From Arcobacter defluvii (GTDB lineage Bacteria > Campylobacterota > Campylobacteria > Campylobacterales > Arcobacteraceae), in contig NZ_CP053835.1 of NCBI RefSeq assembly GCF_013201725.1, positions 620,001 through 684,000 on the forward strand: a DNA stretch of 64,000 nucleotides, read 5' to 3'. The notes beneath the pieces were generated by a model that saw nothing but the letters and a program-made list of their open reading frames with translations, was not told where the DNA came from and searched no databases. A program made the position numbers and the translations under genes. This document shows positions 1 through 64,000 of the stretch, in pieces (within the stretch, counting starts at the first letter, position 1; the number at the start of each line of letters is the position of its first letter).

Positions 1-48
1 TAATGCTAAAGTAGCACAAGCAATTGTTGATAATAATACTTTTTTCAT
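1..48 (-). CDS. N-terminus of an exported protein, cut by the window edge
   Basis: Only the first 16 codons are present. They read as a lysine-lysine start followed by a hydrophobic run containing TIACATLALA, typical of a Sec signal peptide. An AGGA Shine-Dalgarno sequence lies just upstream, and a TATAAT -10 lies about 30 bp upstream of the start codon. The signal peptide resembles that of the small cytochrome c at 49003-49293, but too little is present to name the protein. Confidence 0.65.
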   Translation of the reverse strand, partial: MKKVLLSTIACATLAL

Positions 49-78
49 GTTTTTTCCTTTTGGATAATAATTTCGCGA

Positions 79-84
79 ATTATA
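79..84 (-). promoter_or_regulatory. -10 element for the clipped exported protein
   Basis: TATAAT is read on the minus strand about 30 bp before the start codon at 48. No convincing -35 is visible, as is usual in Campylobacterota. It lies in the 58-bp gap after prs, so the clipped gene probably has its own promoter. Confidence 0.5.
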
Positions 85-106
85 TCATATTTTTTTTATT
101 TTAATA

Positions 107-1039
107 TTAACTATTAAAAATTGAATTAACAGATTCATTATTATGAATTCTTCTAATAGCTTCCCCAATCATAGCTGAAGCTGTTAAAACGGTTAACTTT
201 TTAGCATCTTTTTGTGTAGGAATTGTGTCTGAAATAACAAGTTCATCAAGTTCACCTTTGTTAATTCTTTCATATGCCGGACCACTTAATACACCGTGAG
301 TACAGCATGCCATAACTGAAGTTGCACCTTTTTTCTTTAAAACTTCTGCTGCTTTTACTAAAGTTCCTGCAGTATCAACCATGTCATCAACTAAAATTAC
401 ATCTTTATCTTTAACATCTCCAATGATATTCATAACTTCAGCAACATTTGCTTTTTCTCTTTTTTTATCAACTATAACTAAGTCATATCCTAATTTATCA
501 GCATAAGATCTAGCCCTTGCAACTCCACCAATATCTGGGCTTGCAATAATAGGATTTTTTAAATTTTTACTTTTTATATAATTAACAAATAATATAGAAC
601 CAAATAAGTTATCAGCTGGAATATTGAAAAAGCCTTGAATTTGAGCAGCATGTAAATCAATAGTTACTACTCTTGTAATTCCTGCTGCTTCAAGTAAATC
701 AGCAACAAGTTTTGCAGTAATTGGAACTCTTGGAGCTGCTTTTCTATCTTGTCTTGCATATCCAAAATATGGAATAACAGCTGAAATTGATTTTGCACTT
801 GAACGTTTAAGTGCATCTACCATTATTAATAATTCCATTAAATTATCATTAGTTGGTGCACAAGTTGGTTGAATTATAAATACATCTTGTCCTCTAACAC
901 TCTCTGTAATTTGAACAGATATTTCACCATCACTAAATTTATTTAATGTTGCGTCTGATACTGGCATACTTAAATATTCACCTACTTTTCTTGCAAATTC
1001 AGGATTAGCTGAACCACTAAAAAGTTTAAATGTTGACAT
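107..1039 (-). CDS. prs: ribose-phosphate pyrophosphokinase (PRPP synthetase)
   Basis: This enzyme makes 5-phosphoribosyl-1-diphosphate from ribose-5-phosphate and ATP for purine, pyrimidine, histidine, tryptophan and NAD synthesis in the cytoplasm. At 310 residues it has the normal class I length. Visible motifs are the N-terminal SGSANPEFA, the FSDGEISVQI segment near residue 35, the RQDRK ATP-binding segment near residue 97, the DLHAAQIQGFF segment, and the PRPP loop VDDMVDTAGT near residue 215. The start is an ATG with AAGGA upstream. It is divergent from the porin gene. A minus-strand -10 (TAGAAT) lies at 1069-1074. Identity is secure. Confidence 0.97.
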   Translation of the reverse strand: MSTFKLFSGSANPEFARKVGEYLSMPVSDATLNKFSDGEISVQITESVRGQDVFIIQPTCAPTNDNLMELLIMVDALKRSSAKSISAVIPYFGYARQDRKAAPRVPITAKLVADLLEAAGITRVVTIDLHAAQIQGFFNIPADNLFGSILFVNYIKSKNLKNPIIASPDIGGVARARSYADKLGYDLVIVDKKREKANVAEVMNIIGDVKDKDVILVDDMVDTAGTLVKAAEVLKKKGATSVMACCTHGVLSGPAYERINKGELDELVISDTIPTQKDAKKLTVLTASAMIGEAIRRIHNNESVNSIFNS

Positions 1040-1068
1040 AAAATTTCCTTACATTTGATTGAATCCGT

Positions 1069-1074
1069 ATTCTA
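1069..1074 (-). promoter_or_regulatory. -10 element of prs
   Basis: TAGAAT on the minus strand, preceded by GC as in TAGCTAGAAT, about 30 bp before the prs start codon. This is a plausible sigma-70 -10 with no clear -35. Confidence 0.45.
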
Positions 1075-1128
1075 GCTAAAGTGTACTTAATGAATATTAA
1101 GTTAATTCATAATTAAGTAAATATTGTA

Positions 1129-1158
1129 TAAAATAATAATCATTATCGTTAGTATAAA
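1129..1158 (+). promoter_or_regulatory. Fur-box-like site with adjacent -10 (porin/prs intergenic region)
   Basis: Positions 1129-1147 match the classical 19-bp Fur consensus (GATAATGATAATCATTATC) at 16 of 19 positions by hand alignment; the 12 bases from the second AT through CATTATC are unbroken. A TATAAA hexamer follows at 1153-1158, so the site would cover the -35 region of a plus-strand promoter towards the porin. It may also affect prs. Fur control is inferred from sequence only. Confidence 0.5.
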
Positions 1159-1224
1159 AACAATGGATAATAATTGTGTATATTTAATATACAATCAAAA
1201 TTAAAACAACAGTTTATTTAATGT

Positions 1225-1230
1225 TATAAT
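1225..1230 (+). promoter_or_regulatory. extended -10 promoter of the porin gene
   Basis: TATAAT preceded by TG at the extended -10 spacing (TGTTATAAT). Predicted transcription starts near 1237, giving a leader of about 70 nt before the ATG at 1309. Confidence 0.5.
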
Positions 1231-1308
1231 TTTGATGTTCTTCTAATACGAATAAATTACTTGCGCGAAAGTTTTTTATTCAAATATTTTATTTTACAAG
1301 GAAAAAAT

Positions 1309-2421
1309 ATGAAAAACCTTTTTAGAGGTCAAACAATAAGTTTAGTTACATGCGGATTAATTTTAAGTTCTACTATGTCATTTGGTGCAGATTCAATTGA
1401 TGCAGCTTTTAAAGAAGGTAAAGCTTCAGGAAGTTTAGCATTATATGGTGAAAAGTATGACAATAAAGGTGGAGATAAAGATACTGGATTTGGAAATGGA
1501 AATGCAACTGTTGCTTTTGAAACAGGTTCTTTTTATGGTTTATCTGCAAAAGCTGAATTTAAAGGAAATTTAAAACTTGGTGAAGTTGAGCATAACGATC
1601 ATGATAATGAATATCTTAATAATTCTTTAATGACAGAAGCTTATATAAAATATGCTACAGAAGGATTCTCTTTAACTGCTGGTAGACAAGCTATTGATCT
1701 TGAATGGTTAGGTGATTATAATGAGGCTGTTGTTGCTGCAATTACTGCTATTCCAGATACTACAATTGTTCTTGGGTTTGCAAATAGACAAGCTGAGTCA
1801 GGTATTGATTTAAGTGAAGATTTTGAAGATATCAATGACAATAAAGGAGCATATGTTCTTGATGTTAAATATGCAGGTTTTGATGGTGTAGAATTAAATC
1901 CTTATTTTTATACAGCTCCAGATGCACTTGATTGGTATGGGTTAAAAGCAACATTTACTACTGATTATTTTGGTGCAATTGCTCATTATGCTGCAAGTAG
2001 TGTAGATAATTCTGTTGGTGTAGAAGATGGTTCAATTGGGCATGTTGAATTAAATACTGAAGTTGCAGGACTTTCAGCTGGTGTTGGTTATATTAAAACT
2101 GATAAAGATGGTGGCGTTGAATTAATGGGTGTTGCAGGTGATAACATAAATCCATTTGATGATGGTAACTATGTATATGTAGCTGATGCAAGAACTGTAT
2201 ATGGTTTTTTAGGATATACAATTGCTGATGTTGAATTAGGTGCATTATATGGACAAACTACTTATGGTTCAAATGATGATAAAGAAAGTGAATTAAATTT
2301 AACAGCTGCATATCCAATTACTGAAACATTAACAGCATCAATTTTATATGGTGATGTAAATGCTGAAGTATCAGGAAATGATTATAACAAAGTATTAGCA
2401 AGCGTAGAATATACATTCTAA
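1309..2421 (+). CDS. outer-membrane porin (Opr/MOMP-like, Campylobacterota type)
   Basis: Predicted 370-residue beta-barrel porin for passive entry of small solutes. I use the ATG at 1309, which has AAGGA 7 bp upstream and begins a clear signal peptide (MKNLFRGQ, a hydrophobic core, then MSFGADS). The upstream in-frame TTG at 1261 would bury that signal. The mature part is glycine- and aromatic-rich with alternating strands, including TAGRQAIDLEWLGDY, a feature I associate with the OprD/MOMP-like porins of this phylum. It ends in a terminal phenylalanine (VEYTF), the usual BamA recognition signature. A strong terminator follows, so the gene is monocistronic. The Fur-like site upstream suggests iron-responsive expression. 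Substrate is unknown. Confidence 0.8.
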   Translation: MKNLFRGQTISLVTCGLILSSTMSFGADSIDAAFKEGKASGSLALYGEKYDNKGGDKDTGFGNGNATVAFETGSFYGLSAKAEFKGNLKLGEVEHNDHDNEYLNNSLMTEAYIKYATEGFSLTAGRQAIDLEWLGDYNEAVVAAITAIPDTTIVLGFANRQAESGIDLSEDFEDINDNKGAYVLDVKYAGFDGVELNPYFYTAPDALDWYGLKATFTTDYFGAIAHYAASSVDNSVGVEDGSIGHVELNTEVAGLSAGVGYIKTDKDGGVELMGVAGDNINPFDDGNYVYVADARTVYGFLGYTIADVELGALYGQTTYGSNDDKESELNLTAAYPITETLTASILYGDVNAEVSGNDYNKVLASVEYTF

Positions 2422-2428
2422 TATAAAT

Positions 2429-2465
2429 ATAATTTAGGAGTTTTCTCCTAAATTATAGTTTTTAA
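2429..2465. terminator. bidirectional terminator between porin and mnmA
   Basis: A perfect 12-bp inverted repeat (2429-2440 with 2445-2456) around a TTTT loop, followed by a short T-run on the plus strand and A-rich sequence that serves the minus strand. It separates the convergent porin and mnmA genes. Confidence 0.8.
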
Positions 2466-2470
2466 AAAAA

Positions 2471-3514
2471 CTATTTAGTACTTTCTATCCAAGCACTTCC
2501 AATTACTTTTTGGTCATCATAAAAAACTGCAAGTTGACCTGTTGCAACTCCATAAACAGCTTCTTTTAAAGTTATATAAACTTTTTCATCTTTTATTTCT
2601 ACTTCACAAGGTGTTGATGTTGATCTATATCTTAGTTTTACACTACAAGAAAATTTTGTCTCATCAATAAACATATTTAGATTATTTCCAACTACTTCAT
2701 TTACTTCTAAAGACTCTTTTTTACCTACGACAATAGTATTATCTTTAGGATTTAATTTTGTAACAAAATGTGGATCATGTGCTCCATGAACAGTAAATCC
2801 TCTTCTTTTCCCGATTGTATAGTGAGCATAACCTTTGTGTTCACCTACAACATTTCCTTGTTCATCTAAAACTTTTCCTGGAATATCAATATTTGCATGT
2901 CTTTTAACAACATCAGTGTAAACAGTTTCAACAAAACAAATTTCTTGAGATTCACTTTTTTCTGTGATTTTTTTGTAAGCTACATCTAAATCTGCACCAA
3001 ACTTTACAATATCTTCTTTTTTGTAAGTACTTAAAGGAAACATCATATATGGTAATGCATCTTTATCAACTTGAGATAGGAAATAACTTTGGTCTTTTGT
3101 TTTATCATCAGCTTCATAAAAAAACTTTCCATCAGTTTTTGCATAATGTCCAGTTGCTAAAAAATTAGCTCCATGTTTTTTTGCAAAATTAAGCATTGCA
3201 CCAAATTTTATTTGACGATTGCATTTTACACAAGGATTTGGAGTTGTGCCTTCTAAATAAGAATCAACAAAATAATCATAAACCTCTTTTGAAAACTCAT
3301 CTGCTAAATCTAATATGTGATATTTTATATTTAAAAATTTAGCTACATCATCTATATAACCTAAATTTCTTTCATGATAGCCATCAGTTCTATTATGAAG
3401 TTTTAGATATATCCCTTCAACTTCGTAACCTTCTTTTTGTAGCATATAAGCAGTAACTGAAGAATCAATTCCACCGCTCATTCCAACCATAACTTTTTTT
3501 TGTTTTTCGTTCAT
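2471..3514 (-). CDS. mnmA: tRNA-specific 2-thiouridylase MnmA
   Basis: ATP-dependent thiolation of U34 in tRNA Lys, Glu and Gln; three substrate-type tRNA genes families are in the window (two Lys and two Glu copies). The 347-residue protein starts with the PP-loop motif SGGIDSS at residues 13-19 (Ile replaces the common Val). It has the catalytic cysteine pair in TPNPCVKCN near residue 95 and SQEICFV near residue 190, and the HYTIGKRRG segment of the central domain. The ATG has AAGGA upstream and lies 50 bp inside folK, so translation of the two is probably coupled. Confidence 0.96.
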   Translation of the reverse strand: MNEKQKKVMVGMSGGIDSSVTAYMLQKEGYEVEGIYLKLHNRTDGYHERNLGYIDDVAKFLNIKYHILDLADEFSKEVYDYFVDSYLEGTTPNPCVKCNRQIKFGAMLNFAKKHGANFLATGHYAKTDGKFFYEADDKTKDQSYFLSQVDKDALPYMMFPLSTYKKEDIVKFGADLDVAYKKITEKSESQEICFVETVYTDVVKRHANIDIPGKVLDEQGNVVGEHKGYAHYTIGKRRGFTVHGAHDPHFVTKLNPKDNTIVVGKKESLEVNEVVGNNLNMFIDETKFSCSVKLRYRSTSTPCEVEIKDEKVYITLKEAVYGVATGQLAVFYDDQKVIGSAWIESTK

Positions 3515-3992
3515 TTTTCATCCTTTTTAAAGGAATAATCACTGACTCTCTATTTGCCCAATTTTTGTGAGGGATAATTAAATTTTCTGTATTTATTTTT
3601 TTATTATCAAAAAATATTATATCAATATCCAAGGTTCTAGGCGCATCTTGAAAGGATCGCTTTCTTCCGAATTTTTTTTCATATCTTTGCATTGCTTTTA
3701 AAAAAGCGTTAGGACAAAGATTTGTTTGGAGGCGAATTATACCATTTAAAAAGTCGCTTTGTTCCAAAAATCCAAAGGGTGGATTTTTTAAAAGAGGTGA
3801 AGTCATAAGTAAAGTAAATCTTGCGTCTTTTCTTAAACATAAGATTAATTTATCAAATATCTTTTTAGTATTTCCAATATTTCCCCCAATTCCTATAGTT
3901 ACCTTGTATTTTTTTTGTGAGTAAGAATTGAATTTTTGAGGAAAATTAGAAGAATAAAAAAGTGTTAATTTATGTGATATTTTTTTTTTCAA
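3465..3992 (-). CDS. folK: HPPK, 2-amino-4-hydroxy-6-hydroxymethyldihydropteridine diphosphokinase
   Basis: Transfers pyrophosphate from ATP to 6-hydroxymethyl-7,8-dihydropterin in folate synthesis. The 175-residue protein carries GIGGNIGNTKKIF, the NPPFGFLEQSDFLNG segment and the diagnostic RTLDIDIIFFD. About 30 residues precede the usual HPPK start; an extension of this kind is what I recall for Campylobacterota FolK. The start codon is TTG at 3992 with a GAGAG-type ribosome site close by. An internal start would cut into the first strand (KVTIGIGG). The C-terminal 17 codons overlap mnmA, in a shared minus-strand transcript. Confidence 0.9.
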   Translation of the reverse strand: MKKKISHKLTLFYSSNFPQKFNSYSQKKYKVTIGIGGNIGNTKKIFDKLILCLRKDARFTLLMTSPLLKNPPFGFLEQSDFLNGIIRLQTNLCPNAFLKAMQRYEKKFGRKRSFQDAPRTLDIDIIFFDNKKINTENLIIPHKNWANRESVIIPLKRMKNERKTKKSYGWNERWN

Positions 3993-4064
3993 ATTTCTCT
4001 CTTTTTTGTTAAAAAATAAATCATGATTAAATTTATCAAGATTTATTTTTTCTATTTTTTTGAT

Positions 4065-5090
4065 TTAAAGTATTACGGCTTTACCATTTTGCATTACAAT
4101 TGTATCTTCAATTCTAACCCCAAATTCATCAGGAAGATAAATTCCAGGTTCAACTGTAAATACCATATTATCTTCAATTATTACATCTGATTTGGAATTT
4201 ATTACAGGAAATTCATGAATATCAAGACCAACACCATGACCAGTACTATGAATAAAATATTTTCCAAATCCTGCTTTTTCTATTACATCTCTAGTTAATT
4301 TGTCAATTTCACTAGCTTTCATCCCAGTTTTTGCATTTTCAATAGCATTTAATTGAGCTTTTAAAACAATATCATAGATTTTTTGATGTTTTTCATTTTT
4401 GAATTTTTGTTCTCTTTTAAAACTGAAATTCTCAAAATCAACATGACTTGTGCAAGTTCTATCAGAACAATATCTTTTATATTTTATTCCCGCATCAACT
4501 AATAATAAATCATGTAGTTTTAATTTTTTTGAAGTTGGAAGAGCATGAGGTTTTGCTGCATTTTCATTTATCGCAACAATTGGTTCAAAACTTATATCAA
4601 GTTTACCTGTTTGGCTCATTTTTTCAAAAGCTTTAAAATATAAAAATTGTTCACTCTGATTGAAACCATTTTTTCTTATAAATTTTGCTAATTCTTTGAA
4701 ACCTTCACGTCCAGCAACAGCTGCTTTTTTAAGTAAAGTTATCTCTTTATCACTTTTAATAATTCTTTTTAATTTTGAAAAGTTTTCTTTAGCAATAAAT
4801 TCAGTTTTTAGATTTTCAGTTAATTTTGTATAAGAAGCAAAACTAAAATCGTTTGGGTCAAATGTAATTTTTTTGATTTTATTTTTTTTTAAAATCTCTT
4901 TTGCTGTTTCTATTAAATTTGAAGATTCTAGTACTTCACACTTTTTTGCATACTCTTTTGCTTCTGTAGTATATCTAGCATCAGTTATAAAAAATCTATC
5001 TTTTTCTAAATTCAAAAAAATAACATTATCGCAAGAGAATTTACATTCAAAATATATTGCATTTTCATTTTGTAATATAAAGTTTTTCAT
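4065..5090 (-). CDS. M24-family metallopeptidase (Xaa-Pro aminopeptidase type)
   Basis: Cytoplasmic aminopeptidase of the pita-bread fold, predicted to cleave N-terminal residues before proline. Length is 341 residues, with an N-terminal creatinase-like domain to about residue 115 and the catalytic domain after it. All five metal ligands are visible: Asp in LLVDAGIKYK, Asp in RYCSDRTCT, His in HSTGHGVGLDIHEF, Glu in FTVEPGIY and Glu in GVRIEDT. The gene sits upstream of folK-mnmA on the same strand with a 72-bp gap, and diverges from aroQ. Whether it is PepP- or PepQ-like cannot be settled here. Confidence 0.88.
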   Translation of the reverse strand: MKNFILQNENAIYFECKFSCDNVIFLNLEKDRFFITDARYTTEAKEYAKKCEVLESSNLIETAKEILKKNKIKKITFDPNDFSFASYTKLTENLKTEFIAKENFSKLKRIIKSDKEITLLKKAAVAGREGFKELAKFIRKNGFNQSEQFLYFKAFEKMSQTGKLDISFEPIVAINENAAKPHALPTSKKLKLHDLLLVDAGIKYKRYCSDRTCTSHVDFENFSFKREQKFKNEKHQKIYDIVLKAQLNAIENAKTGMKASEIDKLTRDVIEKAGFGKYFIHSTGHGVGLDIHEFPVINSKSDVIIEDNMVFTVEPGIYLPDEFGVRIEDTIVMQNGKAVIL

Positions 5091-5130
5091 AAAAAGCCTT
5101 TGTTTGGGTATGGTTTAACAAAAATTTAAT

Positions 5131-5136
5131 TATAAT
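5131..5136 (+). promoter_or_regulatory. -10 element of aroQ
   Basis: TATAAT about 30 bp before the aroQ ATG, in the divergent gap after the M24 peptidase gene. There is no clear -35. It likely drives aroQ, the amidohydrolase gene and sppA together. Confidence 0.55.
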
Positions 5137-5166
5137 CTTACCCAAAATTTATAAAAGGAATATAAT

Positions 5167-5631
5167 ATGAAAATTGCCGTAATTCAAGGACCAAATTTAA
5201 ATATGTTAGGAATTAGAGAACAACATATTTACGGTCCAATGAGTCTAGAACAAATTCATGAACAATTAAAAAGTGCAGCTGAACAAAATGGAATTGAATT
5301 AGAATTTTTTCAATCAAATTTAGAGGGTGAAATTGTAGATAGAATTCAAGAGTGTTTAGGAACTGTTGATGGAATAATGATAAATCCAGCTGCTTATTCT
5401 CACACTTCTATTGCAATCAAAGATGCTCTAAGCGCAGTTAATATGCCAGTAGTTGAAGTTCATATTTCAAATATTTATAAAAGAGAAGAATTTAGACAAA
5501 AATCTGTAACTGCAGGTGCTTCAACAGGTGTTATCTCTGGATTTGGACCATTTGGTTATCATATGGGATTAATTGCTTTAATGCAAATTATTGCTGAATT
5601 AAAAGCAGTATCACAAGCAAAAAATGCTTAA
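5167..5631 (+). CDS. aroQ: 3-dehydroquinate dehydratase, type II
   Basis: Third step of the shikimate pathway, trans-dehydration of 3-dehydroquinate. The 154-residue length is normal for the dodecameric type II enzyme. Motifs: [16 protein letters not shown] at the N-terminus with the flexible-loop Arg and catalytic Tyr, [12 protein letters not shown] in the middle, [14 protein letters not shown], and [11 protein letters not shown] near the C-terminus. The ATG has AAAAGGAAT upstream. The next gene starts 4 bp after the stop, so the two are cotranscribed. Confidence 0.96.
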
Positions 5632-5635
5632 TTAA

Positions 5636-6859
5636 ATGAAAATTATAAGTGCTTCATGGGTTGTTTCTTGTGATGAAAATGACAGAATCATTAAAGATGG
5701 TGCTGTTGTTTTTGATGAAAAAATCATAGAACTTAATACCCTTTTAGAAATAGAAAAAAAATATCCTAATATTGAAATAAAAAAACTAGAAAAGAATTCT
5801 ATTTTAATGCCAGGACTTATAAATTCTCATGTTCATTTAGAATTTAGTGGGAATTCAACTACTTTAAAATATGGAAATTTTTATGCATGGTTAAATTCTG
5901 TTATTAGATATAGAGAAGATTTAATAAATAAAGCAAATACAAAATTAATAACAGCAAAATTAGAAAAGATGAAAAAAACAGGAACTACTACTATTGGAGC
6001 AATTTCATCATATTCTTTTGATATAGAAGCTTGTATAAATGCACCTATAAATACGGTATTCTTTTGCGAAGTTATTGGTTCAAAAGCTGATATGATAGAT
6101 ACACTTTTTGCTGATTTTAAAAGTAGGCTAAATAATGCAAAAAAATTTGCTTCAAAAAATTTTATTCCAGCAATTGCTATACATTCTCCATATTCAGTTC
6201 ATCCATTTTTAGTAAGAGAAACTTTAAATTTAGCAAGAAGTGAAAATTTAGCTGTTAGTTCTCATTTTTTAGAGTCACGTGAAGAGTTTGATTGGTTACA
6301 TAAAGACGAAGGTTCTTTTTTAGAATTTTTTAAAAATTTTTTAAATCAGGAAAAAGCAGTTTCAAAACCAATGGAATTTTTAAATCTTTTTTCAAATATA
6401 AAAAATCTTTCATTTACACATTGTGTTGAAGCAAGTAATAATGATTTAGAAAAGATTAGAGATTTAGGTGCAAGTATTAATCATTGTGTTACTTCAAATA
6501 GACTTTTAAATAATACAAAACTAGATTTAGATAGATTAGGTGAAATTCCTTTTACAATAGGAACTGATGGTTTAAGCTCAAATAATTCGTTATCAATGTT
6601 TGATGAATTAAGAAATGCATTAATGGTTCATTATGATAAAAATGTAGTTGAGTTTTCTAAAAAATTAATAAAAGCTGCAACAGTAAATGGAAGTAGGGCT
6701 TTAGGATTAAATAAAGGTAAACTTGAAAAAGATTTTGATGCAGATATGATAACTTTTACTTTACCTGATAAAATTGAAGAAAAAGAGGACTTGTTTATGC
6801 AAATAATTTTACATACAAAATTTGTTGATAATGTGATAATAGGAGGTGAATATGTTTAA
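5636..6859 (+). CDS. metal-dependent amidohydrolase, aminofutalosine deaminase family
   Basis: 407-residue member of the amidohydrolase/TRZ-ATZ superfamily. It shows the metal-binding NSHVHLEF near residue 64, HSPYSVHP near residue 183, SHFLES, an INHCVTSNRLLNN segment and GTDGLSSNNSLSM with the catalytic Asp. In Campylobacterota such proteins are assigned to aminofutalosine deamination in the alternative menaquinone pathway, which is my preferred role; other cytosine/guanine-deaminase-like substrates remain possible. No Shine-Dalgarno is visible before the ATG, which lies 4 bp after the aroQ stop, so translational coupling is likely. The 3' end overlaps the sppA start. Confidence 0.8.
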   Translation: MKIISASWVVSCDENDRIIKDGAVVFDEKIIELNTLLEIEKKYPNIEIKKLEKNSILMPGLINSHVHLEFSGNSTTLKYGNFYAWLNSVIRYREDLINKANTKLITAKLEKMKKTGTTTIGAISSYSFDIEACINAPINTVFFCEVIGSKADMIDTLFADFKSRLNNAKKFASKNFIPAIAIHSPYSVHPFLVRETLNLARSENLAVSSHFLESREEFDWLHKDEGSFLEFFKNFLNQEKAVSKPMEFLNLFSNIKNLSFTHCVEASNNDLEKIRDLGASINHCVTSNRLLNNTKLDLDRLGEIPFTIGTDGLSSNNSLSMFDELRNALMVHYDKNVVEFSKKLIKAATVNGSRALGLNKGKLEKDFDADMITFTLPDKIEEKEDLFMQIILHTKFVDNVIIGGEYV

Positions 6860-7736
6860 TTTTTTTAAAACACTATTTTCGCCAGTTATAGCAATATTGG
6901 ATTTCATAACTAAATATTTTAAAACTATAGTTTTTTTGACAATAATTTACTTTGTAGTATTTGATTCTAATGAAAATTTAGTTGATAATGATAAATTAGC
7001 AAACTTACAAAAAATAGAATTATCAGGAGCTATTTTAGATGTTAGTAAAGTATTAGAAAATATAGAAAAAGCAAAAAAAGATAATAATATTAAAGGTGTA
7101 TTATTTGTTGTCGATTCTCCTGGTGGTGCAGTTGCTCCTTCTGTTGAATTAGCTTATGCAATAAAAGAGTTAAAAGAGTTAAAACCAGTTGTTGTTTATG
7201 CAAGTGGTGTGATTGCAAGTGGAAGTTACTATTCTTCTATTTGGGCAAATAAAATTATTGCTAATCCTGGAAGCATGGTAGGTTCAATTGGTGTTATTAT
7301 GCAAGGCGTGAATGCTAGTGAACTTATGGAAAAAATTGGAGTTTCAACTCAAACTGTAAAAGCTGGAAAATATAAAGAAACAGGAACACCTAGTAGAAAG
7401 TGGTTTGATTATGAAGAAAAACAACTTCAAAGCGTAATAGATGATACATATAATATGTTTATAACAGATGTTGCAAATGCAAGAAATCTTGATGTAAAAA
7501 ATCATAATGTTTTTGCTGATGCAAAAATTTTTACTTCAAAACAAGCAAAAGAAGTTGGACTTGTTGATGAAGTTGCAACTATTTCTTTTGCTCAAAATAC
7601 ACTTATTGAATTATCAAAAGTAAAAAATCCAATTTGGAAAAAAGAAGATAAATTTGAGAAGTTTATGGATAAATTTGTAAGTGAAGCTGTTTCTAAAATA
7701 AGTATGAATTTTGTAACTGGATTAAAAGCTTATTAA
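6852..7736 (+). CDS. sppA: signal peptide peptidase SppA, short form
   Basis: Membrane-anchored serine protease that degrades cleaved signal peptides. At 294 residues it is the single-domain form, half the size of E. coli SppA. One transmembrane helix lies near residues 24-38. The catalytic Ser is in IASGSYYSS (about residue 123) and the general-base Lys in AGKYKETGTP (about residue 175), with DSPGGAVAPS forming the oxyanion region. I use the ATG at 6852, five bases after a strong AGGAGG; the GTG at 6846 lies inside that ribosome site. It overlaps the preceding gene by 8 bp and ends before a strong terminator. Confidence 0.9.
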   Translation: MFNFFKTLFSPVIAILDFITKYFKTIVFLTIIYFVVFDSNENLVDNDKLANLQKIELSGAILDVSKVLENIEKAKKDNNIKGVLFVVDSPGGAVAPSVELAYAIKELKELKPVVVYASGVIASGSYYSSIWANKIIANPGSMVGSIGVIMQGVNASELMEKIGVSTQTVKAGKYKETGTPSRKWFDYEEKQLQSVIDDTYNMFITDVANARNLDVKNHNVFADAKIFTSKQAKEVGLVDEVATISFAQNTLIELSKVKNPIWKKEDKFEKFMDKFVSEAVSKISMNFVTGLKAY

Positions 7737-7755
7737 ATTTTTATATCTAAAGAAT

Positions 7756-7789
7756 AAAAAAGTGAAGTATAAACTTCACTTTTTTTATT
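7756..7789. terminator. bidirectional terminator between sppA and ackA
   Basis: A 13-bp stem (7756-7768 with 7773-7785) closed by a 4-base loop, with A-run and T-run flanks on both sides, placed between two convergent genes. This is a textbook intrinsic terminator for both strands. Confidence 0.88.
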
Positions 7790-7791
7790 TA

Positions 7792-9000
7792 TTATTTTTC
7801 AATTTCAAGACCTGAAACAATTCTATAAGTATCATTAGCAATAACAAATTCTTCATTTGTTGGAATAACAAAAATTCTTGCAGCTGAACTATTTGTTGCA
7901 ATATCTCTAGCTTTTGAACTTCTTTTATTATTTTTAGTTGGGTCAAGAATTAATCCCATTCCATCTAATCCAGCACAAACAATTTCTCTAATTAATGATG
8001 AATTTTCACCAATTCCACCTGTGAAACATAAAGCATCAATTCCATCAAGTGCAGCAACATAAGAACCTACATATTTTTTGATGTTATAAGCAACCATTTC
8101 TACGGCTAATCTACATCTATCATCACCATCTTGCATACCTTGTAAAACTTCTCTTAAATCAGAAGATTTTCCTGAAATTCCTAAGATACCTGATTTTTTA
8201 TTCATGATGTCGATAATTTGATCAATATCTAAACCTTCTTGTTTCATCATATATGAAATAGCACCAGCTCCAACATCACCAGCTCTTGTTCCCATCATTA
8301 AACCTTGAACAGGAGTAAGACCCATAGATGTATCTATACATTTACCATTTAATACCGCACTTACAGATGAACCATTTCCTAAGTGACAAACAATAATTCT
8401 TGTATTTCTTTTTTTATCTAACATCCCTCTTGCTTCATTTGAAACATAATAGTGACTAGTTCCATGGAATCCATATTTTCTAATACCATGTTTTGTATAT
8501 TGTTCATAAGGTAATGCATACATATAAGCATAATCAGGCATTGTTTGATGGAATGCAGTGTCAAATACAGCAACATTTGGTTTCCCTGGCATTAATTCTT
8601 GACAAATTTCCATTCCCATGATATTTGCAGGATTATGCAAAGGAGCTAAAGGAATTAATTTTTTCATAGTCTCAACAACTCTAGGTGTTACCATAACTGA
8701 TGATGCAAATTCTTCTCCACCATGAACTGCTCTATGACCAATTGCATCAATATCATCAATTGAATTAATAACTTTTCCTTCACTTTCAACTAAAGTTTTT
8801 AATACTAACTCAATTGCTTCTTTATGCGTAGGCATAGGAACTTCTAATGTTAATTTTTGTCCTTCACCAAACTCATGCTTTAAAACACCATCAATTCCAA
8901 TTCTTTCACAAAGACCAACAGCTAAAACTTCTTTTGAAACTGGATTCATTAATTGATATTTTAAAGATGAACTACCTGCATTTAAAATGAATACTAACAT
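7792..9000 (-). CDS. ackA: acetate kinase, copy 1 (pta-linked)
   Basis: Interconverts acetate + ATP and acetyl phosphate + ADP. The 402-residue protein has all ASKHA signatures: NAGSSSLKYQL at the N-terminus, HRAVHGGEEF with the substrate Arg, FDTAFHQTMP with the catalytic Asp, RKYGFHGTSH, CHLGNGSSVSAV, GTRAGD with the second catalytic Arg, and FTGGIGENS. It follows pta by 29 bp in one transcript, the classical acetate activation or overflow operon. It is more divergent from copies 2 and 3 than they are from each other; for example its late motif has Gly where theirs has Ala. Last gene before a terminator. Confidence 0.96.
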   Translation of the reverse strand: MLVFILNAGSSSLKYQLMNPVSKEVLAVGLCERIGIDGVLKHEFGEGQKLTLEVPMPTHKEAIELVLKTLVESEGKVINSIDDIDAIGHRAVHGGEEFASSVMVTPRVVETMKKLIPLAPLHNPANIMGMEICQELMPGKPNVAVFDTAFHQTMPDYAYMYALPYEQYTKHGIRKYGFHGTSHYYVSNEARGMLDKKRNTRIIVCHLGNGSSVSAVLNGKCIDTSMGLTPVQGLMMGTRAGDVGAGAISYMMKQEGLDIDQIIDIMNKKSGILGISGKSSDLREVLQGMQDGDDRCRLAVEMVAYNIKKYVGSYVAALDGIDALCFTGGIGENSSLIREIVCAGLDGMGLILDPTKNNKRSSKARDIATNSSAARIFVIPTNEEFVIANDTYRIVSGLEIEK

Positions 9001-9029
9001 ATATCTCTCCTTAGTTTAGTTATAAATTT

Positions 9030-10025
9030 TTATTTGATTTGTGTTGCTGTAATAGCAACTAAGTTTGCAATATCTTCAACTGAACAACCTCTTGAAAGGT
9101 CATTTACTGGTTGATTTAATCCTTGAACGATTGGACCGTGAGCTTCTGCTCCTGCAAATCTTTGAACAAGTTTATAACCAATATTTCCAGATTGTAAATC
9201 AGGGAAAACTAAAATATTAGCTTTTCCTGCAACTTTTGAACCTGGAGCTTTTTTAGCACCAATTGATTCAATAATAGCTGCATCAGCTTGTAATTCTCCA
9301 TCGAATGCAAAATTTACATTTCTTTCAGTTAAAATATCACAAGCATATTGAACTTTATCAACTAATGGGTGTGATGCACTTCCTTTTGTAGAAAATGATA
9401 ACATAGCAACTCTAGGTTCTAATCCTACAACAGAACTTGCAGTAGCAGCTGTTGCACAAGCAATATCAGCTAATTGTTCAGAATTTGGTTCAGGAATAAC
9501 TGCACAATCTGCAAATAAAATTAAACCATTATCTCCAAATTTTCCATCAGCAGTTTCCATAATAAAAGCAGAAGAAACAGTATTGATTCCTGGTGCAGTT
9601 TTTATAACTTGAATAGCAGCTTTTAAAACATCAGCGGTTGGTGAATTTGAACCTGCAACTAATCCATCTGCATCTCCTAGTCTTACCATCATACAACCAA
9701 AAAATCTTGGTTCATTTAACATAATTTCAGTTGCTTCTTCTTTTGAAAGATTTTTACTTTTTCTTAATTGAACTAATTCATCAATATATTTTTCAATATT
9801 ATCAAAATTTTTAGGATCAACTATTGCTGCTCCATCAATATTTGCTCCACACTTTGCAGCGTCAGCCTTGATAGTTTCAACATTTCCAATTAAAACAACT
9901 TTTGCAGTATTTTCTTCTAAAACTTGTTGAGCAGCTTTAAGAACTCTTTCATCCTCTGGCTCTGGTAGAACAATAGTTCTTAATTGTAGTTTCGCTTTTT
10001 CTTTGATACTTTCAATTAAACCCAT
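9030..10025 (-). CDS. pta: phosphate acetyltransferase, short form
   Basis: Interconverts acetyl phosphate + CoA and acetyl-CoA + phosphate, and so pairs with AckA. The 331-residue protein is the catalytic-domain-only form, without the regulatory N-terminus of the 700-residue enzymes. Visible motifs are IVLPEPEDERVLKAA at the start, GCMMVRLGDADGLVAGS, SAFIMETADG and PLVDKVQYACDILTERN. Its promoter carries the TTGCTA direct repeat described separately. It begins the pta-ackA operon and is the only pta in the window, serving three acetate kinases. Confidence 0.95.
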   Translation of the reverse strand: MGLIESIKEKAKLQLRTIVLPEPEDERVLKAAQQVLEENTAKVVLIGNVETIKADAAKCGANIDGAAIVDPKNFDNIEKYIDELVQLRKSKNLSKEEATEIMLNEPRFFGCMMVRLGDADGLVAGSNSPTADVLKAAIQVIKTAPGINTVSSAFIMETADGKFGDNGLILFADCAVIPEPNSEQLADIACATAATASSVVGLEPRVAMLSFSTKGSASHPLVDKVQYACDILTERNVNFAFDGELQADAAIIESIGAKKAPGSKVAGKANILVFPDLQSGNIGYKLVQRFAGAEAHGPIVQGLNQPVNDLSRGCSVEDIANLVAITATQIK

Positions 10026-10063
10026 TTGTAAGTTATCCTTTCTAGTTTAAACTTTGTGGAAAA

Positions 10064-10097
10064 ATTATAATTAAGAAACATAGCATTAACATAGCAA
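10064..10097 (-). promoter_or_regulatory. pta promoter with 11-bp-period TTGCTA direct repeat
   Basis: On the minus strand TTGCTA-TGTTA-ATGCTA occupies 10097 to 10081 and is followed by a TATAAT at 10069-10064. The second TGC begins 16 bases before the -10. The nine bases TGCTATGTT are repeated exactly with an 11-bp period. The same arrangement is found upstream of DUF485-2 (19879-19912) and DUF4212 (24792-24825). The repeat sits where an OmpR/PhoB-type activator would replace a -35. Regulator identity is inferred. Confidence 0.65.
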
Positions 10098-10241
10098 TGT
10101 CTTATAATCTCACTAAAGGTTATTTTATAGCATATTAAAAAAAAAGTACATAAAATATACATTATTATAAAAAAAAATAGGATTTGTGAGAAATAGTGAT
10201 AAGTTATGAGGAATAAATGTTTTAATTGTGTAAAAAAAGCA

Positions 10242-10276
10242 AGTACTATGTACAATAATTATACATAATACTCAAT
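10242..10276 (-). terminator. hairpin terminator downstream of ackA copy 2
   Basis: On the minus strand a 13-bp stem starting AGTATTATGTATA closes a 5-base loop and contains two G-U pairs. A TGCTTTTTTT tract follows. It is homologous to the hairpin after ackA copy 3 at 11789-11819, where those two pairs are Watson-Crick. Confidence 0.75.
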
Positions 10277-10304
10277 TTTAAGATAAATTTCTAAATGTAA
10301 CAGA

Positions 10305-11498
10305 TTATTTCTTTTTTACTAGATCGAAAGTATCTTTTGCTATAACAAGTTCTTCATTTGTTGGAATAATATAAATCTTTGTTTTAGAAGTTTTTTTGCT
10401 AATTTCTCTAATTCCAGATTTTCTTATACTATTTTTTTCTGTATCAAGTTCAATTCCCATAAAATCTAATCCATTACAAACTTTTTCTCTTATTAAATCA
10501 GAATTCTCTCCTATTCCAGCTGTAAAACAAATGGCATCAACTCCATGCATTAATCCAGCATAAGAGCAAAGATATTTTTTAATTCTTGAACATAACATTT
10601 CAATAGTAATTTTTGATCTTTTATCGCCATCATTTGAAGCTTTTATAACTTCTCTTAAATCTGAACTAATACCTGAAACACCTAAAATGCCTGATTTTTT
10701 ATTTAGATAGTTTATAATTTGATGAGTATCTAAACCTTTTTTTTCCATTAAATATGGAATAACACCTGCGTCAATATCTCCACATCTTGTACCCATTATT
10801 AATCCTTCAAGAGGAGTTAATCCCATAGATGTACTTATTGATTTTCCATCTCTTACTGCACAAACAGATGAACCATTTCCAAGATGACAAACAATTATTT
10901 TAGAATCTTTTTTATTTAAAATTTTTACAGCTTCATTTGAAACATAATAGTGACTTGTTCCATGAAAACCATATTTTCTTAGATGATGCTCTGTATAATC
11001 ACCATATGGAACAGCATATAAAAAGTTTTCTTCAGGCATTGTTTGATGAAATGCTGTATCAAATGTTGCAACATTAGGAACATTTGGCATTAATTCTTGA
11101 CAAATTTTTATTCCAAGAACATGTGCAGGATTGTGTAAAGGAGCAAGTGGAATTAAATTTTCAATCTTTTTAACTACATCATCATCAATTAAAACAGATT
11201 TTTTAAAATATTCTCCACCATGAACAACTCTGTGTCCAATTGCTTGAATCTCTTTTATAGAATCAATAACTTTTGTTTCATCATTTGTTAAAATTCTTAG
11301 TACTAATTCAATTGCTTCTTTATGTGTAGGAATTGGTAGTTCAAAAGTTAATTTTTTATTTTCTCCTACTTCATGTTTTAAAATTCCATCAATTCCAATT
11401 CTTTCTACTAATCCACTAGCTTTTAATTCAGAAGTTTCTGCGTTGATTAATTGGTATTTTAAAGACGATGAACCTGCATTTAATACAAATACTAACAT
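10305..11498 (-). CDS. ackA: acetate kinase, copy 2 (tandem paralogue)
   Basis: 397-residue acetate kinase, complete. It keeps NAGSSSLKYQL, GHRVVHGGEYF, TFDTAFHQTMP, RKYGFHGTSH, CHLGNGSSVCAV, GTRCGDIDAG and FTAGIGENS, so the catalytic Asp and both Arg are present. The N-terminal 30 residues differ from copy 3 at only a few positions, and the two copies share a homologous 3' hairpin, so they arose by tandem duplication. Start ATG with AAAGGA upstream. It has a 357-bp upstream gap with its own probable promoter. Cofactor or chain-length preference (acetate versus propionate) cannot be read from the sequence. Confidence 0.93.
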   Translation of the reverse strand: MLVFVLNAGSSSLKYQLINAETSELKASGLVERIGIDGILKHEVGENKKLTFELPIPTHKEAIELVLRILTNDETKVIDSIKEIQAIGHRVVHGGEYFKKSVLIDDDVVKKIENLIPLAPLHNPAHVLGIKICQELMPNVPNVATFDTAFHQTMPEENFLYAVPYGDYTEHHLRKYGFHGTSHYYVSNEAVKILNKKDSKIIVCHLGNGSSVCAVRDGKSISTSMGLTPLEGLIMGTRCGDIDAGVIPYLMEKKGLDTHQIINYLNKKSGILGVSGISSDLREVIKASNDGDKRSKITIEMLCSRIKKYLCSYAGLMHGVDAICFTAGIGENSDLIREKVCNGLDFMGIELDTEKNSIRKSGIREISKKTSKTKIYIIPTNEELVIAKDTFDLVKKK

Positions 11499-11855
11499 AA
11501 ATTATTCCTTTCTTCTTAAACAATATATTTTTTATAAAAATCATTAAATTGATAATCACGTTAATATAATAACATTTTTTCAAAATTTAAAAATCTCAAA
11601 ATTTTTTGTAGATTATATTAAAACTTAAATCTATATTTGCTTTTAAAATTAATTTTATTTCATAAGAAAGATAGATTATAGATAAGAAAATCTAAATTAA
11701 ATTTTTTTAACTGTTGAAAATCAAGTGATTTTGAGTAAGGATATGGAAAATTTAATTTTAAAATGTTTAAAAAATGCTATTTGAAAAGTATTATGTACAT
11801 TGATTGTACATAATACTCAATTTTCTAAAAGTTTTCTAATTTGTAACATATTTTA
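11499..11855. other. 357-bp gap between ackA copies 2 and 3
   Basis: No open reading frame of note. It holds the hairpin after ackA copy 3 (11789-11819), an imperfect dyad at 11715-11734 whose inner arms (AAAATCA/TGATTTT) match perfectly, and two minus-strand TATAAT hexamers (11675-11680 and 11632-11637) that could start transcription of ackA copy 2. The TTGCTA direct repeat seen upstream of pta is absent. Confidence 0.6.
11789..11819 (-). terminator. perfect hairpin downstream of ackA copy 3
   Basis: A 13-bp inverted repeat (AGTATTATGTACA and its complement) around a 5-base loop, 36 bp after the ackA copy 3 stop. Only TTT follows directly on the minus strand, so termination may be partial and some transcripts may continue into ackA copy 2. 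A nearly identical hairpin follows ackA copy 2. Confidence 0.65.
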
Positions 11856-13046
11856 CTATTTTACAAGTTTATATGTATCTTGTGCTATTACTAATTCTTC
11901 ATTTGTTGGAATAACAAAAATTTTTGTTTTTGAAGTATCTCTATTTATTTCTCTACTTATATTAGATTTTAATTGATTTTTCTGGTTATCAAGTTCAATC
12001 CCCATAAATTCTAAATTATGACAAATTTTATTTCTTATTAAATCAGAATTTTCTCCAATGCCAGCTGTAAAACAGATTGCATCAACTCCACCTAATAAAC
12101 CTGCATATGAACAAATATATTTTTTTACTCTATTACACATCATATCTATTGTAACTTGCGCTCTTTGATCACCATCATTTGCTGCACTAATAATTTCTCT
12201 TAAATCTGAACTTATACCAGAAACACCTAGAATACCTGATTTTTTATTTAAATAATCAATAATTTGATGTGTATCCATACCTTTTCTATCCATTAAATAT
12301 GGAATAACTCCTGCATCAATATCACCACTTCTAGTTCCCATCATCAAACCTCCTAATGGAGTTAGTCCCATTGTTGTATTTAAAGATTTTCCATCTTTGA
12401 CTGCACAAACAGACGAACCATTACCTAAGTGACATACTATAATTCTTGATTCTTTTTTATTATCTAAAAGTTTGATTGCTTCTTGAGAAACGTAGAAGTG
12501 ACTTGTTCCATGGAAACCATATTTTCTTAAATGATGTTCTGTATAATCTTCATGAGGAACAGGAAATAAAAAATGAACTTCTGGCATTGTTTGATGAAAT
12601 GCTGTATCAAAAACAGCAACATTTGGAACATTTGGCATTAATTCTCTACAAATTTTCATTCCTAAAATATTTGCAGGATTATGTAAAGGTGCAAGAGGAA
12701 TTAATTCTTCAATTTTTTTAATTACTTTATCTGTAACGATTGTTGATTCTTTGAAAAACTCTCCACCATGCGCAACTCTATGCCCAACAGCTTGAATTTC
12801 AGTTATTGAATCAATAATTTTTGTTTCACCTTGAGTAAGAGTCTCTAAAATAAGCTCAATAGCTTCTTTATGTGATTGAATAGATGCTTCTATAGTTAAT
12901 TTTCTATTTTCGCCAACTACATGTTTTAATACACCATCAATTCCAATTCTTTCAACAATTCCACTAGCTTTTAACTCAGATGTCTCTGCATTGATTAATT
13001 GATATTTTAAAGATGATGAACCAGCATTTAATACAAATACTAACAT
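11856..13046 (-). CDS. ackA: acetate kinase, copy 3 (downstream of ActP-DUF294-exonuclease)
   Basis: 396-residue complete acetate kinase with NAGSSSLKYQL, GHRVAHGGEFF, VFDTAFHQTMP, RKYGFHGTSH, CHLGNGSSVCAV, GTRSGDIDAG and FTAGIGENS. The ATG has AAGGA upstream and lies only 24 bp after the exonuclease gene. It is therefore the last gene of a DUF485-actP-DUF294-exonuclease-ackA transcript that links acetate uptake directly to activation. Closest relative in the window is copy 2. Nothing suggests decay: there are no stops or lost motifs. Confidence 0.94.
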   Translation of the reverse strand: MLVFVLNAGSSSLKYQLINAETSELKASGIVERIGIDGVLKHVVGENRKLTIEASIQSHKEAIELILETLTQGETKIIDSITEIQAVGHRVAHGGEFFKESTIVTDKVIKKIEELIPLAPLHNPANILGMKICRELMPNVPNVAVFDTAFHQTMPEVHFLFPVPHEDYTEHHLRKYGFHGTSHFYVSQEAIKLLDNKKESRIIVCHLGNGSSVCAVKDGKSLNTTMGLTPLGGLMMGTRSGDIDAGVIPYLMDRKGMDTHQIIDYLNKKSGILGVSGISSDLREIISAANDGDQRAQVTIDMMCNRVKKYICSYAGLLGGVDAICFTAGIGENSDLIRNKICHNLEFMGIELDNQKNQLKSNISREINRDTSKTKIFVIPTNEELVIAQDTYKLVK

Positions 13047-13070
13047 TATAATTTTTTTCCTTTCTATAGT

Positions 13071-13691
13071 TTATTTTATTTTTATATTTGGTAAATTTTT
13101 AAGTTTTATGAAAATCATAGCAGTCATGATTGCATCATTATATGCATCATGCTTTCCTAAATTTGGTATATTTAGTTCTTCCATAATAGAATTAAATCTC
13201 AAATCAATATGTGATTGAGGGATAATTTCAATTTTATAATCATGATAAATTTCTGAAACTTCATAAGCTTTATTGGGAAGAGTAATCCCAAGTTTTGGTT
13301 TCAAATATTTATTTATCATTGCAATATCAAATTCTAAAAAATATCCAACCAATGGTCGATTTCCAATGAAATCAATAAATTCAGTGATAACTTCATCTAT
13401 CTCTTCAGCATCATTTAAATCACACTCTCTTATATGATGTATTTTTATAGCTTCAGCTTGAAGTTTTGTTTTTGGTTTTATAAATTTTATAAATTTTTTA
13501 CTAGATACAATCGTATTATCTTTTATAATAACTGCTCCAATTGAGATAATGTCATCTTTTTTTGGATTAAGTCCTGTTGTTTCACAATCAAAACATACAT
13601 ATTCATTATCAAAAGATTTATCAAACAAAAATAGATATTTTTGATCTTTTAAATTTTTTTTATTAAAATAATTTTTAATAGTTCTAAACAT
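13071..13691 (-). CDS. DEDDh 3'-5' exonuclease (DnaQ/PolC-like), copy 1
   Basis: 206-residue exonuclease-domain protein. It has ExoI with CFDCETTGLNPKKDDIISIG (Asp and Glu of DEDD), ExoII around VGYFLEFDIAMINKYL, and ExoIII KHDAYNDAIMT with the His and Asp of the DEDDh type. It overlaps the DUF294 gene by 8 bp, and the same gene pair occurs again at 20023-22475. This constant pairing with a nucleotidyltransferase-like protein in acetate-transport operons argues against a general repair role and for one on a nucleotide product of its partner. That role is inference. It is not a replicative epsilon subunit by context. Confidence 0.87.
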   Translation of the reverse strand: MFRTIKNYFNKKNLKDQKYLFLFDKSFDNEYVCFDCETTGLNPKKDDIISIGAVIIKDNTIVSSKKFIKFIKPKTKLQAEAIKIHHIRECDLNDAEEIDEVITEFIDFIGNRPLVGYFLEFDIAMINKYLKPKLGITLPNKAYEVSEIYHDYKIEIIPQSHIDLRFNSIMEELNIPNLGKHDAYNDAIMTAMIFIKLKNLPNIKIK

Positions 13692-15525
13692 AGTTTAACT
13701 TAAAGTGAAATTCTAATTTTTTCTTTAATTTATTTACAATTTTAAAAGATTCTTTTAATAAATCTTTTTCCATAGTATTTAAATTATTAGGGTTGATATA
13801 GTTATCTATTTCAATATTCTTGTCAAGTTTTTCTAAATTTGATTTTAATTTCAAATTTGTTAAAAAATTGAAAGCCATTGTTAATTCTTTGGCAAATTCT
13901 TCTTCAATAATTCCTATTTCAACTAACTTTTTTATTCTTTTTGCGGTGTTTGTATTAAAAATCTTATTTTCTAAACTTAGAGATCTAATACCTTGAACGA
14001 TGATAAAAATTCCACCTCTTTTTATATCTATTTCATTTTTATGTTTATTATCTTTACTATTAAAAACAAAACCATCAAAGAAACCTAATGGAACATCAAA
14101 ACTTAATATCACTTTTGCAAAAAGTGCATAAAAAGTTTGACTATTAGAAGATATTTTAAATAGATATTCTTTTAATCCAGTGATTAAATCTTTATCACCT
14201 GAAACATATACCGCATCGTAAAAAATTGCTATGTTCATGAAGTTGTCACCAGTTGGTTCATTTATCCATGAATAAATTAAATCTTTAAAATCAGATTTTT
14301 TTCTACACCAATAAGGATTAGAAACCATTATGTTTCCTTCACATCTAGGAAACCCAAAATCAACAAGTGTCTCTGTAAATTTTGATGTAAATTTTTGTAA
14401 TTCATTCTCCTCCATTGCACAATCATCTGATAAAATCAAAGCATTATCTTGGTCAGTTTTTAGAATTTGTTCTCCTCTTCCTTCACTTCCCATAACAACT
14501 AAACAAGATTTCTCATATAATTCTTTAGGTGCAAGAATTTTATATAATTTATCTAAAAGTTTTTTATTTAATTGATTTATTAGTTTAGAGATAAACTCAA
14601 TTTTTACACCTTTTGCATTTAGAGATTTTATTATTTTAATAAAAGATAACGAAGCTTCTTTTAGTTCTTCAACTGTTTCAGCTTTTACTATTTGATTTGA
14701 AACAGAAAAAATGTTTGTAGCAAAAAAAGAAGATAAAGATATTTGATCTAAAATCCCAATAATTTCATCTTTATCATTTTTTACAACAACTCTTTTCACT
14801 CCATGTTTTGCCATTATTAATTGGGCATTAAATAAAAAATCTTCTTCATTTATATAAATAAGACCTTTTGTAGCAATTTTTATAACTTCATCATCAAAAT
14901 TCATTCTATTTAAAATAACTTTTTGTCTAAAATCAGAATCAGTTACAATATACATTTCTCCTAATTCATCTTTTAATAAAATAGTTGGAATTTTTTCTTT
15001 TTTGATAATATTTGCTGCTTCAAAAATAGATTTTTTTGTATCTATAATCACAGCTTTATGAATTTTTGCATCTTTAACTTTTGCAATCATAATATTTGCC
15101 ATTTCTTTGTTTTTCTCATGTAAAATATTATTGTTAAGTTTTTCTGAAATGGATTGGAAAAAATAGTTCTCTAACTCTTGATTTTCATGAAGTATATTTA
15201 TAAAAATCTCTCTTGGAAGAGTATAACAAATGGTCTCTTCTGTAGTCACAAAACTATTTTTTGAATAATTTTCTATTAAAGATATTGAATCGAAAATTTC
15301 ATTTTTTGAGTATATTGATAAAACTTCATCATCTTGTTTTTCTTGAATTACTCCTTTTAATATAAAAAAAAGTGTTTGAGGTAAACTTCCTTGAGCTTGT
15401 ACTGTCTCATTCTCTTTAAAATACACAATATCCATATTTTCAACGAAAGTATCAATTTGATCTGTTGTTAAATTTTTAAATGGATGGATCGAAGAGATAA
15501 ATGTTTTTTGTTCTAATATACTCAT
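13684..15525 (-). CDS. cNMP-binding / CBS / DUF294 nucleotidyltransferase-like protein, copy 1
   Basis: 613-residue multidomain protein. Order: Crp-type cyclic-nucleotide-binding-like domain (about 15-130), CBS pair (about 155-280), GlnD-like nucleotidyltransferase domain with MGSEGRGEQ and TDQDNAL (about 345-375), then the DUF294 C-terminal helical substrate-binding domain. The ATG at 15525 is chosen because it follows AGAGGA and aligns with the start of copy 2 (MSI-Q-FISSIHPF pattern); the upstream GTG-type extension to 15579 does not. It lies 93 bp after actP copy 1. Such proteins are often encoded beside SSS symporters, but their reaction is not established. It may sense adenylate state through CBS and modify the transporter or a partner. 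Confidence 0.88.
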   Translation of the reverse strand: MSILEQKTFISSIHPFKNLTTDQIDTFVENMDIVYFKENETVQAQGSLPQTLFFILKGVIQEKQDDEVLSIYSKNEIFDSISLIENYSKNSFVTTEETICYTLPREIFINILHENQELENYFFQSISEKLNNNILHEKNKEMANIMIAKVKDAKIHKAVIIDTKKSIFEAANIIKKEKIPTILLKDELGEMYIVTDSDFRQKVILNRMNFDDEVIKIATKGLIYINEEDFLFNAQLIMAKHGVKRVVVKNDKDEIIGILDQISLSSFFATNIFSVSNQIVKAETVEELKEASLSFIKIIKSLNAKGVKIEFISKLINQLNKKLLDKLYKILAPKELYEKSCLVVMGSEGRGEQILKTDQDNALILSDDCAMEENELQKFTSKFTETLVDFGFPRCEGNIMVSNPYWCRKKSDFKDLIYSWINEPTGDNFMNIAIFYDAVYVSGDKDLITGLKEYLFKISSNSQTFYALFAKVILSFDVPLGFFDGFVFNSKDNKHKNEIDIKRGGIFIIVQGIRSLSLENKIFNTNTAKRIKKLVEIGIIEEEFAKELTMAFNFLTNLKLKSNLEKLDKNIEIDNYINPNNLNTMEKDLLKESFKIVNKLKKKLEFHFKLNYV

Positions 15526-15587
15526 ATTTTCCTCTTTTTTAAAAATAAAAGTAATGATTGAAATAAAATCAATCACCAATATACTTG

Positions 15588-15614
15588 AATATCAAAGGAA
15601 AATCCTTTGATATT
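15588..15614 (-). repeat. hairpin between actP copy 1 and DUF294 copy 1
   Basis: A 12-bp inverted repeat (15588-15599 with 15603-15614) with a 3-base loop just after the actP stop. There is no T-run on the minus strand, so it looks more like an RNA stability or processing element than a full terminator, which would leave the downstream genes expressed at a lower level. Confidence 0.55.
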
Positions 15615-15618
15615 TTTA

Positions 15619-17268
15619 TTAGTGAGAAACAGCTCCTGCTGCACCAATTCCTGTATTTGCTCTTACATTTTGAGCTCTAAATAATACTTTTTCTTTTTGA
15701 GCTCTAGGCGAGTTGTCAAGTTTAGAAAAGAACCAAATAGAAACAAATGCAACAGTTACTGAGAATAGTGCAGGGTGTGCATAAGGAAAAATTGCTTTTT
15801 CATTTCCTAAAATTTGTACCCATACATTTGGTCCTAAAATTACAAGTGCAACAGCAGTTATAAGTCCCATAAATCCACCTATAAATGCACCTCTTGTAGT
15901 TAATCCACTCCAGTAAATAGATAAAAATAAAATAGGGAAGTTTGCACTCGCTGCAATTCCAAATGCTAATCCAACCATATATGCAATATTTTGAGATTCA
16001 AATGCAATACCTAAAGTTACTCCAATAATTCCAATTATAATAACTGTAATTTTTGAAATTTTTACAACTTTTTCATCACTTGCATTTGGATTAATTACAT
16101 TTGCATAAATGTCATGTGATATAGCACTAGCACCTGCAAGTGTTAAACCTGAAACAACTGCTAAAATAGTAGCAAAAGCAACAGCAGAAATAAAACCTAA
16201 GAATGCATTTCCACCTAACATATGAGATAAATGAACAGAAGCCATATTGCTTCCTCCAAATAATTTCCCATCAACGAAATATTGTGCTCCATCAGCTGAA
16301 TTTAAAAATGCAATAGCTCCAAATCCAACTATTGTAATAATTACCCAAAAATATGCAACAAATCCAGTTGCATAAACTACAGATTTTCTAGCTTCTTTTG
16401 CATTTCCAACTGTAAAAAATCTCATTAGAACGTGAGGAAGTCCAGCTGTTCCAAGCATTAAAGCCATACCTAATGAAATAGCTGAAATTGGGTCTGAAAT
16501 AAATCCTCCAGGACTTAAAATAGACTCACCACTTGTATGGTTTTCAACTGCTTTTACAGCTAATTTTTCAAATGAAAAATCGAAACTGTATAAAACCATA
16601 ATTGCCATAAATGAAACACCAGAAAGTAATAAACAAGCTTTAATAATTTGTACCCAAGTAGTTGCTAGCATTCCCCCAAATGTTACATAAATAATCATTA
16701 ATGCTCCAACCATAAATACAGCATACTCATATTCCATACCGAATAATACTTGAATTAATTTTCCAGCTCCAACCATTTGTGCAATTAGATATAAAATAAC
16801 AACTGATAATGAACCAAATGCGGCAAGAGTTCTAATCTCTTTTTGTCCTAATCGGTATGCTGCAATATCAGCAAAAGTAAATTTACCTAAATTTCTTAAT
16901 TTTTCAGCCATGAAAAATAAAATAACAGGCCAACCAACAAGAAATGAAACAGCATAAATTACTCCATCATAACCTTTCATATAAATCAGACCAGAAACCC
17001 CTAAAAAAGCTGCAGCTGACATATAATCTCCAGCAATTGCTAAACCATTTTGAAATCCACTAATTCCACCACCTGCTGTATAAAAATCGCTTGCAGATTT
17101 TGTTTTTCTTGCTGCCCAATAAGTAATCCCTAATGTACCAACAATAAATACGAAAAACATAATAATTGCAGAAATATTAAGCTCTCTTTTAGTTGCTTCA
17201 AAAGTTGCATCACCTGCTGCAAATGCAGATATTGCAATAATTGAAATAAGTGCTAAAACTTTTAACAT
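15619..17268 (-). CDS. actP: sodium:acetate symporter ActP, copy 1
   Basis: 549-residue SSS-family permease, predicted inner membrane with about 13-14 helices. It starts with a hydrophobic segment ending [12 protein letters not shown]. The SSS signature is seen in [30 protein letters not shown] and [17 protein letters not shown]. Near-identical architecture to copy 2 at 17869-19521, down to the C-terminal NVRA-TGIGA motif. The start codon overlaps the DUF485 stop (TAATG), the conserved yjcH-actP coupling. In Gammaproteobacteria this protein takes up acetate and other short acids; the adjoining acetate kinases support that here. Confidence 0.92.
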
Positions 17269-17582
17269 TATATTAAATCCTTTACATCTTTTTTTATTTC
17301 ATTAGTTAATTTTTCAAACTCAGTGTTTGCTTTTCTTACATAAATTAATGTTGTAATAAAACTAATTACTAAAATTGCCAATGCAATAGGAAATGCAATA
17401 GTTGTTATACCATCTCCAACTTTTGCTGATAAAAGTTCTTTGTCAAATGCAATAACTAAAATATATGCATAAAACATAACTAATACAAAAATACCAAGCT
17501 TAATTCCTAAGCCATTTCTTTTTGAAACTAATTCTTTATATTTAGGATTAGATTCAATTCTCTCAACCAGTTCGTCGTTCAT
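17268..17582 (-). CDS. DUF485 small membrane protein, ActP partner, copy 1
   Basis: 104-residue YjcH-type protein with two transmembrane helices (about residues 27-47 and 60-83) separated by a short loop containing [14 protein letters not shown]. The N-terminus [13 protein letters not shown] is shared with copy 2. It is always encoded just before ActP and probably assists its assembly or regulation, although its function is not proven. The stop codon shares a base with the actP start. AAGGAAG lies upstream of the ATG, and an 8-4-8 inverted repeat lies in the leader at 17604-17623. Confidence 0.9.
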
Positions 17583-17603
17583 TCTGCTTCCTTTTTAATA
17601 AGA

Positions 17604-17623
17604 TAATAAACAAAAGTTTATTA
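17604..17623 (-). repeat. inverted repeat in the leader of DUF485-actP copy 1
   Basis: Perfect 8-bp arms (TAATAAAC and complement) with a 4-base loop, immediately upstream of the ribosome-binding site. It could be a leader hairpin affecting translation or an operator. The nearest -10 (TATAAT, minus strand) is at 17675-17680, so this element would be transcribed. Confidence 0.5.
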
Positions 17624-17674
17624 CCTTTTTTCATTTAAACTAAATTAATAAATATATAAAATAGTTAATGAAAA

Positions 17675-17680
17675 AAAGTA
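17675..17680 (-). promoter_or_regulatory. -10 element for DUF485-actP copy 1
   Basis: TATAAT on the minus strand about 90 bp before the start. The TTGCTA direct repeat present at the other DUF485 promoter is absent at the equivalent position, so the two ActP copies are probably controlled differently. Confidence 0.45.
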
Positions 17681-17835
17681 TCTGATTATACTTATAAATA
17701 TAAATTTGTATTAGAAAATTTCATAAAATATGTAAAAATTGTGTAGTAATTTGTAGATTTGTAACATAAAATACAATTATAAATTATTAATTTTAATTAT
17801 AATTGTTAAGCTATATTTAATAAATAAAGTTTATT

Positions 17836-17863
17836 TTACTAAAGAGAAGATTCTCTTTAGTAA
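17836..17863 (-). terminator. hairpin after actP copy 2
   Basis: A 13-bp inverted repeat (17836-17848 with 17851-17863) just after the actP copy 2 stop. The minus-strand downstream sequence is AT-rich without a clean T-run. Termination is plausible but may be incomplete. Confidence 0.55.
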
Positions 17864-17868
17864 TTTTA

Positions 17869-19521
17869 TTAATGAGCAACAGCTCCATCAGCACCAATAC
17901 CAGTTTCAGCTCTAACATTTTGTGCTTCATAAGCTTCAATTTCTTGTTTAGCTTGTTCAGACTTATCTGTGATAGAAAAGAACCAAATAGATATGAATGC
18001 AATAGTTACAGAAAATAATGCAGGGTGTTTATATGGGAATATAGCTTCTGCATTACCTAAAATATCTTTCCATACAGTTGGACTTAAAATAACTAAAATT
18101 ACAGCAGTTAATAGACCAATAAATCCACCAATAAATGCTCCTCTAGTTGTTAATTTTTTCCAATAAATTGATAAGAATAAAATAGGGAAGTTAGCTGATG
18201 CTGCAATAGCAAAAGCAAGACCAACCATGAATGCAATATTTTGTTTTTCAAATGCAATTCCTAAAATAACTCCAACAATACCAATAATAATAACTGATCT
18301 TTTTGAAACTTTGATTTCATCTGCTTCAGTTGCTTTTCCTTTTTTCACAACAATCGCATAAATATCATGTGAAATTGAAGATGCTCCTGCAAGTGTTAAT
18401 CCTGATACAACAGCTAAAATAGTAGCAAATGCAACAGCTGAAATAAATCCTAAGAATATATCTCCACCAACAACATGAGATAAGTGAATAGCAGCCATAT
18501 TTCCACCACCAAAAAGTTTACCATCAACATAATATTGAGCACCTTCTGGAGAATTTAAATATACAATAGCTCCCAATCCAATAACTGCAATAATTAAATA
18601 GAAATAACCAATAAATCCAGTTGCATAAACAACAGATTTTCTTGCTTCTTTTGCATTACCAACTGTAAAGAATCTCATTAAAATATGTGGTAATCCAGCA
18701 GTACCTAACATTAATGCCATACCTAATGAAATAGCAGAAATTGGATCTGAGATAAATCCACCTGGAGCCATAATAGCTTGACCTTTTGTGTGACTTTCTA
18801 CAGCTTTTGTTGCAAGTGCTTCAAAAGAGAATCCAAAATGAGATAACACCATGAATCCCATAAACGTAACACCTGAAAGTAATAAAACAGCTTTAATAAT
18901 TTGTACCCAAGTTGTTGCTAACATTCCACCAAATGTTACATAAATAATCATCATAACCCCAACAAGGATAACTGCATATTCATAATTCATACCAAATAGA
19001 ACTTGAATTAGTTTTCCAGCTCCTACCATTTGAGCAATTAAATATAATGTAACAACTGATAATGAACCAAATGCTGCTAAAATTCTGATTTTTGTTTGAT
19101 CTAATCTATATGCTGCAATATCAGTAAATGTAAATTTACCTAAGTTTCTTAATTTTTCAGCCATTAAAAATAAAATTACAGGCCAACCAACTAAAAATCC
19201 AACGGCATAAATTAAACCATCATATCCATTTAAATAAATCATACCTGAAATACCTAAAAAAGATGCAGCAGACATATAATCTCCAGCAATCGCCATACCA
19301 TTTTGGAAACCTGAAATTCCTCCACCAGCTGTATAAAAATCACTTGCAGATTTAGTTTTGCTAGCTGCCCATTTTGTAATAGCTAATGTTCCAGCAATAA
19401 AAATAAAGAACATTATAATTGCTGAGATATTTAAATCTCTTTTTGGTCCATCAAATGTTGCATCCCCTGCTGCAAATAATGCAAATGCAAATAAGCTTAA
19501 TATTGTAACAATTCTTAACAT
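17869..19521 (-). CDS. actP: sodium:acetate symporter ActP, copy 2
   Basis: 550-residue SSS permease, close paralogue of copy 1. It shares [45 protein letters not shown] and [17 protein letters not shown], and differs mainly in the loop after that signature ([13 protein letters not shown]) and in the last 20 residues. The start overlaps the DUF485 stop by one base. Its operon begins at a promoter with the TTGCTA repeat, unlike copy 1. A second full permease with a different promoter suggests condition-specific uptake. Substrate range (acetate, propionate, pyruvate) is not readable. Confidence 0.92.
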
Positions 19522-19835
19522 TATAATAAATCCTTAACATCATTTTTAATTTCATTAGTTAAATCTTCAAATTCACTATTTGCTCTTTTTACATAAATTA
19601 GTGTAGTAATAAAACTAATTAAAATAATTGCCGCGCCAATAGGAAATGCTAATGTCATAACCCCATCTCCAATTCTTGTTGCTAGTAATTCTTTATCAAA
19701 AGCGATAACTAGAACATAAGAATAAAACATCGCTAATACAAAAAGTGATAGTATTAAAGAAAATGAATTTCTTTTTGAAACTAACTCTTGATATTTAGGA
19801 TTAGATTTAATTTTGTTAACTAAGTCTTTATCCAT
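19521..19835 (-). CDS. DUF485 small membrane protein, ActP partner, copy 2
   Basis: 104 residues, same length as copy 1, with two transmembrane helices and the shared [13 protein letters not shown] and [15 protein letters not shown] segments. A strong GGAGG ribosome site precedes the ATG, which suggests high translation. It is the first gene of a two-gene operon with actP copy 2, linked by a TAATG overlap. The family function (ActP partner) is inferred from constant gene order in many bacteria. Confidence 0.9.
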
Positions 19836-19878
19836 TTTTGCCTCCTGTAAATTGTGTTTAATTTAAAAATACTTTGGA

Positions 19879-19912
19879 ATAATAAACTATGAAAGTTGCA
19901 ATAACATAGCAT
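19879..19912 (-). promoter_or_regulatory. DUF485-actP copy 2 promoter with TTGCTA-type direct repeat
   Basis: On the minus strand ATGCTA-TGTTA-TTGCAA lies at 19912 to 19896 with an 11-bp period, and TATTAT follows at 19884-19879. The second TGC is again exactly 16 bases before the -10. The first half-site extends to TGCTATGTT, identical to the pta site. The second half-site is the weakest of the six seen. Confidence 0.6.
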
Positions 19913-20022
19913 TTAAAAATTATTTACAAAAAATCTTATATAAATAAAACTTAAAAAATGTACTAATTTATTTAATTATAAAAATATAATAAAATTGATT
20001 GTAAAAAGTAACTATAATATAA

Positions 20023-20658
20023 TTAATTAGTGTAAAAAGTAGTTTTTGCTGGAGTTAAATCTTTTAATTTTAAAAACATCATAGATGTCATAATTGCATC
20101 ATTTAATGCATCATGTTTACCTAAAGCAGGTATATTTAAATTTTTTAAAATAGTATCAAATTTTAAATCAATAAATTCATAATCACTTGTTCTTTTTCTT
20201 GTTCTGTAATACATAGTTGAAACTTCAATAGTATCATTTGGAAGTTTTATTCCAATATATTTTTTTGTATATTTTGAGATAATAGTTACGTCAAATTTTA
20301 TATAATAACCTACTATTGGTCTTGATCCAATAAAATCTAATAGTTGATAAATTGCATCTTCTGGATCAAGTGCATTTTCTAAATCTACTGTCCTAATTTG
20401 ATGAATTTTAATTGATTCTGCATTAATATTTTTTACAGGTTTTAAAAAAATATTAAATGTTTTTCTCATTAAGATTTTATTTCCTTTTATTAAAACTGCA
20501 CCAATTGAAAGTATTTCGTCTTTTTTAGGATTTAATCCTGTAGTTTCGCAATCTAAAGATACATATTCATCTGCCAAAGGTTCATCAAATAAGAAATCAT
20601 ATTTCTTGTTTTTTAACTTTTTTCTGTTCCAGTTTTTAAAAAATTTTTCTAACATCAT
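20023..20658 (-). CDS. DEDDh 3'-5' exonuclease, copy 2
   Basis: 211-residue paralogue of the exonuclease at 13071. ExoI is SLDCETTGLNPKKDEILSIG, ExoII lies around GYYIKFDVTIISKY, and ExoIII is KHDALNDAIMTSMM, so all DEDDh residues are kept. It overlaps the DUF294 gene by 4 bp (ATGA-type junction), which means the pair is translationally coupled. It ends the DUF4212-symporter-DUF294-exonuclease transcript. The shared N-terminal segment (KKLKNKKYDFLFDEP here, KNLKDQKYLFLFDKS in copy 1) is outside the nuclease fold and may be the partner contact. The substrate is unknown. Confidence 0.86.
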   Translation of the reverse strand: MMLEKFFKNWNRKKLKNKKYDFLFDEPLADEYVSLDCETTGLNPKKDEILSIGAVLIKGNKILMRKTFNIFLKPVKNINAESIKIHQIRTVDLENALDPEDAIYQLLDFIGSRPIVGYYIKFDVTIISKYTKKYIGIKLPNDTIEVSTMYYRTRKRTSDYEFIDLKFDTILKNLNIPALGKHDALNDAIMTSMMFLKLKDLTPAKTTFYTN

Positions 20659-22475
20659 GAAATCTTATCAATTTTAAATACATAATTAATGAATTTTTTA
20701 AATTCAATAATAATTTTGAAAGAATCTTTTAATAAATCTCTTTCAATTTTCCCAAGAGCGTGAGTGTCTATTTCATTGTTGATTTTTTTTCCTGCTTGTA
20801 TATCATCTAGTTGAGACTTTAATCTTAGAGTATTTACTACATCAAATGCTTCAATTAATTCTGCTGCTTTACTTTTTTCTAGAATTTTTTTCTCTTCTAA
20901 AATTTTAATTCTTTTTACAGTTGTAGTCTCTCTAATTCTTTCTCTTAATGCTAAACTTCTAATTCCTTGAACAATTGGAAACACAGCAGCTTTTTTTATA
21001 TCAATAAAATGTGTTTTGGTCATAAAATTAGATATTGTTGTTGGTGTATCAAAAGCTAGAGTTGCTCTTGCAAAATATGCCATAAAAACATCTTTATCAT
21101 GTAATTTATTAAATAAATTATCTTTTAAATTTATTAGTAATTCTTTGTCTCCTGCAACTGCGAAAGAATCAAAGAAAATTGCTAAATCCATATAGTTTTG
21201 CATATCAGGAGCTTCAATCCATCGAATAGTCTCTTTTTTATATTCACTAACAGTTTTACACCAAAATGGATTTGAAACCATAATATTTCCTTCACAAGGA
21301 GGATAACCAAAATCAATTAAGTGTTTTGTAATCTGTTCCATATATGGTCTATATTGTTCAACATTAACATCATCTTTTATAACAAGCGCATTATCTTGGT
21401 CTGTTTTAATAATCTGCTCATTTCTTCCTTCACTTCCCATAACAATAAAACAAGCATCTTTTTGTAACTCTTTTGGTAATACTAAACTATATAGTTTTTG
21501 ATATACTTTTGTATTTAATTGACCAATCAAGTTTGATATATGATTTACTTTTACCCCTTTTGCATGTAGACTTTTTATAATATTTAATAAATCTTTACTA
21601 GCATCTTTTAAATCTTCTATTTTTTTAGCTTTTTTTATTTTTGAATCTACAACATATGTATGATTTGCAAAATGTGAAAGTACATCAATTTGTTCTAAAA
21701 TTCCTATCATTTCACCTTTATTATTTGTTACACCAATTCTTTTAATATTTTTCTTGATTAATATAGTTAGTGCTTCAAATAAATAATCATCATTGTGAAC
21801 TGTAAGAAGTGGAAATATTGCAATATCAACAACAGGAATTGTCAAATCTCTACCTTCAAGTAAAACTTTTACTTTTAATAAAGAATCAGTAATTATTCCA
21901 TATTTCCCTGAATCTTTTTTTACTATTATTGTAGAAGTTTTATATTCCATTGATTTTTCTATTGCATCAATCAATCTTGTGTTCTCTTCAACTATACAAG
22001 CTTCATGGATCAATGTATCTTCAACTTTTGCAATCATAAAAGATGATAATTGAGATGTATATTCTTTATCTTTTAGAGTTTGGATTTTATTAACTAAATC
22101 TTTTAAGAAATAATCTTTAAATTGTTGATTTTTTTCAATTAATGAAAGGAAAGTATTTTTTTCGATTTCATAGCAAATTAACTCTTCATTTACTTTGAAA
22201 GTATTTGCACATTTTCCATATATTAAAGAATTAGAATCAAAAGAATCTTCGTGTTGATAATCCATAACAATTATATTGTCTACTGAATATTCATATACTG
22301 AACCTTTAATAATTATAAAAAAATGTTCAGGTATTTTTTCGGGGCTAATTAGTATTGAATCTTTTGGATAATATGCAATATCCATGTGTTGGATACACAT
22401 GGACATTTGTCCTGGTGTTAAAACTTGAAATGGATGAATATTAGATAAAAAAGCCTCTTGGTCTTGTATACTCAT
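20655..22475 (-). CDS. cNMP-binding / CBS / DUF294 nucleotidyltransferase-like protein, copy 2
   Basis: 606 residues with the same four-part order as copy 1: cNMP-binding-like domain (about 15-130), CBS pair (about 150-280), nucleotidyltransferase-like core with MGSEGRNEQ and TDQDNAL (about 345-370), and a DUF294 C-terminal domain. It is clearly homologous to copy 1 but much more diverged than the ActP pair, so the duplication is old. It sits 95 bp after the VC_2705-type symporter, just as copy 1 follows ActP. Each pair therefore travels with a permease. Its biochemical activity is unproven. A start at 22475 with AAGGAAA upstream fits. Confidence 0.87.
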   Translation of the reverse strand: MSIQDQEAFLSNIHPFQVLTPGQMSMCIQHMDIAYYPKDSILISPEKIPEHFFIIIKGSVYEYSVDNIIVMDYQHEDSFDSNSLIYGKCANTFKVNEELICYEIEKNTFLSLIEKNQQFKDYFLKDLVNKIQTLKDKEYTSQLSSFMIAKVEDTLIHEACIVEENTRLIDAIEKSMEYKTSTIIVKKDSGKYGIITDSLLKVKVLLEGRDLTIPVVDIAIFPLLTVHNDDYLFEALTILIKKNIKRIGVTNNKGEMIGILEQIDVLSHFANHTYVVDSKIKKAKKIEDLKDASKDLLNIIKSLHAKGVKVNHISNLIGQLNTKVYQKLYSLVLPKELQKDACFIVMGSEGRNEQIIKTDQDNALVIKDDVNVEQYRPYMEQITKHLIDFGYPPCEGNIMVSNPFWCKTVSEYKKETIRWIEAPDMQNYMDLAIFFDSFAVAGDKELLINLKDNLFNKLHDKDVFMAYFARATLAFDTPTTISNFMTKTHFIDIKKAAVFPIVQGIRSLALRERIRETTTVKRIKILEEKKILEKSKAAELIEAFDVVNTLRLKSQLDDIQAGKKINNEIDTHALGKIERDLLKDSFKIIIEFKKFINYVFKIDKIS

Positions 22476-22539
22476 ATATTTCCTTTGTTTTTATTTAGTA
22501 TTTTTTTAAACTAAAAAGATTTAATTTAAAAAAATACTA

Positions 22540-22563
22540 AAAGTATACCAAAAGGTATACTTT
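22540..22563 (-). terminator. intra-operon hairpin after the VC_2705-type symporter
   Basis: A 10-bp inverted repeat (AAAGTATACC and complement) with a 4-base loop, then TTTTAGTATTTTTTTT on the minus strand. It probably terminates part of the transcription before the DUF294-exonuclease pair. Confidence 0.6.
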
Positions 22564-22570
22564 ATAGTTT

Positions 22571-24466
22571 TTAGTGATCTAATGCTTGACCTGCACCTGA
22601 AGGAATTCTGATTCTTTCTACTAAATCTTGAATCTCTTGTGGAGGTGGAGGAGTCATTCTTGATACAACTATTGCTACAATTAAGTGTAATAATGTTCCG
22701 ATTGTACCAATACCTGTTGGATTAATTCCAAATAAATAGTTTTCTGGTTTTCCACCCATAAATACAAAGTACACAATGTATCCAAATGTGAAGAATAAAC
22801 CAACTAAAATACCTGCAATTGCACCTTCTTTATTCATTCTTTTATCAAATACTCCAAGAATAATTGTTGGGAAGAATGCTGCTGCTGCTAAACCAAATGC
22901 AAATGCAACAACTTGTGCAACAAAACCTGGAGGGTTAATTCCTAAATATCCTGCAATAACAATTGCAACGATAGCTGAAATTCTTGCCCACATTAATTCA
23001 GTTTTTTCATTTAATGTAGATTTACCAGTTATTTTATCTTTAAAAATAACTTGTCCCATTAAATCGTGTGAAATAGCTGAAGCAATTACAAGTAATAAAC
23101 CTGCCGCTGTTGATAATGCTGCTGCTAAACCTCCAGCTGCAATTAGTGCAATAACCCAGTTTGGTAAGTTTGCAATTTCAGGATTCGCAAGAACCATAAT
23201 ATCATTATCAACATAAAGTTCATTTGCAATTCCATTTCCTTTTGCTAATTCAGCTTCATCAGGTGCACCTTTTGCATTAGTTGTTAATTTATGGCCATCT
23301 TCAGCTCTTTTATCACCATCAAATACAGGTTTTCCACCTTTACCATCAAATGCTGGACCTGAAGCATATTGGATTTTACCATCACCATTTCTATCATTCC
23401 ATGCCAATAATCCACCTTGTTCCCAAGTTTGGAACCATTTCCCATGATTTGGTGTTCCATCTGCATGTTTTGCTTCACCATTTACAAATGCTGAATATTC
23501 AACATTTTGAACATTTTTAATTAAGTTAACTCTTGAGAATGCTGCAACTGCTGAAGCAGATGTATACATAATCGCAATAAATACTAAAGCCCATCCAGCA
23601 GATACTCTTGCATCTTTTACTGTAGGAACTGTAAAGAATCTAACAATAACGTGAGGAAGTCCAGCTGTACCTAGCATTAAAGCAGTTGTTAGCATAAACA
23701 TATTCCATAAATTTGTTGGTTCAGTATAGTTACCAAAACCTAAATCACTAATTGCAGAGTCTAAAGCATGTAGTAAATATGTACCTTCTGGGATAATTTT
23801 TACTCCATCGTTAAATGCAACAGTTGTTTGTCCAAAAATACCTAATTGAGGTAAGAATGTATCAGTTACTTGTAATGATAAGAAAATTGCTGGAATTGTA
23901 TAAGCAAAAATCATTACAACATATTGTGCTACTTGAGTATATGTAATACCTTTCATTCCTCCAAGAACAGAGTAAAAGAATACTATTGCCATACCAATCA
24001 TAACACCTGTATTTACATCAACTTGTAAGAATCTTGAGAAAACAATTCCAACCCCTCTCATTTGACCTGCAACATATGTAAATGAAACAAATATAACACC
24101 AATAACTGCAACTAATCTAGCAACATCTGAATAATATCTATCTCCTACAAAATCAGGAACAGTAAATTTACCAAATTTTCTTAAGTAAGGAGCTAGTAAC
24201 ATAGCAAGAAGAACATATCCTCCTGTCCATCCCATTAAATAAGCACTTGCATCACTACCTTTAAAAGCAATAATACCTGCCATCGAAATAAACGATGCTG
24301 CACTCATCCAGTCATCTGCTGTTGCCATACCATTTGCAACAGGATGAACTCCACCACCAGCAACATAGAAATCTTTAGTTGAGCCAGCTTTTGCCCATAA
24401 AGCAATACCAATATAAATTGCGAAAGAAATACCTACGAATAGATAAATTAATGTTTGTAATTCCAT
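22571..24466 (-). CDS. sodium:solute symporter, VC_2705 subfamily (acetate-type)
   Basis: 631-residue SSS permease with about 13 membrane helices. It shows TKDFYVAGGGVHPVANG, MATADDWMSAASFISMAG and LLLVIASAISHDLMGQV. Between about residues 315 and 430 there is a large hydrophilic insertion between helices holding WNDRNGDGKIQYA, which resembles an EF-hand calcium loop. Coding starts 11 bp after the DUF4212 gene. The subfamily is usually annotated as acetate or short-chain acid transport; its position with DUF294-exonuclease and acetate kinases supports that. It is more distant from the two ActP proteins than they are from each other. Confidence 0.9.
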   Translation of the reverse strand: MELQTLIYLFVGISFAIYIGIALWAKAGSTKDFYVAGGGVHPVANGMATADDWMSAASFISMAGIIAFKGSDASAYLMGWTGGYVLLAMLLAPYLRKFGKFTVPDFVGDRYYSDVARLVAVIGVIFVSFTYVAGQMRGVGIVFSRFLQVDVNTGVMIGMAIVFFYSVLGGMKGITYTQVAQYVVMIFAYTIPAIFLSLQVTDTFLPQLGIFGQTTVAFNDGVKIIPEGTYLLHALDSAISDLGFGNYTEPTNLWNMFMLTTALMLGTAGLPHVIVRFFTVPTVKDARVSAGWALVFIAIMYTSASAVAAFSRVNLIKNVQNVEYSAFVNGEAKHADGTPNHGKWFQTWEQGGLLAWNDRNGDGKIQYASGPAFDGKGGKPVFDGDKRAEDGHKLTTNAKGAPDEAELAKGNGIANELYVDNDIMVLANPEIANLPNWVIALIAAGGLAAALSTAAGLLLVIASAISHDLMGQVIFKDKITGKSTLNEKTELMWARISAIVAIVIAGYLGINPPGFVAQVVAFAFGLAAAAFFPTIILGVFDKRMNKEGAIAGILVGLFFTFGYIVYFVFMGGKPENYLFGINPTGIGTIGTLLHLIVAIVVSRMTPPPPQEIQDLVERIRIPSGAGQALDH

Positions 24467-24477
24467 TTTGCTACTCC

Positions 24478-24732
24478 CTATTCATGTACACCGTATTTCT
24501 CATCAATTCCTGACATTACTTTTACATAAACAAAAATTAAGATAACAAATACATATATCGCACCTTGTTGTGCAAACCAAAACCCTAACTTAACTCCACT
24601 TATTTCAATAGTGTTAAGCTCATTGATAAATAAAATCCCACAACCAAAAGAAACTAGAAACCAAACTACAAGTAATTTGATAATCATAGAAATATTTTCT
24701 TTCCAGTATGCTTGTGCTTTCTCTGGACTCAT
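24478..24732 (-). CDS. DUF4212 small membrane protein, symporter partner
   Basis: 84-residue protein with two transmembrane helices (about 15-35 and 50-70), an N-terminal AQAYWKEN segment and GFWFAQQGAIYVFV in the second helix, as in DUF4212 proteins. This family takes the place that DUF485 has beside ActP and is nearly always next to VC_2705-type symporters. It probably forms a complex with the permease, but the function is not demonstrated. A GGAG ribosome site precedes the ATG. Its promoter carries the best copy of the TTGCTA direct repeat. Confidence 0.88.
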   Translation of the reverse strand: MSPEKAQAYWKENISMIIKLLVVWFLVSFGCGILFINELNTIEISGVKLGFWFAQQGAIYVFVILIFVYVKVMSGIDEKYGVHE

Positions 24733-24791
24733 CTTGCTCTCCTTTTAGAATTTTTATTAAACAATTAAATTGTTAAATAAGTAACATTGAA

Positions 24792-24825
24792 ATTATAATA
24801 ACTGTGAATAGCAAAAAGGTAGCAA
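24792..24825 (-). promoter_or_regulatory. DUF4212-symporter promoter with perfect TTGCTA direct repeat
   Basis: On the minus strand TTGCTA-CCTTT-TTGCTA lies at 24825 to 24809 and TATAAT at 24797-24792. The two half-sites are identical, the period is 11 bp, and the second TGC begins 16 bases before the -10, exactly as at pta and DUF485-2. The site lies between the response regulator gene and the symporter operon, in the 153-bp gap 24733-24885. Confidence 0.68.
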
Positions 24826-24861
24826 TTGATATTTTTTTATAAATTTTGTTTAAATAGGAAA

Positions 24862-24887
24862 AAAAAGCAGTTTAATAAGGGCTTTTT
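24862..24887 (-). terminator. weak terminator after the response regulator gene
   Basis: AAAAAGC and GCTTTTT form a 7-bp stem with a 12-base loop, followed by more T on the minus strand. It overlaps the stop codon of the response regulator and separates that gene from the DUF4212 promoter. Confidence 0.45.
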
Positions 24888-25548
24888 ATACAGAATAATA
24901 TCTGTCTATTTTATATCCAAGTCCTCTAATATTTTTTATAAAATCTTCTTTTAATGCTTTTTTTAATCTTGAAATTTCTGCTCTTATTGTTGGATTATCT
25001 ATATTTTCTCCATCCCAGATATCGATTCTAAATCTTTCAAAGTCAACAATCATATTTATATTAAGTGCAAGTATATGAATAATTTCTAATTGTTTTTTTG
25101 TAAGATTTTGTGGTTCACCATTGAAATACAGTGTTTGTTTCTCTTTAGAATAAGAATAATTTTCCGAAAATCTTATGTGAGAAGTGTTATTTTGTTCTTT
25201 TTTTAGTATTTGATTTATTTTTATACCTAACTCACCTAAATGAAAAGGTTTTTTTATATATTCTCTACATCCAAGATTATATGCTTTACTTATGTCTTCA
25301 ATATCAATTAATGCAGAAATAAAGATTGTGGGAATATAAATTTTTTTACTATTTAATTCACTTAAGATTTGAAAACCATCTTTTGTAGGGACATTTATAT
25401 CTAATACTAATAAATCATAAGAACTATTTATATTATCTAACACTTCTTGTCCATCTGAAAAACTTTCAACCATATGACCAATATTTCTCAAATATTCACT
25501 AATTGCATTATTTAGCATCAATTCATCTTCAAGTAGTAGTATCTTCAT
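24886..25548 (-). CDS. OmpR/PhoB-family response regulator
   Basis: 220-residue two-component regulator. The receiver domain (about 1-115) has the acidic pair LLLLEDE, the phospho-acceptor Asp in LLVLDINVPTKDG (about residue 52), the Ser of FISALID and the Lys of IKKPFHLGE. The C-terminal winged-helix DNA-binding domain (about 130-220) includes LTKKQLEIIHIL, NPTIRAEISRLKKAL and IRGLGYKI. It overlaps the kinase gene by 20 bp and immediately precedes the symporter operons. It is the natural candidate to bind the 11-bp-period TTGCTA repeats, because members of this family bind direct repeats of that spacing. Target assignment is inference. Confidence 0.93.
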   Translation of the reverse strand: MKILLLEDELMLNNAISEYLRNIGHMVESFSDGQEVLDNINSSYDLLVLDINVPTKDGFQILSELNSKKIYIPTIFISALIDIEDISKAYNLGCREYIKKPFHLGELGIKINQILKKEQNNTSHIRFSENYSYSKEKQTLYFNGEPQNLTKKQLEIIHILALNINMIVDFERFRIDIWDGENIDNPTIRAEISRLKKALKEDFIKNIRGLGYKIDRYYSV

Positions 25549-27112
25549 TTATTTTAAACCTATAAGTAAATTTTGTCTCTTTTTCCTTTGAATCGAGCCT
25601 GATTATAACTAAATTTTTATCACATATATCTTTTACAATTTTTAATCCTAATCCAAAACCACCACGAGCAGAATTCTCTCTATAAAAATCATCAAAGATT
25701 TTATTTGTATTCTCTATTTTTTGAGAATTTGTAGCTACTGAAAATTCAATTTCATCATCATTTAAATAGTATAATTTTACAAAAATTGGTGATTTTGCAT
25801 ATGAATATTTAATTGCATTTGAAAGATTATTATCTATAATTCTTTGAAGCTCAGTATTATTAAACTTTATGTATAAATCATCTTCTATGCTATTGATAAA
25901 GTATAATGAATTTGATTTAGCAATTTCATCAAAAAAATCCAATCTATTTTTAAGTATAGTTGTAAAATCTAAATATTCTTTTTCATAAATAACTCTATCT
26001 TTTTTTACAAGATAGGATAAATCATCATAGATATATTGAATAATTTTCGACCCAGATTCTATGTTTGTAATATACTTGTTATTTGGAATTTTCATTTTTA
26101 ATAAATCTATGTTTGTTTGTATGATAGATAATGGAGTATTAATTTCATGTACAGAATTTTTAATAAATTGTTTTTGAGACTCAATAAGATTTGTAAGTTC
26201 TTTAGTTTTTTCATTTACTTTATATTCAAGGTTCTTATTTAAATCTTCAAGCATATGAGTTCTTAATTTTATATTATTCATTGCATCAGTTGCATAATTA
26301 GCAATAACTTTAAATTCACCAAATATGATTCTATTTTGATTTATAGGATTATCATTTTTTTGTGATTCTTTAAAATATTTACCAATTTCTTTTACATCAT
26401 TTACAATCAATATAGTTGCATTTTTATAAATAAAAATTGAATAAAGTATCAACATTATAGTCAAAGAAGTAATTTGTAGAGTATAATTTGATATTTTTTC
26501 ATTATATTCTTCTTCTTTTATATGAACAAGTTTATCAATCTCATCAAGATAAACACCTTTTCCAACAGTCCAATTCCATCTATTATAAGATTTAGCATAG
26601 GAAACTTTATTTGTTTCTTTGTTGATTTCAGGCTTAAACCAAACATAATCAACATAACCACCAAAAGGTTTTTTTGAAGTGTTTATTAATTCTTTTATTA
26701 CTTCTTTCCCATTAGGATCAATAACATTTAAAAAGTTTTTTCCAATATTTTCTTTCGCAACTGAACTTTGTATTACTTTACCATTAAAATCATATATAAA
26801 AATATATTCATTACGATTATCCGTGATTCTTAATTTCTCAATTGCTTCAATTACTTCTTTTTGAATAGTTTCAACAGATTTTGTATCTTTATTTTGATTA
26901 TAGTAATAATCTATAAAATTAATTATGTAATTGACATGATTTTTTATTAATGCCTTTTGATTATTTGTATAATCAATTTTTAGTGTATGTATTTTTTCTT
27001 GTAGTTCTTCATGAGCATTGTCTATAATAATAAATGTAAAAAAAGATATAAGAACAATAATAAATAATATACTATAAACGATCAGATGATAGAGACTTTT
27101 TGCTTTTAACAT
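25529..27112 (-). CDS. sensor histidine kinase with extracytoplasmic Cache domain
   Basis: 527-residue membrane sensor. A transmembrane helix (about 8-30), a periplasmic single Cache domain (about 35-210; note GGYVDYVWFKP and YNRWNWTVGKGVY), a second helix (about 213-232), a coiled coil, the dimerisation box with phospho-acceptor His in KNSVHEINTPLSII (about residue 322), then the ATPase with the N-box NNLSNAIKYS and GGFGLGLKIV. Cache domains of this type bind small organic acids in several characterised receptors, so acetate or a related acid is a sensible ligand guess given the neighbours. It is the first gene of the acetate region in transcription order. Confidence 0.92.
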   Translation of the reverse strand: MLKAKSLYHLIVYSILFIIVLISFFTFIIIDNAHEELQEKIHTLKIDYTNNQKALIKNHVNYIINFIDYYYNQNKDTKSVETIQKEVIEAIEKLRITDNRNEYIFIYDFNGKVIQSSVAKENIGKNFLNVIDPNGKEVIKELINTSKKPFGGYVDYVWFKPEINKETNKVSYAKSYNRWNWTVGKGVYLDEIDKLVHIKEEEYNEKISNYTLQITSLTIMLILYSIFIYKNATILIVNDVKEIGKYFKESQKNDNPINQNRIIFGEFKVIANYATDAMNNIKLRTHMLEDLNKNLEYKVNEKTKELTNLIESQKQFIKNSVHEINTPLSIIQTNIDLLKMKIPNNKYITNIESGSKIIQYIYDDLSYLVKKDRVIYEKEYLDFTTILKNRLDFFDEIAKSNSLYFINSIEDDLYIKFNNTELQRIIDNNLSNAIKYSYAKSPIFVKLYYLNDDEIEFSVATNSQKIENTNKIFDDFYRENSARGGFGLGLKIVKDICDKNLVIIRLDSKEKETKFTYRFKINEDTTT

Positions 27113-27193
27113 TTATAACAACCTTATAGAAAAGTAAGTTGTATAATATCTAGATTTTTATAATAGGAATCTTTTGAAAAATAATTTCTCAAG

Positions 27194-27270
27194 TGGCGCG
27201 GCTGACGAGACTCGAACTCGCGACCTCCTGCGTGACAGGCAGGCATTCTAACCAACTAAACTACAGCCGC
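27194..27270 (-). tRNA. tRNA-Asp(GTC), copy 1
   Basis: 77 nt including an encoded CCA. Acceptor GCGGCTG pairs with CAGCCGC. The anticodon is GTC in CTGTCAC, and the T-arm GTTCGAG is present. It is identical to the copy at 27582-27658. Last gene of the eight-tRNA minus-strand transcript. Confidence 0.95.
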
Positions 27271-27293
27271 ACTTGGAAATATATATTGAGAAG

Positions 27294-27369
27294 TGGTGGT
27301 CGATATAAGACTCGAACTTATGACATCTACCTTGTAAGGGTAGCGCTCTACCAACTGAGCTAATCGACC
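27294..27369 (-). tRNA. tRNA-Val(TAC), copy 1
   Basis: 76 nt with encoded CCA. Acceptor GGTCGAT pairs with ATCGACC, anticodon TAC in CTTACAA, and D-arm TAGCTCAGTTGGTAGAGC. It is identical to 27707-27782. Confidence 0.95.
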
Positions 27370-27388
27370 GTTTGTCGCATATTTGGCT

Positions 27389-27463
27389 TGGTGACCCCTA
27401 GGGGATTCGAACCCCTGTGGCATGGATGAAAACCATGAATCCTAACCGTTAGATGAAGGGGCC
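27389..27463 (-). tRNA. tRNA-Glu(TTC), copy 1
   Basis: 75 nt with encoded CCA. Acceptor GGCCCCT pairs with AGGGGTC (one G-U), anticodon TTC in TTTTCAT, and T-arm GGTTCGAATCC. It is identical to 27802-27876. A substrate of MnmA (2471-3514). Confidence 0.95.
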
Positions 27464-27485
27464 AAGATTATGCAACAAAAAAAAG

Positions 27486-27561
27486 TGGTGACCCGTGATG
27501 GATTCGAACCATCGGCCCCCTCATTAAAAGTGAGATGCTCTACCAGCTGAGCTAACGGGTC
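27486..27561 (-). tRNA. tRNA-Lys(TTT), copy 1
   Basis: 76 nt with encoded CCA. Acceptor GACCCGT pairs with ACGGGTC, anticodon TTT in CTTTTAA. It is identical to 27897-27972. A substrate of MnmA. Confidence 0.95.
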
Positions 27562-27581
27562 ACATAAAAAACAATTATAAG

Positions 27582-27658
27582 TGGCGCGGCTGACGAGACT
27601 CGAACTCGCGACCTCCTGCGTGACAGGCAGGCATTCTAACCAACTAAACTACAGCCGC
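27582..27658 (-). tRNA. tRNA-Asp(GTC), copy 2
   Basis: 77 nt, identical to copy 1, with encoded CCA and GTC anticodon. It is the last tRNA of the promoter-proximal block. Confidence 0.95.
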
Positions 27659-27706
27659 ACTTAAAATTAACGTCACAAATGATTAAAATAATCACTTCTT
27701 TAAAAA

Positions 27707-27782
27707 TGGTGGTCGATATAAGACTCGAACTTATGACATCTACCTTGTAAGGGTAGCGCTCTACCAACTGAGCTAATCGACC
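27707..27782 (-). tRNA. tRNA-Val(TAC), copy 2
   Basis: 76 nt, identical to copy 1. The spacer to tRNA-Glu is also identical to that of the first block, whereas the spacer to tRNA-Asp is longer and different. Confidence 0.95.
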
Positions 27783-27801
27783 GTTTGTCGCATATTTGGC
27801 T

Positions 27802-27876
27802 TGGTGACCCCTAGGGGATTCGAACCCCTGTGGCATGGATGAAAACCATGAATCCTAACCGTTAGATGAAGGGGCC
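27802..27876 (-). tRNA. tRNA-Glu(TTC), copy 2
   Basis: 75 nt, identical to copy 1, with encoded CCA and TTC anticodon. Confidence 0.95.
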
Positions 27877-27896
27877 AAGATTATGCAACAAAAAAA

Positions 27897-27972
27897 TGGT
27901 GACCCGTGATGGATTCGAACCATCGGCCCCCTCATTAAAAGTGAGATGCTCTACCAGCTGAGCTAACGGGTC
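27897..27972 (-). tRNA. tRNA-Lys(TTT), copy 2
   Basis: 76 nt, identical to copy 1, first gene of the tRNA transcript. Its 5' end lies about 40 nt after the predicted transcription start. Confidence 0.95.
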
Positions 27973-28017
27973 ACATATTTGTCCTTTTTTAAGTTGTTCT
28001 ACTTAAATTGGACTGGA

Positions 28018-28046
28018 ATTATAGTGCAATTTATTTTATTTGTCAA
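28018..28046 (-). promoter_or_regulatory. perfect consensus promoter of the tRNA cluster
   Basis: On the minus strand TTGACA (28046-28041), a 17-base spacer and TATAAT (28023-28018). Both hexamers match the sigma-70 consensus at all positions. The -35 lies inside the last codons of pncC. This contrasts with the -35-less promoters in the rest of the window. Confidence 0.9.
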
Positions 28047-28542
28047 GACTTTTTTTTATAAATTTTGAAATTTCTTTTAAAGATGTTTTTGCAGCTTGAA
28101 ATTGTACTTCTTCTCTTGAACCAGTAAAATGATGTGTATGAACCATTTTATGGGATTTTGTATCACAAAAACCAATAACAACAGTTCCTGTAGGTTTCGA
28201 TTCATTTCCACCAGTTGGTCCGGCAATTCCTGAGATAGCAATTGCAAAATCTGCATCAAATTTTTTAATTACACCATCTAACATTTCATTCACAACTTGA
28301 TGACTTACTGCACCAAACTCTTCCAATGTTTTATATTTTACGTTTAATTCTTGATTTTTTATTTTATTTGAATAACTCACTATACTTCCATTAAAAATAT
28401 CAGATGAACCAGAAATTCTTGTAATTAGACTTGCTACTAATCCTCCTGTACAAGATTCTGCAGCGGTTATAGTTTTATTATGTGTTCTTAAAAGCTCTTG
28501 TAACTTTATCATATCATTTTCATTAAATATATTTTCATACAT
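28036..28542 (-). CDS. pncC: nicotinamide-nucleotide amidohydrolase (CinA C-terminal domain)
   Basis: 168-residue stand-alone CinA C-terminal domain, predicted to deamidate NMN to nicotinate mononucleotide in pyridine nucleotide salvage. Motifs: TITAAESCTGGLVASLIT with the catalytic Ser, SGSSDIFNGSIVSYSN, EFGAVSHQVVNEM and ISGIAGPTGG followed by KPTGTVVIGF. It lacks the N-terminal molybdopterin-binding-like domain of full-length CinA, so a competence role is unlikely. AAGGAAAAG lies before the ATG. The gene's 3' end contains the -35 of the tRNA promoter. Confidence 0.92.
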   Translation of the reverse strand: MYENIFNENDMIKLQELLRTHNKTITAAESCTGGLVASLITRISGSSDIFNGSIVSYSNKIKNQELNVKYKTLEEFGAVSHQVVNEMLDGVIKKFDADFAIAISGIAGPTGGNESKPTGTVVIGFCDTKSHKMVHTHHFTGSREEVQFQAAKTSLKEISKFIKKSLDK

Positions 28543-28619
28543 AACTTTTCCTTGGAATAAAAGTAGTTTATATGTATTGTAATGATTATTGTATTAAATA
28601 GGGATAATTGTATGAATAA

Positions 28620-28655
28620 AAAGAGAGATTAATAGAAGAGAGTCTCTTCTATTAA
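28620..28655 (-). terminator. terminator downstream of mqo
   Basis: Near-continuous 13-bp palindrome (28629-28641 with 28643-28655) followed on the minus strand by TCTCTCTTTTTATT. It lies 11 bp after the mqo stop. Confidence 0.72.
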
Positions 28656-28665
28656 ATTAAGTTAA

Positions 28666-30024
28666 TTATTTATCGTCTGTAAAATCTGCTAAGAATTTAT
28701 CTTCGTAGAAAGTTTTACCTAAAGATTGACATACTTTTTTAATATCTCTTTCTGCATTTCCTAAACAAGAAGTTGCACCTGGAGATGGAGTCATATTAAA
28801 GATGATTCCTTCTAATTCTGTAATTGAAGCTTCACCAAGCATTAATTTTTTCTCTGTTTTGTTTAGAACTTGAGGTCTAACACCACCAAATCCTTTTGCA
28901 TATTCAATATCATCTACACTTAAAGAAGGAACGATTTTTCTTGCATCTTTAACAAATAGACCTTTGTTGATTCCTGGAACTTCAAATAAGAAGTTTTTGA
29001 AGATATAGTTTCTGATATCTGAATCTTTTAATAAATCCCAGAAGATTTTTAAAATGCTTCCATCAAAGTTCATTGTTTTTAAACATTGGAAGAATGATTT
29101 TCCACCTTTATATCTTTCAAGAACTAATAATGCTAATGCAGTTGGTCCAAATCTTGTTTTACCTTCACATAAGATATCTGGATCTCCATGAAGAGCTGCA
29201 AATGGTAATTTGTCATTTTGTACCATATAAACTTTACCATTTAAGAAATGTCCACTTGTAATATAGAATGAACCAGCCATAGATAAAGAACCCATATGTT
29301 TTCCATAACCCATTTTATGTGCTAAGAATAAAGAGTGTGCACCAGCATCAACAACAACAAAATCTGCTGTATAAACTGTACCATTAATTGTTGTTAATTT
29401 AAATTTATTTCCAACTTTTTCAATCTCTTCAACTTCAGAATTGAAGAATACATCTGTTGTTTTTGATGAATCAGCATTTTGACCAGCTTTAACTAATTCT
29501 TTAGTCATAGCACCAAAATCAACAGTTGTATATTGATCAGCTGTACCCATTGCAACAATTGGTTCAGGTCTTTCTTTTGTTCTTTCTTTATCAGCCCATA
29601 CTAATAAAGGTTCTTTTTCTTTTAAAGTTTCTTTATCCCATAATTCTAAGTAAGGGAAAATTTCTTTAAACTTATTATATCTATCAGTTATAAATTGAAC
29701 TTCTTTTTCACCAACTCCAAGAGCCATTTTTTGGTGTTTAAACATGATTTTATCTTGAAGATCATACATAAGATTGAATTTTTCAATCATTTTTGCAGTT
29801 CTTTTTGTAATTTTTGCTTTTTCAAAAGTATAGTTTGTTTCAATATCACCTACGTGAATAGTTTGAGAGTTACTTGTACCTTTTGAGTTTAATGTAGCTA
29901 AGTCCTCATATTTTTCTAATAAACACATACTGTTTACATCAGAATATTTTGCTAACTCGAAAAATAGAGCTGCCCCAGAGATTCCTCCACCAACAATTAC
30001 TACTTCATAGTGTTTTTCATTCAT
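28666..30024 (-). CDS. mqo: malate:quinone oxidoreductase (FAD-dependent)
   Basis: 452-residue membrane-associated flavoprotein predicted to oxidise malate to oxaloacetate with electrons to the menaquinone pool. It has the FAD Rossmann motif VVIVGGGISGAALFFELAK at the N-terminus, followed by NSQTIHVGDIETNYTF and, near the C-terminus, VRPQVLNKTEKKLMLGEA and MTPSPGATSCLGNAE. Length and features fit the short Mqo form of Campylobacter rather than the roughly 500-residue E. coli type. A related 2-hydroxyacid dehydrogenase activity cannot be excluded. Monocistronic, with its own terminator; divergent from ileS. Confidence 0.85.
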   Translation of the reverse strand: MNEKHYEVVIVGGGISGAALFFELAKYSDVNSMCLLEKYEDLATLNSKGTSNSQTIHVGDIETNYTFEKAKITKRTAKMIEKFNLMYDLQDKIMFKHQKMALGVGEKEVQFITDRYNKFKEIFPYLELWDKETLKEKEPLLVWADKERTKERPEPIVAMGTADQYTTVDFGAMTKELVKAGQNADSSKTTDVFFNSEVEEIEKVGNKFKLTTINGTVYTADFVVVDAGAHSLFLAHKMGYGKHMGSLSMAGSFYITSGHFLNGKVYMVQNDKLPFAALHGDPDILCEGKTRFGPTALALLVLERYKGGKSFFQCLKTMNFDGSILKIFWDLLKDSDIRNYIFKNFLFEVPGINKGLFVKDARKIVPSLSVDDIEYAKGFGGVRPQVLNKTEKKLMLGEASITELEGIIFNMTPSPGATSCLGNAERDIKKVCQSLGKTFYEDKFLADFTDDK

Positions 30025-30189
30025 TTATCTTTCCTATGTTTTTTGTGAAATATTTGCAAATTCTATCATATAAATTTTTTATTTAACATAAATGCTACAT
30101 AAAATTAGTCAATATATAAATAAATTATGGATTTTAGTAACAAAGTATAATTTAATTTTGTACTAAATATAGTTTTAAATTAAATTAGC

Positions 30190-30195
30190 TATAAT
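30190..30195 (+). promoter_or_regulatory. -10 element of ileS
   Basis: TATAAT preceded by TTAGC, 48 bp before the ATG at 30244, in the mqo-ileS divergent gap. No T-box or other structured leader is seen in the short transcript leader. Confidence 0.6.
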
Positions 30196-30243
30196 CTACG
30201 ATTTAATGAAAACAATAAATATTTGAAAAATGAAGGTGTTATA

Positions 30244-32973
30244 ATGGATTATAAAGAGAGTTTATTGCTTCCAAAAACAGATTTTCCAATGAGAGGGAAT
30301 CTCCCTCAAAATGAGCCTGTTAAATATAAGCAATGGGATGACAAAAAAGTTTACGAAAAAATGAAAAAAAATAGAGTGGAGTGTCCATCATTTACACTTC
30401 ACGATGGACCTCCTTATGCAAATGGGAATATTCATATTGGTCATGCTTTAAATAAAATTCTAAAAGATATTATTAACAAATTTCATTATTTTGAAGGAAA
30501 ATCAATAAGATACGTTCCAGGTTGGGATTGTCATGGTTTACCAATAGAACAAAAAGTAGAAGAAAAAATTGGTAGTGAAAAGAAAAAAGAGCTTCCAAAA
30601 TCAAAATTAAGACAATTATGTAGAGACCATGCAACTAAATTTGTTGAAATTCAAAAAGATGAATTCAAAAAATTAGGAGTTATTGCTGATTGGGAAAATC
30701 CTTATTTAACAATGGATTTTAAATTTGAAGCAAATATTTATAGAGAGTTATGTGCAATTGCAAAACAAGGTTTATTAGTTCAAAGAAGTAAACCAGTTTA
30801 TTGGTCTTGGGCTGCTCAAACAGCACTTGCTGAAGCAGAAGTTGAATATGAAGATAAAACATCTCCTTCAATATTTGTAGCGTTTAAACATGAAAATATT
30901 GATGCAAGTATAGTTATATGGACTACAACACCTTGGACACTTCCTGCAAATACAGGAATTTCATTAAATGGTGAAGAAGAATATGTAAAAACTTCTGATA
31001 AATTTATAGTAGCACGTAAACTATATAACTCATTAATAGAAAGTGGTGTAATTTCTGGAGAAATTGTTGAAACTATTAATCCAAAAGATTTAGAAAATAC
31101 ATTTGCAATTAATCCATTAAATGGAAGAACTTCTAAAATTGTTTTAGGTGATCATGTTATGATGGATTCAGGAACTGGAGCAGTTCACACAGCACCAGGA
31201 CATGGAGAAGATGACTATAAAGTTGGTCTTGTTTATAATCTTGATGTTATTATGCCTGTTGATGCATATGGAAAATATGATGAAACAATAGTTAGAGAAA
31301 AATTATTTAAGGATACTGATAAATATTTAGGATTAAATGTATTCAAAGCAAATGAGTTAATTTTAGAAGAATTAGGAAGTGCTTTATTGAAAAGAGTAGA
31401 TATTAGACACTCTTATCCACACTGTTGGAGAACACATACCCCAATTATTTTTAGAGCAACAAAACAATGGTTTATCTCTATTGATGATAAATATGGTAAT
31501 AAAAATAATACATTAAGAGAAAATGCTTTAGAAGTAGTTGAAAATCTAAAATTTTATCCAGAATGGGGAAGAAATAGATTAAAAGCAATGTTAGAAGGAA
31601 GACCTGATTGGTGTATTTCAAGACAAAGAGATTGGGGAGTTCCAATTGCATTTTTTAGAAATAAAAAAACTGATGAAATCATTTTTGATGAAAAAGTTTT
31701 AAATTATACAGCAATGATTTTTGAACAAAAAGGTTGTGATGCTTGGTATGATTTAGAAATTTCTGAACTTTTATATCCAGGAAGTGGATTAAATCCTGAT
31801 GATTTAGAAAAAACTTTAGATATTTTAGATGTTTGGTTTGATAGTGGTTCAACTCAAAATGCAGTTTTAAGAAGTAGAAATTACGATGCTGGAACTTTCC
31901 CTGCTGATATGTATCTTGAAGGAAGTGACCAACATAGAGGTTGGTTCCAATCTTCACTTTTAACTACACTTGCTTCAAGTGAAATTGCTCCTTATAAATC
32001 GATTTTAACACATGGATTCACTGTTGATGAAAAAGGTGAAAAAATGTCTAAATCAAAAGGGAATGTTGTAGCTCCTGATAAAGTTATAAAAGAGTATGGA
32101 AGTGAAATTTTAAGACTTTGGGTTGCAATGAGTGATTATCAATCTGATTTAAAAATCTCTGATAATATTCTAAAACAAAATGGCGAGTTATATAGAAAAA
32201 TTAGAAATACAGCAAGATTTTTACTTGCAAATATTAGTGATTTAGAAGAGATAGTTGATGTTTCTAAAATGGGTCCATTAGATAAATGGATATTAAATAA
32301 AGCTAAAAAAGTATTTGATGAAATTGAAGCTGCATTTAGTGTTTATGAATTTTCAAAAGGTTTAAATAAATTAAATAACTTCTTAGTTGTTGATTTATCT
32401 GGAATTTATCTTGATGTTTGTAAAGATAGATTGTATTGCGATGATAAAAATGATATTCACAGACTTGCATCACAGAGTGCAATGGCACTAATTGCTAAAA
32501 AGTTAATTTCAACTTTAGCTTGTATTTTAACATATACAATGGATGAATTATTAGAGTTTGCTCCAAAATTTATAAAAGAAAATTGTGAAGATATTTTTGA
32601 TTATAAAAAATTTGACTTGCCACAAGTTGAGTCTTCTATAAATGAAGAAATTTTGATAGAGGCGAAAGAAAAATTCTCTGAAATAAAAGATTCATTAAGT
32701 AAAGAAAAAGTTATCAAATCAACTTTAGAGTTGATGATTTATACAAATTGTGAAGAAATTTTAGCTTTAGATGAAGTAGAATCAAGTGATTGGTTCTTAG
32801 TAAGTTCTGTAACAAATAATAAACAAAACTCTGATATACTTGGAAGTTTCCAAATTGATGGAAAAGATTTTGAAGTTTACAAAGCAGTTGCACACAAATG
32901 TCCAAGATGTTGGAAGTTTACAGCAACAGCTGAAGAAACTCTTTGTAATAGATGTGAAGAAGTTTTAAAATAG
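30244..32973 (+). CDS. ileS: isoleucyl-tRNA synthetase
   Basis: Charges tRNA-Ile and edits mischarged valine. 909 residues, the normal bacterial length. Class I motifs: the HIGH box in YANGNIHIGHALNK (about residue 55-68), an editing domain with TTTPWTLPANTGIS, the KMSKS box in GEKMSKSKGNVV (about residue 598) and a C-terminal zinc finger CPRCW with CNRC. I use the ATG at 30244, preceded by AAGGTG at suitable spacing; the in-frame TTG at 30223 gives seven extra residues with no ribosome site. A tiny membrane-protein gene follows after 7 bp. Confidence 0.97.
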   Translation: MDYKESLLLPKTDFPMRGNLPQNEPVKYKQWDDKKVYEKMKKNRVECPSFTLHDGPPYANGNIHIGHALNKILKDIINKFHYFEGKSIRYVPGWDCHGLPIEQKVEEKIGSEKKKELPKSKLRQLCRDHATKFVEIQKDEFKKLGVIADWENPYLTMDFKFEANIYRELCAIAKQGLLVQRSKPVYWSWAAQTALAEAEVEYEDKTSPSIFVAFKHENIDASIVIWTTTPWTLPANTGISLNGEEEYVKTSDKFIVARKLYNSLIESGVISGEIVETINPKDLENTFAINPLNGRTSKIVLGDHVMMDSGTGAVHTAPGHGEDDYKVGLVYNLDVIMPVDAYGKYDETIVREKLFKDTDKYLGLNVFKANELILEELGSALLKRVDIRHSYPHCWRTHTPIIFRATKQWFISIDDKYGNKNNTLRENALEVVENLKFYPEWGRNRLKAMLEGRPDWCISRQRDWGVPIAFFRNKKTDEIIFDEKVLNYTAMIFEQKGCDAWYDLEISELLYPGSGLNPDDLEKTLDILDVWFDSGSTQNAVLRSRNYDAGTFPADMYLEGSDQHRGWFQSSLLTTLASSEIAPYKSILTHGFTVDEKGEKMSKSKGNVVAPDKVIKEYGSEILRLWVAMSDYQSDLKISDNILKQNGELYRKIRNTARFLLANISDLEEIVDVSKMGPLDKWILNKAKKVFDEIEAAFSVYEFSKGLNKLNNFLVVDLSGIYLDVCKDRLYCDDKNDIHRLASQSAMALIAKKLISTLACILTYTMDELLEFAPKFIKENCEDIFDYKKFDLPQVESSINEEILIEAKEKFSEIKDSLSKEKVIKSTLELMIYTNCEEILALDEVESSDWFLVSSVTNNKQNSDILGSFQIDGKDFEVYKAVAHKCPRCWKFTATAEETLCNRCEEVLK

Positions 32974-32980
32974 GAAAATA

Positions 32981-33100
32981 ATGTTTCAAGAAGAAGTAAC
33001 ACTCTCTTTTATATTTCAAACAATAGCAGTAATTTTAGTAATTACAGCTATTGGAATATATTTTGTAAAGAGAAAAGCAAAAGAGGTAAAAAATAAATGA
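32981..33100 (+). CDS. 39-residue single-pass membrane protein
   Basis: A short open frame starting ATG with AGGAAA upstream. After a short acidic start (MFQEEVTLS) it has one hydrophobic helix of about 20 residues rich in Ile, Val and Ala, then a basic tail (VKRKAKEVKNK). Its stop overlaps the next start (ATGA), so it is translationally coupled to the Nfu gene. Good ribosome site, exact junction and plausible topology (N-out, basic tail inside) make it a real gene, although I do not recognise the family. Too short for standard gene calling. Role unknown. Confidence 0.65.
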   Translation: MFQEEVTLSFIFQTIAVILVITAIGIYFVKRKAKEVKNK

Positions 33101-33375
33101 TACCATTTACAGATGAAGATTTACTTACACCTGTAAGTTCAATTATTGAGAATAAAATTGCACCTATGTTAGCAAGAGATGGTGGAGCAATTAAGTTATT
33201 AGATATAAAAAATGCAAGAATTTTTGTACAACTACAAGGTTCATGTGTTGGCTGTAGCGCTAGTGGAAGTACATTAAAATTTATTGTAGAAAAAGAATTA
33301 AAATCAGCAATACACCCAGATTTAGAAATAGTAAATGTACCATTAGGTATGGAAAATAAATTAGAGGAATTATAA
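33097..33375 (+). CDS. NifU-like C-terminal domain (Nfu) iron-sulfur protein
   Basis: 92-residue stand-alone Nfu domain that is thought to carry or deliver 4Fe-4S clusters. The diagnostic CVGCSASGSTLKFIVE holds the CxxC pair (about residues 49-52), preceded by MLARDGGAIKLL. It sits in an ileS / small protein / nfu / unknown / murE string. I recall the nfu-unknown-murE order from Campylobacter, so the context appears conserved. The start overlaps the upstream small gene by 4 bp. It is separated by 2 bp from the next gene. Confidence 0.92.
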   Translation: MIPFTDEDLLTPVSSIIENKIAPMLARDGGAIKLLDIKNARIFVQLQGSCVGCSASGSTLKFIVEKELKSAIHPDLEIVNVPLGMENKLEEL

Positions 33376-33377
33376 TA

Positions 33378-33971
33378 ATGATAAATGAAAGTAGATTATT
33401 AGATGAGGCAAATTCACTTTTTGTACAAAAAAGATTTGATGAAGCTTTATTTTTATATTCTCAACTATCATCAAATTTCCCAAAAAATAAAGAGTATCCT
33501 ATTTATGCCCTTTTTTGTGATGTTGCAAGTGAAGATGTTCAAAAAGCAATGTCATTATATGACTATTTCTCGATAATAAAAGATGAAAATTTAGAAGAAG
33601 CAATAAGATATGTAGAAGATGTTATAAATGCCTATGATGGTGATATAGATAAAATGATGGAGATATTAAAAGATTTAAGTACATCAACTGTTGAATCTCT
33701 AGATGCAATTAGATATGAAGATTTCAAAAAATTGATTGAATCAAGGGGCTCTTTTCGAATAGCTTTTGAAGATATAATGTTTTCAACAAAAGTTGCAATT
33801 GAAAATAGAGATGATTTTTATGATTTTGTAACAAAATTGATTGATAATGATTTTAACAGTACGGCTTATACATATCTTGATGGATTTAATGAATATTTTT
33901 CTTATGATAAAGAAATAGAAAAATTATATAAAAAATTGGAAGAGAAAAAACTTGCAACTAATCATAAATAA
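33378..33971 (+). CDS. conserved unknown protein, TPR-like helical
   Basis: 197 residues, no signal or membrane segment. The first 60 residues (SRLLDEANSLFVQKRFDEALFLYSQLS) look like one tetratricopeptide-type helix pair. The rest is acidic, helical and without recognisable catalytic motifs. It starts 2 bp after nfu and overlaps the murE start by 20 bp, so it belongs to the same transcript. I associate a protein at this position with Campylobacterota generally. A link to cell-wall synthesis or iron-sulfur delivery is only suggested by position. Confidence 0.8.
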   Translation: MINESRLLDEANSLFVQKRFDEALFLYSQLSSNFPKNKEYPIYALFCDVASEDVQKAMSLYDYFSIIKDENLEEAIRYVEDVINAYDGDIDKMMEILKDLSTSTVESLDAIRYEDFKKLIESRGSFRIAFEDIMFSTKVAIENRDDFYDFVTKLIDNDFNSTAYTYLDGFNEYFSYDKEIEKLYKKLEEKKLATNHK

Positions 33972-35238
33972 TAGAATTTATACTGATAATTCAAATGAAG
34001 TAGATGAAAATTCTGTTTTTGTTGTTTCAAAACAGAATGAAAAATTTAAACAAAGTGCAATTGATAATGGATGCCATGAGATAATAACTGCAAGTGAATT
34101 AAAAAATCACTTAGATATGTCAAGCATCAAAGTTATTGGAATAACTGGAACAAATGGAAAAACAACAACAGCTGCAGCTATTTATTCAATTCTTTTAGAT
34201 TTAGGTTATAAAGTTGCACTACAAGGTACACGAGGTTTTTTTATAAATGACGAAAGAGTTGAAGAATACTCTTTAACAACTCCTGTTCAACTTGGAAATT
34301 TTGCACATATTCAAAAAGCAATACAGAATGGTTGTAATTTTTTTGTTATGGAAGTTAGCTCTCATGCAATTGAACAAAAAAGAATTGAAGGTTTAGAGTT
34401 TGCTTTAAAAATCCATACAAATATAACAAGAGATCATTTGGATTATCATAAAACAATTGAAGAGTATATAAGAGTTAAAAATTCATTTTTTGAAGATGAA
34501 TCACCAAAACTAATCAATAAAGATGATGATAAAGTAAGATACAACATAAAAAATGGATTTGCATACTCTTTAGAAAATCCATCAACATATAAAGTTGATG
34601 CATACTCTTTTAAAAATGGTATGCATGTAATGTTTAATCATTTTGGAAAACATTACTCTTTTTCATCTTATATGATGGGAATTTTTAATGTTTACAATCT
34701 AATGGCTGCAGTTGCAGCTGTTCACATAACTACAAAAAAACCTTTAGAAGAGATTTGTGAAGCTCTTGAAGGTTTTGGTGGAGTTAGTGGAAGAATGGAA
34801 ACAATTAGTGTTAATCCTTTAGTTATAGTTGATTTTGCTCATACTCCTGATGGAATGGATGAAGTTCTAAAAAGCTTTAATGATAAAGATATTATTTGTG
34901 TATTTGGAGCAGGTGGAGATAGAGATAAACTTAAACGTCCATTGATGGGAACAGTTGCAGCAAAATATTCAAAACATATTATTGTAACAAGTGATAATCC
35001 AAGATTTGAAGATCCTGATATGATTATTGAAGATATATTAGCTGGAATAAAAAATCATCCAAGTGTTCAAGTTGAAATAAATAGAAAAGAAGCTATTAAA
35101 AAAGCAATTGATATGGCTGATGAGAATAGTGTTGTTTTACTTCTTGGAAAAGGCGATGAGTCAACACAAATTATTTATGATAAAAAATTTCCATTTTCTG
35201 ATAAAGAGGAAGTTTTAAAGATTTTAAATAAAGAGTAA
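33952..35238 (+). CDS. murE: UDP-MurNAc-tripeptide synthetase MurE, short form
   Basis: Adds meso-diaminopimelate to UDP-MurNAc-L-Ala-D-Glu in peptidoglycan synthesis. 428 residues, shorter than the usual 480-500, with a reduced N-terminal UDP-binding domain. Motifs: the P-loop GITGTNGKTTTAAA (about residue 63-76), NITRDHLDYH, GVSGRME, and DNPR in VTSDNPRFEDP, the signature for diaminopimelate rather than lysine. The start is a TTG inside the preceding gene with AAGAG upstream; the resulting MQLIINNRIYTDNSNE matches the start style of Campylobacter MurE. The stop codon lies within a terminator-like hairpin. Confidence 0.93.
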   Translation: MQLIINNRIYTDNSNEVDENSVFVVSKQNEKFKQSAIDNGCHEIITASELKNHLDMSSIKVIGITGTNGKTTTAAAIYSILLDLGYKVALQGTRGFFINDERVEEYSLTTPVQLGNFAHIQKAIQNGCNFFVMEVSSHAIEQKRIEGLEFALKIHTNITRDHLDYHKTIEEYIRVKNSFFEDESPKLINKDDDKVRYNIKNGFAYSLENPSTYKVDAYSFKNGMHVMFNHFGKHYSFSSYMMGIFNVYNLMAAVAAVHITTKKPLEEICEALEGFGGVSGRMETISVNPLVIVDFAHTPDGMDEVLKSFNDKDIICVFGAGGDRDKLKRPLMGTVAAKYSKHIIVTSDNPRFEDPDMIIEDILAGIKNHPSVQVEINRKEAIKKAIDMADENSVVLLLGKGDESTQIIYDKKFPFSDKEEVLKILNKE

Positions 35239-35250
35239 AACTCTTTATTT
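35226..35250. terminator. hairpin at the murE stop, shared with the convergent gene
   Basis: An 11-bp inverted repeat (AAATAAAGAGT and complement, 35226-35236 with 35240-35250) with a 3-base loop that includes the murE stop codon. It lies 2 bp from the end of the convergent unknown gene and could serve both strands. T-runs are short. Confidence 0.55.
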
Positions 35251-35252
35251 AA

Positions 35253-35813
35253 TCAAACTGCTCCCATAAGAGCTTTTTTAGTATTTCCTATTAAAGCTAA
35301 CATCTCATCATAAGTTTTATTAACTTCTTCTTTTTCTAAATTCGCTAACTCATCATAAATTGCAACTAATTTATCTTCATTTGAAAGTTTTTTCAAATCA
35401 CCTTTTTCAAGTGATACAAAATCTAAAACTTCATTCCATACTGAGTTTTCATATAACATAATAGCATTAAATTTAATACCTTCGTATTCAAAAATACCAT
35501 TTCCATCTAAATCTATAACATAAAGTACGATGATAGAATCTTTATCAAAGAAACTTTTATATTTTTCAAAGAATGCTTCAAAATAGTTAAATGTTTCTAA
35601 CTCACAAGCAAAGAATTTAACTTTATCCTTTTCACTTATCATGATAACTTGTTTTGCTTGAGCTTTTGGAGGCATGATTTTAGTTTCAGAAAGTTTTTTA
35701 CCTTCTTCAATAATTAATGCTCCCCTATAAGCATTTAGATTTGAAGAAATAGAACCATTAAAAGATGGTTGCCATTCAAGTTTATATTCTTTTATGTATT
35801 CATTTGGTGTCAT
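35253..35813 (-). CDS. unknown cytoplasmic protein
   Basis: 186 residues, no signal peptide, no membrane segment and no motif I recognise. It has an alternating charged and aromatic central part (FFACELETFNYFEAFFEKY), a VIDLDGNGIFEYEG segment with a DxDGNG pattern reminiscent of a calcium-binding loop, and a helical, acidic C-terminus. The ATG has AAGGAT upstream; that ribosome site lies in the 3' arm of a 7-bp hairpin (35817-35837), which might limit translation. It is transcribed alone or after the histidine kinase gene 37 bp upstream. Confidence 0.75.
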   Translation of the reverse strand: MTPNEYIKEYKLEWQPSFNGSISSNLNAYRGALIIEEGKKLSETKIMPPKAQAKQVIMISEKDKVKFFACELETFNYFEAFFEKYKSFFDKDSIIVLYVIDLDGNGIFEYEGIKFNAIMLYENSVWNEVLDFVSLEKGDLKKLSNEDKLVAIYDELANLEKEEVNKTYDEMLALIGNTKKALMGAV

Positions 35814-35850
35814 ATGAAATCCTTTTTTTTAGGATTTTTATATGCAATTT

Positions 35851-37203
35851 TTATTCCATTATAGTTTTTTTTATAGGTAAAATAATTTGAAATAGAGCAC
35901 CTGTATAATGATTGTTTAAATATTCGAAATTTACTGTTGAGGCTGTAATTGTTCCATTTAGATGTTTACTTACAATTTCTTTTGACATATAAAGCCCAAT
36001 ACCAGTTCCTTGTTTTTCACCTTTTGTTGTAAAGTATGGTTCAAAAATTTTATCTATAATATTTTGTGGTATACCACCTGCATTATCTTTTATTTCAATA
36101 ATTATTTTATCTTTTTCAAGTTTTGTATTTATAAAAATATATTTATTTGTTTTAATATTATCAAAAGCATCAATTGAATTGTTTATTATATTTATAAAAA
36201 TTTGTATTAAATCACTTTCATAAGTTTCAAATTCAATTTCGGAATTATGTTGAATTATTTCAATATCTCTATTTTTTAATCTTGAATTTATAAGTTTTAA
36301 AGTTTTTTCAAAAACTGTTTTAGTATTTGAAGATATTTTTATAGTATCTTTTTTAAAAAAGTTTTTAAAATCATCAATTGTTTTAGATAAATATTGAGCA
36401 TTTTCATTTATATTGTCTAACGACTCTTTTTCATACTCTTCATTTGAGATATTTAATTCTTTTTGTAATTTCATTCCTGTTGAAAGAGTTGAAATAATAG
36501 ACAAAGGTTGTCTCCATTGATGAGCAATATTTCCTATCATTTCTCCCATAGATGCAAGTTTTGATTGTTGTATAATTAGTTCTTCTTGAGATTTAATTTG
36601 ATTTTGTTTATTTATTTGGTCAGTGATATCTAACGAAACACCTAACACACCAATAATATTTTGTTTATCATCGACTAAAGGTACTTTAGAGGTATTTAAA
36701 AATCTTAAACTTTTATCTTTTGCTGTTACAGTTTCAATATAGTTCAATTTTGCATTTCTTGTAGTAATAACAATCATATCATCATTCATAAAGTTCTCTT
36801 TTTCACTAATATGAAAATCAGAATCTTTTTTCCCAAGTAAATCATTTTTAGTATTTAAATTCATTAATTCAAGAAACGCAGTATTACAACCAAGATAAAC
36901 TCCTTTTTTATCTTTCCAAAATATTATTACAGGAGCATTTTCAATGATTTTTTCTAAAATTTCATTAGTTTTAAGTAGTTGAGATTTTTCATTTTGCAAA
37001 GTTTTGAAAAAATTTTTGATTAAGAAATATAGTAAAATTGAAGATAAACTAATAAAAATTAAACCTTTTATAGTTTGTAAAAATTGCGCATTATTTAAAT
37101 CTTTAAAAAATAGATTAAGTGCTAAATCTGAGAAATAAATCCAAAAAAAACTAAATAAAAAATAAAGCAAAGAAATTTTCAATGCAGATTTATTTTTTGA
37201 CAT
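35851..37203 (-). CDS. PAS-domain sensor histidine kinase
   Basis: 450 residues. Two N-terminal transmembrane helices (about 8-28 and 42-62) with almost no periplasmic loop, then a PAS domain (about 80-195; APVIIFWKDKKGVYLGCN and GVLGVSLDITDQ), the H-box NIAHQWRQPLSIIS (about residue 225), and an ATPase domain with NNSIDAF, DNAGGIP and GTGIGLYMSKEIV. This H-box form is typical of Campylobacterota. No response regulator gene is adjacent, so it is an orphan kinase. PAS ligand unknown; with so little periplasmic sequence it probably senses a cytoplasmic or membrane signal. Confidence 0.92.
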   Translation of the reverse strand: MSKNKSALKISLLYFLFSFFWIYFSDLALNLFFKDLNNAQFLQTIKGLIFISLSSILLYFLIKNFFKTLQNEKSQLLKTNEILEKIIENAPVIIFWKDKKGVYLGCNTAFLELMNLNTKNDLLGKKDSDFHISEKENFMNDDMIVITTRNAKLNYIETVTAKDKSLRFLNTSKVPLVDDKQNIIGVLGVSLDITDQINKQNQIKSQEELIIQQSKLASMGEMIGNIAHQWRQPLSIISTLSTGMKLQKELNISNEEYEKESLDNINENAQYLSKTIDDFKNFFKKDTIKISSNTKTVFEKTLKLINSRLKNRDIEIIQHNSEIEFETYESDLIQIFINIINNSIDAFDNIKTNKYIFINTKLEKDKIIIEIKDNAGGIPQNIIDKIFEPYFTTKGEKQGTGIGLYMSKEIVSKHLNGTITASTVNFEYLNNHYTGALFQIILPIKKTIME

Positions 37204-37231
37204 AACGAATCCTTCTTATTAAATAAAACAA

Positions 37232-38134
37232 TTATTCTTTATTCCTTAAATAAATTAATAAAATTAAACATAAAATTGAAAAAAATAGTGGGTAAAAGAA
37301 AAGATAATCTTTTAAAATAATTTTATTTTGATCAATTTTAGATTTTTCAAGTTTATTTATATCTTCATAAATTAAATTTAAATCCTCTTTTGAATAAGCT
37401 ACATAAGCTTTTGCATTTGATTCTTTTGCTAATGAATTTAAAATATTGTTATTAAAATTTCCAATACCAATTGTATAAACTTTTATATTATACTTTTTTA
37501 ATAATTTTATTACAACTTCGATTGGAATGGAACTAGAATTATCTTCTCCATCACTTAATAAAATTATGATATTTGATTTTGCTTTTTTATCTTTTAAAAT
37601 ATTTATACTTGAAGCAACTGAATCAATCAATGCTGTATTTTTACCTGCCATTCCAACATCTAAATAATCAATAATTTCTTTTTGAGCCTCTTTATCAAAA
37701 CTTAAAGGACTTGAAATAAGTACCGAATCTCCAAATAAAACTACTCCTATATTATCAGCAACTCTTTTTGTCATAAAATCTTTTATTATCTCTTTTACAA
37801 CATCAAAACGACTTTTTATATGGTTTTCATCTAAATCTCTTTCATTCATAGAATAACTTGCATCTAAATCTAAAATAATATTTATTCCATCGTTTTTTAA
37901 TAAAATAGTATCATTTATTTTTATAGGACTTGATAGAGCAATTGTTGAAAATATAATTATCAAATATTTTAAAATAGAGTTTATTAAATTTGATTTTTGA
38001 TTTACTTTTTGAAAAATATTTAAATGTGGAATTAAATAAGAAGGTGATTTTGCTTTACAAAAAATAGAACAAAATATAAATAAAAAGATTAATAATAAAA
38101 AATATGGATATTCAAAAGTGAAATTATTAAACAT
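37232..38134 (-). CDS. von Willebrand factor A domain protein (BatA-like)
   Basis: 300-residue inner-membrane protein. There is a pair of N-terminal hydrophobic segments (about 8-25 and 50-70), a VWA domain (about 85-250) with the MIDAS motif DASYS in LDLDASYSMNERD and the later threonine/aspartate region ILLSDGEDNSS, and a C-terminal transmembrane helix. It is the last gene of a MoxR-DUF58-membrane protein-VWA operon, where such proteins are thought to be remodelled by the MoxR ATPase. It overlaps the upstream gene by 8 bp. Substrate of the system unknown. Confidence 0.88.
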   Translation of the reverse strand: MFNNFTFEYPYFLLLIFLFIFCSIFCKAKSPSYLIPHLNIFQKVNQKSNLINSILKYLIIIFSTIALSSPIKINDTILLKNDGINIILDLDASYSMNERDLDENHIKSRFDVVKEIIKDFMTKRVADNIGVVLFGDSVLISSPLSFDKEAQKEIIDYLDVGMAGKNTALIDSVASSINILKDKKAKSNIIILLSDGEDNSSSIPIEVVIKLLKKYNIKVYTIGIGNFNNNILNSLAKESNAKAYVAYSKEDLNLIYEDINKLEKSKIDQNKIILKDYLFFYPLFFSILCLILLIYLRNKE

Positions 38135-38522
38135 CTAAAGCTTCCAAAAAAATTGAGTATTTATTTTTGATTTCATTATTTATAATTTCAACATTTTTTC
38201 TATATTTATATTTTTCAAGTTCATCTATTAACTCATTTGCCAATTTTTTTTCTCTTTCATTTGAAGCAACTAATCTTGCATATTTTGTTATAAGATAAGC
38301 TGATTTTTTTGCATCTTCAAAATCTATTTGCTTTAAAATTTCAAAATAGATTTTTCGTGGACTTTTTTTTCTATTTTTTAAAAATTTGATGATTAAAAAA
38401 ACAATACTTAATAAAACTAAAATTCCTAAAAAAACTAATAATGCAAAGATAAAAATAGAGTTATCAGGTATTTTTTCTAACTCTTTTATGTCATTGAGTT
38501 TTGATAAAATATCTTCATTCAT
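38127..38522 (-). CDS. single-pass membrane protein of the MoxR operon (DUF4381-like)
   Basis: 131 residues with one central transmembrane helix (about residues 24-46) and a basic, helical cytoplasmic tail (KKSPRKIYFEILKQIDFED). Size, topology and position between DUF58 and VWA genes fit the DUF4381 proteins of Bat-type operons, although the sequence is too diverged for me to be sure. Overlaps: 4 bp with DUF58 and 8 bp with VWA. Likely a membrane scaffold in the same complex. Confidence 0.75.
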   Translation of the reverse strand: MNEDILSKLNDIKELEKIPDNSIFIFALLVFLGILVLLSIVFLIIKFLKNRKKSPRKIYFEILKQIDFEDAKKSAYLITKYARLVASNEREKKLANELIDELEKYKYRKNVEIINNEIKNKYSIFLEALDV

Positions 38523-39352
38523 TTTAAAACTCCAATTAGTTTTTTTATTGGATCTTCATTTGTATATATTTTTGTAAATCTAATACTACAATTTTGTAGA
38601 TGATTATATAGTTTATGATCGTTTTCTAAAACTTTTTTTTCATACTCTGAAACTGCACTTTTATTTAAAATTGATTCAAACATTTTATTATTGTTTGGGT
38701 CAATAAAACTTACATTACCAAGTTCTAAAGGATTTTCTTCAAATTTATCTCTAATTATAAGTGCAATAATTTCATGTTTTTGACAAAGTAGTTTTAAATC
38801 AAGTTTTTCAATATCAAAAAAATCTCCAATTAAAAAGATGAGTGATTTTTGATGAATGGCTTTAAAAAGTTCTTTAGTAATTTTTTCATAATCTATATTT
38901 TTACCAATTACATTATAATTATAAAGTTGTTCAGCCATAAAATTTACATTAAAAATCTGTTTTGATTTTTTTGTACAAACTTCAAGATTTTCATTTGCTA
39001 TAAATGAAGAGAAAGGATTACCTTGTTTTATGCAAATAAATCCTAAACTTGAAGCAATATGAGTGATAATATCTTGCTTAAAAATATCAGTTCCAAAATA
39101 TGTTGAACCATTTAATAAACAAACAATATTTACATTTAACTCTTTTTGTGCATAAAAAACTTTTACATATGGTTTTTGCATTTTTGCACTTATAACCCAA
39201 TCAATATTTTTTACATCTTCACCATATTCATACTCTTTTAGTTCACAAAAATCATAGCCTTCACCTTTTAATTTTGTACTATTATTTCCAATGATTTCAG
39301 AAAAAACTTGTTTTTTTGTTTTTATGAGTATTTTTTTTAAAGCTTGATTCAT
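38519..39352 (-). CDS. DUF58 domain protein
   Basis: 277-residue cytoplasmic protein with the DUF58 core GEGYDFCELKEYEYGEDVKNIDW, written here in parts: FCELKEYEYGEDVKNIDW around residues 33-50, followed by SAKMQKPYVKVFYAQKE. The C-terminal part is VWA-like but lacks a clear MIDAS. DUF58 proteins nearly always follow a MoxR ATPase, and this one starts 3 bp after it. Probable partner in a MoxR-dependent assembly or activation system. No direct biochemical role is known for the family. Confidence 0.9.
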   Translation of the reverse strand: MNQALKKILIKTKKQVFSEIIGNNSTKLKGEGYDFCELKEYEYGEDVKNIDWVISAKMQKPYVKVFYAQKELNVNIVCLLNGSTYFGTDIFKQDIITHIASSLGFICIKQGNPFSSFIANENLEVCTKKSKQIFNVNFMAEQLYNYNVIGKNIDYEKITKELFKAIHQKSLIFLIGDFFDIEKLDLKLLCQKHEIIALIIRDKFEENPLELGNVSFIDPNNNKMFESILNKSAVSEYEKKVLENDHKLYNHLQNCSIRFTKIYTNEDPIKKLIGVLK

Positions 39353-39355
39353 ATT

Positions 39356-40309
39356 TTATGGAATAACAATTTTCTCTAAAATTTTTTGAATAACATCATC
39401 TACATTTATCTCTTTTGCCATTGCTTCATAAGTTAAAATTATTCTATGTCTTAAAATATTTTTTACAACAAGTGCAATATCAATTGGAGAAACAAAATCA
39501 TTTCCTCTTAAAAATGCACTAGCTTTTACAGCTTTAAACATATCAATAGTTGCCCTTGGACTTGCTCCAAAATGTATAGTATCAACTAATTCCTCTAATC
39601 CATAATCTTTTGGATTTCTACTTGCATCAATAATATCAATAATGTATTCTTCTAATTCTTTATCAATATGTATTTGTTTAACTGCTTGTTTTAGTTTTTC
39701 TAAAATATCTTTATCTAAAACTTTGTTTATCTCTTCAAAAGAGTTCATTGTAGCTTTTTTTGCTATTTCATACTCTTGTTCTTTTGTATTATATGAAACA
39801 ACAATTTTAAACATAAATCTATCAAGTTGAGCTTCAGGTAAAGTATAAGCTCCTTCTTGTTCGATTGGATTTTGAGTTGCTAAAACTAAAAAAGGAGTAT
39901 CTATTTTAAAGGTATCATCAGCTATTGTTACTTGTCTTTCTTGCATAACTTCAAGAAGTGCTGATTGCACTTTTGCAGGAGCTCTATTGATTTCATCTGC
40001 TAAAAGTAAATTTGTAAATATTGGACCTTTTTTGATTTTAAATTCATTAGTTTTCATATCAAAAATTTGAGCACCAATAATATCACTAGGAAGTAAATCA
40101 GGAGTAAATTGTATTCTTTTAAAATTAAGACTTAAAGCTTGTGATACACATTTTACAGTTGTAGTTTTTGCTAAACCTGGAACACCTTCTAGTAAAATAT
40201 GACCATTTGTAAGAAGTCCAATTAAAATAGAGTTTACCATCTCTTCTTGACCAACAACGCCTTTTGCTATTTCAACTTTTAATTCATTTAGTTTTTCATG
40301 CAAATTCAA
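39356..40309 (-). CDS. MoxR-family AAA+ ATPase
   Basis: 317 residues. Walker A in EGVPGLAKTTTVK (about residue 42-50), Walker B LLLADEINRAPAKVQ (about 106-120), sensor 1 LATQNPIEQEG and the C-terminal lid with GASPRATIDM. MoxR proteins act as chaperone-like ATPases on VWA-domain partners, two of which follow in this operon. Preceded by ATCC-type spacing and a probable AGGAT ribosome site. Divergent from rpsB. Confidence 0.93.
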   Translation of the reverse strand: MNLHEKLNELKVEIAKGVVGQEEMVNSILIGLLTNGHILLEGVPGLAKTTTVKCVSQALSLNFKRIQFTPDLLPSDIIGAQIFDMKTNEFKIKKGPIFTNLLLADEINRAPAKVQSALLEVMQERQVTIADDTFKIDTPFLVLATQNPIEQEGAYTLPEAQLDRFMFKIVVSYNTKEQEYEIAKKATMNSFEEINKVLDKDILEKLKQAVKQIHIDKELEEYIIDIIDASRNPKDYGLEELVDTIHFGASPRATIDMFKAVKASAFLRGNDFVSPIDIALVVKNILRHRIILTYEAMAKEINVDDVIQKILEKIVIP

Positions 40310-40403
40310 AATCTATCCTTTTATATTGAAATTTAATTTTATCTAATTACAAATTAAAAATATTGTTAAATTAAGATTAAAGTTAAATTAAATTTAATTT
40401 AGA

Positions 40404-40409
40404 TAAAAT
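40404..40409 (+). promoter_or_regulatory. -10 element of rpsB-tsf
   Basis: TAAAAT in TTTAGATAAAATCAC, with the T-rich upstream tract common in this phylum. Predicted transcription starts near 40416, just at the first leader hairpin. Confidence 0.45.
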
Positions 40410-40412
40410 CAC

Positions 40413-40548
40413 GGTTCTAATTTTATTTAGAACCTCACATGTGTCAATCCTTGTATGGGTTGTGACAAGAGAAATCTTGACATTAAGGGGCACAGAGGCT
40501 AAACCCTTTACAAAAAATAAATACAAAATAATTCAAGGAGAATTACTC
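40413..40548 (+). ncRNA. structured 5' leader of rpsB-tsf (candidate autoregulatory RNA)
   Basis: About 135 nt, noticeably richer in G and C than flanking sequence. Helices seen: GGTTCTAA with TTAGAACC (40413-40434); TGTC-AATCC with GGGTT-GACA (40442-40467, GT bulge); CAAGA-GAAA-TCTTG (40466-40479), a GNRA tetraloop hairpin; and AAGGG with CCCTT (about 40485-40508). The second and third helices share bases, and TGTCAA can also pair with TTGACA at 40477-40482, so alternative folds exist. Ribosomal protein S2 represses its own leader in E. coli. Whether this unrelated sequence works likewise is inference. Confidence 0.45.
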
Positions 40549-41340
40549 ATGGTTACAATGAAAGACCTATTAGAGTGTGGTGTACACTTCGGACACCAAA
40601 CAAGAAGATGGAATCCAAAAATGAAAAAATTCATTTTCGGTGTTAGAAAAAATATCTATATTATAGATTTACAAAAAACGTTAAGATACTTCAGATATAC
40701 ATATAACGTTGTTAGAGACAGAGCTGCTCAAGGTGAAACTATGATTTTCGTAGGTACTAAAAAACAAGCTAGCGAAACTATCAAAAAAGCTGCTATTTCT
40801 TGTGGAATGCCATATGTTAACCATAGATGGTTAGGTGGTATGTTAACTAACTTCGGAACAATTAAAAAATCAATTAGAAAATTAGAAATTATTAAAAAAA
40901 TGAGAGAAGAAGGTCAATTAGATCTTTTAACTAAAAAAGAAGCTTTAATGCTTACTAGAAAAGAAGAAAAATTAGAATTATACCTTGGTGGTATCAAAGA
41001 AATGCACAAACTTCCAGATATGATGTTTGTTCTTGATGCTGTTAAAGAAAAAATTGCAATTCAAGAAGCTAGAAGATTAGGAATCACTGTTGTTGCTCCT
41101 TTAGATACAAACTGTGACCCTGATGTTGTAGATTTACCAATTCCAGGAAATGATGATGCTATTAGATCAATTCACTTATTCTGCAACGAAATGGCTGCAG
41201 CAATGAATGAAGGGAAAGCTGTATTATCAGATGAAACAGGTGTTGAATTAGAACCTGTTACTGTTGAAGAAACAGAAGAGTTAATCGCTGAAGCTGTTGC
41301 AGAAGGTGAGTCTGAAATTTCAGAAGTAGAGGAAGCATAA
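40549..41340 (+). CDS. rpsB: 30S ribosomal protein S2
   Basis: 263-residue S2 with [20 protein letters not shown] at the start, [21 protein letters not shown] and [11 protein letters not shown]. The ATG at 40549 follows AAGGAG at 8 bp and gives the normal S2 N-terminus; the open frame upstream to 40441 is leader RNA. The C-terminus has an acidic tail of about 30 residues ([20 protein letters not shown]). Cotranscribed with tsf, which begins 2 bp after the stop. Confidence 0.97.
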
Positions 41341-41342
41341 TT

Positions 41343-42389
41343 ATGGCAGGTGCAACTCCACAATTAATCAAAGAATTAAGAGAAATGACTGGTGCAGGAA
41401 TGCTTGATTGTAAAAATGCACTAAATGAAACTGGTGGTGACTTAGAAAAAGCTGTTCAAGCTTTAAGAGAAGCTGGTTTAGGTAAAGCTGCTAAAAAAGC
41501 TGGAAATGTAGCTGCTGAAGGTTTAATTTCTGTTTTAGTTAATGATGACTTCACAAAAGCTGCTTTATTAGAATTAAATTCACAAACAGATTTCGTTGCA
41601 AAAAATGAAAATTTTGTTAATTTAACAAAAGAGATTACAAATCACGCTTTAAGTAATGAAATTGCTTCAGCTGAAGTTTTAACAACTTCTGTAATTAATG
41701 GACAAGAATTTAAAACTTATTTAAATGAAAAAATTGCAACAATCGGTGAAAATTTGGTAGCTAGAAAACTTGCTTTAGTTTCAGGACAAGTTGTAAATGG
41801 ATATGTTCATGCAACAGGAAGAGTAGGAGTTGTTTTAGCTGCTACTTGTGATGAAGCTGTAAAAGATAAAGCAGCTGCATTATTAAGAAATATTGCAATG
41901 CACGCATCTGCTATGAAACCAACAGTAATTTCATATAAAGATTTAGATGCAGAGTTTGTTGAATCTGAAAATAAAGCGATTAGAGCAGAAATTGAAGCTG
42001 AAAATGATGAGTTAAAAAGATTAGGAAAACCATTAAAAAATATTCCTGATTTTGTTTCTAGATCTCAATTAACAGATGAAGCAATTGCTGCTGCAAAAAC
42101 TAAATTTGAAGAAGAATTAAAAACTCAAGGTAAACCAGAAAAAATTTGGGCAAATATTATTCCAGGAAAAATTGAAAGATATATCACTGATAATACTCAA
42201 TTAGATGGAAGATTTGCACTTTTATCTCAAGCTTATGTAATGGATGATAAAAAAACTGTTGAGCAAGCAATTGCAGAAGTTGATGCATCTATTAAAATCA
42301 CTGAGTACATTAGATTTGAACTTGGTGAAGGTATTGAGAAAAAAGAAGAAGATTTTGCAGCAGAAGTTGCAAAACAAATGGGTAAATAA
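41343..42389 (+). CDS. tsf: elongation factor Ts
   Basis: Guanine nucleotide exchange factor for EF-Tu. 348 residues, longer than the E. coli 283. The N-terminal module has LIKELREMTGAGMLDCKNAL, followed by the core LNSQTDFVAKN (with the TDFVA motif) and GRVGVVLAATCD. The extra length is in the C-terminal part (about 200-300), a feature I associate with Campylobacterota. Ribosome site lies within the end of rpsB; classical rpsB-tsf order. Confidence 0.97.
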   Translation: MAGATPQLIKELREMTGAGMLDCKNALNETGGDLEKAVQALREAGLGKAAKKAGNVAAEGLISVLVNDDFTKAALLELNSQTDFVAKNENFVNLTKEITNHALSNEIASAEVLTTSVINGQEFKTYLNEKIATIGENLVARKLALVSGQVVNGYVHATGRVGVVLAATCDEAVKDKAAALLRNIAMHASAMKPTVISYKDLDAEFVESENKAIRAEIEAENDELKRLGKPLKNIPDFVSRSQLTDEAIAAAKTKFEEELKTQGKPEKIWANIIPGKIERYITDNTQLDGRFALLSQAYVMDDKKTVEQAIAEVDASIKITEYIRFELGEGIEKKEEDFAAEVAKQMGK

Positions 42390-42438
42390 TTAGTAGTTAA
42401 TTAAAACTACAATGTAAAAAAATAAAAGGAAATATGTA

Positions 42439-43122
42439 ATGAGTGAAGCTAATAATAAAGATACGCTCATTGCAGATGACCTTTTACTCCAAGCTAATAA
42501 CTTATCTCATAAATTTGATTACGAACTTTTCAAAAATATAAATTTATCTCTTCACAAAAAAGAATCAATAGCTATAATTGGTACAAGTGGAAGTGGAAAA
42601 TCAACACTTTTAAATATTTTATCTTCTCTTTTAAAACCATCTTTTGGAAATGTTGTTTTTAAAAGTAAAGATATGTATTCAATAAAACAAAATGATCTTT
42701 TAAAGATAAGAAGAGATGATTTTGGTATAATCTTTCAAGCACATTATCTTTTTCGAGGCTTTTCAGCAATTGAAAATTTAGAAATAGCCACATTATTAAG
42801 TGGTGAAAAAATAGATAATAATTTATTAAAAGAATTAAATATAGAATATGTTATCAATCAAGGTGTTGGTGAATTAAGTGGTGGACAGCAACAAAGATTA
42901 TCGATTGCAAGAGTTATGACAAAAAAACCAGCGATTATTTTTGCAGATGAACCAACAGGAAACTTGGATAAAGATACAGCAAATGTTGTAATGAATACTC
43001 TATTTAATTATATTAAAAATAATGATGCAGGTCTTATTTTAGTAACACATGAAAATGAACTTGCAATGAGATGTGATAAAGTTTATAAGTTAGAACAATT
43101 GAAATTGCAGGAGATAAAGTGA
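42439..43122 (+). CDS. ABC transporter ATP-binding protein, LolD/FtsE-like
   Basis: 227 residues. Walker A IIGTSGSGKSTLLN, Q-loop FQAHYLFRGFSAIENL, signature LSGGQQQRLSIARVM, Walker B AIIFADEPTGNLD and H-loop LVTHE. The FADEPTGNLD form is characteristic of the LolD/MacB/FtsE group. There is a 20-residue N-terminal extension before the usual start. No LolC/LolE permease gene is adjacent, so the partner is elsewhere. Lipoprotein release is the likeliest role. It overlaps the next gene by 4 bp (GTGA). Confidence 0.85.
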   Translation: MSEANNKDTLIADDLLLQANNLSHKFDYELFKNINLSLHKKESIAIIGTSGSGKSTLLNILSSLLKPSFGNVVFKSKDMYSIKQNDLLKIRRDDFGIIFQAHYLFRGFSAIENLEIATLLSGEKIDNNLLKELNIEYVINQGVGELSGGQQQRLSIARVMTKKPAIIFADEPTGNLDKDTANVVMNTLFNYIKNNDAGLILVTHENELAMRCDKVYKLEQLKLQEIK

Positions 43123-43919
43123 ATTTATTATTAATTTGTGAAACAGCAATTATTGAACATATTTTTACTTTAGTTTGTAAGAGATTAAATATAAATCTAA
43201 CTATTCAAAAAACAAATAGTATAAATGAAAAATTTGATTTAATAGTTGTAGATCAAAATTTTATAGATGATAAATTTAATTCACTTAAGCAACTTTCAAA
43301 AAAATTAGGTGCTATTAGTTCTGAAGAATTACCTTTTGATAAATCAAGAGATTTTATTATTCCAAGACCATTTTTACCTACAAAGTTAGAATCACTTTTA
43401 GTTGAACAATTAGAAATTATTAAAGAAGAAGAGGAATATGAACATAATAGAAAAGTAACAACATTTACCTCTTATGATGATGAAGAAGATGAAGAAGTTA
43501 CTGTTCCTATTGTAAATTATATAGATAATGATATGGAAGAAAAGATAGAAGAAGAATTTGATTTAGATGAAGATGAAAGTATAGTTAGCCTTGCTTCTTT
43601 AAATATGGGTGGAGTTTTAGATTCTCGAGAATTAGATAAAATAAATGATATTCTAAGAGAAGATAATATTCAAAATGAAATAAATCTTGAAAAAAATGAT
43701 TGGAAAGATATTTCATCTATTATTGATGATGCTTTAGCCGAAGTTAAAGAATATGAATTTGATTTAACAAAAGAGCCTATTAAGCCTTATAATTTAGTTC
43801 TAAGTAATTTTAATATAAATGAATTAAGACCTTTACTTGAAAAATTTGATCAAACGGTAATTGATAAACTTTCAAGTGGTGAAACGGTTGATGTTAGAAT
43901 TACTTTAAAGGAAAAATAA
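43119..43919 (+). CDS. unknown acidic protein with degenerate receiver-like N-terminus
   Basis: 266 residues starting at GTG, coupled to the ABC ATPase stop and preceded by CAGGAGA. Residues 1-95 look like a receiver-type alpha/beta fold (FDLIVVDQNFID, PRPFLPTKLESLL) but without the full phosphorylation site. The middle (about 100-175) is extremely rich in Glu and Asp, probably disordered. The end (DWKDISSIIDDALAEVKEY) is helical. I do not recognise a named family. It sits between a LolD-like ATPase and gmk with 1 bp to gmk. Possible scaffold or regulator; function unknown. Confidence 0.75.
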   Translation: MNLLLICETAIIEHIFTLVCKRLNINLTIQKTNSINEKFDLIVVDQNFIDDKFNSLKQLSKKLGAISSEELPFDKSRDFIIPRPFLPTKLESLLVEQLEIIKEEEEYEHNRKVTTFTSYDDEEDEEVTVPIVNYIDNDMEEKIEEEFDLDEDESIVSLASLNMGGVLDSRELDKINDILREDNIQNEINLEKNDWKDISSIIDDALAEVKEYEFDLTKEPIKPYNLVLSNFNINELRPLLEKFDQTVIDKLSSGETVDVRITLKEK

Positions 43920-43920
43920 G

Positions 43921-44544
43921 ATGATAAAAGAGAAAAAAGGTGCAATTTTAATCATCTCAGGTCCTAGCGGTTGTGGAAAATCAACTCTATTAAAAGAAGT
44001 ATATAAAAATATTGATAATTACTATTTTTCAATTTCAACTACAACAAGAGCTCCAAGAGTTGGAGAAGTAAATGGTATTGATTACTTTTTTGTTTCTAAA
44101 GAAGAGTTTGAAGAAGATATAAAAAACAATGATTTTTTAGAATATGCAAAAGTACATGATAACTATTATGGAACATCATTAAAACCTATTAATAAAGCTT
44201 TAGAAGAGGGTAAATTGATAATTTTTGATATTGATGTTCAAGGTCATGAAATTGTTAGAAATAAGATAAATGCTTTAGTTACATCAGTATTTATTACAAC
44301 GCCATCTTTAAATGTTTTAGAAGAGAGATTAAATAGTAGAAATACAGATAGTTTAGAAATTATTGAAAAAAGAATTAAAAATGCTAAAGCAGAAGTTGAA
44401 TTTTTTCAAGATTACGATTATTTAATAATTAATGATGATTTACAAACAGCTGCAAAAGAATTAGTTTGTATTGCAAATATAACCAGAATAAAAACTAAAC
44501 TTTTCAAGAAAGAAAATATAATATCAAATTGGCTAAGTAATTAA
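43921..44544 (+). CDS. gmk: guanylate kinase
   Basis: Phosphorylates GMP to GDP. 207 residues. P-loop ISGPSGCGKSTLLKE (about residue 12-26), GMP-binding TTTRAPRVGEVNGIDYFFV, EYAKVHDNYYGTS, IDVQGHEIVR and the lid with NSRNTDSLEIIEKR. Starts 1 bp after the preceding stop and is the last gene of the transcript; the next gene is convergent after 9 bp. Confidence 0.97.
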   Translation: MIKEKKGAILIISGPSGCGKSTLLKEVYKNIDNYYFSISTTTRAPRVGEVNGIDYFFVSKEEFEEDIKNNDFLEYAKVHDNYYGTSLKPINKALEEGKLIIFDIDVQGHEIVRNKINALVTSVFITTPSLNVLEERLNSRNTDSLEIIEKRIKNAKAEVEFFQDYDYLIINDDLQTAAKELVCIANITRIKTKLFKKENIISNWLSN

Positions 44545-44553
44545 CTACTTAAT

Positions 44554-46176
44554 CTAATTGATACTATCATAACTCAAAGGTTTTTCAAAGTAATAACCTT
44601 GACAATAATCAATGTTTAACTCTTTTATTTTGTTATAAATATCTTCATTTGATACATATTCTGCAACAGTTTTTACTTTAAATTCTTTTGAAAAATTAGC
44701 AATTGTATTTACAATTATTTCTAAATCTTTTGAACTATTAATTCTTTCAATTAATGAACCATCAATCTTAACGAAATCAATATCAAGAAGAGTTAATAAG
44801 TTGAAGTTTGAATATCCAGCTCCAAAATCATCAACTCCCACAATACAATCAAACTTTTTAATTTCTGCAATGAATTTTGAAACTTCATTGAAATCTGAAA
44901 TCTCTTCTGATTCTAAAATTTCAAATTCTAAAAATTGAGTATATTTTCTATTTTGTTCTAAAACTTCATAAATAAATGCAGTTGTTTCTTCATTTGCAAT
45001 ATCATCAAAAGAGATATTAACCGAAACTCTTTTGTTTTTGTTTTTTATTAGTTTAAAAGCATCTTGTATAACAATTTTTATGATGTTTGGATAAAGTTTT
45101 GTCTTTTTTGCAACATTTATAAAGTTATATGGAGCTATTTCAACACCTTCTTTTGTTACATAACGAATAAGTGCCTCATATTTATGAACTTCTTTTGTTT
45201 GGGTATCAACAATTGGCTGAAAATAGGCTTGAAATAAATTTTCTCTGAATCCAACTTTTAATTGTTTTACCCATTTTATATTTTCTTCAAAAGATTGTTG
45301 GATTTTAAATGATTCATTATAAATCATAATTCTTTGAAGTTTTGTTCTTGCATAATTTATAACTCTTTGTGAGTATTTATACGCTCTTGCTCCATCTCCT
45401 TGTGCTATTCCAATAGTTATATTTATATCAATTTCATCTTCATCAATAAGTAATGATTCTTTTTCAATTTTATCAGCGAATGTTTTACATATATCATAAA
45501 ATTCATTTACATCTTTATTACTTTGCTTTGCAACAATTGCAAATTTATCAGCTTCAATTCTATATACAAAATACTCTTCATCACTAAAATAGCTTTTTAA
45601 TTTATTAGCTAACTCATATAAAATTGTATCACCAATTTTTTCACCAAATAAATCATTTACTGTTGAAAATTCATCAATATCTAATAATGCCATTAAATCA
45701 ATATTGTTTTCATCTAAATCTTTTTTTAGTTTATTTCTATTTGGAAGATTTGTTAGTTTATCTGTGTATAAATCTTTTAATTCATGATAAATCAAAGATT
45801 GTGACATTACTTGTAAAAGTTTTGCAATATCAATAGGTTTTAAAACATATTTATCAACACCAATATCGATAGCTTCAAGTAAATACTCTTTATTTGAAAA
45901 TGCAGTTGCAACAATAATAGGAATATTCATATTGATTTTTTTTATCTCTTTTACCATGTCTAAACCATTTAAAATAGGCATATTAACATCAGTAATAATT
46001 AAATCAATTTCATTCTCATATTTTTTAAAAAGTTCTAGACCTTCTTGTCCATTTTGTGCAACATATTGCTTTTTGGTAAAGCCTTTTAAAATTTGATGTG
46101 TTACTTCTCTTAAGTCTTTTTCATCTTCTGCATATAAAATAGTTATATTTTTCAGTATTGAAATATTATTTATCAT
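44554..46176 (-). CDS. response regulator with degenerate GGDEF and intact EAL domain
   Basis: 540 residues. Receiver (about 10-125) with ILYAEDEKD, phospho-acceptor Asp in DLIITDVNMPIL and YVLKPID; GGDEF-type domain (about 135-290) where the active-site motif reads EADKF; and an EAL domain (about 300-540) with YEALIRYV, the NISFDDIA segment, FEILESEE, VGVDDFGAGYSNF and VKIDGSLI. Loss of GGDEF with an intact EAL suggests a cyclic-di-GMP phosphodiesterase controlled by phosphorylation, with the GGDEF domain perhaps as GTP sensor. I use the ATG at 46176 with GGAGAGAG 8 bp upstream, not the TTG at 46194 inside that region. The cognate kinase is not adjacent. Confidence 0.9.
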   Translation of the reverse strand: MINNISILKNITILYAEDEKDLREVTHQILKGFTKKQYVAQNGQEGLELFKKYENEIDLIITDVNMPILNGLDMVKEIKKINMNIPIIVATAFSNKEYLLEAIDIGVDKYVLKPIDIAKLLQVMSQSLIYHELKDLYTDKLTNLPNRNKLKKDLDENNIDLMALLDIDEFSTVNDLFGEKIGDTILYELANKLKSYFSDEEYFVYRIEADKFAIVAKQSNKDVNEFYDICKTFADKIEKESLLIDEDEIDINITIGIAQGDGARAYKYSQRVINYARTKLQRIMIYNESFKIQQSFEENIKWVKQLKVGFRENLFQAYFQPIVDTQTKEVHKYEALIRYVTKEGVEIAPYNFINVAKKTKLYPNIIKIVIQDAFKLIKNKNKRVSVNISFDDIANEETTAFIYEVLEQNRKYTQFLEFEILESEEISDFNEVSKFIAEIKKFDCIVGVDDFGAGYSNFNLLTLLDIDFVKIDGSLIERINSSKDLEIIVNTIANFSKEFKVKTVAEYVSNEDIYNKIKELNIDYCQGYYFEKPLSYDSIN

Positions 46177-46284
46177 TATTAAGACTCTCTCCAAAATTAT
46201 TAAGATATAATATCATAAATAAACATAATATCTAAGTAATAAAAAAATCAATAATTATATAGTTTTGGTCTATTAGGAGTCCAT

Positions 46285-48723
46285 TTGTCGAAAATCAAGT
46301 GTAATCATTGTCATTTAGAATTTGATGAAAATGTAATGATAAAAGAAGAAGATTTAAATTTTTGCTGTAAAGGATGCCAAGGCGTATATCATATACTAAA
46401 AGATGATGGATTAGACTCTTTTTATGATAAATTAGGAAATAAAACAATTGCTCCTCCTATAAAATTAGATAATGATGATGTTACAAAATTTGATTCTGAA
46501 AATTTTTTAGATAATTATGTAAGTAAAACAAAAGATGGATTTTCTCAAATAGATTTGATAATTGAAGGAATTCATTGTGCTGCTTGTGTTTGGTTAAATG
46601 AAAAAATATTATATGACACAAAAGGAATAGTTGAAGCTAATATCAATTTTACAACAAATAAGGCACGGATTGTTTGGGATGATGAAAAACTAAAACTTTC
46701 AGAAATTATTTTAAAAATTAGATCAATTGGTTATAACGCATATGCTTATGATTCAAGTGTAGCAGATGCACAAGCTTCAAAAGCAAAAAGAGATTATTTT
46801 ATTCGTATGATGGTTGCTGTTGTTTGTAGTATGAATATTATGATGTTAAGTGTTGCAAAATATACTGGATTTTTTACGGGTATATCAAAAGAAGTAAAAG
46901 ATATGATTCATATAGGAGAATTTTTACTTTCAACTCCTGTTTTATTTTATAGTGGATGGATATTTTTCAAAGGTGCTTATTTTGGTTTAAAAAATGGTAT
47001 TTTAAATATGGATTTTTTAGTAGCAACTGGTGCAACATCAACTTATATATATTCTTTATTTATTCTTTTTGGTGCAAAAGGTGAGAGTTATTTTGATTCA
47101 GTTTCAATGATTATTACTTTTGTATTAGTTGGAAAATATTTAGAAGTAATAGGAAAAAAATCTGCTGTTGATACTTTAGATAAAATAAAATCAAGTTTAC
47201 CTTTAGAAGCTGTTGTTATAAAAAACAATGAGAGAAAAACTGTAGCTCTAAATAGTATAAATATTGGTGATATTATAGAAATAAAACCAGGAGAAAAAGT
47301 TCCTGTTGATGGAAAAATTATCCAAGGAAGTGGCTCTTTTGATGAATCAACTTTAACAGGAGAATCTCTTCCCATTTATAAAAAAACTCAGGATATTGTT
47401 TATAGTGGAACTATAAATTTAGATTCTTTAATACAATTTGAAGTTACTAAAAATTTTAAAAATTCAACTTTCTCTTCAATTGTTTCTTTATTGGAAGATT
47501 CTTTAAACTCTAAACCAACTATTCAAACAAAAGCAGCAGAAATCTCAAAAGGTTTTAGTGTTACTATTTTAAGTTTAGCAATTCTTACTTTTGTTGTTTG
47601 GTATTTTTTTGGAATAGATTTAGGTTTTGATTATGAAGGAACAAGTCAATTTGAAAAATCATTTATTGTTGCTGTTTCAGTTATAGTTATTGCATGTCCT
47701 TGCGCTTTAGCACTTGCTACTCCAATGGCAAGTTTAATAGGTATTTCAGAGCTTGCAAAAAAAGGTTTACTCTTCAAAGAAGCAAAATTTATTGAAACAC
47801 TTGCTGTTGCTTCAAGTGTAGTTTTTGATAAAACAGGAACTTTAACTAAAGGTGAATTAAATGTATCAAAAGCTCGAATTTTAGATGATAATATTCATAA
47901 ATTAAACCTTTTATACTCTTTACTTTCTGCTTCTAGTCATCCTGTTAGTATTTCAATAAAAAAATATTTAGAATCAAAGTACGATTTAAAAATTAAAGAA
48001 CTTGAAACTGTAAAAAATATAGAAGCAAAAGGAATGAGTGCAATATATAAAAATATAGAAGAAAAAGAGTTTGAAATTATTGGTGGAAATATTGAGTTGT
48101 TAAGAGAATTTGGAATATATTATAAATTTGATTCAACAAAAACAGTTTATTTGTTTGCTATAAATAAAAAAGTAATTGCAACTTTTGAACTTGAAGATAA
48201 AATAAAAGATGATGCAAAAGAGATTATAGAATATCTTCAAAATAAGAATATTGATGTAATTATGCTAACAGGTGATAATGAACAAGTTGCTTCAAAAATT
48301 GCAAATGAATTAAATATTAAAAAATATTTTGCAAAGCAAACACCAGTTTCAAAAGCAAATTATATAAAAGAGTTAAAAAAAGAGAATAAGATAGTTGTGA
48401 TGGTTGGAGATGGAGTAAATGATAGTGTTGCTTTATCAAATGCAGATGTTGCAATTGCAATGGGAAATTCAGCTGATATTTCACTTGCTGTTTCTGATAT
48501 AGTTTTATTAAATTCAACGCTAAATTCTTTGAAGGATGCATTTGTTATTTCAAATAAAACATATAAATATATTAAACAAAATTTATCTTTATCAATAGTT
48601 TATAATATGATTACAATACCTTTAGCAATGGCTGGTCTAGTTATTCCTTTAGTGGCTGCTTTATCAATGAGTTTAAGTTCATTAATGGTTGTATTAAATT
48701 CACTTAGAATAAAGATGAAATAG
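46285..48723 (+). CDS. ccoI: copper-translocating P-type ATPase CcoI (FixI)
   Basis: 812-residue P1B ATPase supplying copper to cbb3 cytochrome oxidase. Order: an N-terminal cysteine-rich metal-binding domain (CNHCHLEFDE and FCCKGCQGVYH), a heavy-metal-associated domain (GIHCAACVWL, about residue 95), eight helices with the CPC motif VIACPCALALATP, the phosphorylation site FDKTGTLTKG, SASSHPVSI and the hinge MVGDGVNDSVAL. The start is TTG with AGGAG 5 bp upstream. ccoS follows 10 bp later. The FixI-type N-terminal domain and ccoS separate it from the CopA exporters. Confidence 0.93.
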   Translation: MSKIKCNHCHLEFDENVMIKEEDLNFCCKGCQGVYHILKDDGLDSFYDKLGNKTIAPPIKLDNDDVTKFDSENFLDNYVSKTKDGFSQIDLIIEGIHCAACVWLNEKILYDTKGIVEANINFTTNKARIVWDDEKLKLSEIILKIRSIGYNAYAYDSSVADAQASKAKRDYFIRMMVAVVCSMNIMMLSVAKYTGFFTGISKEVKDMIHIGEFLLSTPVLFYSGWIFFKGAYFGLKNGILNMDFLVATGATSTYIYSLFILFGAKGESYFDSVSMIITFVLVGKYLEVIGKKSAVDTLDKIKSSLPLEAVVIKNNERKTVALNSINIGDIIEIKPGEKVPVDGKIIQGSGSFDESTLTGESLPIYKKTQDIVYSGTINLDSLIQFEVTKNFKNSTFSSIVSLLEDSLNSKPTIQTKAAEISKGFSVTILSLAILTFVVWYFFGIDLGFDYEGTSQFEKSFIVAVSVIVIACPCALALATPMASLIGISELAKKGLLFKEAKFIETLAVASSVVFDKTGTLTKGELNVSKARILDDNIHKLNLLYSLLSASSHPVSISIKKYLESKYDLKIKELETVKNIEAKGMSAIYKNIEEKEFEIIGGNIELLREFGIYYKFDSTKTVYLFAINKKVIATFELEDKIKDDAKEIIEYLQNKNIDVIMLTGDNEQVASKIANELNIKKYFAKQTPVSKANYIKELKKENKIVVMVGDGVNDSVALSNADVAIAMGNSADISLAVSDIVLLNSTLNSLKDAFVISNKTYKYIKQNLSLSIVYNMITIPLAMAGLVIPLVAALSMSLSSLMVVLNSLRIKMK

Positions 48724-48733
48724 GAGTTTTAAA

Positions 48734-48979
48734 ATGATAAATGATACACTTTTTTTTATGTTGATTGTTGGAATTATAATCTCAGCAGGATTATTACTTC
48801 TTTTTGTTTGGGCTGCAAAAACAGGTCAATTTGATGATGCTAATAAGATGTTAAATGGTCTTTTATATGATAGTGTTGATGATTTAAACGATGCAATAAA
48901 AAAAGAGAAGAATTTAAAAGAAGCTAAAGAAGAAAAACTTCAAAGTGAAAAGAAAAAAGAGGAAAAGAAAGAAGAATAA
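48734..48979 (+). CDS. ccoS: cbb3-type cytochrome oxidase assembly protein CcoS
   Basis: 81 residues. One N-terminal transmembrane helix (about 6-27) followed by VWAAKTGQFDDANKM, the conserved CcoS motif, and a long lysine/glutamate-rich tail that is more extended than usual. Required for insertion of cofactors into CcoN in systems studied so far. AGGAG lies before the ATG. It follows ccoI and ends in a bidirectional terminator. The ccoNOQP structural genes are not in this window. Confidence 0.92.
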   Translation: MINDTLFFMLIVGIIISAGLLLLFVWAAKTGQFDDANKMLNGLLYDSVDDLNDAIKKEKNLKEAKEEKLQSEKKKEEKKEE

Positions 48980-48996
48980 AGAGTCTTTATTCTTCT
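48970..48996. terminator. bidirectional terminator between ccoS and cytochrome c
   Basis: Near-perfect palindrome AGAAGAATAAAGA with its complement, centred on 48983, overlapping the ccoS stop. T-rich sequence follows on the minus strand for the convergent cytochrome gene. Confidence 0.65.
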
Positions 48997-49002
48997 AAAA
49001 AA

Positions 49003-49293
49003 TTATTTACCGATATATTCAGCTAAAGCTTTGATGTCAGCGTCAGAAAGTTTCATTACTTGACCTTTCATGATACCTTTCATTGGTCCACCATAAGTTC
49101 CATCTTTATAACCATGTAATGCTTTTTCAACATCAGCTTTTGCTAAGTTTGCTGGAACATGACTTTTACTTTGAGTAGTAATGTTGATTTCACCTTTTGC
49201 TCCATGACATGCTTTACAAGTATTGTAAGCTGCAGGTGCATCTGCTAACGCTAAAGTAGCAACAGCTAATGTTGCAAGAACGATTTTTTTCAT
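49003..49293 (-). CDS. periplasmic class I cytochrome c (c553-like)
   Basis: 96 residues. Signal peptide of about 17 residues (MKKIVLATLAVATLALA), then the single haem site CKACHG at residues 26-31. The distal methionine is probably in the GPMKGIMKGQVMKLS segment, and a C-terminal helix follows (SDADIKALAEYIGK). A small soluble electron carrier, probably donating to cbb3 oxidase or a peroxidase. AAGGAG precedes the ATG. It lies next to the ccoI-ccoS genes but on the opposite strand. Confidence 0.92.
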   Translation of the reverse strand: MKKIVLATLAVATLALADAPAAYNTCKACHGAKGEINITTQSKSHVPANLAKADVEKALHGYKDGTYGGPMKGIMKGQVMKLSDADIKALAEYIGK

Positions 49294-49491
49294 TTTATCT
49301 CCTTAAATTTAAGAAAAATATTTTAGCTTTTTTTTCTTTTTTTATGCTTAATATTTTCTTTTTTTATTAAATATTCAGTATAAGTTTTACCTATTATTGT
49401 ATAAAAAAAGTGAAATGCACAAAAACTCTTTGTAGAGGGAAGATAAAGCTATTTTTTAATATAGTAATAAATTAAATTAAAAGGTAAAAAG

Positions 49492-50094
49492 TTGAATAAA
49501 GATTTAGTTTTAAATATAAATAATTTAATATTTTATTATAAAAAAGAAAACCCAATTTACAAAGATTTTTCATTGAAATTAAAAAAAGGTGAATTAGTTA
49601 CAATTTTTGGAAAAAGTGGAACAGGAAAAACTACTCTTTTTGAATTAATTTACGGAAATTTAAAACCAATAAGTGGAACTATTGAAAAATCAAATATTGC
49701 AATGATTTTTCAAGATCCTTTTAACTCTTTTCATCCAACTTACTCAATTTTAGAGCAGATAAAAGATGTAGTAAAAAGAGATTTTTATAAAGAATTAGAT
49801 GAACTTTTACCAAAGTTAAGTTTACAAAAAGAGTTGTTAGATAAAAAAACATATCAATTAAGTGGAGGTCAACTTCAAAGATGTTCAATTTTAAGAGCAC
49901 TTTTGATGAAACCAGATTTACTTTTAGTTGATGAACCAACATCTGCACTTGATAATATAATAGCTTACGATGTGATGAAATTATTGATTACATTATTAGA
50001 TAAATGTGCTATTTTGTTAATAACTCATGATTTAGATATGGCAAAATGGTGTAGTGATAAAATTATAAGGTTAGAAGAAAATGCAAAAAAATAA
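49492..50094 (+). CDS. ABC transporter ATP-binding protein, orphan
   Basis: 200 residues, short for the family. Walker A FGKSGTGKTTLFE, Q-loop FQDPFNSFHPTYS, signature LSGGQLQRCSILRALL, Walker B LLLVDEPTSALD and H-loop LITHD. The Q-loop FQDPF-S-HP style is that of peptide/nickel (DppF/NikE) importers. No permease or binding-protein gene is adjacent. Start codon TTG with AAGG 7 bp upstream. It overlaps hemH by 14 bp and is translated with it, which hints at metal or haem-related transport, but that is only a guess. Confidence 0.82.
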   Translation: MNKDLVLNINNLIFYYKKENPIYKDFSLKLKKGELVTIFGKSGTGKTTLFELIYGNLKPISGTIEKSNIAMIFQDPFNSFHPTYSILEQIKDVVKRDFYKELDELLPKLSLQKELLDKKTYQLSGGQLQRCSILRALLMKPDLLLVDEPTSALDNIIAYDVMKLLITLLDKCAILLITHDLDMAKWCSDKIIRLEENAKK

Positions 50095-51016
50095 AAAGGC
50101 TTTAGTTCTATTAAATATGGGTGGAGCTAGAAATAAAGATGAATTAAAAATGTTTTTAACAAATATGTTTAATGATGAAAATATATTAACTATAAATATA
50201 GATTTTATAAGAAGTATTATTGCAAATTTTATAGTAAAAAAAAGACTTGATAGTGCTTGGGAAAATTATGAAAAAATTGGTAATGCTTCACCAATTAATC
50301 CATTAACTGAAAAATTAGTAGATAAATGTAATGAAAAAATAGAAGAGTTTAAAACATATCAAGCTATGCGTTATACTCCTCCATTTGCAAATGATGTTCT
50401 AGAGCAAATAAAAAAAGATGGAATAAATGAAATTTTATTATTTCCTTTATATGCACAATTTTCAACTACTACAACAAAATCGTCAGTTCAAGATTTTATA
50501 GGAAATATCCCATATGAGGGATTTACTGTAAAATATATAGAAGAATTTTATAAAAATGATAAATTTAATGATTGTATTGTAAATGAAGTAATTAGAAATA
50601 TTGATGACAAAAAAGAGTATAATTTGATATTTTCTGCACATGGATTACCACAAAAAATTGTTAAAAAAGGTGATCCTTATGAAGAGCAGATGAATGAACA
50701 TGTGGAAATTTTATCAAAAAAATTAGATGAAAAGGGAATAAAATTTAAATCAATTAATTTAGCATATCAATCAAAAGTTGGACCTTTAAAATGGCTTGAA
50801 CCATCACTTGAAGATATGTTAAAAAATTTTAAAGATGAAAATGTAATTATTTATCCAATTTCATTTATTGTTGATAATTCTGAAACAGATTTTGAACTTG
50901 ATATTGAATATAGAGAAATTGCTCATAAATTAGGAATTAGTGAATATAAAGTATGCCGTTGTGTAAATGATAGTGATGAATTTATTGAAGCAATAAAGGA
51001 TATTATTAAAAACTAA
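50081..51016 (+). CDS. hemH: ferrochelatase
   Basis: Inserts Fe2+ into protoporphyrin IX, the last step of haem b synthesis. 311 residues, complete. ALVLLNMGGARNKDE at the N-terminus, the metal-site His in FSAHGLPQKIVKKGDPYE and the conserved Glu region in DNSETDFELDIEYRE. The gene start is inside the preceding ABC ATPase. Context with ccoI-ccoS, cytochrome c and msrQ shows the local haem and copper demand, although these are separate transcripts. Confidence 0.95.
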   Translation: MQKNKKALVLLNMGGARNKDELKMFLTNMFNDENILTINIDFIRSIIANFIVKKRLDSAWENYEKIGNASPINPLTEKLVDKCNEKIEEFKTYQAMRYTPPFANDVLEQIKKDGINEILLFPLYAQFSTTTTKSSVQDFIGNIPYEGFTVKYIEEFYKNDKFNDCIVNEVIRNIDDKKEYNLIFSAHGLPQKIVKKGDPYEEQMNEHVEILSKKLDEKGIKFKSINLAYQSKVGPLKWLEPSLEDMLKNFKDENVIIYPISFIVDNSETDFELDIEYREIAHKLGISEYKVCRCVNDSDEFIEAIKDIIKN

Positions 51017-51025
51017 GGAGTTAAT

Positions 51026-51571
51026 ATGGAAAATCAGGTTTTATTGGATATAACAAAAAAATCTATTGAAAAGAAGTTTGATTCAAATATAAAGATTGAT
51101 AAAACAAAACTTTTAACTGATTTTCCAGAACTGAAAGAAAATGGTGCAACTTTTGTAACATTGACTTTGGATGGGCAACTTAGAGGTTGTATTGGTTCAC
51201 TTCAAGCATATAGACCACTTTTAGATGATTTGATTTCAAATGCCTTAGCAGCTGCTTTTGAAGACCCAAGATTTTATGAATTAACGCCCTTAGAGTTTAA
51301 AAAAGTAAAAATTGAAATCTCTATATTATCAACGCCAGTTGAAGTGATTTATACAAATATAAAAGATTTAAAATCAAAAATCAAACCAAATATTCATGGT
51401 GTAATTTTACAAAAAGATGGAAGAAGAAGTACTTTCTTACCACAAGTTTGGGAACAACTCCCAACTTTTGAAGAGTTTTTCTCACATCTTTGTTATAAAG
51501 GAAGTTTTGAAATAAATTGTTTGGAGTTTCATCCTCAAATCTTTACTTATGAAGTTAAGAAGATAAAATGA
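51026..51571 (+). CDS. amrA: AmmeMemoRadiSam system protein A (AMMECR1 domain)
   Basis: 181-residue AMMECR1 protein. The family hexapeptide LRGCIGSL is at about residue 51-58, followed by DLISNALAAAFEDPRF, VKIEISILSTP and QKDGRRSTFLPQVWEQLP. It is the first of three genes that overlap by 4 bp each: AmrA, the radical SAM enzyme, and the Memo protein. No enzymatic activity is established for the family. The conserved Cys of the hexapeptide could be a catalytic or modified residue. Confidence 0.92.
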   Translation: MENQVLLDITKKSIEKKFDSNIKIDKTKLLTDFPELKENGATFVTLTLDGQLRGCIGSLQAYRPLLDDLISNALAAAFEDPRFYELTPLEFKKVKIEISILSTPVEVIYTNIKDLKSKIKPNIHGVILQKDGRRSTFLPQVWEQLPTFEEFFSHLCYKGSFEINCLEFHPQIFTYEVKKIK

Positions 51572-52554
51572 AATTTTATAAACAAGAAAAAGAGCGATTA
51601 GTTTGCCTTTTATGCTCTTATTATTGTAAATTAAAAGTAGGGCAAACAGGAGTTTGTGGAGTAAATAAAAATATTGGTGAAAAAATAGAGTGTTTAGTTT
51701 ATGGATATTTGAGTGCATTAAATATTGACCCAATAGAAAAAAAACCTCTTTATCATTTTTTACCTTCTTCAAAATCTCTTAGTTTGGGAACAGTTGGTTG
51801 TAATTTTAGATGTTCATTTTGTCAAAACTGGCAAATCTCGCAAACATCAAATATAAACAAAAACAATTATTTTAGTGTAGATGAAATAGTAAATATTGCA
51901 AGAGAAAAAAAATGTGAGTCAATTTCATATACTTATAATGAACCAACAATTTTTTATCCATTTGCTAAAGATATAGCTTTAAAGGCAAAAGAGTTTGGAC
52001 TAAAATCTGTTTTTGTTTCAAATGGTTTTGAAAGTAGTGAAGTAATAGCTGATATGAAAGGTGTTATTGATGCTATGAATATTGATTTGAAATCCTTTGA
52101 TAAAAACTATTATAAAAAATCTTTAGGTGGAGATTTAAAAGTTGTTTGTGATAATTTGATAAATATCAAAAAAAATGATATTCATTTAGAAATTACAACT
52201 TTAATAGTTCCAACAATTAATGACTCAAAACAAGAGTTAGAAAATATTGTTAAATTTATAAAAGAAAATCTTGGTGTTGATGTTCCTTGGCATATTAGCG
52301 CTTTTCATCCAGATTATAAAGAACAAAATTTAGAACGAACAAAAGATGAAACTCTACAAATGGCATTTGATATTGCAAAAAGTCATGGGTTAAACTATGT
52401 TTATAAAGGAAATAGCACTTTCGAAAATGATACAGTTTGCAAAAATTGTGGAGAAGTTTTAATAATAAGAGAATATTTTAATGTTTTAGAAAATAGACTT
52501 GTTGACGGATGTTGTCCTAAATGTAAAACAAAACTTGATGGAGTTTTCAAATGA
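51568..52554 (+). CDS. amrS: AmmeMemoRadiSam system radical SAM enzyme
   Basis: 328 residues. The SAM cluster motif is CNFRCSFCQNWQ (CxxxCxxC, about residue 79-86), within GTVGCNFRCSFCQNW, and it is preceded by an N-terminal Cys-rich segment (CLLCSYYCKL, GVCGVN). The radical SAM barrel has SYTYNEPTIF and MNIDLKSFD. A C-terminal zinc-ribbon-like segment (CKNCGE, CCPKCK) completes it. It is related to pyruvate formate-lyase activating enzymes, yet the gene context is the Ammecr1-Memo pair, so a protein or small-molecule substrate within that trio is expected. The reaction is unknown. Confidence 0.92.
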   Translation: MKFYKQEKERLVCLLCSYYCKLKVGQTGVCGVNKNIGEKIECLVYGYLSALNIDPIEKKPLYHFLPSSKSLSLGTVGCNFRCSFCQNWQISQTSNINKNNYFSVDEIVNIAREKKCESISYTYNEPTIFYPFAKDIALKAKEFGLKSVFVSNGFESSEVIADMKGVIDAMNIDLKSFDKNYYKKSLGGDLKVVCDNLINIKKNDIHLEITTLIVPTINDSKQELENIVKFIKENLGVDVPWHISAFHPDYKEQNLERTKDETLQMAFDIAKSHGLNYVYKGNSTFENDTVCKNCGEVLIIREYFNVLENRLVDGCCPKCKTKLDGVFK

Positions 52555-53342
52555 GTATAAGAAAAGCAGTTGTAAGTGGAAGTTTTTATCCACAAAAAAA
52601 AGAAGAGATTTTAAAATACATAAATCATTTTAATAGTGTTAAAACAAATGATGAAAGTTTTGATGATATAAAAGCTATTATTGTTCCCCACGCTGGATAT
52701 ATTTATAGTGGTTATACTGCAAATATGGCTTACAAGTTAGTTTCAGCTTCAAAAAAGAATATAAAAAGAGTAGTTGTAATTGGTCCATCTCATAGAGTTT
52801 ATTTAAAAGGAGCAAGTGTTGCTTTGTATGATGAATATGAAACACCACTTGGAAATTTAAAAATTGATAAAGAGTTTTCTCAAAACTTAATAGATAAATA
52901 TGATTTTCTAGATTTTAATGTGGAGTGTGAATTTGAACACTCAACTGAAACCCAAACTCCATTTATAAAACACTATTTTGGAGATGTTCAATTAGTTGAG
53001 ATAGTTTATGGGCAAATTGATTATAAAGATTTATCAAAAGTTATTGATGAGGTTTTAAAAGATAAGTCTAATTTTGTAGTAATTAGTACAGATTTAAGTC
53101 ATTTTTATACTCTTGAAGAAGCGCAAAAACTTGATAATATCTGCTTAGAAGCAATAAATAAAAAAGATTTAAAACTTTTTGATTATTGTGAAGCTTGCGG
53201 AAAAATAGGAGTTAAAGCAATAATTAATTGGGCAATAAAAAATAATTATGAAACTAAAATATTAAATCATTGCACAAGTGCTGATGTAACAAAAGATAAA
53301 AGTAGGGTTGTTGGATATACTTCAGCTTTAATTGGAGTTTAG
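52551..53342 (+). CDS. amrB: AmmeMemoRadiSam system protein B (Memo-like dioxygenase fold)
   Basis: 263-residue Memo-family protein. Metal-binding residues appear in VVIGPSHRVYLKG (His), IVPHAGYIYSGYTA (His near residue 48) and STDLSHFY (His), and the conserved Cys in LNHCTSADV near the end. Its fold is related to class III extradiol dioxygenases; human Memo has been linked to redox signalling. Here it is the third gene of the trio and directly precedes the ElyC-type gene (stop and start adjacent). Confidence 0.92.
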   Translation: MSIRKAVVSGSFYPQKKEEILKYINHFNSVKTNDESFDDIKAIIVPHAGYIYSGYTANMAYKLVSASKKNIKRVVVIGPSHRVYLKGASVALYDEYETPLGNLKIDKEFSQNLIDKYDFLDFNVECEFEHSTETQTPFIKHYFGDVQLVEIVYGQIDYKDLSKVIDEVLKDKSNFVVISTDLSHFYTLEEAQKLDNICLEAINKKDLKLFDYCEACGKIGVKAIINWAIKNNYETKILNHCTSADVTKDKSRVVGYTSALIGV

Positions 53343-54086
53343 ATGTTTGTATTTAAAAAAATCGTTTCAGCTTTTTTGTTGCCAATTCCTATTGGTCTTT
53401 TTTTACTTTTTTTATCTTTTATTTATTTGATGTTTAATTCATACAAAAAAGCTAAATTTTTTTTATTTCTAGCTTTTTTATGGTTTGCTCTTTTATCAAA
53501 TCAAACTATTTCAAATGCAATTTTATATCCACTTGAAAATTCATATCCAGCTTTACTTCAAACACCAAAAGTAAATTATATTTTAGTTTTAGGAAGTGGA
53601 CATAAAAATGATGATAGTTTAAGTATTACTTCTCAGGTTAAAATGACAGCAATAAATAGATTAGTTGAGGGAATAAGACATTATAAAAATCTAGAAAATG
53701 CAAAACTTATAGTTTCAGGTTATAGTATTAGTGGTGGAGATTCCCATGCTTTAATGCAAGAAAAATTAGCAATTTCATTAGGAGTTAAGAAAGAAGATAT
53801 TATAAGACTTGATACTCCAAAAGATACAAAAGAAGAAGTTATTGAAACAAAAAAAATAGTTGGAACAGAACCTTTTATTTTAGTGACTTCAGCATCTCAT
53901 ATGAAACGTTCAATACTTTTATTTGAAAAAGAAGGATTAAATATCATTGCAAGTCCTACAAATAATTTGGCTTATTTGGATGATTCTTATAGTGCATATT
54001 TTAGTGCAAAGAATTTGCGAAAAGTTGAAATTGCAATTCATGAATATTTAGGATTAGTTTATTCTTGGATTAGAAATGAAATTTGA
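53343..54086 (+). CDS. ElyC/SanA/YdcF-family (DUF218) membrane protein
   Basis: 247 residues with two N-terminal transmembrane helices (about 12-30 and 38-56) and a periplasmic DUF218 domain: YILVLGSGHKNDDS, LIVSGYSISGGDSHA, DTPKDTKEEV and LVTSASHMKRSILLFE. ElyC in E. coli affects peptidoglycan and lipid-carrier metabolism. The start is adjacent to the amrB stop with GGAG upstream, so it belongs to the AmmeMemoRadiSam transcript here. This link could be informative, or accidental. Confidence 0.88.
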   Translation: MFVFKKIVSAFLLPIPIGLFLLFLSFIYLMFNSYKKAKFFLFLAFLWFALLSNQTISNAILYPLENSYPALLQTPKVNYILVLGSGHKNDDSLSITSQVKMTAINRLVEGIRHYKNLENAKLIVSGYSISGGDSHALMQEKLAISLGVKKEDIIRLDTPKDTKEEVIETKKIVGTEPFILVTSASHMKRSILLFEKEGLNIIASPTNNLAYLDDSYSAYFSAKNLRKVEIAIHEYLGLVYSWIRNEI

Positions 54087-54110
54087 GATTAGATTTATCT
54101 AATCTTTGAT
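54086..54110 (+). terminator. terminator after the ElyC-type gene
   Basis: A perfect 20-bp palindrome (AGATTAGAT with ATCTAATCT around TT, 54086-54105) right at the stop codon, followed by TTTGATAATATT. The T-run is weak. Confidence 0.5.
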
Positions 54111-54114
54111 AATA

Positions 54115-54131
54115 TTGCAACAAAGTTGCAA
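54115..54131 (+). promoter_or_regulatory. inverted repeat upstream of znuC (candidate operator)
   Basis: TTGCAAC-AAA-GTTGCAA, perfect 7-bp arms, ending 14 bp before the GTG start. Its location and symmetry fit a metal-responsive repressor site. It could instead be a hairpin affecting translation. I do not assign a regulator. Confidence 0.45.
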
Positions 54132-54145
54132 ATAAAGGTTTTTTA

Positions 54146-54886
54146 GTGGAATTAATAAATATAAGTAATTTATCTTATAGATACCATAAAACAGATGTAT
54201 TAGAAAATATAAATTTATCAATAAATGAAAATGATTTTTTAGCAATAATTGGACCAAATGGTGGTGGAAAATCAACTTTATTAAAATTGATTTTAGGATT
54301 GTTAACTCCTCAATCTGGAACAATTAATAAAAAAATACCAAATAGTTTAATAGGATATGTTCCTCAAAATACAAATTTAAATATTGATTTTCCAATTACT
54401 GCTTTAGAAATAGTTCTGATGGGACATATTAGCTCTAAAAAGAAAATATTTGGTTATTCAAAAGATGATATTTCTTGTGCAATGAAATCATTGGAACAAG
54501 TAGGTATGGAAAAATTCGCAAATAGCAAAATTGGTGATTTAAGTGGAGGACAAAGACAAAGAGTTTTTATAGCACGTGCTCTTTGTTCAAACCCGAAAAT
54601 TATGCTTTTAGATGAACCAACAGCAAGTATTGATGTAAAAGGTCAAAGAGAAATTTATGAATTATTAAAAGAGTTAAATAAATCTATTTGTATAGTTGTT
54701 GTTAGTCATGATATCTCTGTTTTATTAAATTATGCAAAAAATGTAGCACATATCAATAAAAATATTGTTTATCACTCTTTAGAAAATGTACAAAAAAATA
54801 TAAATACACAAAATGAGCATTTATGCGAAGTTGAACTTCTATCAGCATTAGGAAAAACTCAAATTTGTTGTAATCACAACCATTAA
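54146..54886 (+). CDS. znuC: zinc/manganese ABC transporter ATP-binding protein, ZnuC-like
   Basis: 246 residues. Walker A IIGPNGGGKSTLLKL (about residue 36-43), Q-loop VPQNTNLNIDFPITALE, signature LSGGQRQRVFIARAL, Walker B IMLLDEPTASID and H-loop VVSHD. The C-terminus is His/Cys-rich (CCNHNH), common in zinc-handling ATPases. The start is GTG with AAAGG upstream. A permease gene follows after 9 bp. No solute-binding protein gene (znuA/zupT-type) is present next to it, so it must be elsewhere. Zinc versus manganese cannot be decided from sequence alone. Confidence 0.88.
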   Translation: MELINISNLSYRYHKTDVLENINLSINENDFLAIIGPNGGGKSTLLKLILGLLTPQSGTINKKIPNSLIGYVPQNTNLNIDFPITALEIVLMGHISSKKKIFGYSKDDISCAMKSLEQVGMEKFANSKIGDLSGGQRQRVFIARALCSNPKIMLLDEPTASIDVKGQREIYELLKELNKSICIVVVSHDISVLLNYAKNVAHINKNIVYHSLENVQKNINTQNEHLCEVELLSALGKTQICCNHNH

Positions 54887-54895
54887 AGGTAAGAA

Positions 54896-55696
54896 ATGTT
54901 AGAAGTTTTACAATATAGTTTTATTCAAAATGCCTTAATTGCAGGAATTTTGATTTCAATTGCTGCTGGAATTATAGGTTCTTTAGTAGTTGTAAATAAA
55001 ATTACTTTTTTAACTGGTGGAATAGCTCATAGTTCTTATGGTGGAATTGGACTTGCTATTTATTTGGGAATACCTGTTTTATTTGGTGCAACAATTTTTG
55101 CTGTATTAACAGCAATAATAATTGCGATAATAACATTAAAAAATAGAACAAGAATAGATGCAATTATCGGCATAATGTGGGCAAGTGGTATGGCAATAGG
55201 AATTATATTTGTTGATTTAACTCCTGGATATAATGTAGATTTGATGTCATATTTATTTGGTTCAATTATTGCTGTTTCTAATGAAGACTTAATATTTATG
55301 TCTTTATTAGATTTTTTCATTATTTTCATTATTTTATTTTTTTATAAACAGATATTAGCAGTTTCTTATGATAGTGAATTTGCAAGTTTAAGAGGTATAA
55401 ATGTAAAGTTCTTTTATACGTTAATTTTGATTCTTGCAGCACTTTGTGTCGTTGCAGCAATTAAGGCAGTTGGATTGATTTTAGTTATTGCACTTTTAAC
55501 AATTCCTACATATTTAGCTGAAACATTTGCAAATAAACTTTCTTCGATGATGCTAATTAGTTCAATTTTAGCCACAATATTTACAATCATTGGGTTAATT
55601 GTTTCTTATGTATATGATATTAGTTCAGGAGCTAGTATTATTATGGTATCAGTTATTATTTTAACAGTAGTGAAACTAATTGGATTAAAAAGATAG
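54896..55696 (+). CDS. znuB: zinc/manganese ABC transporter permease, ZnuB-like
   Basis: 266 residues and about eight transmembrane helices, typical of the ABC-3 metal permease family. Recognisable parts are IAAGIIGSLVVVNKITFLTGG and AHSSYGGIGLAIYLG near the start, GIMWASGMAIGIIF, and AIKAVGLILVIALLTIPTYLA. It starts 9 bp after znuC. The AraC-type gene follows 18 bp later on the same strand and may be cotranscribed. Confidence 0.9.
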   Translation: MLEVLQYSFIQNALIAGILISIAAGIIGSLVVVNKITFLTGGIAHSSYGGIGLAIYLGIPVLFGATIFAVLTAIIIAIITLKNRTRIDAIIGIMWASGMAIGIIFVDLTPGYNVDLMSYLFGSIIAVSNEDLIFMSLLDFFIIFIILFFYKQILAVSYDSEFASLRGINVKFFYTLILILAALCVVAAIKAVGLILVIALLTIPTYLAETFANKLSSMMLISSILATIFTIIGLIVSYVYDISSGASIIMVSVIILTVVKLIGLKR

Positions 55697-55714
55697 TATA
55701 TTATAAAAAATTGA

Positions 55715-56533
55715 ATGAATAAAAAAAATATTTTAAATAAAAATAAATCTTTTAGTTTTATAAAAATAGATATAGAAAGTAAAAAAGATTTTTTTACTTT
55801 TAGTCCTCAACAGCATGAATTATATGAAATCGTATATATAACCAAAAGTCAACTAAAATATAAAATTGATTTTCAAGAATTTATTTTAAAAAAAAATACT
55901 CTATCTTTAGTAAAACCTTGGCAAATACATCAGTTATTAAAAGATGATTTTTTTGAAAATTGTGAAGGATATATTTTCCATTTTTCGAAAGAATTTTTAC
56001 CTCCAAATAGTATTATAAATGAATTATTTGAAGAAAATGCATTACCTATTATTAAAATTTCCAATGCTATTTCAAAAAATATAAGTAATTTAATTTTAAT
56101 GATTGAAAAAGAAGAAGATATACATAATAGAATTTCTTCGCATCTTTTTTGTTCGATTTTAGAATATATATTAAAATTTAAAGAACCAGATGCAAACTTG
56201 TATTATAAAAATGAACGAATTTATACTTTAATAAGATTAATTGATGATAACTATAAAACTGAAAAAAATACACATTTTTATGCAAATTATTTTGGAATAA
56301 CAACTAAAAGATTAAATGAATTAACAAAACAATACTTAAATAAAACTCTTTTATCTTTGATTATTGATAGAAATATTATTGAGATTAAAAGACAATTATC
56401 ATATTCAAATTTATCTATAAAAGAGATATCTGAAAAAATGGGTTTTAATAGCACTTCACATTTCTCAAAATTTTTTAAAAAATATTCAAACTATACACCT
56501 TCAGAATTTAAAGCCTTAAAAACAAAATCTTAG
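55715..56533 (+). CDS. AraC-family transcriptional regulator
   Basis: 272 residues. N-terminal cupin-like sensing domain (about 10-150; FTFSPQQHELYEIVYI and VKPWQIHQLL) and a C-terminal double helix-turn-helix (about 170-270; FGITTKRLNELTKQYL and IKEISEKMGFNSTSHFSKFF with the usual FKKYSNYTPSEFK tail). No Shine-Dalgarno is visible before the ATG, so translation may depend on znuB. It lies upstream of the MOSC gene in the same orientation and is a good candidate for its regulator. Inducer unknown. Confidence 0.9.
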   Translation: MNKKNILNKNKSFSFIKIDIESKKDFFTFSPQQHELYEIVYITKSQLKYKIDFQEFILKKNTLSLVKPWQIHQLLKDDFFENCEGYIFHFSKEFLPPNSIINELFEENALPIIKISNAISKNISNLILMIEKEEDIHNRISSHLFCSILEYILKFKEPDANLYYKNERIYTLIRLIDDNYKTEKNTHFYANYFGITTKRLNELTKQYLNKTLLSLIIDRNIIEIKRQLSYSNLSIKEISEKMGFNSTSHFSKFFKKYSNYTPSEFKALKTKS

Positions 56534-56593
56534 ATGTACAAAATTTACAATAAATTGTATTTTTTTTATCTTGAATTGACTTAGCATAAAACA

Positions 56594-56599
56594 TATAAT
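56594..56599 (+). promoter_or_regulatory. -10 element of the MOSC gene
   Basis: TATAAT 31 bp before the MOSC start codon, in the 96-bp gap after the AraC gene. No -35 is visible, consistent with activator dependence. Confidence 0.5.
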
Positions 56600-56629
56600 T
56601 ACCAAAATTTCATTTTAGGAGTTATTTAT

Positions 56630-57418
56630 ATGAAAAAAATAGGTAAAGTTTCTTCTTTATTAAGATATCCAGTTAAATCTATGCAAGGAGAAAATTTAAA
56701 ACAAACTATAATCACTGAAAAAGGTTTATTAGGTGATCGTTCTTACGCATTAATTGATATAAAAAGTAAAAAAGTAATAAGTGCTAAAAACCCTAGAAAA
56801 TGGCCAAATATTTTTAAATACAGTTCAAGTTTTTTAGAAGAACCAACACTTAATAAAATTCCAAATATAGAGATTAAATTACCTGATAAATCAGTATTAT
56901 CAAGTTCCCAAAATGATATTGATGAAATATTATCTAAAAACTTCAATTCAGATATTAGACTATCCTCAAATGTTCCAAATGATGCAAAACTTGAAGGTTT
57001 ATTTGATGATTCTATACTTGATGTTATTATGCCTAAAGGTACATTTTTTGATATTGGAATAATACATTTATTAACAACTTCAACTATATCTAAACTAGAA
57101 GAATTATATAAAGAAGGAGATTTTAATATTAATAGATTTAGACCAAATATTATTATTCAATTAGATTCCAAAGAAAAAGATTTTGTTGAAAATAACTGGG
57201 TAGGTAAAAAAATATATATTGGAGAAGAAGTTATTTTAAAAATAAAACAATCAACAAGTAGATGTGTAATGACTACATTAGAACAAGAGAATTTACCAAA
57301 AGATATAAATATATTAAAAACCATTAAAAAAAGTAATGATGGAAAAGTTGGAATTTATGCAGATGTTATTAACACAGGAATAATAAAAATAGATGATTCT
57401 ATTTTAATAGAAGAATAA
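56630..57418 (+). CDS. MOSC-domain protein (molybdenum cofactor sulfurase C-terminal / YcbX-like)
   Basis: 262 residues. An N-terminal MOSC beta-barrel part (LLRYPVKSMQGENL, GLLGDRSYALID) and a MOSC domain with FNINRFRPNIIIQL and the conserved Cys in STSRCVMTTLEQ. These proteins bind molybdenum cofactor through that Cys and reduce N-hydroxylated compounds (YcbX, mARC). It is shorter than YcbX because it lacks the ferredoxin domain, so a separate electron donor is needed. AGGAG lies before the ATG. The AraC regulator upstream suggests induction by a toxic substrate. Confidence 0.88.
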   Translation: MKKIGKVSSLLRYPVKSMQGENLKQTIITEKGLLGDRSYALIDIKSKKVISAKNPRKWPNIFKYSSSFLEEPTLNKIPNIEIKLPDKSVLSSSQNDIDEILSKNFNSDIRLSSNVPNDAKLEGLFDDSILDVIMPKGTFFDIGIIHLLTTSTISKLEELYKEGDFNINRFRPNIIIQLDSKEKDFVENNWVGKKIYIGEEVILKIKQSTSRCVMTTLEQENLPKDINILKTIKKSNDGKVGIYADVINTGIIKIDDSILIEE

Positions 57419-57470
57419 ATTTATTATTTAAACAATATTTGTAAGATTTCACTAAAAAGAATTATTTAGC

Positions 57471-57476
57471 TATAAT
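57471..57476 (+). promoter_or_regulatory. -10 element of the CvfB-type gene
   Basis: TATAAT in TTTAGCTATAATCGAC, 37 bp before the ATG at 57513. Confidence 0.55.
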
Positions 57477-57512
57477 CGACAATTAAACAAAAAAAGAAAC
57501 GGAAAAACCAAA

Positions 57513-58337
57513 ATGAATGAAAAAATAGAAGTAGGAAGATTAAATACTTTAAGAGTAAATAGGGTTAGTGAACCTGGAATTTATTTAATTAGTGCTGACG
57601 AAACAGAAGTACTACTGCCAAATGCCTATGTTACAAAGTCTATGGAAATTGATAGTTTACTTGAAGTATTTATTTATACAGACAGTGAAGATAGACTTGT
57701 ATCAACAACATTAAAACCTTATGTTTATTTATATGAATTTGCATCTTTAGAAATAGTTGATAGTGCAAAGTTTGGAGCATTTGTAGATATTGGATTACCA
57801 AAAGATATTTTAGTTCCAAAAAATAAGCAAAAAGGAACTTATGACGTTGGAAAAAGAAAAGTTTTACAACTTCAATTAGACGAGAGAACAAATAGGTTAA
57901 TAGCCTCTGAAAAATATGAGTTATTAAAAGAGATAAGAGATTTAGAAAAAAATGATGAGGTTGAAATAATACTTTATTCTAAAACTCCATTAGGATATAA
58001 AGTAATAGTTAATAATAGATATGAAGGAATGATTTATCACACAGAAATTTTTGAAAATTTAAAAATTGGTGATAAAAAAAGAGCTTATATAAAAAACATT
58101 AGAGCTGATAATAAAATTGATTTGTCTTTGCAAAAAATTGGTGAAAAAATATCAGGTGATAAAGTTTTTGATATTTTAGTTGAAAATGGTGGAAAATTAA
58201 ATTTTACTTATAAGAGTGAGGCTTCTGATATAAATGAAGTATTTGGTCTTAGTAAAAAAGCTTTTAAAGCTTCATTGACAAAACTATTATCAGAGGATAA
58301 AATTGTTCTTGAAATAGATGCTATTAGAGTTAAATAG
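57513..58337 (+). CDS. S1-domain RNA-binding protein, CvfB family
   Basis: 274 residues. Tandem S1-like OB domains (about 1-65, 70-140 with FGAFVDIGLPKDILVP, and 145-215 with GYKVIVNNRYEGMIYH) and a C-terminal winged helix (about 220-274; DKVFDILVENGG and SKKAFKASLTKLL). This is the CvfB/YitL layout, an RNA-binding regulator of virulence genes in Staphylococcus. AGAAACGG lies upstream of the ATG. Monocistronic. The RNA target is unknown. Confidence 0.9.
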   Translation: MNEKIEVGRLNTLRVNRVSEPGIYLISADETEVLLPNAYVTKSMEIDSLLEVFIYTDSEDRLVSTTLKPYVYLYEFASLEIVDSAKFGAFVDIGLPKDILVPKNKQKGTYDVGKRKVLQLQLDERTNRLIASEKYELLKEIRDLEKNDEVEIILYSKTPLGYKVIVNNRYEGMIYHTEIFENLKIGDKKRAYIKNIRADNKIDLSLQKIGEKISGDKVFDILVENGGKLNFTYKSEASDINEVFGLSKKAFKASLTKLLSEDKIVLEIDAIRVK

Positions 58338-58399
58338 TAACAGATAAAATAATTACATCTTGATTGCAAATAATTAAGAGTAAATTTATCCTATTTGAT

Positions 58400-58405
58400 T
58401 ATAAT
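58400..58405 (+). promoter_or_regulatory. -10 element of tpx
   Basis: TATAAT 37 bp before the tpx ATG, preceded by TTGAT. No -35. Confidence 0.55.
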
Positions 58406-58442
58406 TTCGTATATATTTTAAAAAAATTAAAGGAAAATAATA

Positions 58443-58985
58443 ATGGCAACAACAAAATTAAAAGGAAATGAAGTAACTTTAAGTGGTACAGAAATTAATG
58501 TAGGAGATATTGCACCTGTTGTTACAGTTGTAGCAAGAGATTTATCAGATATTCAAATTGGTGGAGAAAAAGAAAAAGCTCAAATTATAGTAGTAGTTCC
58601 ATCTTTAGATACAGCTGTTTGTGCAGCAGAAACAAGAAAATTTAATGTTGAAGCAGCGAAAATAGAAAATGCAGAAGTAATCGTAGTTTCTATGGATTTA
58701 CCATTTGCAATGGGAAGATTCTGTACAACTGAAGGAATTGAAAATTTAAAAGTTGGTTCAGATTTTAGAGCAAAAGCTTTCGCAAAATCTTATGGTGTAT
58801 TAATCTCTTCTGGACCATTAGCAGGTGTTGCTTGTAGAGCTGTATTTGTTATTAATGCTTCTGGAAAAGTGACTTATAAAGAAATTTGTCCAGAAATTAC
58901 TGAAGAGCCAAACTATGAAGCAGCATTAGCAGCAGCTAAAGGTGTAACTGGTGGTTCTTGTGGAACAGGATGTGGTTGTCACTAA
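58443..58985 (+). CDS. tpx: thiol peroxidase Tpx with a cysteine-rich C-terminal tail
   Basis: Thioredoxin-dependent 2-Cys peroxiredoxin reducing organic and hydrogen peroxides. 180 residues against the usual 165-168. The peroxidatic Cys is in SLDTAVCAAETRKFN (about residue 60) and the resolving Cys in GRFCTTEGIENLK (about residue 94). A further Cys lies in GVACRAVFVI. The extra C-terminus ends GGSCGTGCGCH, three Cys and a His within the last eight residues, which looks like a metal- or selenium-type binding tail, and its function is unclear. AAAGGAAA precedes the ATG. A strong terminator follows. Confidence 0.94.
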   Translation: MATTKLKGNEVTLSGTEINVGDIAPVVTVVARDLSDIQIGGEKEKAQIIVVVPSLDTAVCAAETRKFNVEAAKIENAEVIVVSMDLPFAMGRFCTTEGIENLKVGSDFRAKAFAKSYGVLISSGPLAGVACRAVFVINASGKVTYKEICPEITEEPNYEAALAAAKGVTGGSCGTGCGCH

Positions 58986-58993
58986 TTTTTAAG

Positions 58994-59025
58994 AAAAATC
59001 CACTTTTATAGTGGATTTTTTATTC
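58994..59025 (+). terminator. terminator after tpx
   Basis: An 11-bp stem (AAAAATCCACT with AGTGGATTTTT, 58994-59004 and 59010-59020), 5-base loop, then T-rich sequence. Confidence 0.88.
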
Positions 59026-59074
59026 TATTCTCTCTTTTTTCTTCTCTCTTAATTTTAAAATCTTAAAACAATAG

Positions 59075-59080
59075 TATAAT
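59075..59080 (+). promoter_or_regulatory. -10 element of the Sel1-repeat gene
   Basis: TATAAT in ATAGTATAATAGC, 34 bp before the ATG at 59115. Confidence 0.55.
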
Positions 59081-59114
59081 AGCAATTGAAATAATTTTAT
59101 AATAAGGAGAAATT

Positions 59115-59846
59115 ATGCTTAAAATATTAATCAAAATTTTGTTATTTTCAATTTTAAGTTTGCAAACTTTGAGTGCTTCTGTTGTAAATGATGGATTTAC
59201 AGAATTAAAAAAAGGAAATGTTTTAGAAGCAGCAAATCTTTTTTTGAAAGCTTGTGATGAAGGTGCAACATCAGGATGTTATAATCTTGGACTTTTATAT
59301 TACAAGGGAGATAAAATAGAGCAAAATTATCCTAAAGCAATAGAGTATTTTACAAAAGCTTGTAATGATGGACACACTACAGCTTGTTATAATCTTGCAT
59401 ATATGTATCAAAATGCTCAAGGAACTCTTCTTGACTCTTTGAAAGCTATTGAGTTATATGAAAAAACTTGTCAAGCTGGAATTAGTGCAGGTTGTTACAA
59501 TATTGCAAATATGTATTCTGTTGGAGATGGTGTAGAAAAAGATGTTTTTAAAACAGTAGATTATCTAACACGTGCTTGTAATATGAATCATTCTAAAGCT
59601 TGCTATAATCTTGCAGTAAGATTTACAAATGAAGATGGTGTTGAAAAAAATCCTTTAAAAGCTGCAAACTTATATCAAAAATCTTGTGATTTAGGTTATG
59701 CTAATGCTTGTTATAATCTTGGAGTTATGTATTTTGAAGGTGAATTTTTTACAAAAAATGATGAATTAGCTTCTCAACTATTTAAAAAAGCTTGTGATAT
59801 GAAACTTGATAGTGCTTGTGAAGCATATAAAAATTTGAATAAATAA
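59115..59846 (+). CDS. exported Sel1-like repeat protein, cysteine-rich (Hcp-like)
   Basis: 243 residues. Signal peptide of about 20 residues (MLKILIKILLFSILSLQTLS). Then six Sel1-type repeats of about 36 residues, each with a Cys pair 8 apart (for example CDEGATSGCYNLG and CNDGHTTACYNLA), the pattern of the Helicobacter cysteine-rich proteins. They probably form an alpha/alpha solenoid in the periplasm stabilised by disulfides. Binding partner unknown; proteins of this kind were once described as beta-lactamases, and I make no such claim here. AAGGAGAAA precedes the ATG. Confidence 0.88.
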   Translation: MLKILIKILLFSILSLQTLSASVVNDGFTELKKGNVLEAANLFLKACDEGATSGCYNLGLLYYKGDKIEQNYPKAIEYFTKACNDGHTTACYNLAYMYQNAQGTLLDSLKAIELYEKTCQAGISAGCYNIANMYSVGDGVEKDVFKTVDYLTRACNMNHSKACYNLAVRFTNEDGVEKNPLKAANLYQKSCDLGYANACYNLGVMYFEGEFFTKNDELASQLFKKACDMKLDSACEAYKNLNK

Positions 59847-59917
59847 AATACTTGTTTTAAATCAATGTTTTAATTTTTCTTAACAGCTAAAATCTTCTAA
59901 AATTTATAGGAGATTTT

Positions 59918-61111
59918 ATGTTGTTTTCATGGTATAAAAGATTTTTTTCTCAACCACATCAACCATTCTTTACAAGTGGGATACTGTTTTTTACTCTATT
60001 TATGATACTTTTTATTTTGGTTTATTCAAATATTTTAGTTTTAGATACATCAATTTTGACTTATCATGCTTATAGTATGGTTTTTGTAGTTTTTTTACAG
60101 TTCTTTCTAGGTTTTTTATTTGTTGTTTTCCCTAAATTTCTTATGCAAGCTGAAATTTCAGAAAAAATATATAAAAGACATTTTTTTGCATATTTTTTTA
60201 ATTCATTATGCATATTTTTAAGTTTAATTTTTTATTCAAAAATTACTTTCGTTTTTCAAATTTTTCTTTTGATTACACAAATATTTAGTTTTAAACTACT
60301 GTTAGATATTCATAAAAAAAGTTTAGTTCAAATTAAAAATGATACCAAATGGGTTTTAATAGCATTTTTTGCAGGACTTATTTCACATTTTTTATTTATA
60401 ATTTCAAATTTAGATTTTAAATACTCTTTTTTTATTTCAAAAATAGCTATTAATATTGGATTTTATCTATTTTTATTTATGATATTTTTAACTATTTCTC
60501 AAAGAATGATACCTTTTTTTACAAGAGCTAAAGTGCCAAATCATGTAGCTTATAAAAGTTTAAAATTTTTAAAAATAGTTTTTATATTACTTATTTTAAA
60601 GATTGTAATTTTATCTTTTGATGATGTTAGATTCAATCTTATCAGTGATATACCTATATTTTTTATTATTACAAAAGAGTTGATAAAATGGAAACTTCCA
60701 ATATTTAAAGTAGAAGCAATAATTTGGATATTATATTTAGGACTTTATTGGATAGTTCTAGGATTTTTCATATCAATTATCGAGAGTTTTTTTGCTATTT
60801 ATAACTCAAGTATCTATTTTGAAAAGATTGTAATTCATAGTTTTGCTTTGGGATATTTTTTGACTTTACTTATAGGTTTTGGAACTAGGGTAATTTTAGG
60901 ACATTCAGGAAATCAAATAGTTGCGAATAGATTTACAGTTATAATTTTTATAGCTTTACAATTTATTGTGTTATTAAGACTTTTTTCTTCAATTTGTTCA
61001 AATTTTGGTTTGGATTATATCTTTTTCCTAAATTTAACAGCTATTTTGTTAGTTTTAGTTTTACTTGTTTGGTCGAGTAAATATATAACTATTTTATTAA
61101 AAGGCAAATAA
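59918..61111 (+). CDS. NnrS-family membrane protein
   Basis: 397 residues with about twelve transmembrane helices. The NnrS signatures are QPHQPFFTSGILF near the N-terminus, SQRMIPFFTRAKVPNH in the middle and FALGYFLTLLIGFGTRVILG near the end. NnrS is a haem- and copper-containing protein that relieves nitric oxide stress in several proteobacteria. TAGGAG precedes the ATG. No nitrite or nitric oxide reductase gene or NnrR/NssR-type regulator is adjacent. msrP-msrQ follow on the same strand after 69 bp. Confidence 0.88.
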   Translation: MLFSWYKRFFSQPHQPFFTSGILFFTLFMILFILVYSNILVLDTSILTYHAYSMVFVVFLQFFLGFLFVVFPKFLMQAEISEKIYKRHFFAYFFNSLCIFLSLIFYSKITFVFQIFLLITQIFSFKLLLDIHKKSLVQIKNDTKWVLIAFFAGLISHFLFIISNLDFKYSFFISKIAINIGFYLFLFMIFLTISQRMIPFFTRAKVPNHVAYKSLKFLKIVFILLILKIVILSFDDVRFNLISDIPIFFIITKELIKWKLPIFKVEAIIWILYLGLYWIVLGFFISIIESFFAIYNSSIYFEKIVIHSFALGYFLTLLIGFGTRVILGHSGNQIVANRFTVIIFIALQFIVLLRLFSSICSNFGLDYIFFLNLTAILLVLVLLVWSSKYITILLKGK

Positions 61112-61148
61112 AGAATTTATTCTAAACATATCCTTTACAGAAAATTTC

Positions 61149-61154
61149 TATAAT
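61149..61154 (+). promoter_or_regulatory. -10 element of msrP-msrQ
   Basis: TATAAT 27 bp before the msrP ATG, indicating that msrPQ has its own promoter and is not only a continuation of the nnrS transcript. Confidence 0.5.
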
Positions 61155-61180
61155 TTGATTAGAAATACAAAGGATATGTT

Positions 61181-62140
61181 ATGAAACTTATTAGAAAAAA
61201 ATCTTGGCAGATAACTGAAAACTTAGTAACTCCAAAAGAGTTTTTTGAAAAAAGAAGAAGTTTTATAAAACTAGGAGCTGCAACACTTGTATCAAGTGGA
61301 GCAATTATGGAACTTTTAGCAAATGAAAAATTACCTACCCAAACTCTAAATTATATAAAAGATAAAAATATAAATAATCTAAAATTAAATACTTACGAGC
61401 AAATAACTTCTCACAATAATTTTTATGAATTTACTACAAATCAAAGAGATGTTAAAGATATGGCACATACTTTGAAAACTGAAAATTGGAAAGTAACTAT
61501 TGATGGTTTAGTTGAAAATCCTATGGAAGTTGATTTAGATGATTTAGTAAAAATGTTTGATATTGAAGAGAGAATTTACAGATTTAGATGTGTTGAAGGT
61601 TGGTCTATGGTTGTTCCTTGGAATGGATTTACACTTTCTAGTTTAATAAAAAAAGTAAAACCACTTTCAACTGCAAAATATTTAAGATTTGAGACTTTAG
61701 TTGATAAGGATAGTTTTCCAGACCAAAGTAGAGGTGTATTTGCAACTTTAGATTATCCATATGTTGAAGGTTTACGAATAGATGAAGCTATGAATGATTT
61801 ATCTTTTTTAGCAATTGGTTTATATGGAGATGTTATGCCAAAACAAAATGGTGCTCCAATAAGACTTGTAGTTCCATGGAAATATGGTTTTAAATCAATA
61901 AAATCAATAGTTAAAATCTCTTTTGTAGAAAAAGAACCACTTAATACTTGGCAAAAAGAAAATCCAAAAGAGTATGGTTTTTATGCAAATGTAAATCCAA
62001 ATGTTGACCATCCAAGATGGTCTCAAAAAAAAGAGAGAGTTTTGGGAAGTTTTTTAAAACAAAACACTTTAATGTTTAATGGTTATGAAAATGAAGTTGC
62101 AAGTTTATATAAAAATATGGATTTAACAAAGTATTTCTAA
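61181..62140 (+). CDS. msrP: MsrP, periplasmic methionine sulfoxide reductase, molybdopterin subunit
   Basis: 319 residues. A twin-arginine signal (RRSFIKLGAATLVSSG, about residue 27-42) sends it to the periplasm folded with molybdopterin. The cofactor-binding Cys is in YRFRCVEGWSMVVPWNG (about residue 145), with KYGFKSIKSIVKISFV and an R-rich PIRLVVPWKYG segment after it. Repairs oxidised methionines in envelope proteins, taking electrons from MsrQ. AAGGAT lies before the ATG. The stop overlaps the msrQ start by one base. Confidence 0.95.
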   Translation: MKLIRKKSWQITENLVTPKEFFEKRRSFIKLGAATLVSSGAIMELLANEKLPTQTLNYIKDKNINNLKLNTYEQITSHNNFYEFTTNQRDVKDMAHTLKTENWKVTIDGLVENPMEVDLDDLVKMFDIEERIYRFRCVEGWSMVVPWNGFTLSSLIKKVKPLSTAKYLRFETLVDKDSFPDQSRGVFATLDYPYVEGLRIDEAMNDLSFLAIGLYGDVMPKQNGAPIRLVVPWKYGFKSIKSIVKISFVEKEPLNTWQKENPKEYGFYANVNPNVDHPRWSQKKERVLGSFLKQNTLMFNGYENEVASLYKNMDLTKYF

Positions 62141-62691
62141 TGGTACGATTTTTTATATATTTATTAAGTTTAGCTCCTCTTATTTATTTAAATATTAGGT
62201 TATTTATATTTGATAATGTAAATGACCCAATAAAATATATCTATACAATAACAGGTGCAACTGCAACAGTAATACTATTTTTTACAATATCTATTTCACT
62301 AATAAAAGAGAAAATAAATTTAATAAAATATAGAAAAGAAGTAGGACTTTTAGGATTTTTTTATGCTTTATTACATCTTCTGAACTTTGTAGTTTTAGAT
62401 GCTTCTTTTGATTTAGATTTTATTTTTAAAGAGATTTTAGAAAAACCATTTATTTATTTAGGAATGATTGCTTTTTTTATAGTTTTATTTATGGCAATTA
62501 CTTCAACAAAACAACTTTTTAGAAAATATAATAAATATCATAAATTTATATATTTAGCTTTGATTTTAATAACAATTCACTGGATTATGGCTCAAAAATC
62601 AATAAATATTTCTCAATATGTATATATAGTAATTATTCTTTTGATAGGTTTTAGTAAATTGTTTCAGCAGTTAATTAAGAATCTAAAATAG
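62140..62691 (+). CDS. msrQ: MsrQ, haem b membrane subunit of methionine sulfoxide reductase
   Basis: 183 residues with five to six transmembrane helices. It passes electrons from the quinone pool to MsrP. Candidate haem-ligand His residues are in FYALLHLLNFV, YNKYHKFIYLALI and ILITIHWIMAQK. Slightly shorter than the roughly 200-residue E. coli protein. Starts in the TAATG overlap with msrP. A weak inverted repeat (GTTAAC near GTTAA) follows its stop. Confidence 0.93.
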   Translation: MVRFFIYLLSLAPLIYLNIRLFIFDNVNDPIKYIYTITGATATVILFFTISISLIKEKINLIKYRKEVGLLGFFYALLHLLNFVVLDASFDLDFIFKEILEKPFIYLGMIAFFIVLFMAITSTKQLFRKYNKYHKFIYLALILITIHWIMAQKSINISQYVYIVIILLIGFSKLFQQLIKNLK

Positions 62692-62744
62692 GGAAGTTAA
62701 CTCTTCGTTAATTTTCGATTAGATTTTAGTTAATTATGAACTAT

Positions 62745-62750
62745 TATAAT
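62745..62750 (+). promoter_or_regulatory. -10 element of candidate small RNA
   Basis: TATAAT in ACTATTATAATTTC, 54 bp after the msrQ stop. Transcription would start near 62757 and run into three hairpins. Confidence 0.5.
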
Positions 62751-62756
62751 TTCTCT

Positions 62757-62879
62757 ATAGATAAGTTGACGCAGCGACTTATTTATATGAGTATTTTTTA
62801 AGATAAGATTTCTTAAATAGATAATTTTTTATGTTTCCTTGTGTAAAGAAGGATGTCTCCCCTGGGCATCCTTTTTTTA
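62757..62879 (+). ncRNA. candidate small RNA with C-rich terminator loop
   Basis: About 120 nt between msrQ and the helicase gene with no convincing open frame. Hairpin 1: ATAAGTTG with CGACTTAT around ACGCAG (62761-62782, one G-U). Hairpin 2: TTTAAGA with TCTTAAA around a 7-base loop (about 62797-62817). Hairpin 3: AAGGATG with CATCCTT, stem extendable by G-U and C-G pairs, loop containing CTCCCC, then eight T. The last is an unambiguous intrinsic terminator 158 bp after the msrQ stop. No known RNA family is recognised. Size and C-rich loop resemble regulatory RNAs that target G-rich ribosome sites, such as RepG of Helicobacter. Confidence 0.55.
62849..62879 (+). terminator. strong intrinsic terminator of the candidate small RNA
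   Basis: AAGGATG (62849-62855) with CATCCTT (62867-62873), followed by T-run to 62878. The loop TCTCCCCTGGG is unusually C/G-rich for this genome. Confidence 0.88.
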
Positions 62880-62956
62880 TTTCAATCTTTCTTAAATCTT
62901 TTATGATACTATTTCGAAATGATTACACTTTTACAAAATACAAATAACTAAATCCA

Positions 62957-64000
62957 ATGCCTTTATCAAATCTAAATCAAGAACAACTAGAAGCGGCAAC
63001 TTGTCCTTATGGTTTTAATCTAATTATTGCAAGTGCTGGGACAGGAAAAACTTCTACTATAGTTGGGAGAATTGCAAATTTAATAAACAATGGTGTTAAA
63101 CCAAATCAAATATTACTTTTAACTTTTACAAATAAAGCAGCAGCTGAAATGGTAGCAAGGGTTGCTAAATTTTTTGGAAAAGATATCGCAAAACAAATAA
63201 TGGCAGGAACTTTTCACTCTGTTTCTTATAAACTTTTAAAAGAACTAAATGTAAATATTACTTTAAAACAGCCAAATGAATTAAAAACTTTATTTAAATC
63301 TATTTATGAAAAAAGAGTTTTTATGGAAAGAAATGATGAAGCAAATCCATATGATGGTGGATATTTGTATGATATGTACTCTTTATATCTAAATTCAAAT
63401 GATGGTGAAGATTTTGCTTCATGGATAAAATCAAAAAATGCTAGTCATGAAATTTATACTTTAATTTATGAAGATGTAGTTGCTGAATTTCATGAATTGA
63501 AAACAAAATATGGTTATGCAAATTTTGATGATTTACTAACACTTATGCTTGAAACTTTAAAAGAAAAAGAGTTTGATTTTAAAGAGATTTTAGTAGACGA
63601 GTATCAAGATACAAATCCACTTCAAGGAAGATTACTTGATGGATTTAGACCAAAATCACTATTTTGTGTAGGTGATTATGATCAAAGTATTTATGCTTTT
63701 AATGGTTCTGATATTGGAATTATTTCAACTTTTGCAAAAAGATATGAAAATGCAAAAGTATTTACTCTTAGAAAAAATTATCGTTCAACAAAACCAATCT
63801 TAGATTTAGCAACAAAAGTTATTGAATTTAATGAAAGGGTTTATGAAAAAAAACTTGAAGTTGTAAGAACTCAAGAAGAACATAAACCAAAACTATTAGC
63901 TTTTAATGAGCTTTTCTCTCAATATGAATATATCTCACAATTGATTTCAAAAAGTGAAACTCCACATAATGAAATTGCAATAATATATAGAAATAATTCA
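62957..64000 (+). CDS. UvrD/Rep-family ATP-dependent DNA helicase, N-terminal part
   Basis: 348 codons are present and the frame is open at the window end. The protein starts MPLSNLNQEQLEAATCPYG. Superfamily 1A motifs: Walker A IIASAGTGKTSTIVGR (about residue 26-34), motif Ia LLLTFTNKAAAEMVAR, motif Ib AGTFHSVSYKLL, motif II LVDEYQDTNPLQ, motif III VGDYDQSIYAFNGSD and motif IV NYRSTKPILD. It unwinds DNA 3' to 5' in repair or replication restart. No strong Shine-Dalgarno before the ATG. Rep, UvrD and PcrA cannot be told apart without the C-terminus. Confidence 0.93.
   Translation, partial: MPLSNLNQEQLEAATCPYGFNLIIASAGTGKTSTIVGRIANLINNGVKPNQILLLTFTNKAAAEMVARVAKFFGKDIAKQIMAGTFHSVSYKLLKELNVNITLKQPNELKTLFKSIYEKRVFMERNDEANPYDGGYLYDMYSLYLNSNDGEDFASWIKSKNASHEIYTLIYEDVVAEFHELKTKYGYANFDDLLTLMLETLKEKEFDFKEILVDEYQDTNPLQGRLLDGFRPKSLFCVGDYDQSIYAFNGSDIGIISTFAKRYENAKVFTLRKNYRSTKPILDLATKVIEFNERVYEKKLEVVRTQEEHKPKLLAFNELFSQYEYISQLISKSETPHNEIAIIYRNNS

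Follow-up and report, generated by a model that had tools for sequence, protein, structure and literature searches.

The window analysed here, a stretch of 64,000 nucleotides from the genome of Arcobacter defluvii, contains an intergenic region between msrQ and a gene for a UvrD/PcrA-type helicase. An earlier note on this DNA had proposed that a small RNA is encoded there. The question is whether the region holds a gene in its own right and, if so, how this gene would be controlled and on what its RNA would act. The candidate is called sRNA1, and its features are collected in Table 1.

Table 1. Features of the sRNA1 locus, one candidate target in the window and the sister RNA
Feature	Position	Strand	Basis or remark
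Operator, four 11-bp direct repeats GTTAACTCTTC GTTAATTTTCG ATTAGATTTTA GTTAATTATGA	62696..62739	+	putative OmpR/PhoB-type response-regulator site
-10 element TATAAT	62745..62750	+	read from the sequence; conserved in homologues
sRNA1, predicted transcript of ~122 nt	62757..62878	+	fold and conservation; putative start, from the -10 element
5' hairpin (UAUAGAUAAGUUGACGCAGCGACUUAUUUAUA)	62756..62787	+	MFE structure in nearly all homologues
Second hairpin, core UUAAGAU..AUUUCUUAA	62792..62823	+	predicted fold
Unpaired invariant linker UUUUUUAUGUUUCCUUGUGU	62825..62844	+	99.3% conservation; mostly unpaired in predicted folds
Intrinsic terminator, loop CCCCU, T tract	62845..62878	+	fold and stem covariation
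Outer-membrane porin-like protein, weak candidate target	1309..2418	+	predicted pairing of its ribosome site ACAAGGAAAAAAT with the linker
sRNA2	G000:C1:1987182-1987290 (L069:3183-3291)		conserved; shares the operator; followed by a HAD-type hydrolase gene

The predicted transcript and its neighbours

The stop codon of msrQ ends at 62691, and the helicase gene starts with an ATG at 62957. Of the distances given earlier, the 78 bp from 62879 to this ATG stood; the terminator stem begins ~154 bp past the msrQ stop (158 bp in the earlier note). The predicted folding energy of 62745-62879 was -36.7 kcal/mol, compared with -20.6 +/- 3.25 kcal/mol for dinucleotide shuffles (z -4.95; 0 of 200 shuffles were as good). 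All three hairpins described in the earlier note were present in this fold, with the terminator ending at 62878. The TATAAT was also in its place, and the terminator loop indeed reads CTCCCC. The sRNA1 terminator was missing from the output of a simple terminator scan; its fold and stem covariation are nonetheless clear. The Rfam covariance-model search gave no match for sRNA1 (best E 0.56, below gathering), in agreement with the earlier statement that no RNA family was recognised.

As read from the sequence, sRNA1 is a free-standing gene for a putative small regulatory RNA of Arcobacter-type bacteria, with its own predicted promoter and terminator, which supports the separate transcript claimed before. 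The sequence itself shows the gene and its persistence among relatives, the stem of the terminator, a linker that does not vary and an operator common to three loci.

The same region might not act in trans at all, but serve the helicase gene as leader or attenuator or form the 3' end of the msrPQ mRNA. msrQ and the operator are not separated by a terminator, and the helicase gene follows 78 bp downstream. However, the gene upstream of sRNA1 varies from species to species while promoter and RNA remain together, which makes it an independent gene, and the downstream neighbour is an SDR gene in some species. Moreover, sRNA1 appears to have a regulated promoter of its own, and a second conserved -10-like element, TATGATACTATT, precedes the helicase gene. 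A role as leader or mRNA end is very unlikely.

Conservation of the linker, the hairpins and the terminator loop

The earlier note had named a lack of conservation in close relatives as a refutation. This refutation failed: when 60 relatives were searched at the DNA level, sRNA1 was recovered from 28 of 30 congeners and from two further genera of the family. One of the two congeners with no match is represented by a 54% complete genome; in the other, the operator half alone was aligned. Across the 30 aligned homologues (own genome, 27 congeners and two other genera), the stretch TTTTATGTTTCCTTGT was invariant. The identity to the window sequence was 99.3% in the linker, compared with 82% in the 5' hairpin, 71% in the second hairpin and 64% in the terminator. 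As the hairpins are at 64–82% and the terminator loop is variable, the linker is the part selected for its sequence. The linker UUUUAUGUUUCCUUGUGU was unpaired in most homologue folds and partly paired in silico in some.

The first covariance model (R1) comprised the 5' hairpin only, with the other hairpins blurred in the sequence alignment, and was still usable for searching. In a covariance-model search across 249 genomes of the order, sRNA1 matches were confined to Arcobacteraceae. Exact matches to the extended linker in GTDB contigs (a collection of 85,000 species) led to the same group: all 12 were in Arcobacteraceae or in an unclassified Campylobacterales MAG, which carries the whole sRNA1 element. 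Named carriers include Aliarcobacter vitoriensis, Arcobacter cryaerophilus, Arcobacter caeni and Malaciobacter halophilus. In one Malaciobacter-type genus, sRNA1 is duplicated in tandem, and either copy has a four-repeat promoter to itself (L082, L083, L084, L085, L086 and L098).

The covariation check in Arcobacteraceae proposed earlier was borne out by the terminator stem. Its sequence varies freely while pairing is kept: 100% of the cells were paired, and five of nine pairs had two-sided compensatory changes (CCCC-loop clade). The covariation score was 0.51 compared with 0.20 for shuffled alignments, and 0 of 500 shuffles were as high. The 5' hairpin was predicted in almost all homologues; in the butzleri/cryaerophilus and Malaciobacter-type clades, it is rebuilt from different sequence. 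Within one clade, the 5' hairpin had no two-sided changes, only one-sided changes of the G-U type.

The earlier note had likened sRNA1 to RepG of Helicobacter pylori, in which case the C-rich terminator loop would be a seed for G-tracts or GGGGAG ribosome sites. The loop is there in the A. defluvii genome, and the motif GCUUCCCCUAGGC is invariant within the loop-bearing clade. But a CCCC loop is present in only 18 of the 30 homologues, and its conservation is far below that of the near-invariant linker. In the other 12, which include whole subclades, AAAA, GAUUUUU or other sequences stand instead (in one more, CCCC is confined to the stem). The discoverers of RepG looked for homologues in Arcobacter and found none (PMC8295292). 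The likeness is that of a Campylobacterota sRNA with a C/U-rich terminator loop; the differences are the variable loop, the locus, a putative response-regulator operator as promoter and the confinement of RepG to Helicobacter (PMC8295292). A RepG-like action is decidedly unlikely, and the loop as seed was ruled out as the main mechanism since it is not conserved. Lineages with the loop may still use it as an accessory site.

The invariance of AUG UUU CCU UGU within the linker could also point to a short-peptide mRNA read from the AUG at 62831. This AUG has no preceding ribosome site, however, and beyond M-F-P-C the frame is not maintained: it diverges or ends, at codon 5 in L015 and at codon 6 in L023, L026 and the Malaciobacter-type copies. 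Judged by these alignments, the linker AUG is not a conserved reading frame, and a peptide is hardly conceivable.

The repeat promoter, the htrA operon and a sister RNA

The strongest functional clue, absent from the earlier note, is the operator of 11-bp direct repeats that precedes the -10 element. The promoter consists of four 11-bp repeats, 5 bp and TATAAT. It has no -35 hexamer, and repeats 3 and 4 occupy its place. Direct repeats of 11 bp over the -35 region are the usual form of an OmpR/PhoB-type activator site. The -10 element reads TATAAT, TAAAAT, TAGAAT or TATACT in the homologues, and the register between repeats and -10 was kept in 21 of 23–24 distinct four-repeat promoters. The butzleri/cryaerophilus clade has only the two proximal repeats at this locus. 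At five loci of one clade (L016, L017, L021, L023 and L026), a conserved ATGGAAA-type stretch stands in place of the distal repeats; it is possibly the site of another regulator.

A search with the operator pattern gave few matches, mostly before recurring genes, and the reversed-pattern control was near zero. The geometry of four 11-bp repeats, 5 bp and a -10 element was found before sRNA1 (four-repeat clade), before a second RNA, sRNA2, and before an operon of htrA, response regulator and histidine kinase; in the last case, it was present in all 25 genomes examined. From the repeats and the register common with this operon, we infer that the sRNA1 promoter carries an OmpR/PhoB-type regulator site. 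TTAAC-type 11-bp repeats before a -10 element were also seen at L034 and L054 (ResB/CcsB-type), L036 (SecG), L037 (RND membrane-fusion protein) and L066 (TonB receptor). These genes are possible further regulon members.

The protease of the operon is of the DegP/HtrA type, and its response regulator combines receiver and winged-helix output domains (Response_reg and Trans_reg_C). The kinase matched the NCBIfam model ArsS_fam_HK with 409.8 bits (cut-off 250). In another family (G040), a similar operator precedes an LTXXQ/CpxP-like protein, an assignment that is a weak Pfam match below the cut-off, followed by a response regulator with 53% identity. Autoregulation of the operon is the simplest reading of its operator, of the G040 counterpart and of CprRS, which adjoins htrA in Campylobacter jejuni. 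If the operon is autoregulated, the same regulator would control sRNA1 too. Hence, the htrA-linked two-component system is the likely regulator of sRNA1, with regulator and operator matched by association. Against this stands the presence of other regulators of the OmpR type in a genome of 3 Mb. CprRS of C. jejuni has been described as controlling envelope properties (PMC9449129). The common features are htrA followed by an OmpR-type response regulator and a kinase, and an envelope-related regulon; in contrast, the operator and the sRNA were found in this analysis solely in Arcobacteraceae. No sRNA was found reported for the CprRS regulon of C. jejuni in a partial literature search.

The operator-pattern match at G000:C1:1987122 leads to sRNA2. 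Its layout resembles that of sRNA1, with 5' hairpin(s), a linker UUUACUCCUCCUAAUAUA (UUUCUCCUCCUA in most) and a terminator. The z-score of the fold was -3.31, and the Rfam search of sRNA2 gave no match. sRNA2 is present in 23 congeners and, together with the operator, in one other genus; the operator precedes it at 25 loci. Its linker (CUCCUCC) is a perfect anti-Shine-Dalgarno sequence.

Both RNAs bear on a reading in which sRNA1 titrates a protein or binds the polymerase, with the linker as a protein site and not a seed. The near-absolute conservation of a U-rich single-stranded stretch, the twin of the same layout and the reported absence of Hfq in C. jejuni (PMC3847290) would fit. However, the linker of the twin differs, so that a protein site common to both RNAs is improbable. 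The Rfam search gave no match to 6S or CsrB-like families, and the exposed loops of sRNA1 have no GGA. Overall, protein binding is an unlikely function of the linker.

The proposed action of sRNA1 and its candidate targets

The main reading, to which we give a probability of roughly 0.7, is that sRNA1 is a base-pairing RNA, activated through the repeats by a response regulator, whose linker blocks AAGGA-type ribosome sites of mRNAs for exported and outer-membrane proteins. An OmpR/PhoB-family regulator, most likely that of the CprRS/ArsRS-like htrA operon, would bind the four repeats, which stand in for the -35 box. Bound there, it would activate rather than repress transcription of sRNA1. It would also activate htrA, its own operon and sRNA2, as an envelope-stress response. 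The expressed RNA would be bounded by the 5' hairpin and the intrinsic terminator and would expose the linker. This would pair with AAGGA-type sites, preferentially those of exported or outer-membrane protein mRNAs, block the Shine-Dalgarno sequences and thus repress translation of the targets. More tentatively, with chances a little below even, one envelope-stress regulator would use two sister sRNAs with different anti-Shine-Dalgarno linkers (UUUCCUUGUGU and CUCCUCC), sRNA1 being in tandem in one genus, to shut ribosome sites of two classes, in bacteria for which a lack of Hfq is reported.

The linker is the probable seed by its complementarity to ACACAAGGAAACAU and AAGGA-type ribosome sites. 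The target background was a 1.2 Mb sample of the genome with 1140 distinct leaders. In a subset of the leaders, the mean duplex energy was -8.9 kcal/mol for the sRNA1 linker and -7.8 +/- 0.36 kcal/mol for shuffled linkers, a difference expected from its anti-Shine-Dalgarno character. Among the best 30 duplexes, 9 belonged to proteins with a predicted signal peptide, and among the best 60, 15 did (15% expected); the signal-peptide rule and the gene starts were both home-made. This was equalled by 1 of 130 full linker shuffles and by 10–11 of 130 when the anti-Shine-Dalgarno core TTTCCTT was kept, so part of the enrichment is Shine-Dalgarno usage only. Exported proteins are weakly enriched among the predicted targets, and envelope mRNAs are plausible targets.

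Within the window, the porin-like protein is a suggestive candidate. The ribosome site before its ATG formed a predicted duplex of -16.1 kcal/mol with the linker. CAAGGA was present in 11 of 20 leaders of porin orthologues, which are not independent, compared with 7% of AAGGA-type sites in the genome sample. The porin-like protein had no Pfam match, and genus-wide, CACAAGGAAA..ATG sites showed no excess over the control. A tpx-like thiol peroxidase was rejected as a target: its leader has a perfect 11-nt match, ACACAAGGAAA, in eight genomes, but the match runs into the end of the gene before it, and few congeners have the peroxidase gene, so that nothing can be concluded from its conservation.

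OmrA/OmrB and MicF are OmpR-controlled enterobacterial sRNAs, and those of the CpxQ/RybB type are envelope-stress sRNAs. sRNA1 would share with them an envelope-sensing regulator, tandem or twin copies, a conserved seed and likely outer-membrane mRNA targets. In contrast, no sequence relation was found, the putative seed is not at the 5' end but in the linker that precedes the terminator, and the likely regulator is CprR/ArsR-like, in a phylum reported to be without Hfq, at least in C. jejuni. The 'cuckoo' sRNAs of alphaproteobacteria carry the anti-Shine-Dalgarno sequence CCUCCUCCC. Likewise, CUCCUCC of sRNA2 and UUUCCUU of sRNA1, both exposed, mimic the 16S anti-Shine-Dalgarno sequence; the likeness is one of motif, and the layout differs, with a single exposed linker rather than loops.

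Stav et al. 2019 (PMC6429828) screened 38 intergenic regions of a related genome, that of Arcobacter sp. L, and some of the novel genus-restricted motifs in the article itself are unnamed. In this article and a partial literature search, no paper describing sRNA1 or sRNA2 was found; sRNA1 is apparently a real, conserved and undescribed sRNA. Little is known about sRNAs of Arcobacteraceae and about regulons of the CprRS/ArsRS type in Campylobacterota. The locus gives a testable circuit of operator, regulator, two sRNAs and candidate envelope targets. The circuit is conserved over a genus with food-borne species and would be a case of sRNA control where Hfq is thought to be missing.

Two leaders were considered as sRNA2 targets and rejected. 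The leader of ccoN (cbb3 oxidase) contains TAGGAGGAGATTGATG, two blocks complementary to sRNA2, in 17 genomes of the genus (L314 on the minus strand; L218, L232, L234, L236, L237 and L244). The two-block match reached -25.9 kcal/mol; the upstream block may be a promoter -10 element. The AGGAG site in the leader of the MOMP gene pairs with sRNA2, but any such site would. In part of the genus, MOMP leaders (L245, L249, L250, L255 and L256) have a conserved G+C-rich element, GATGAGTTCGCGCGCTCCGGTAGACTG, which looks like a structured leader.
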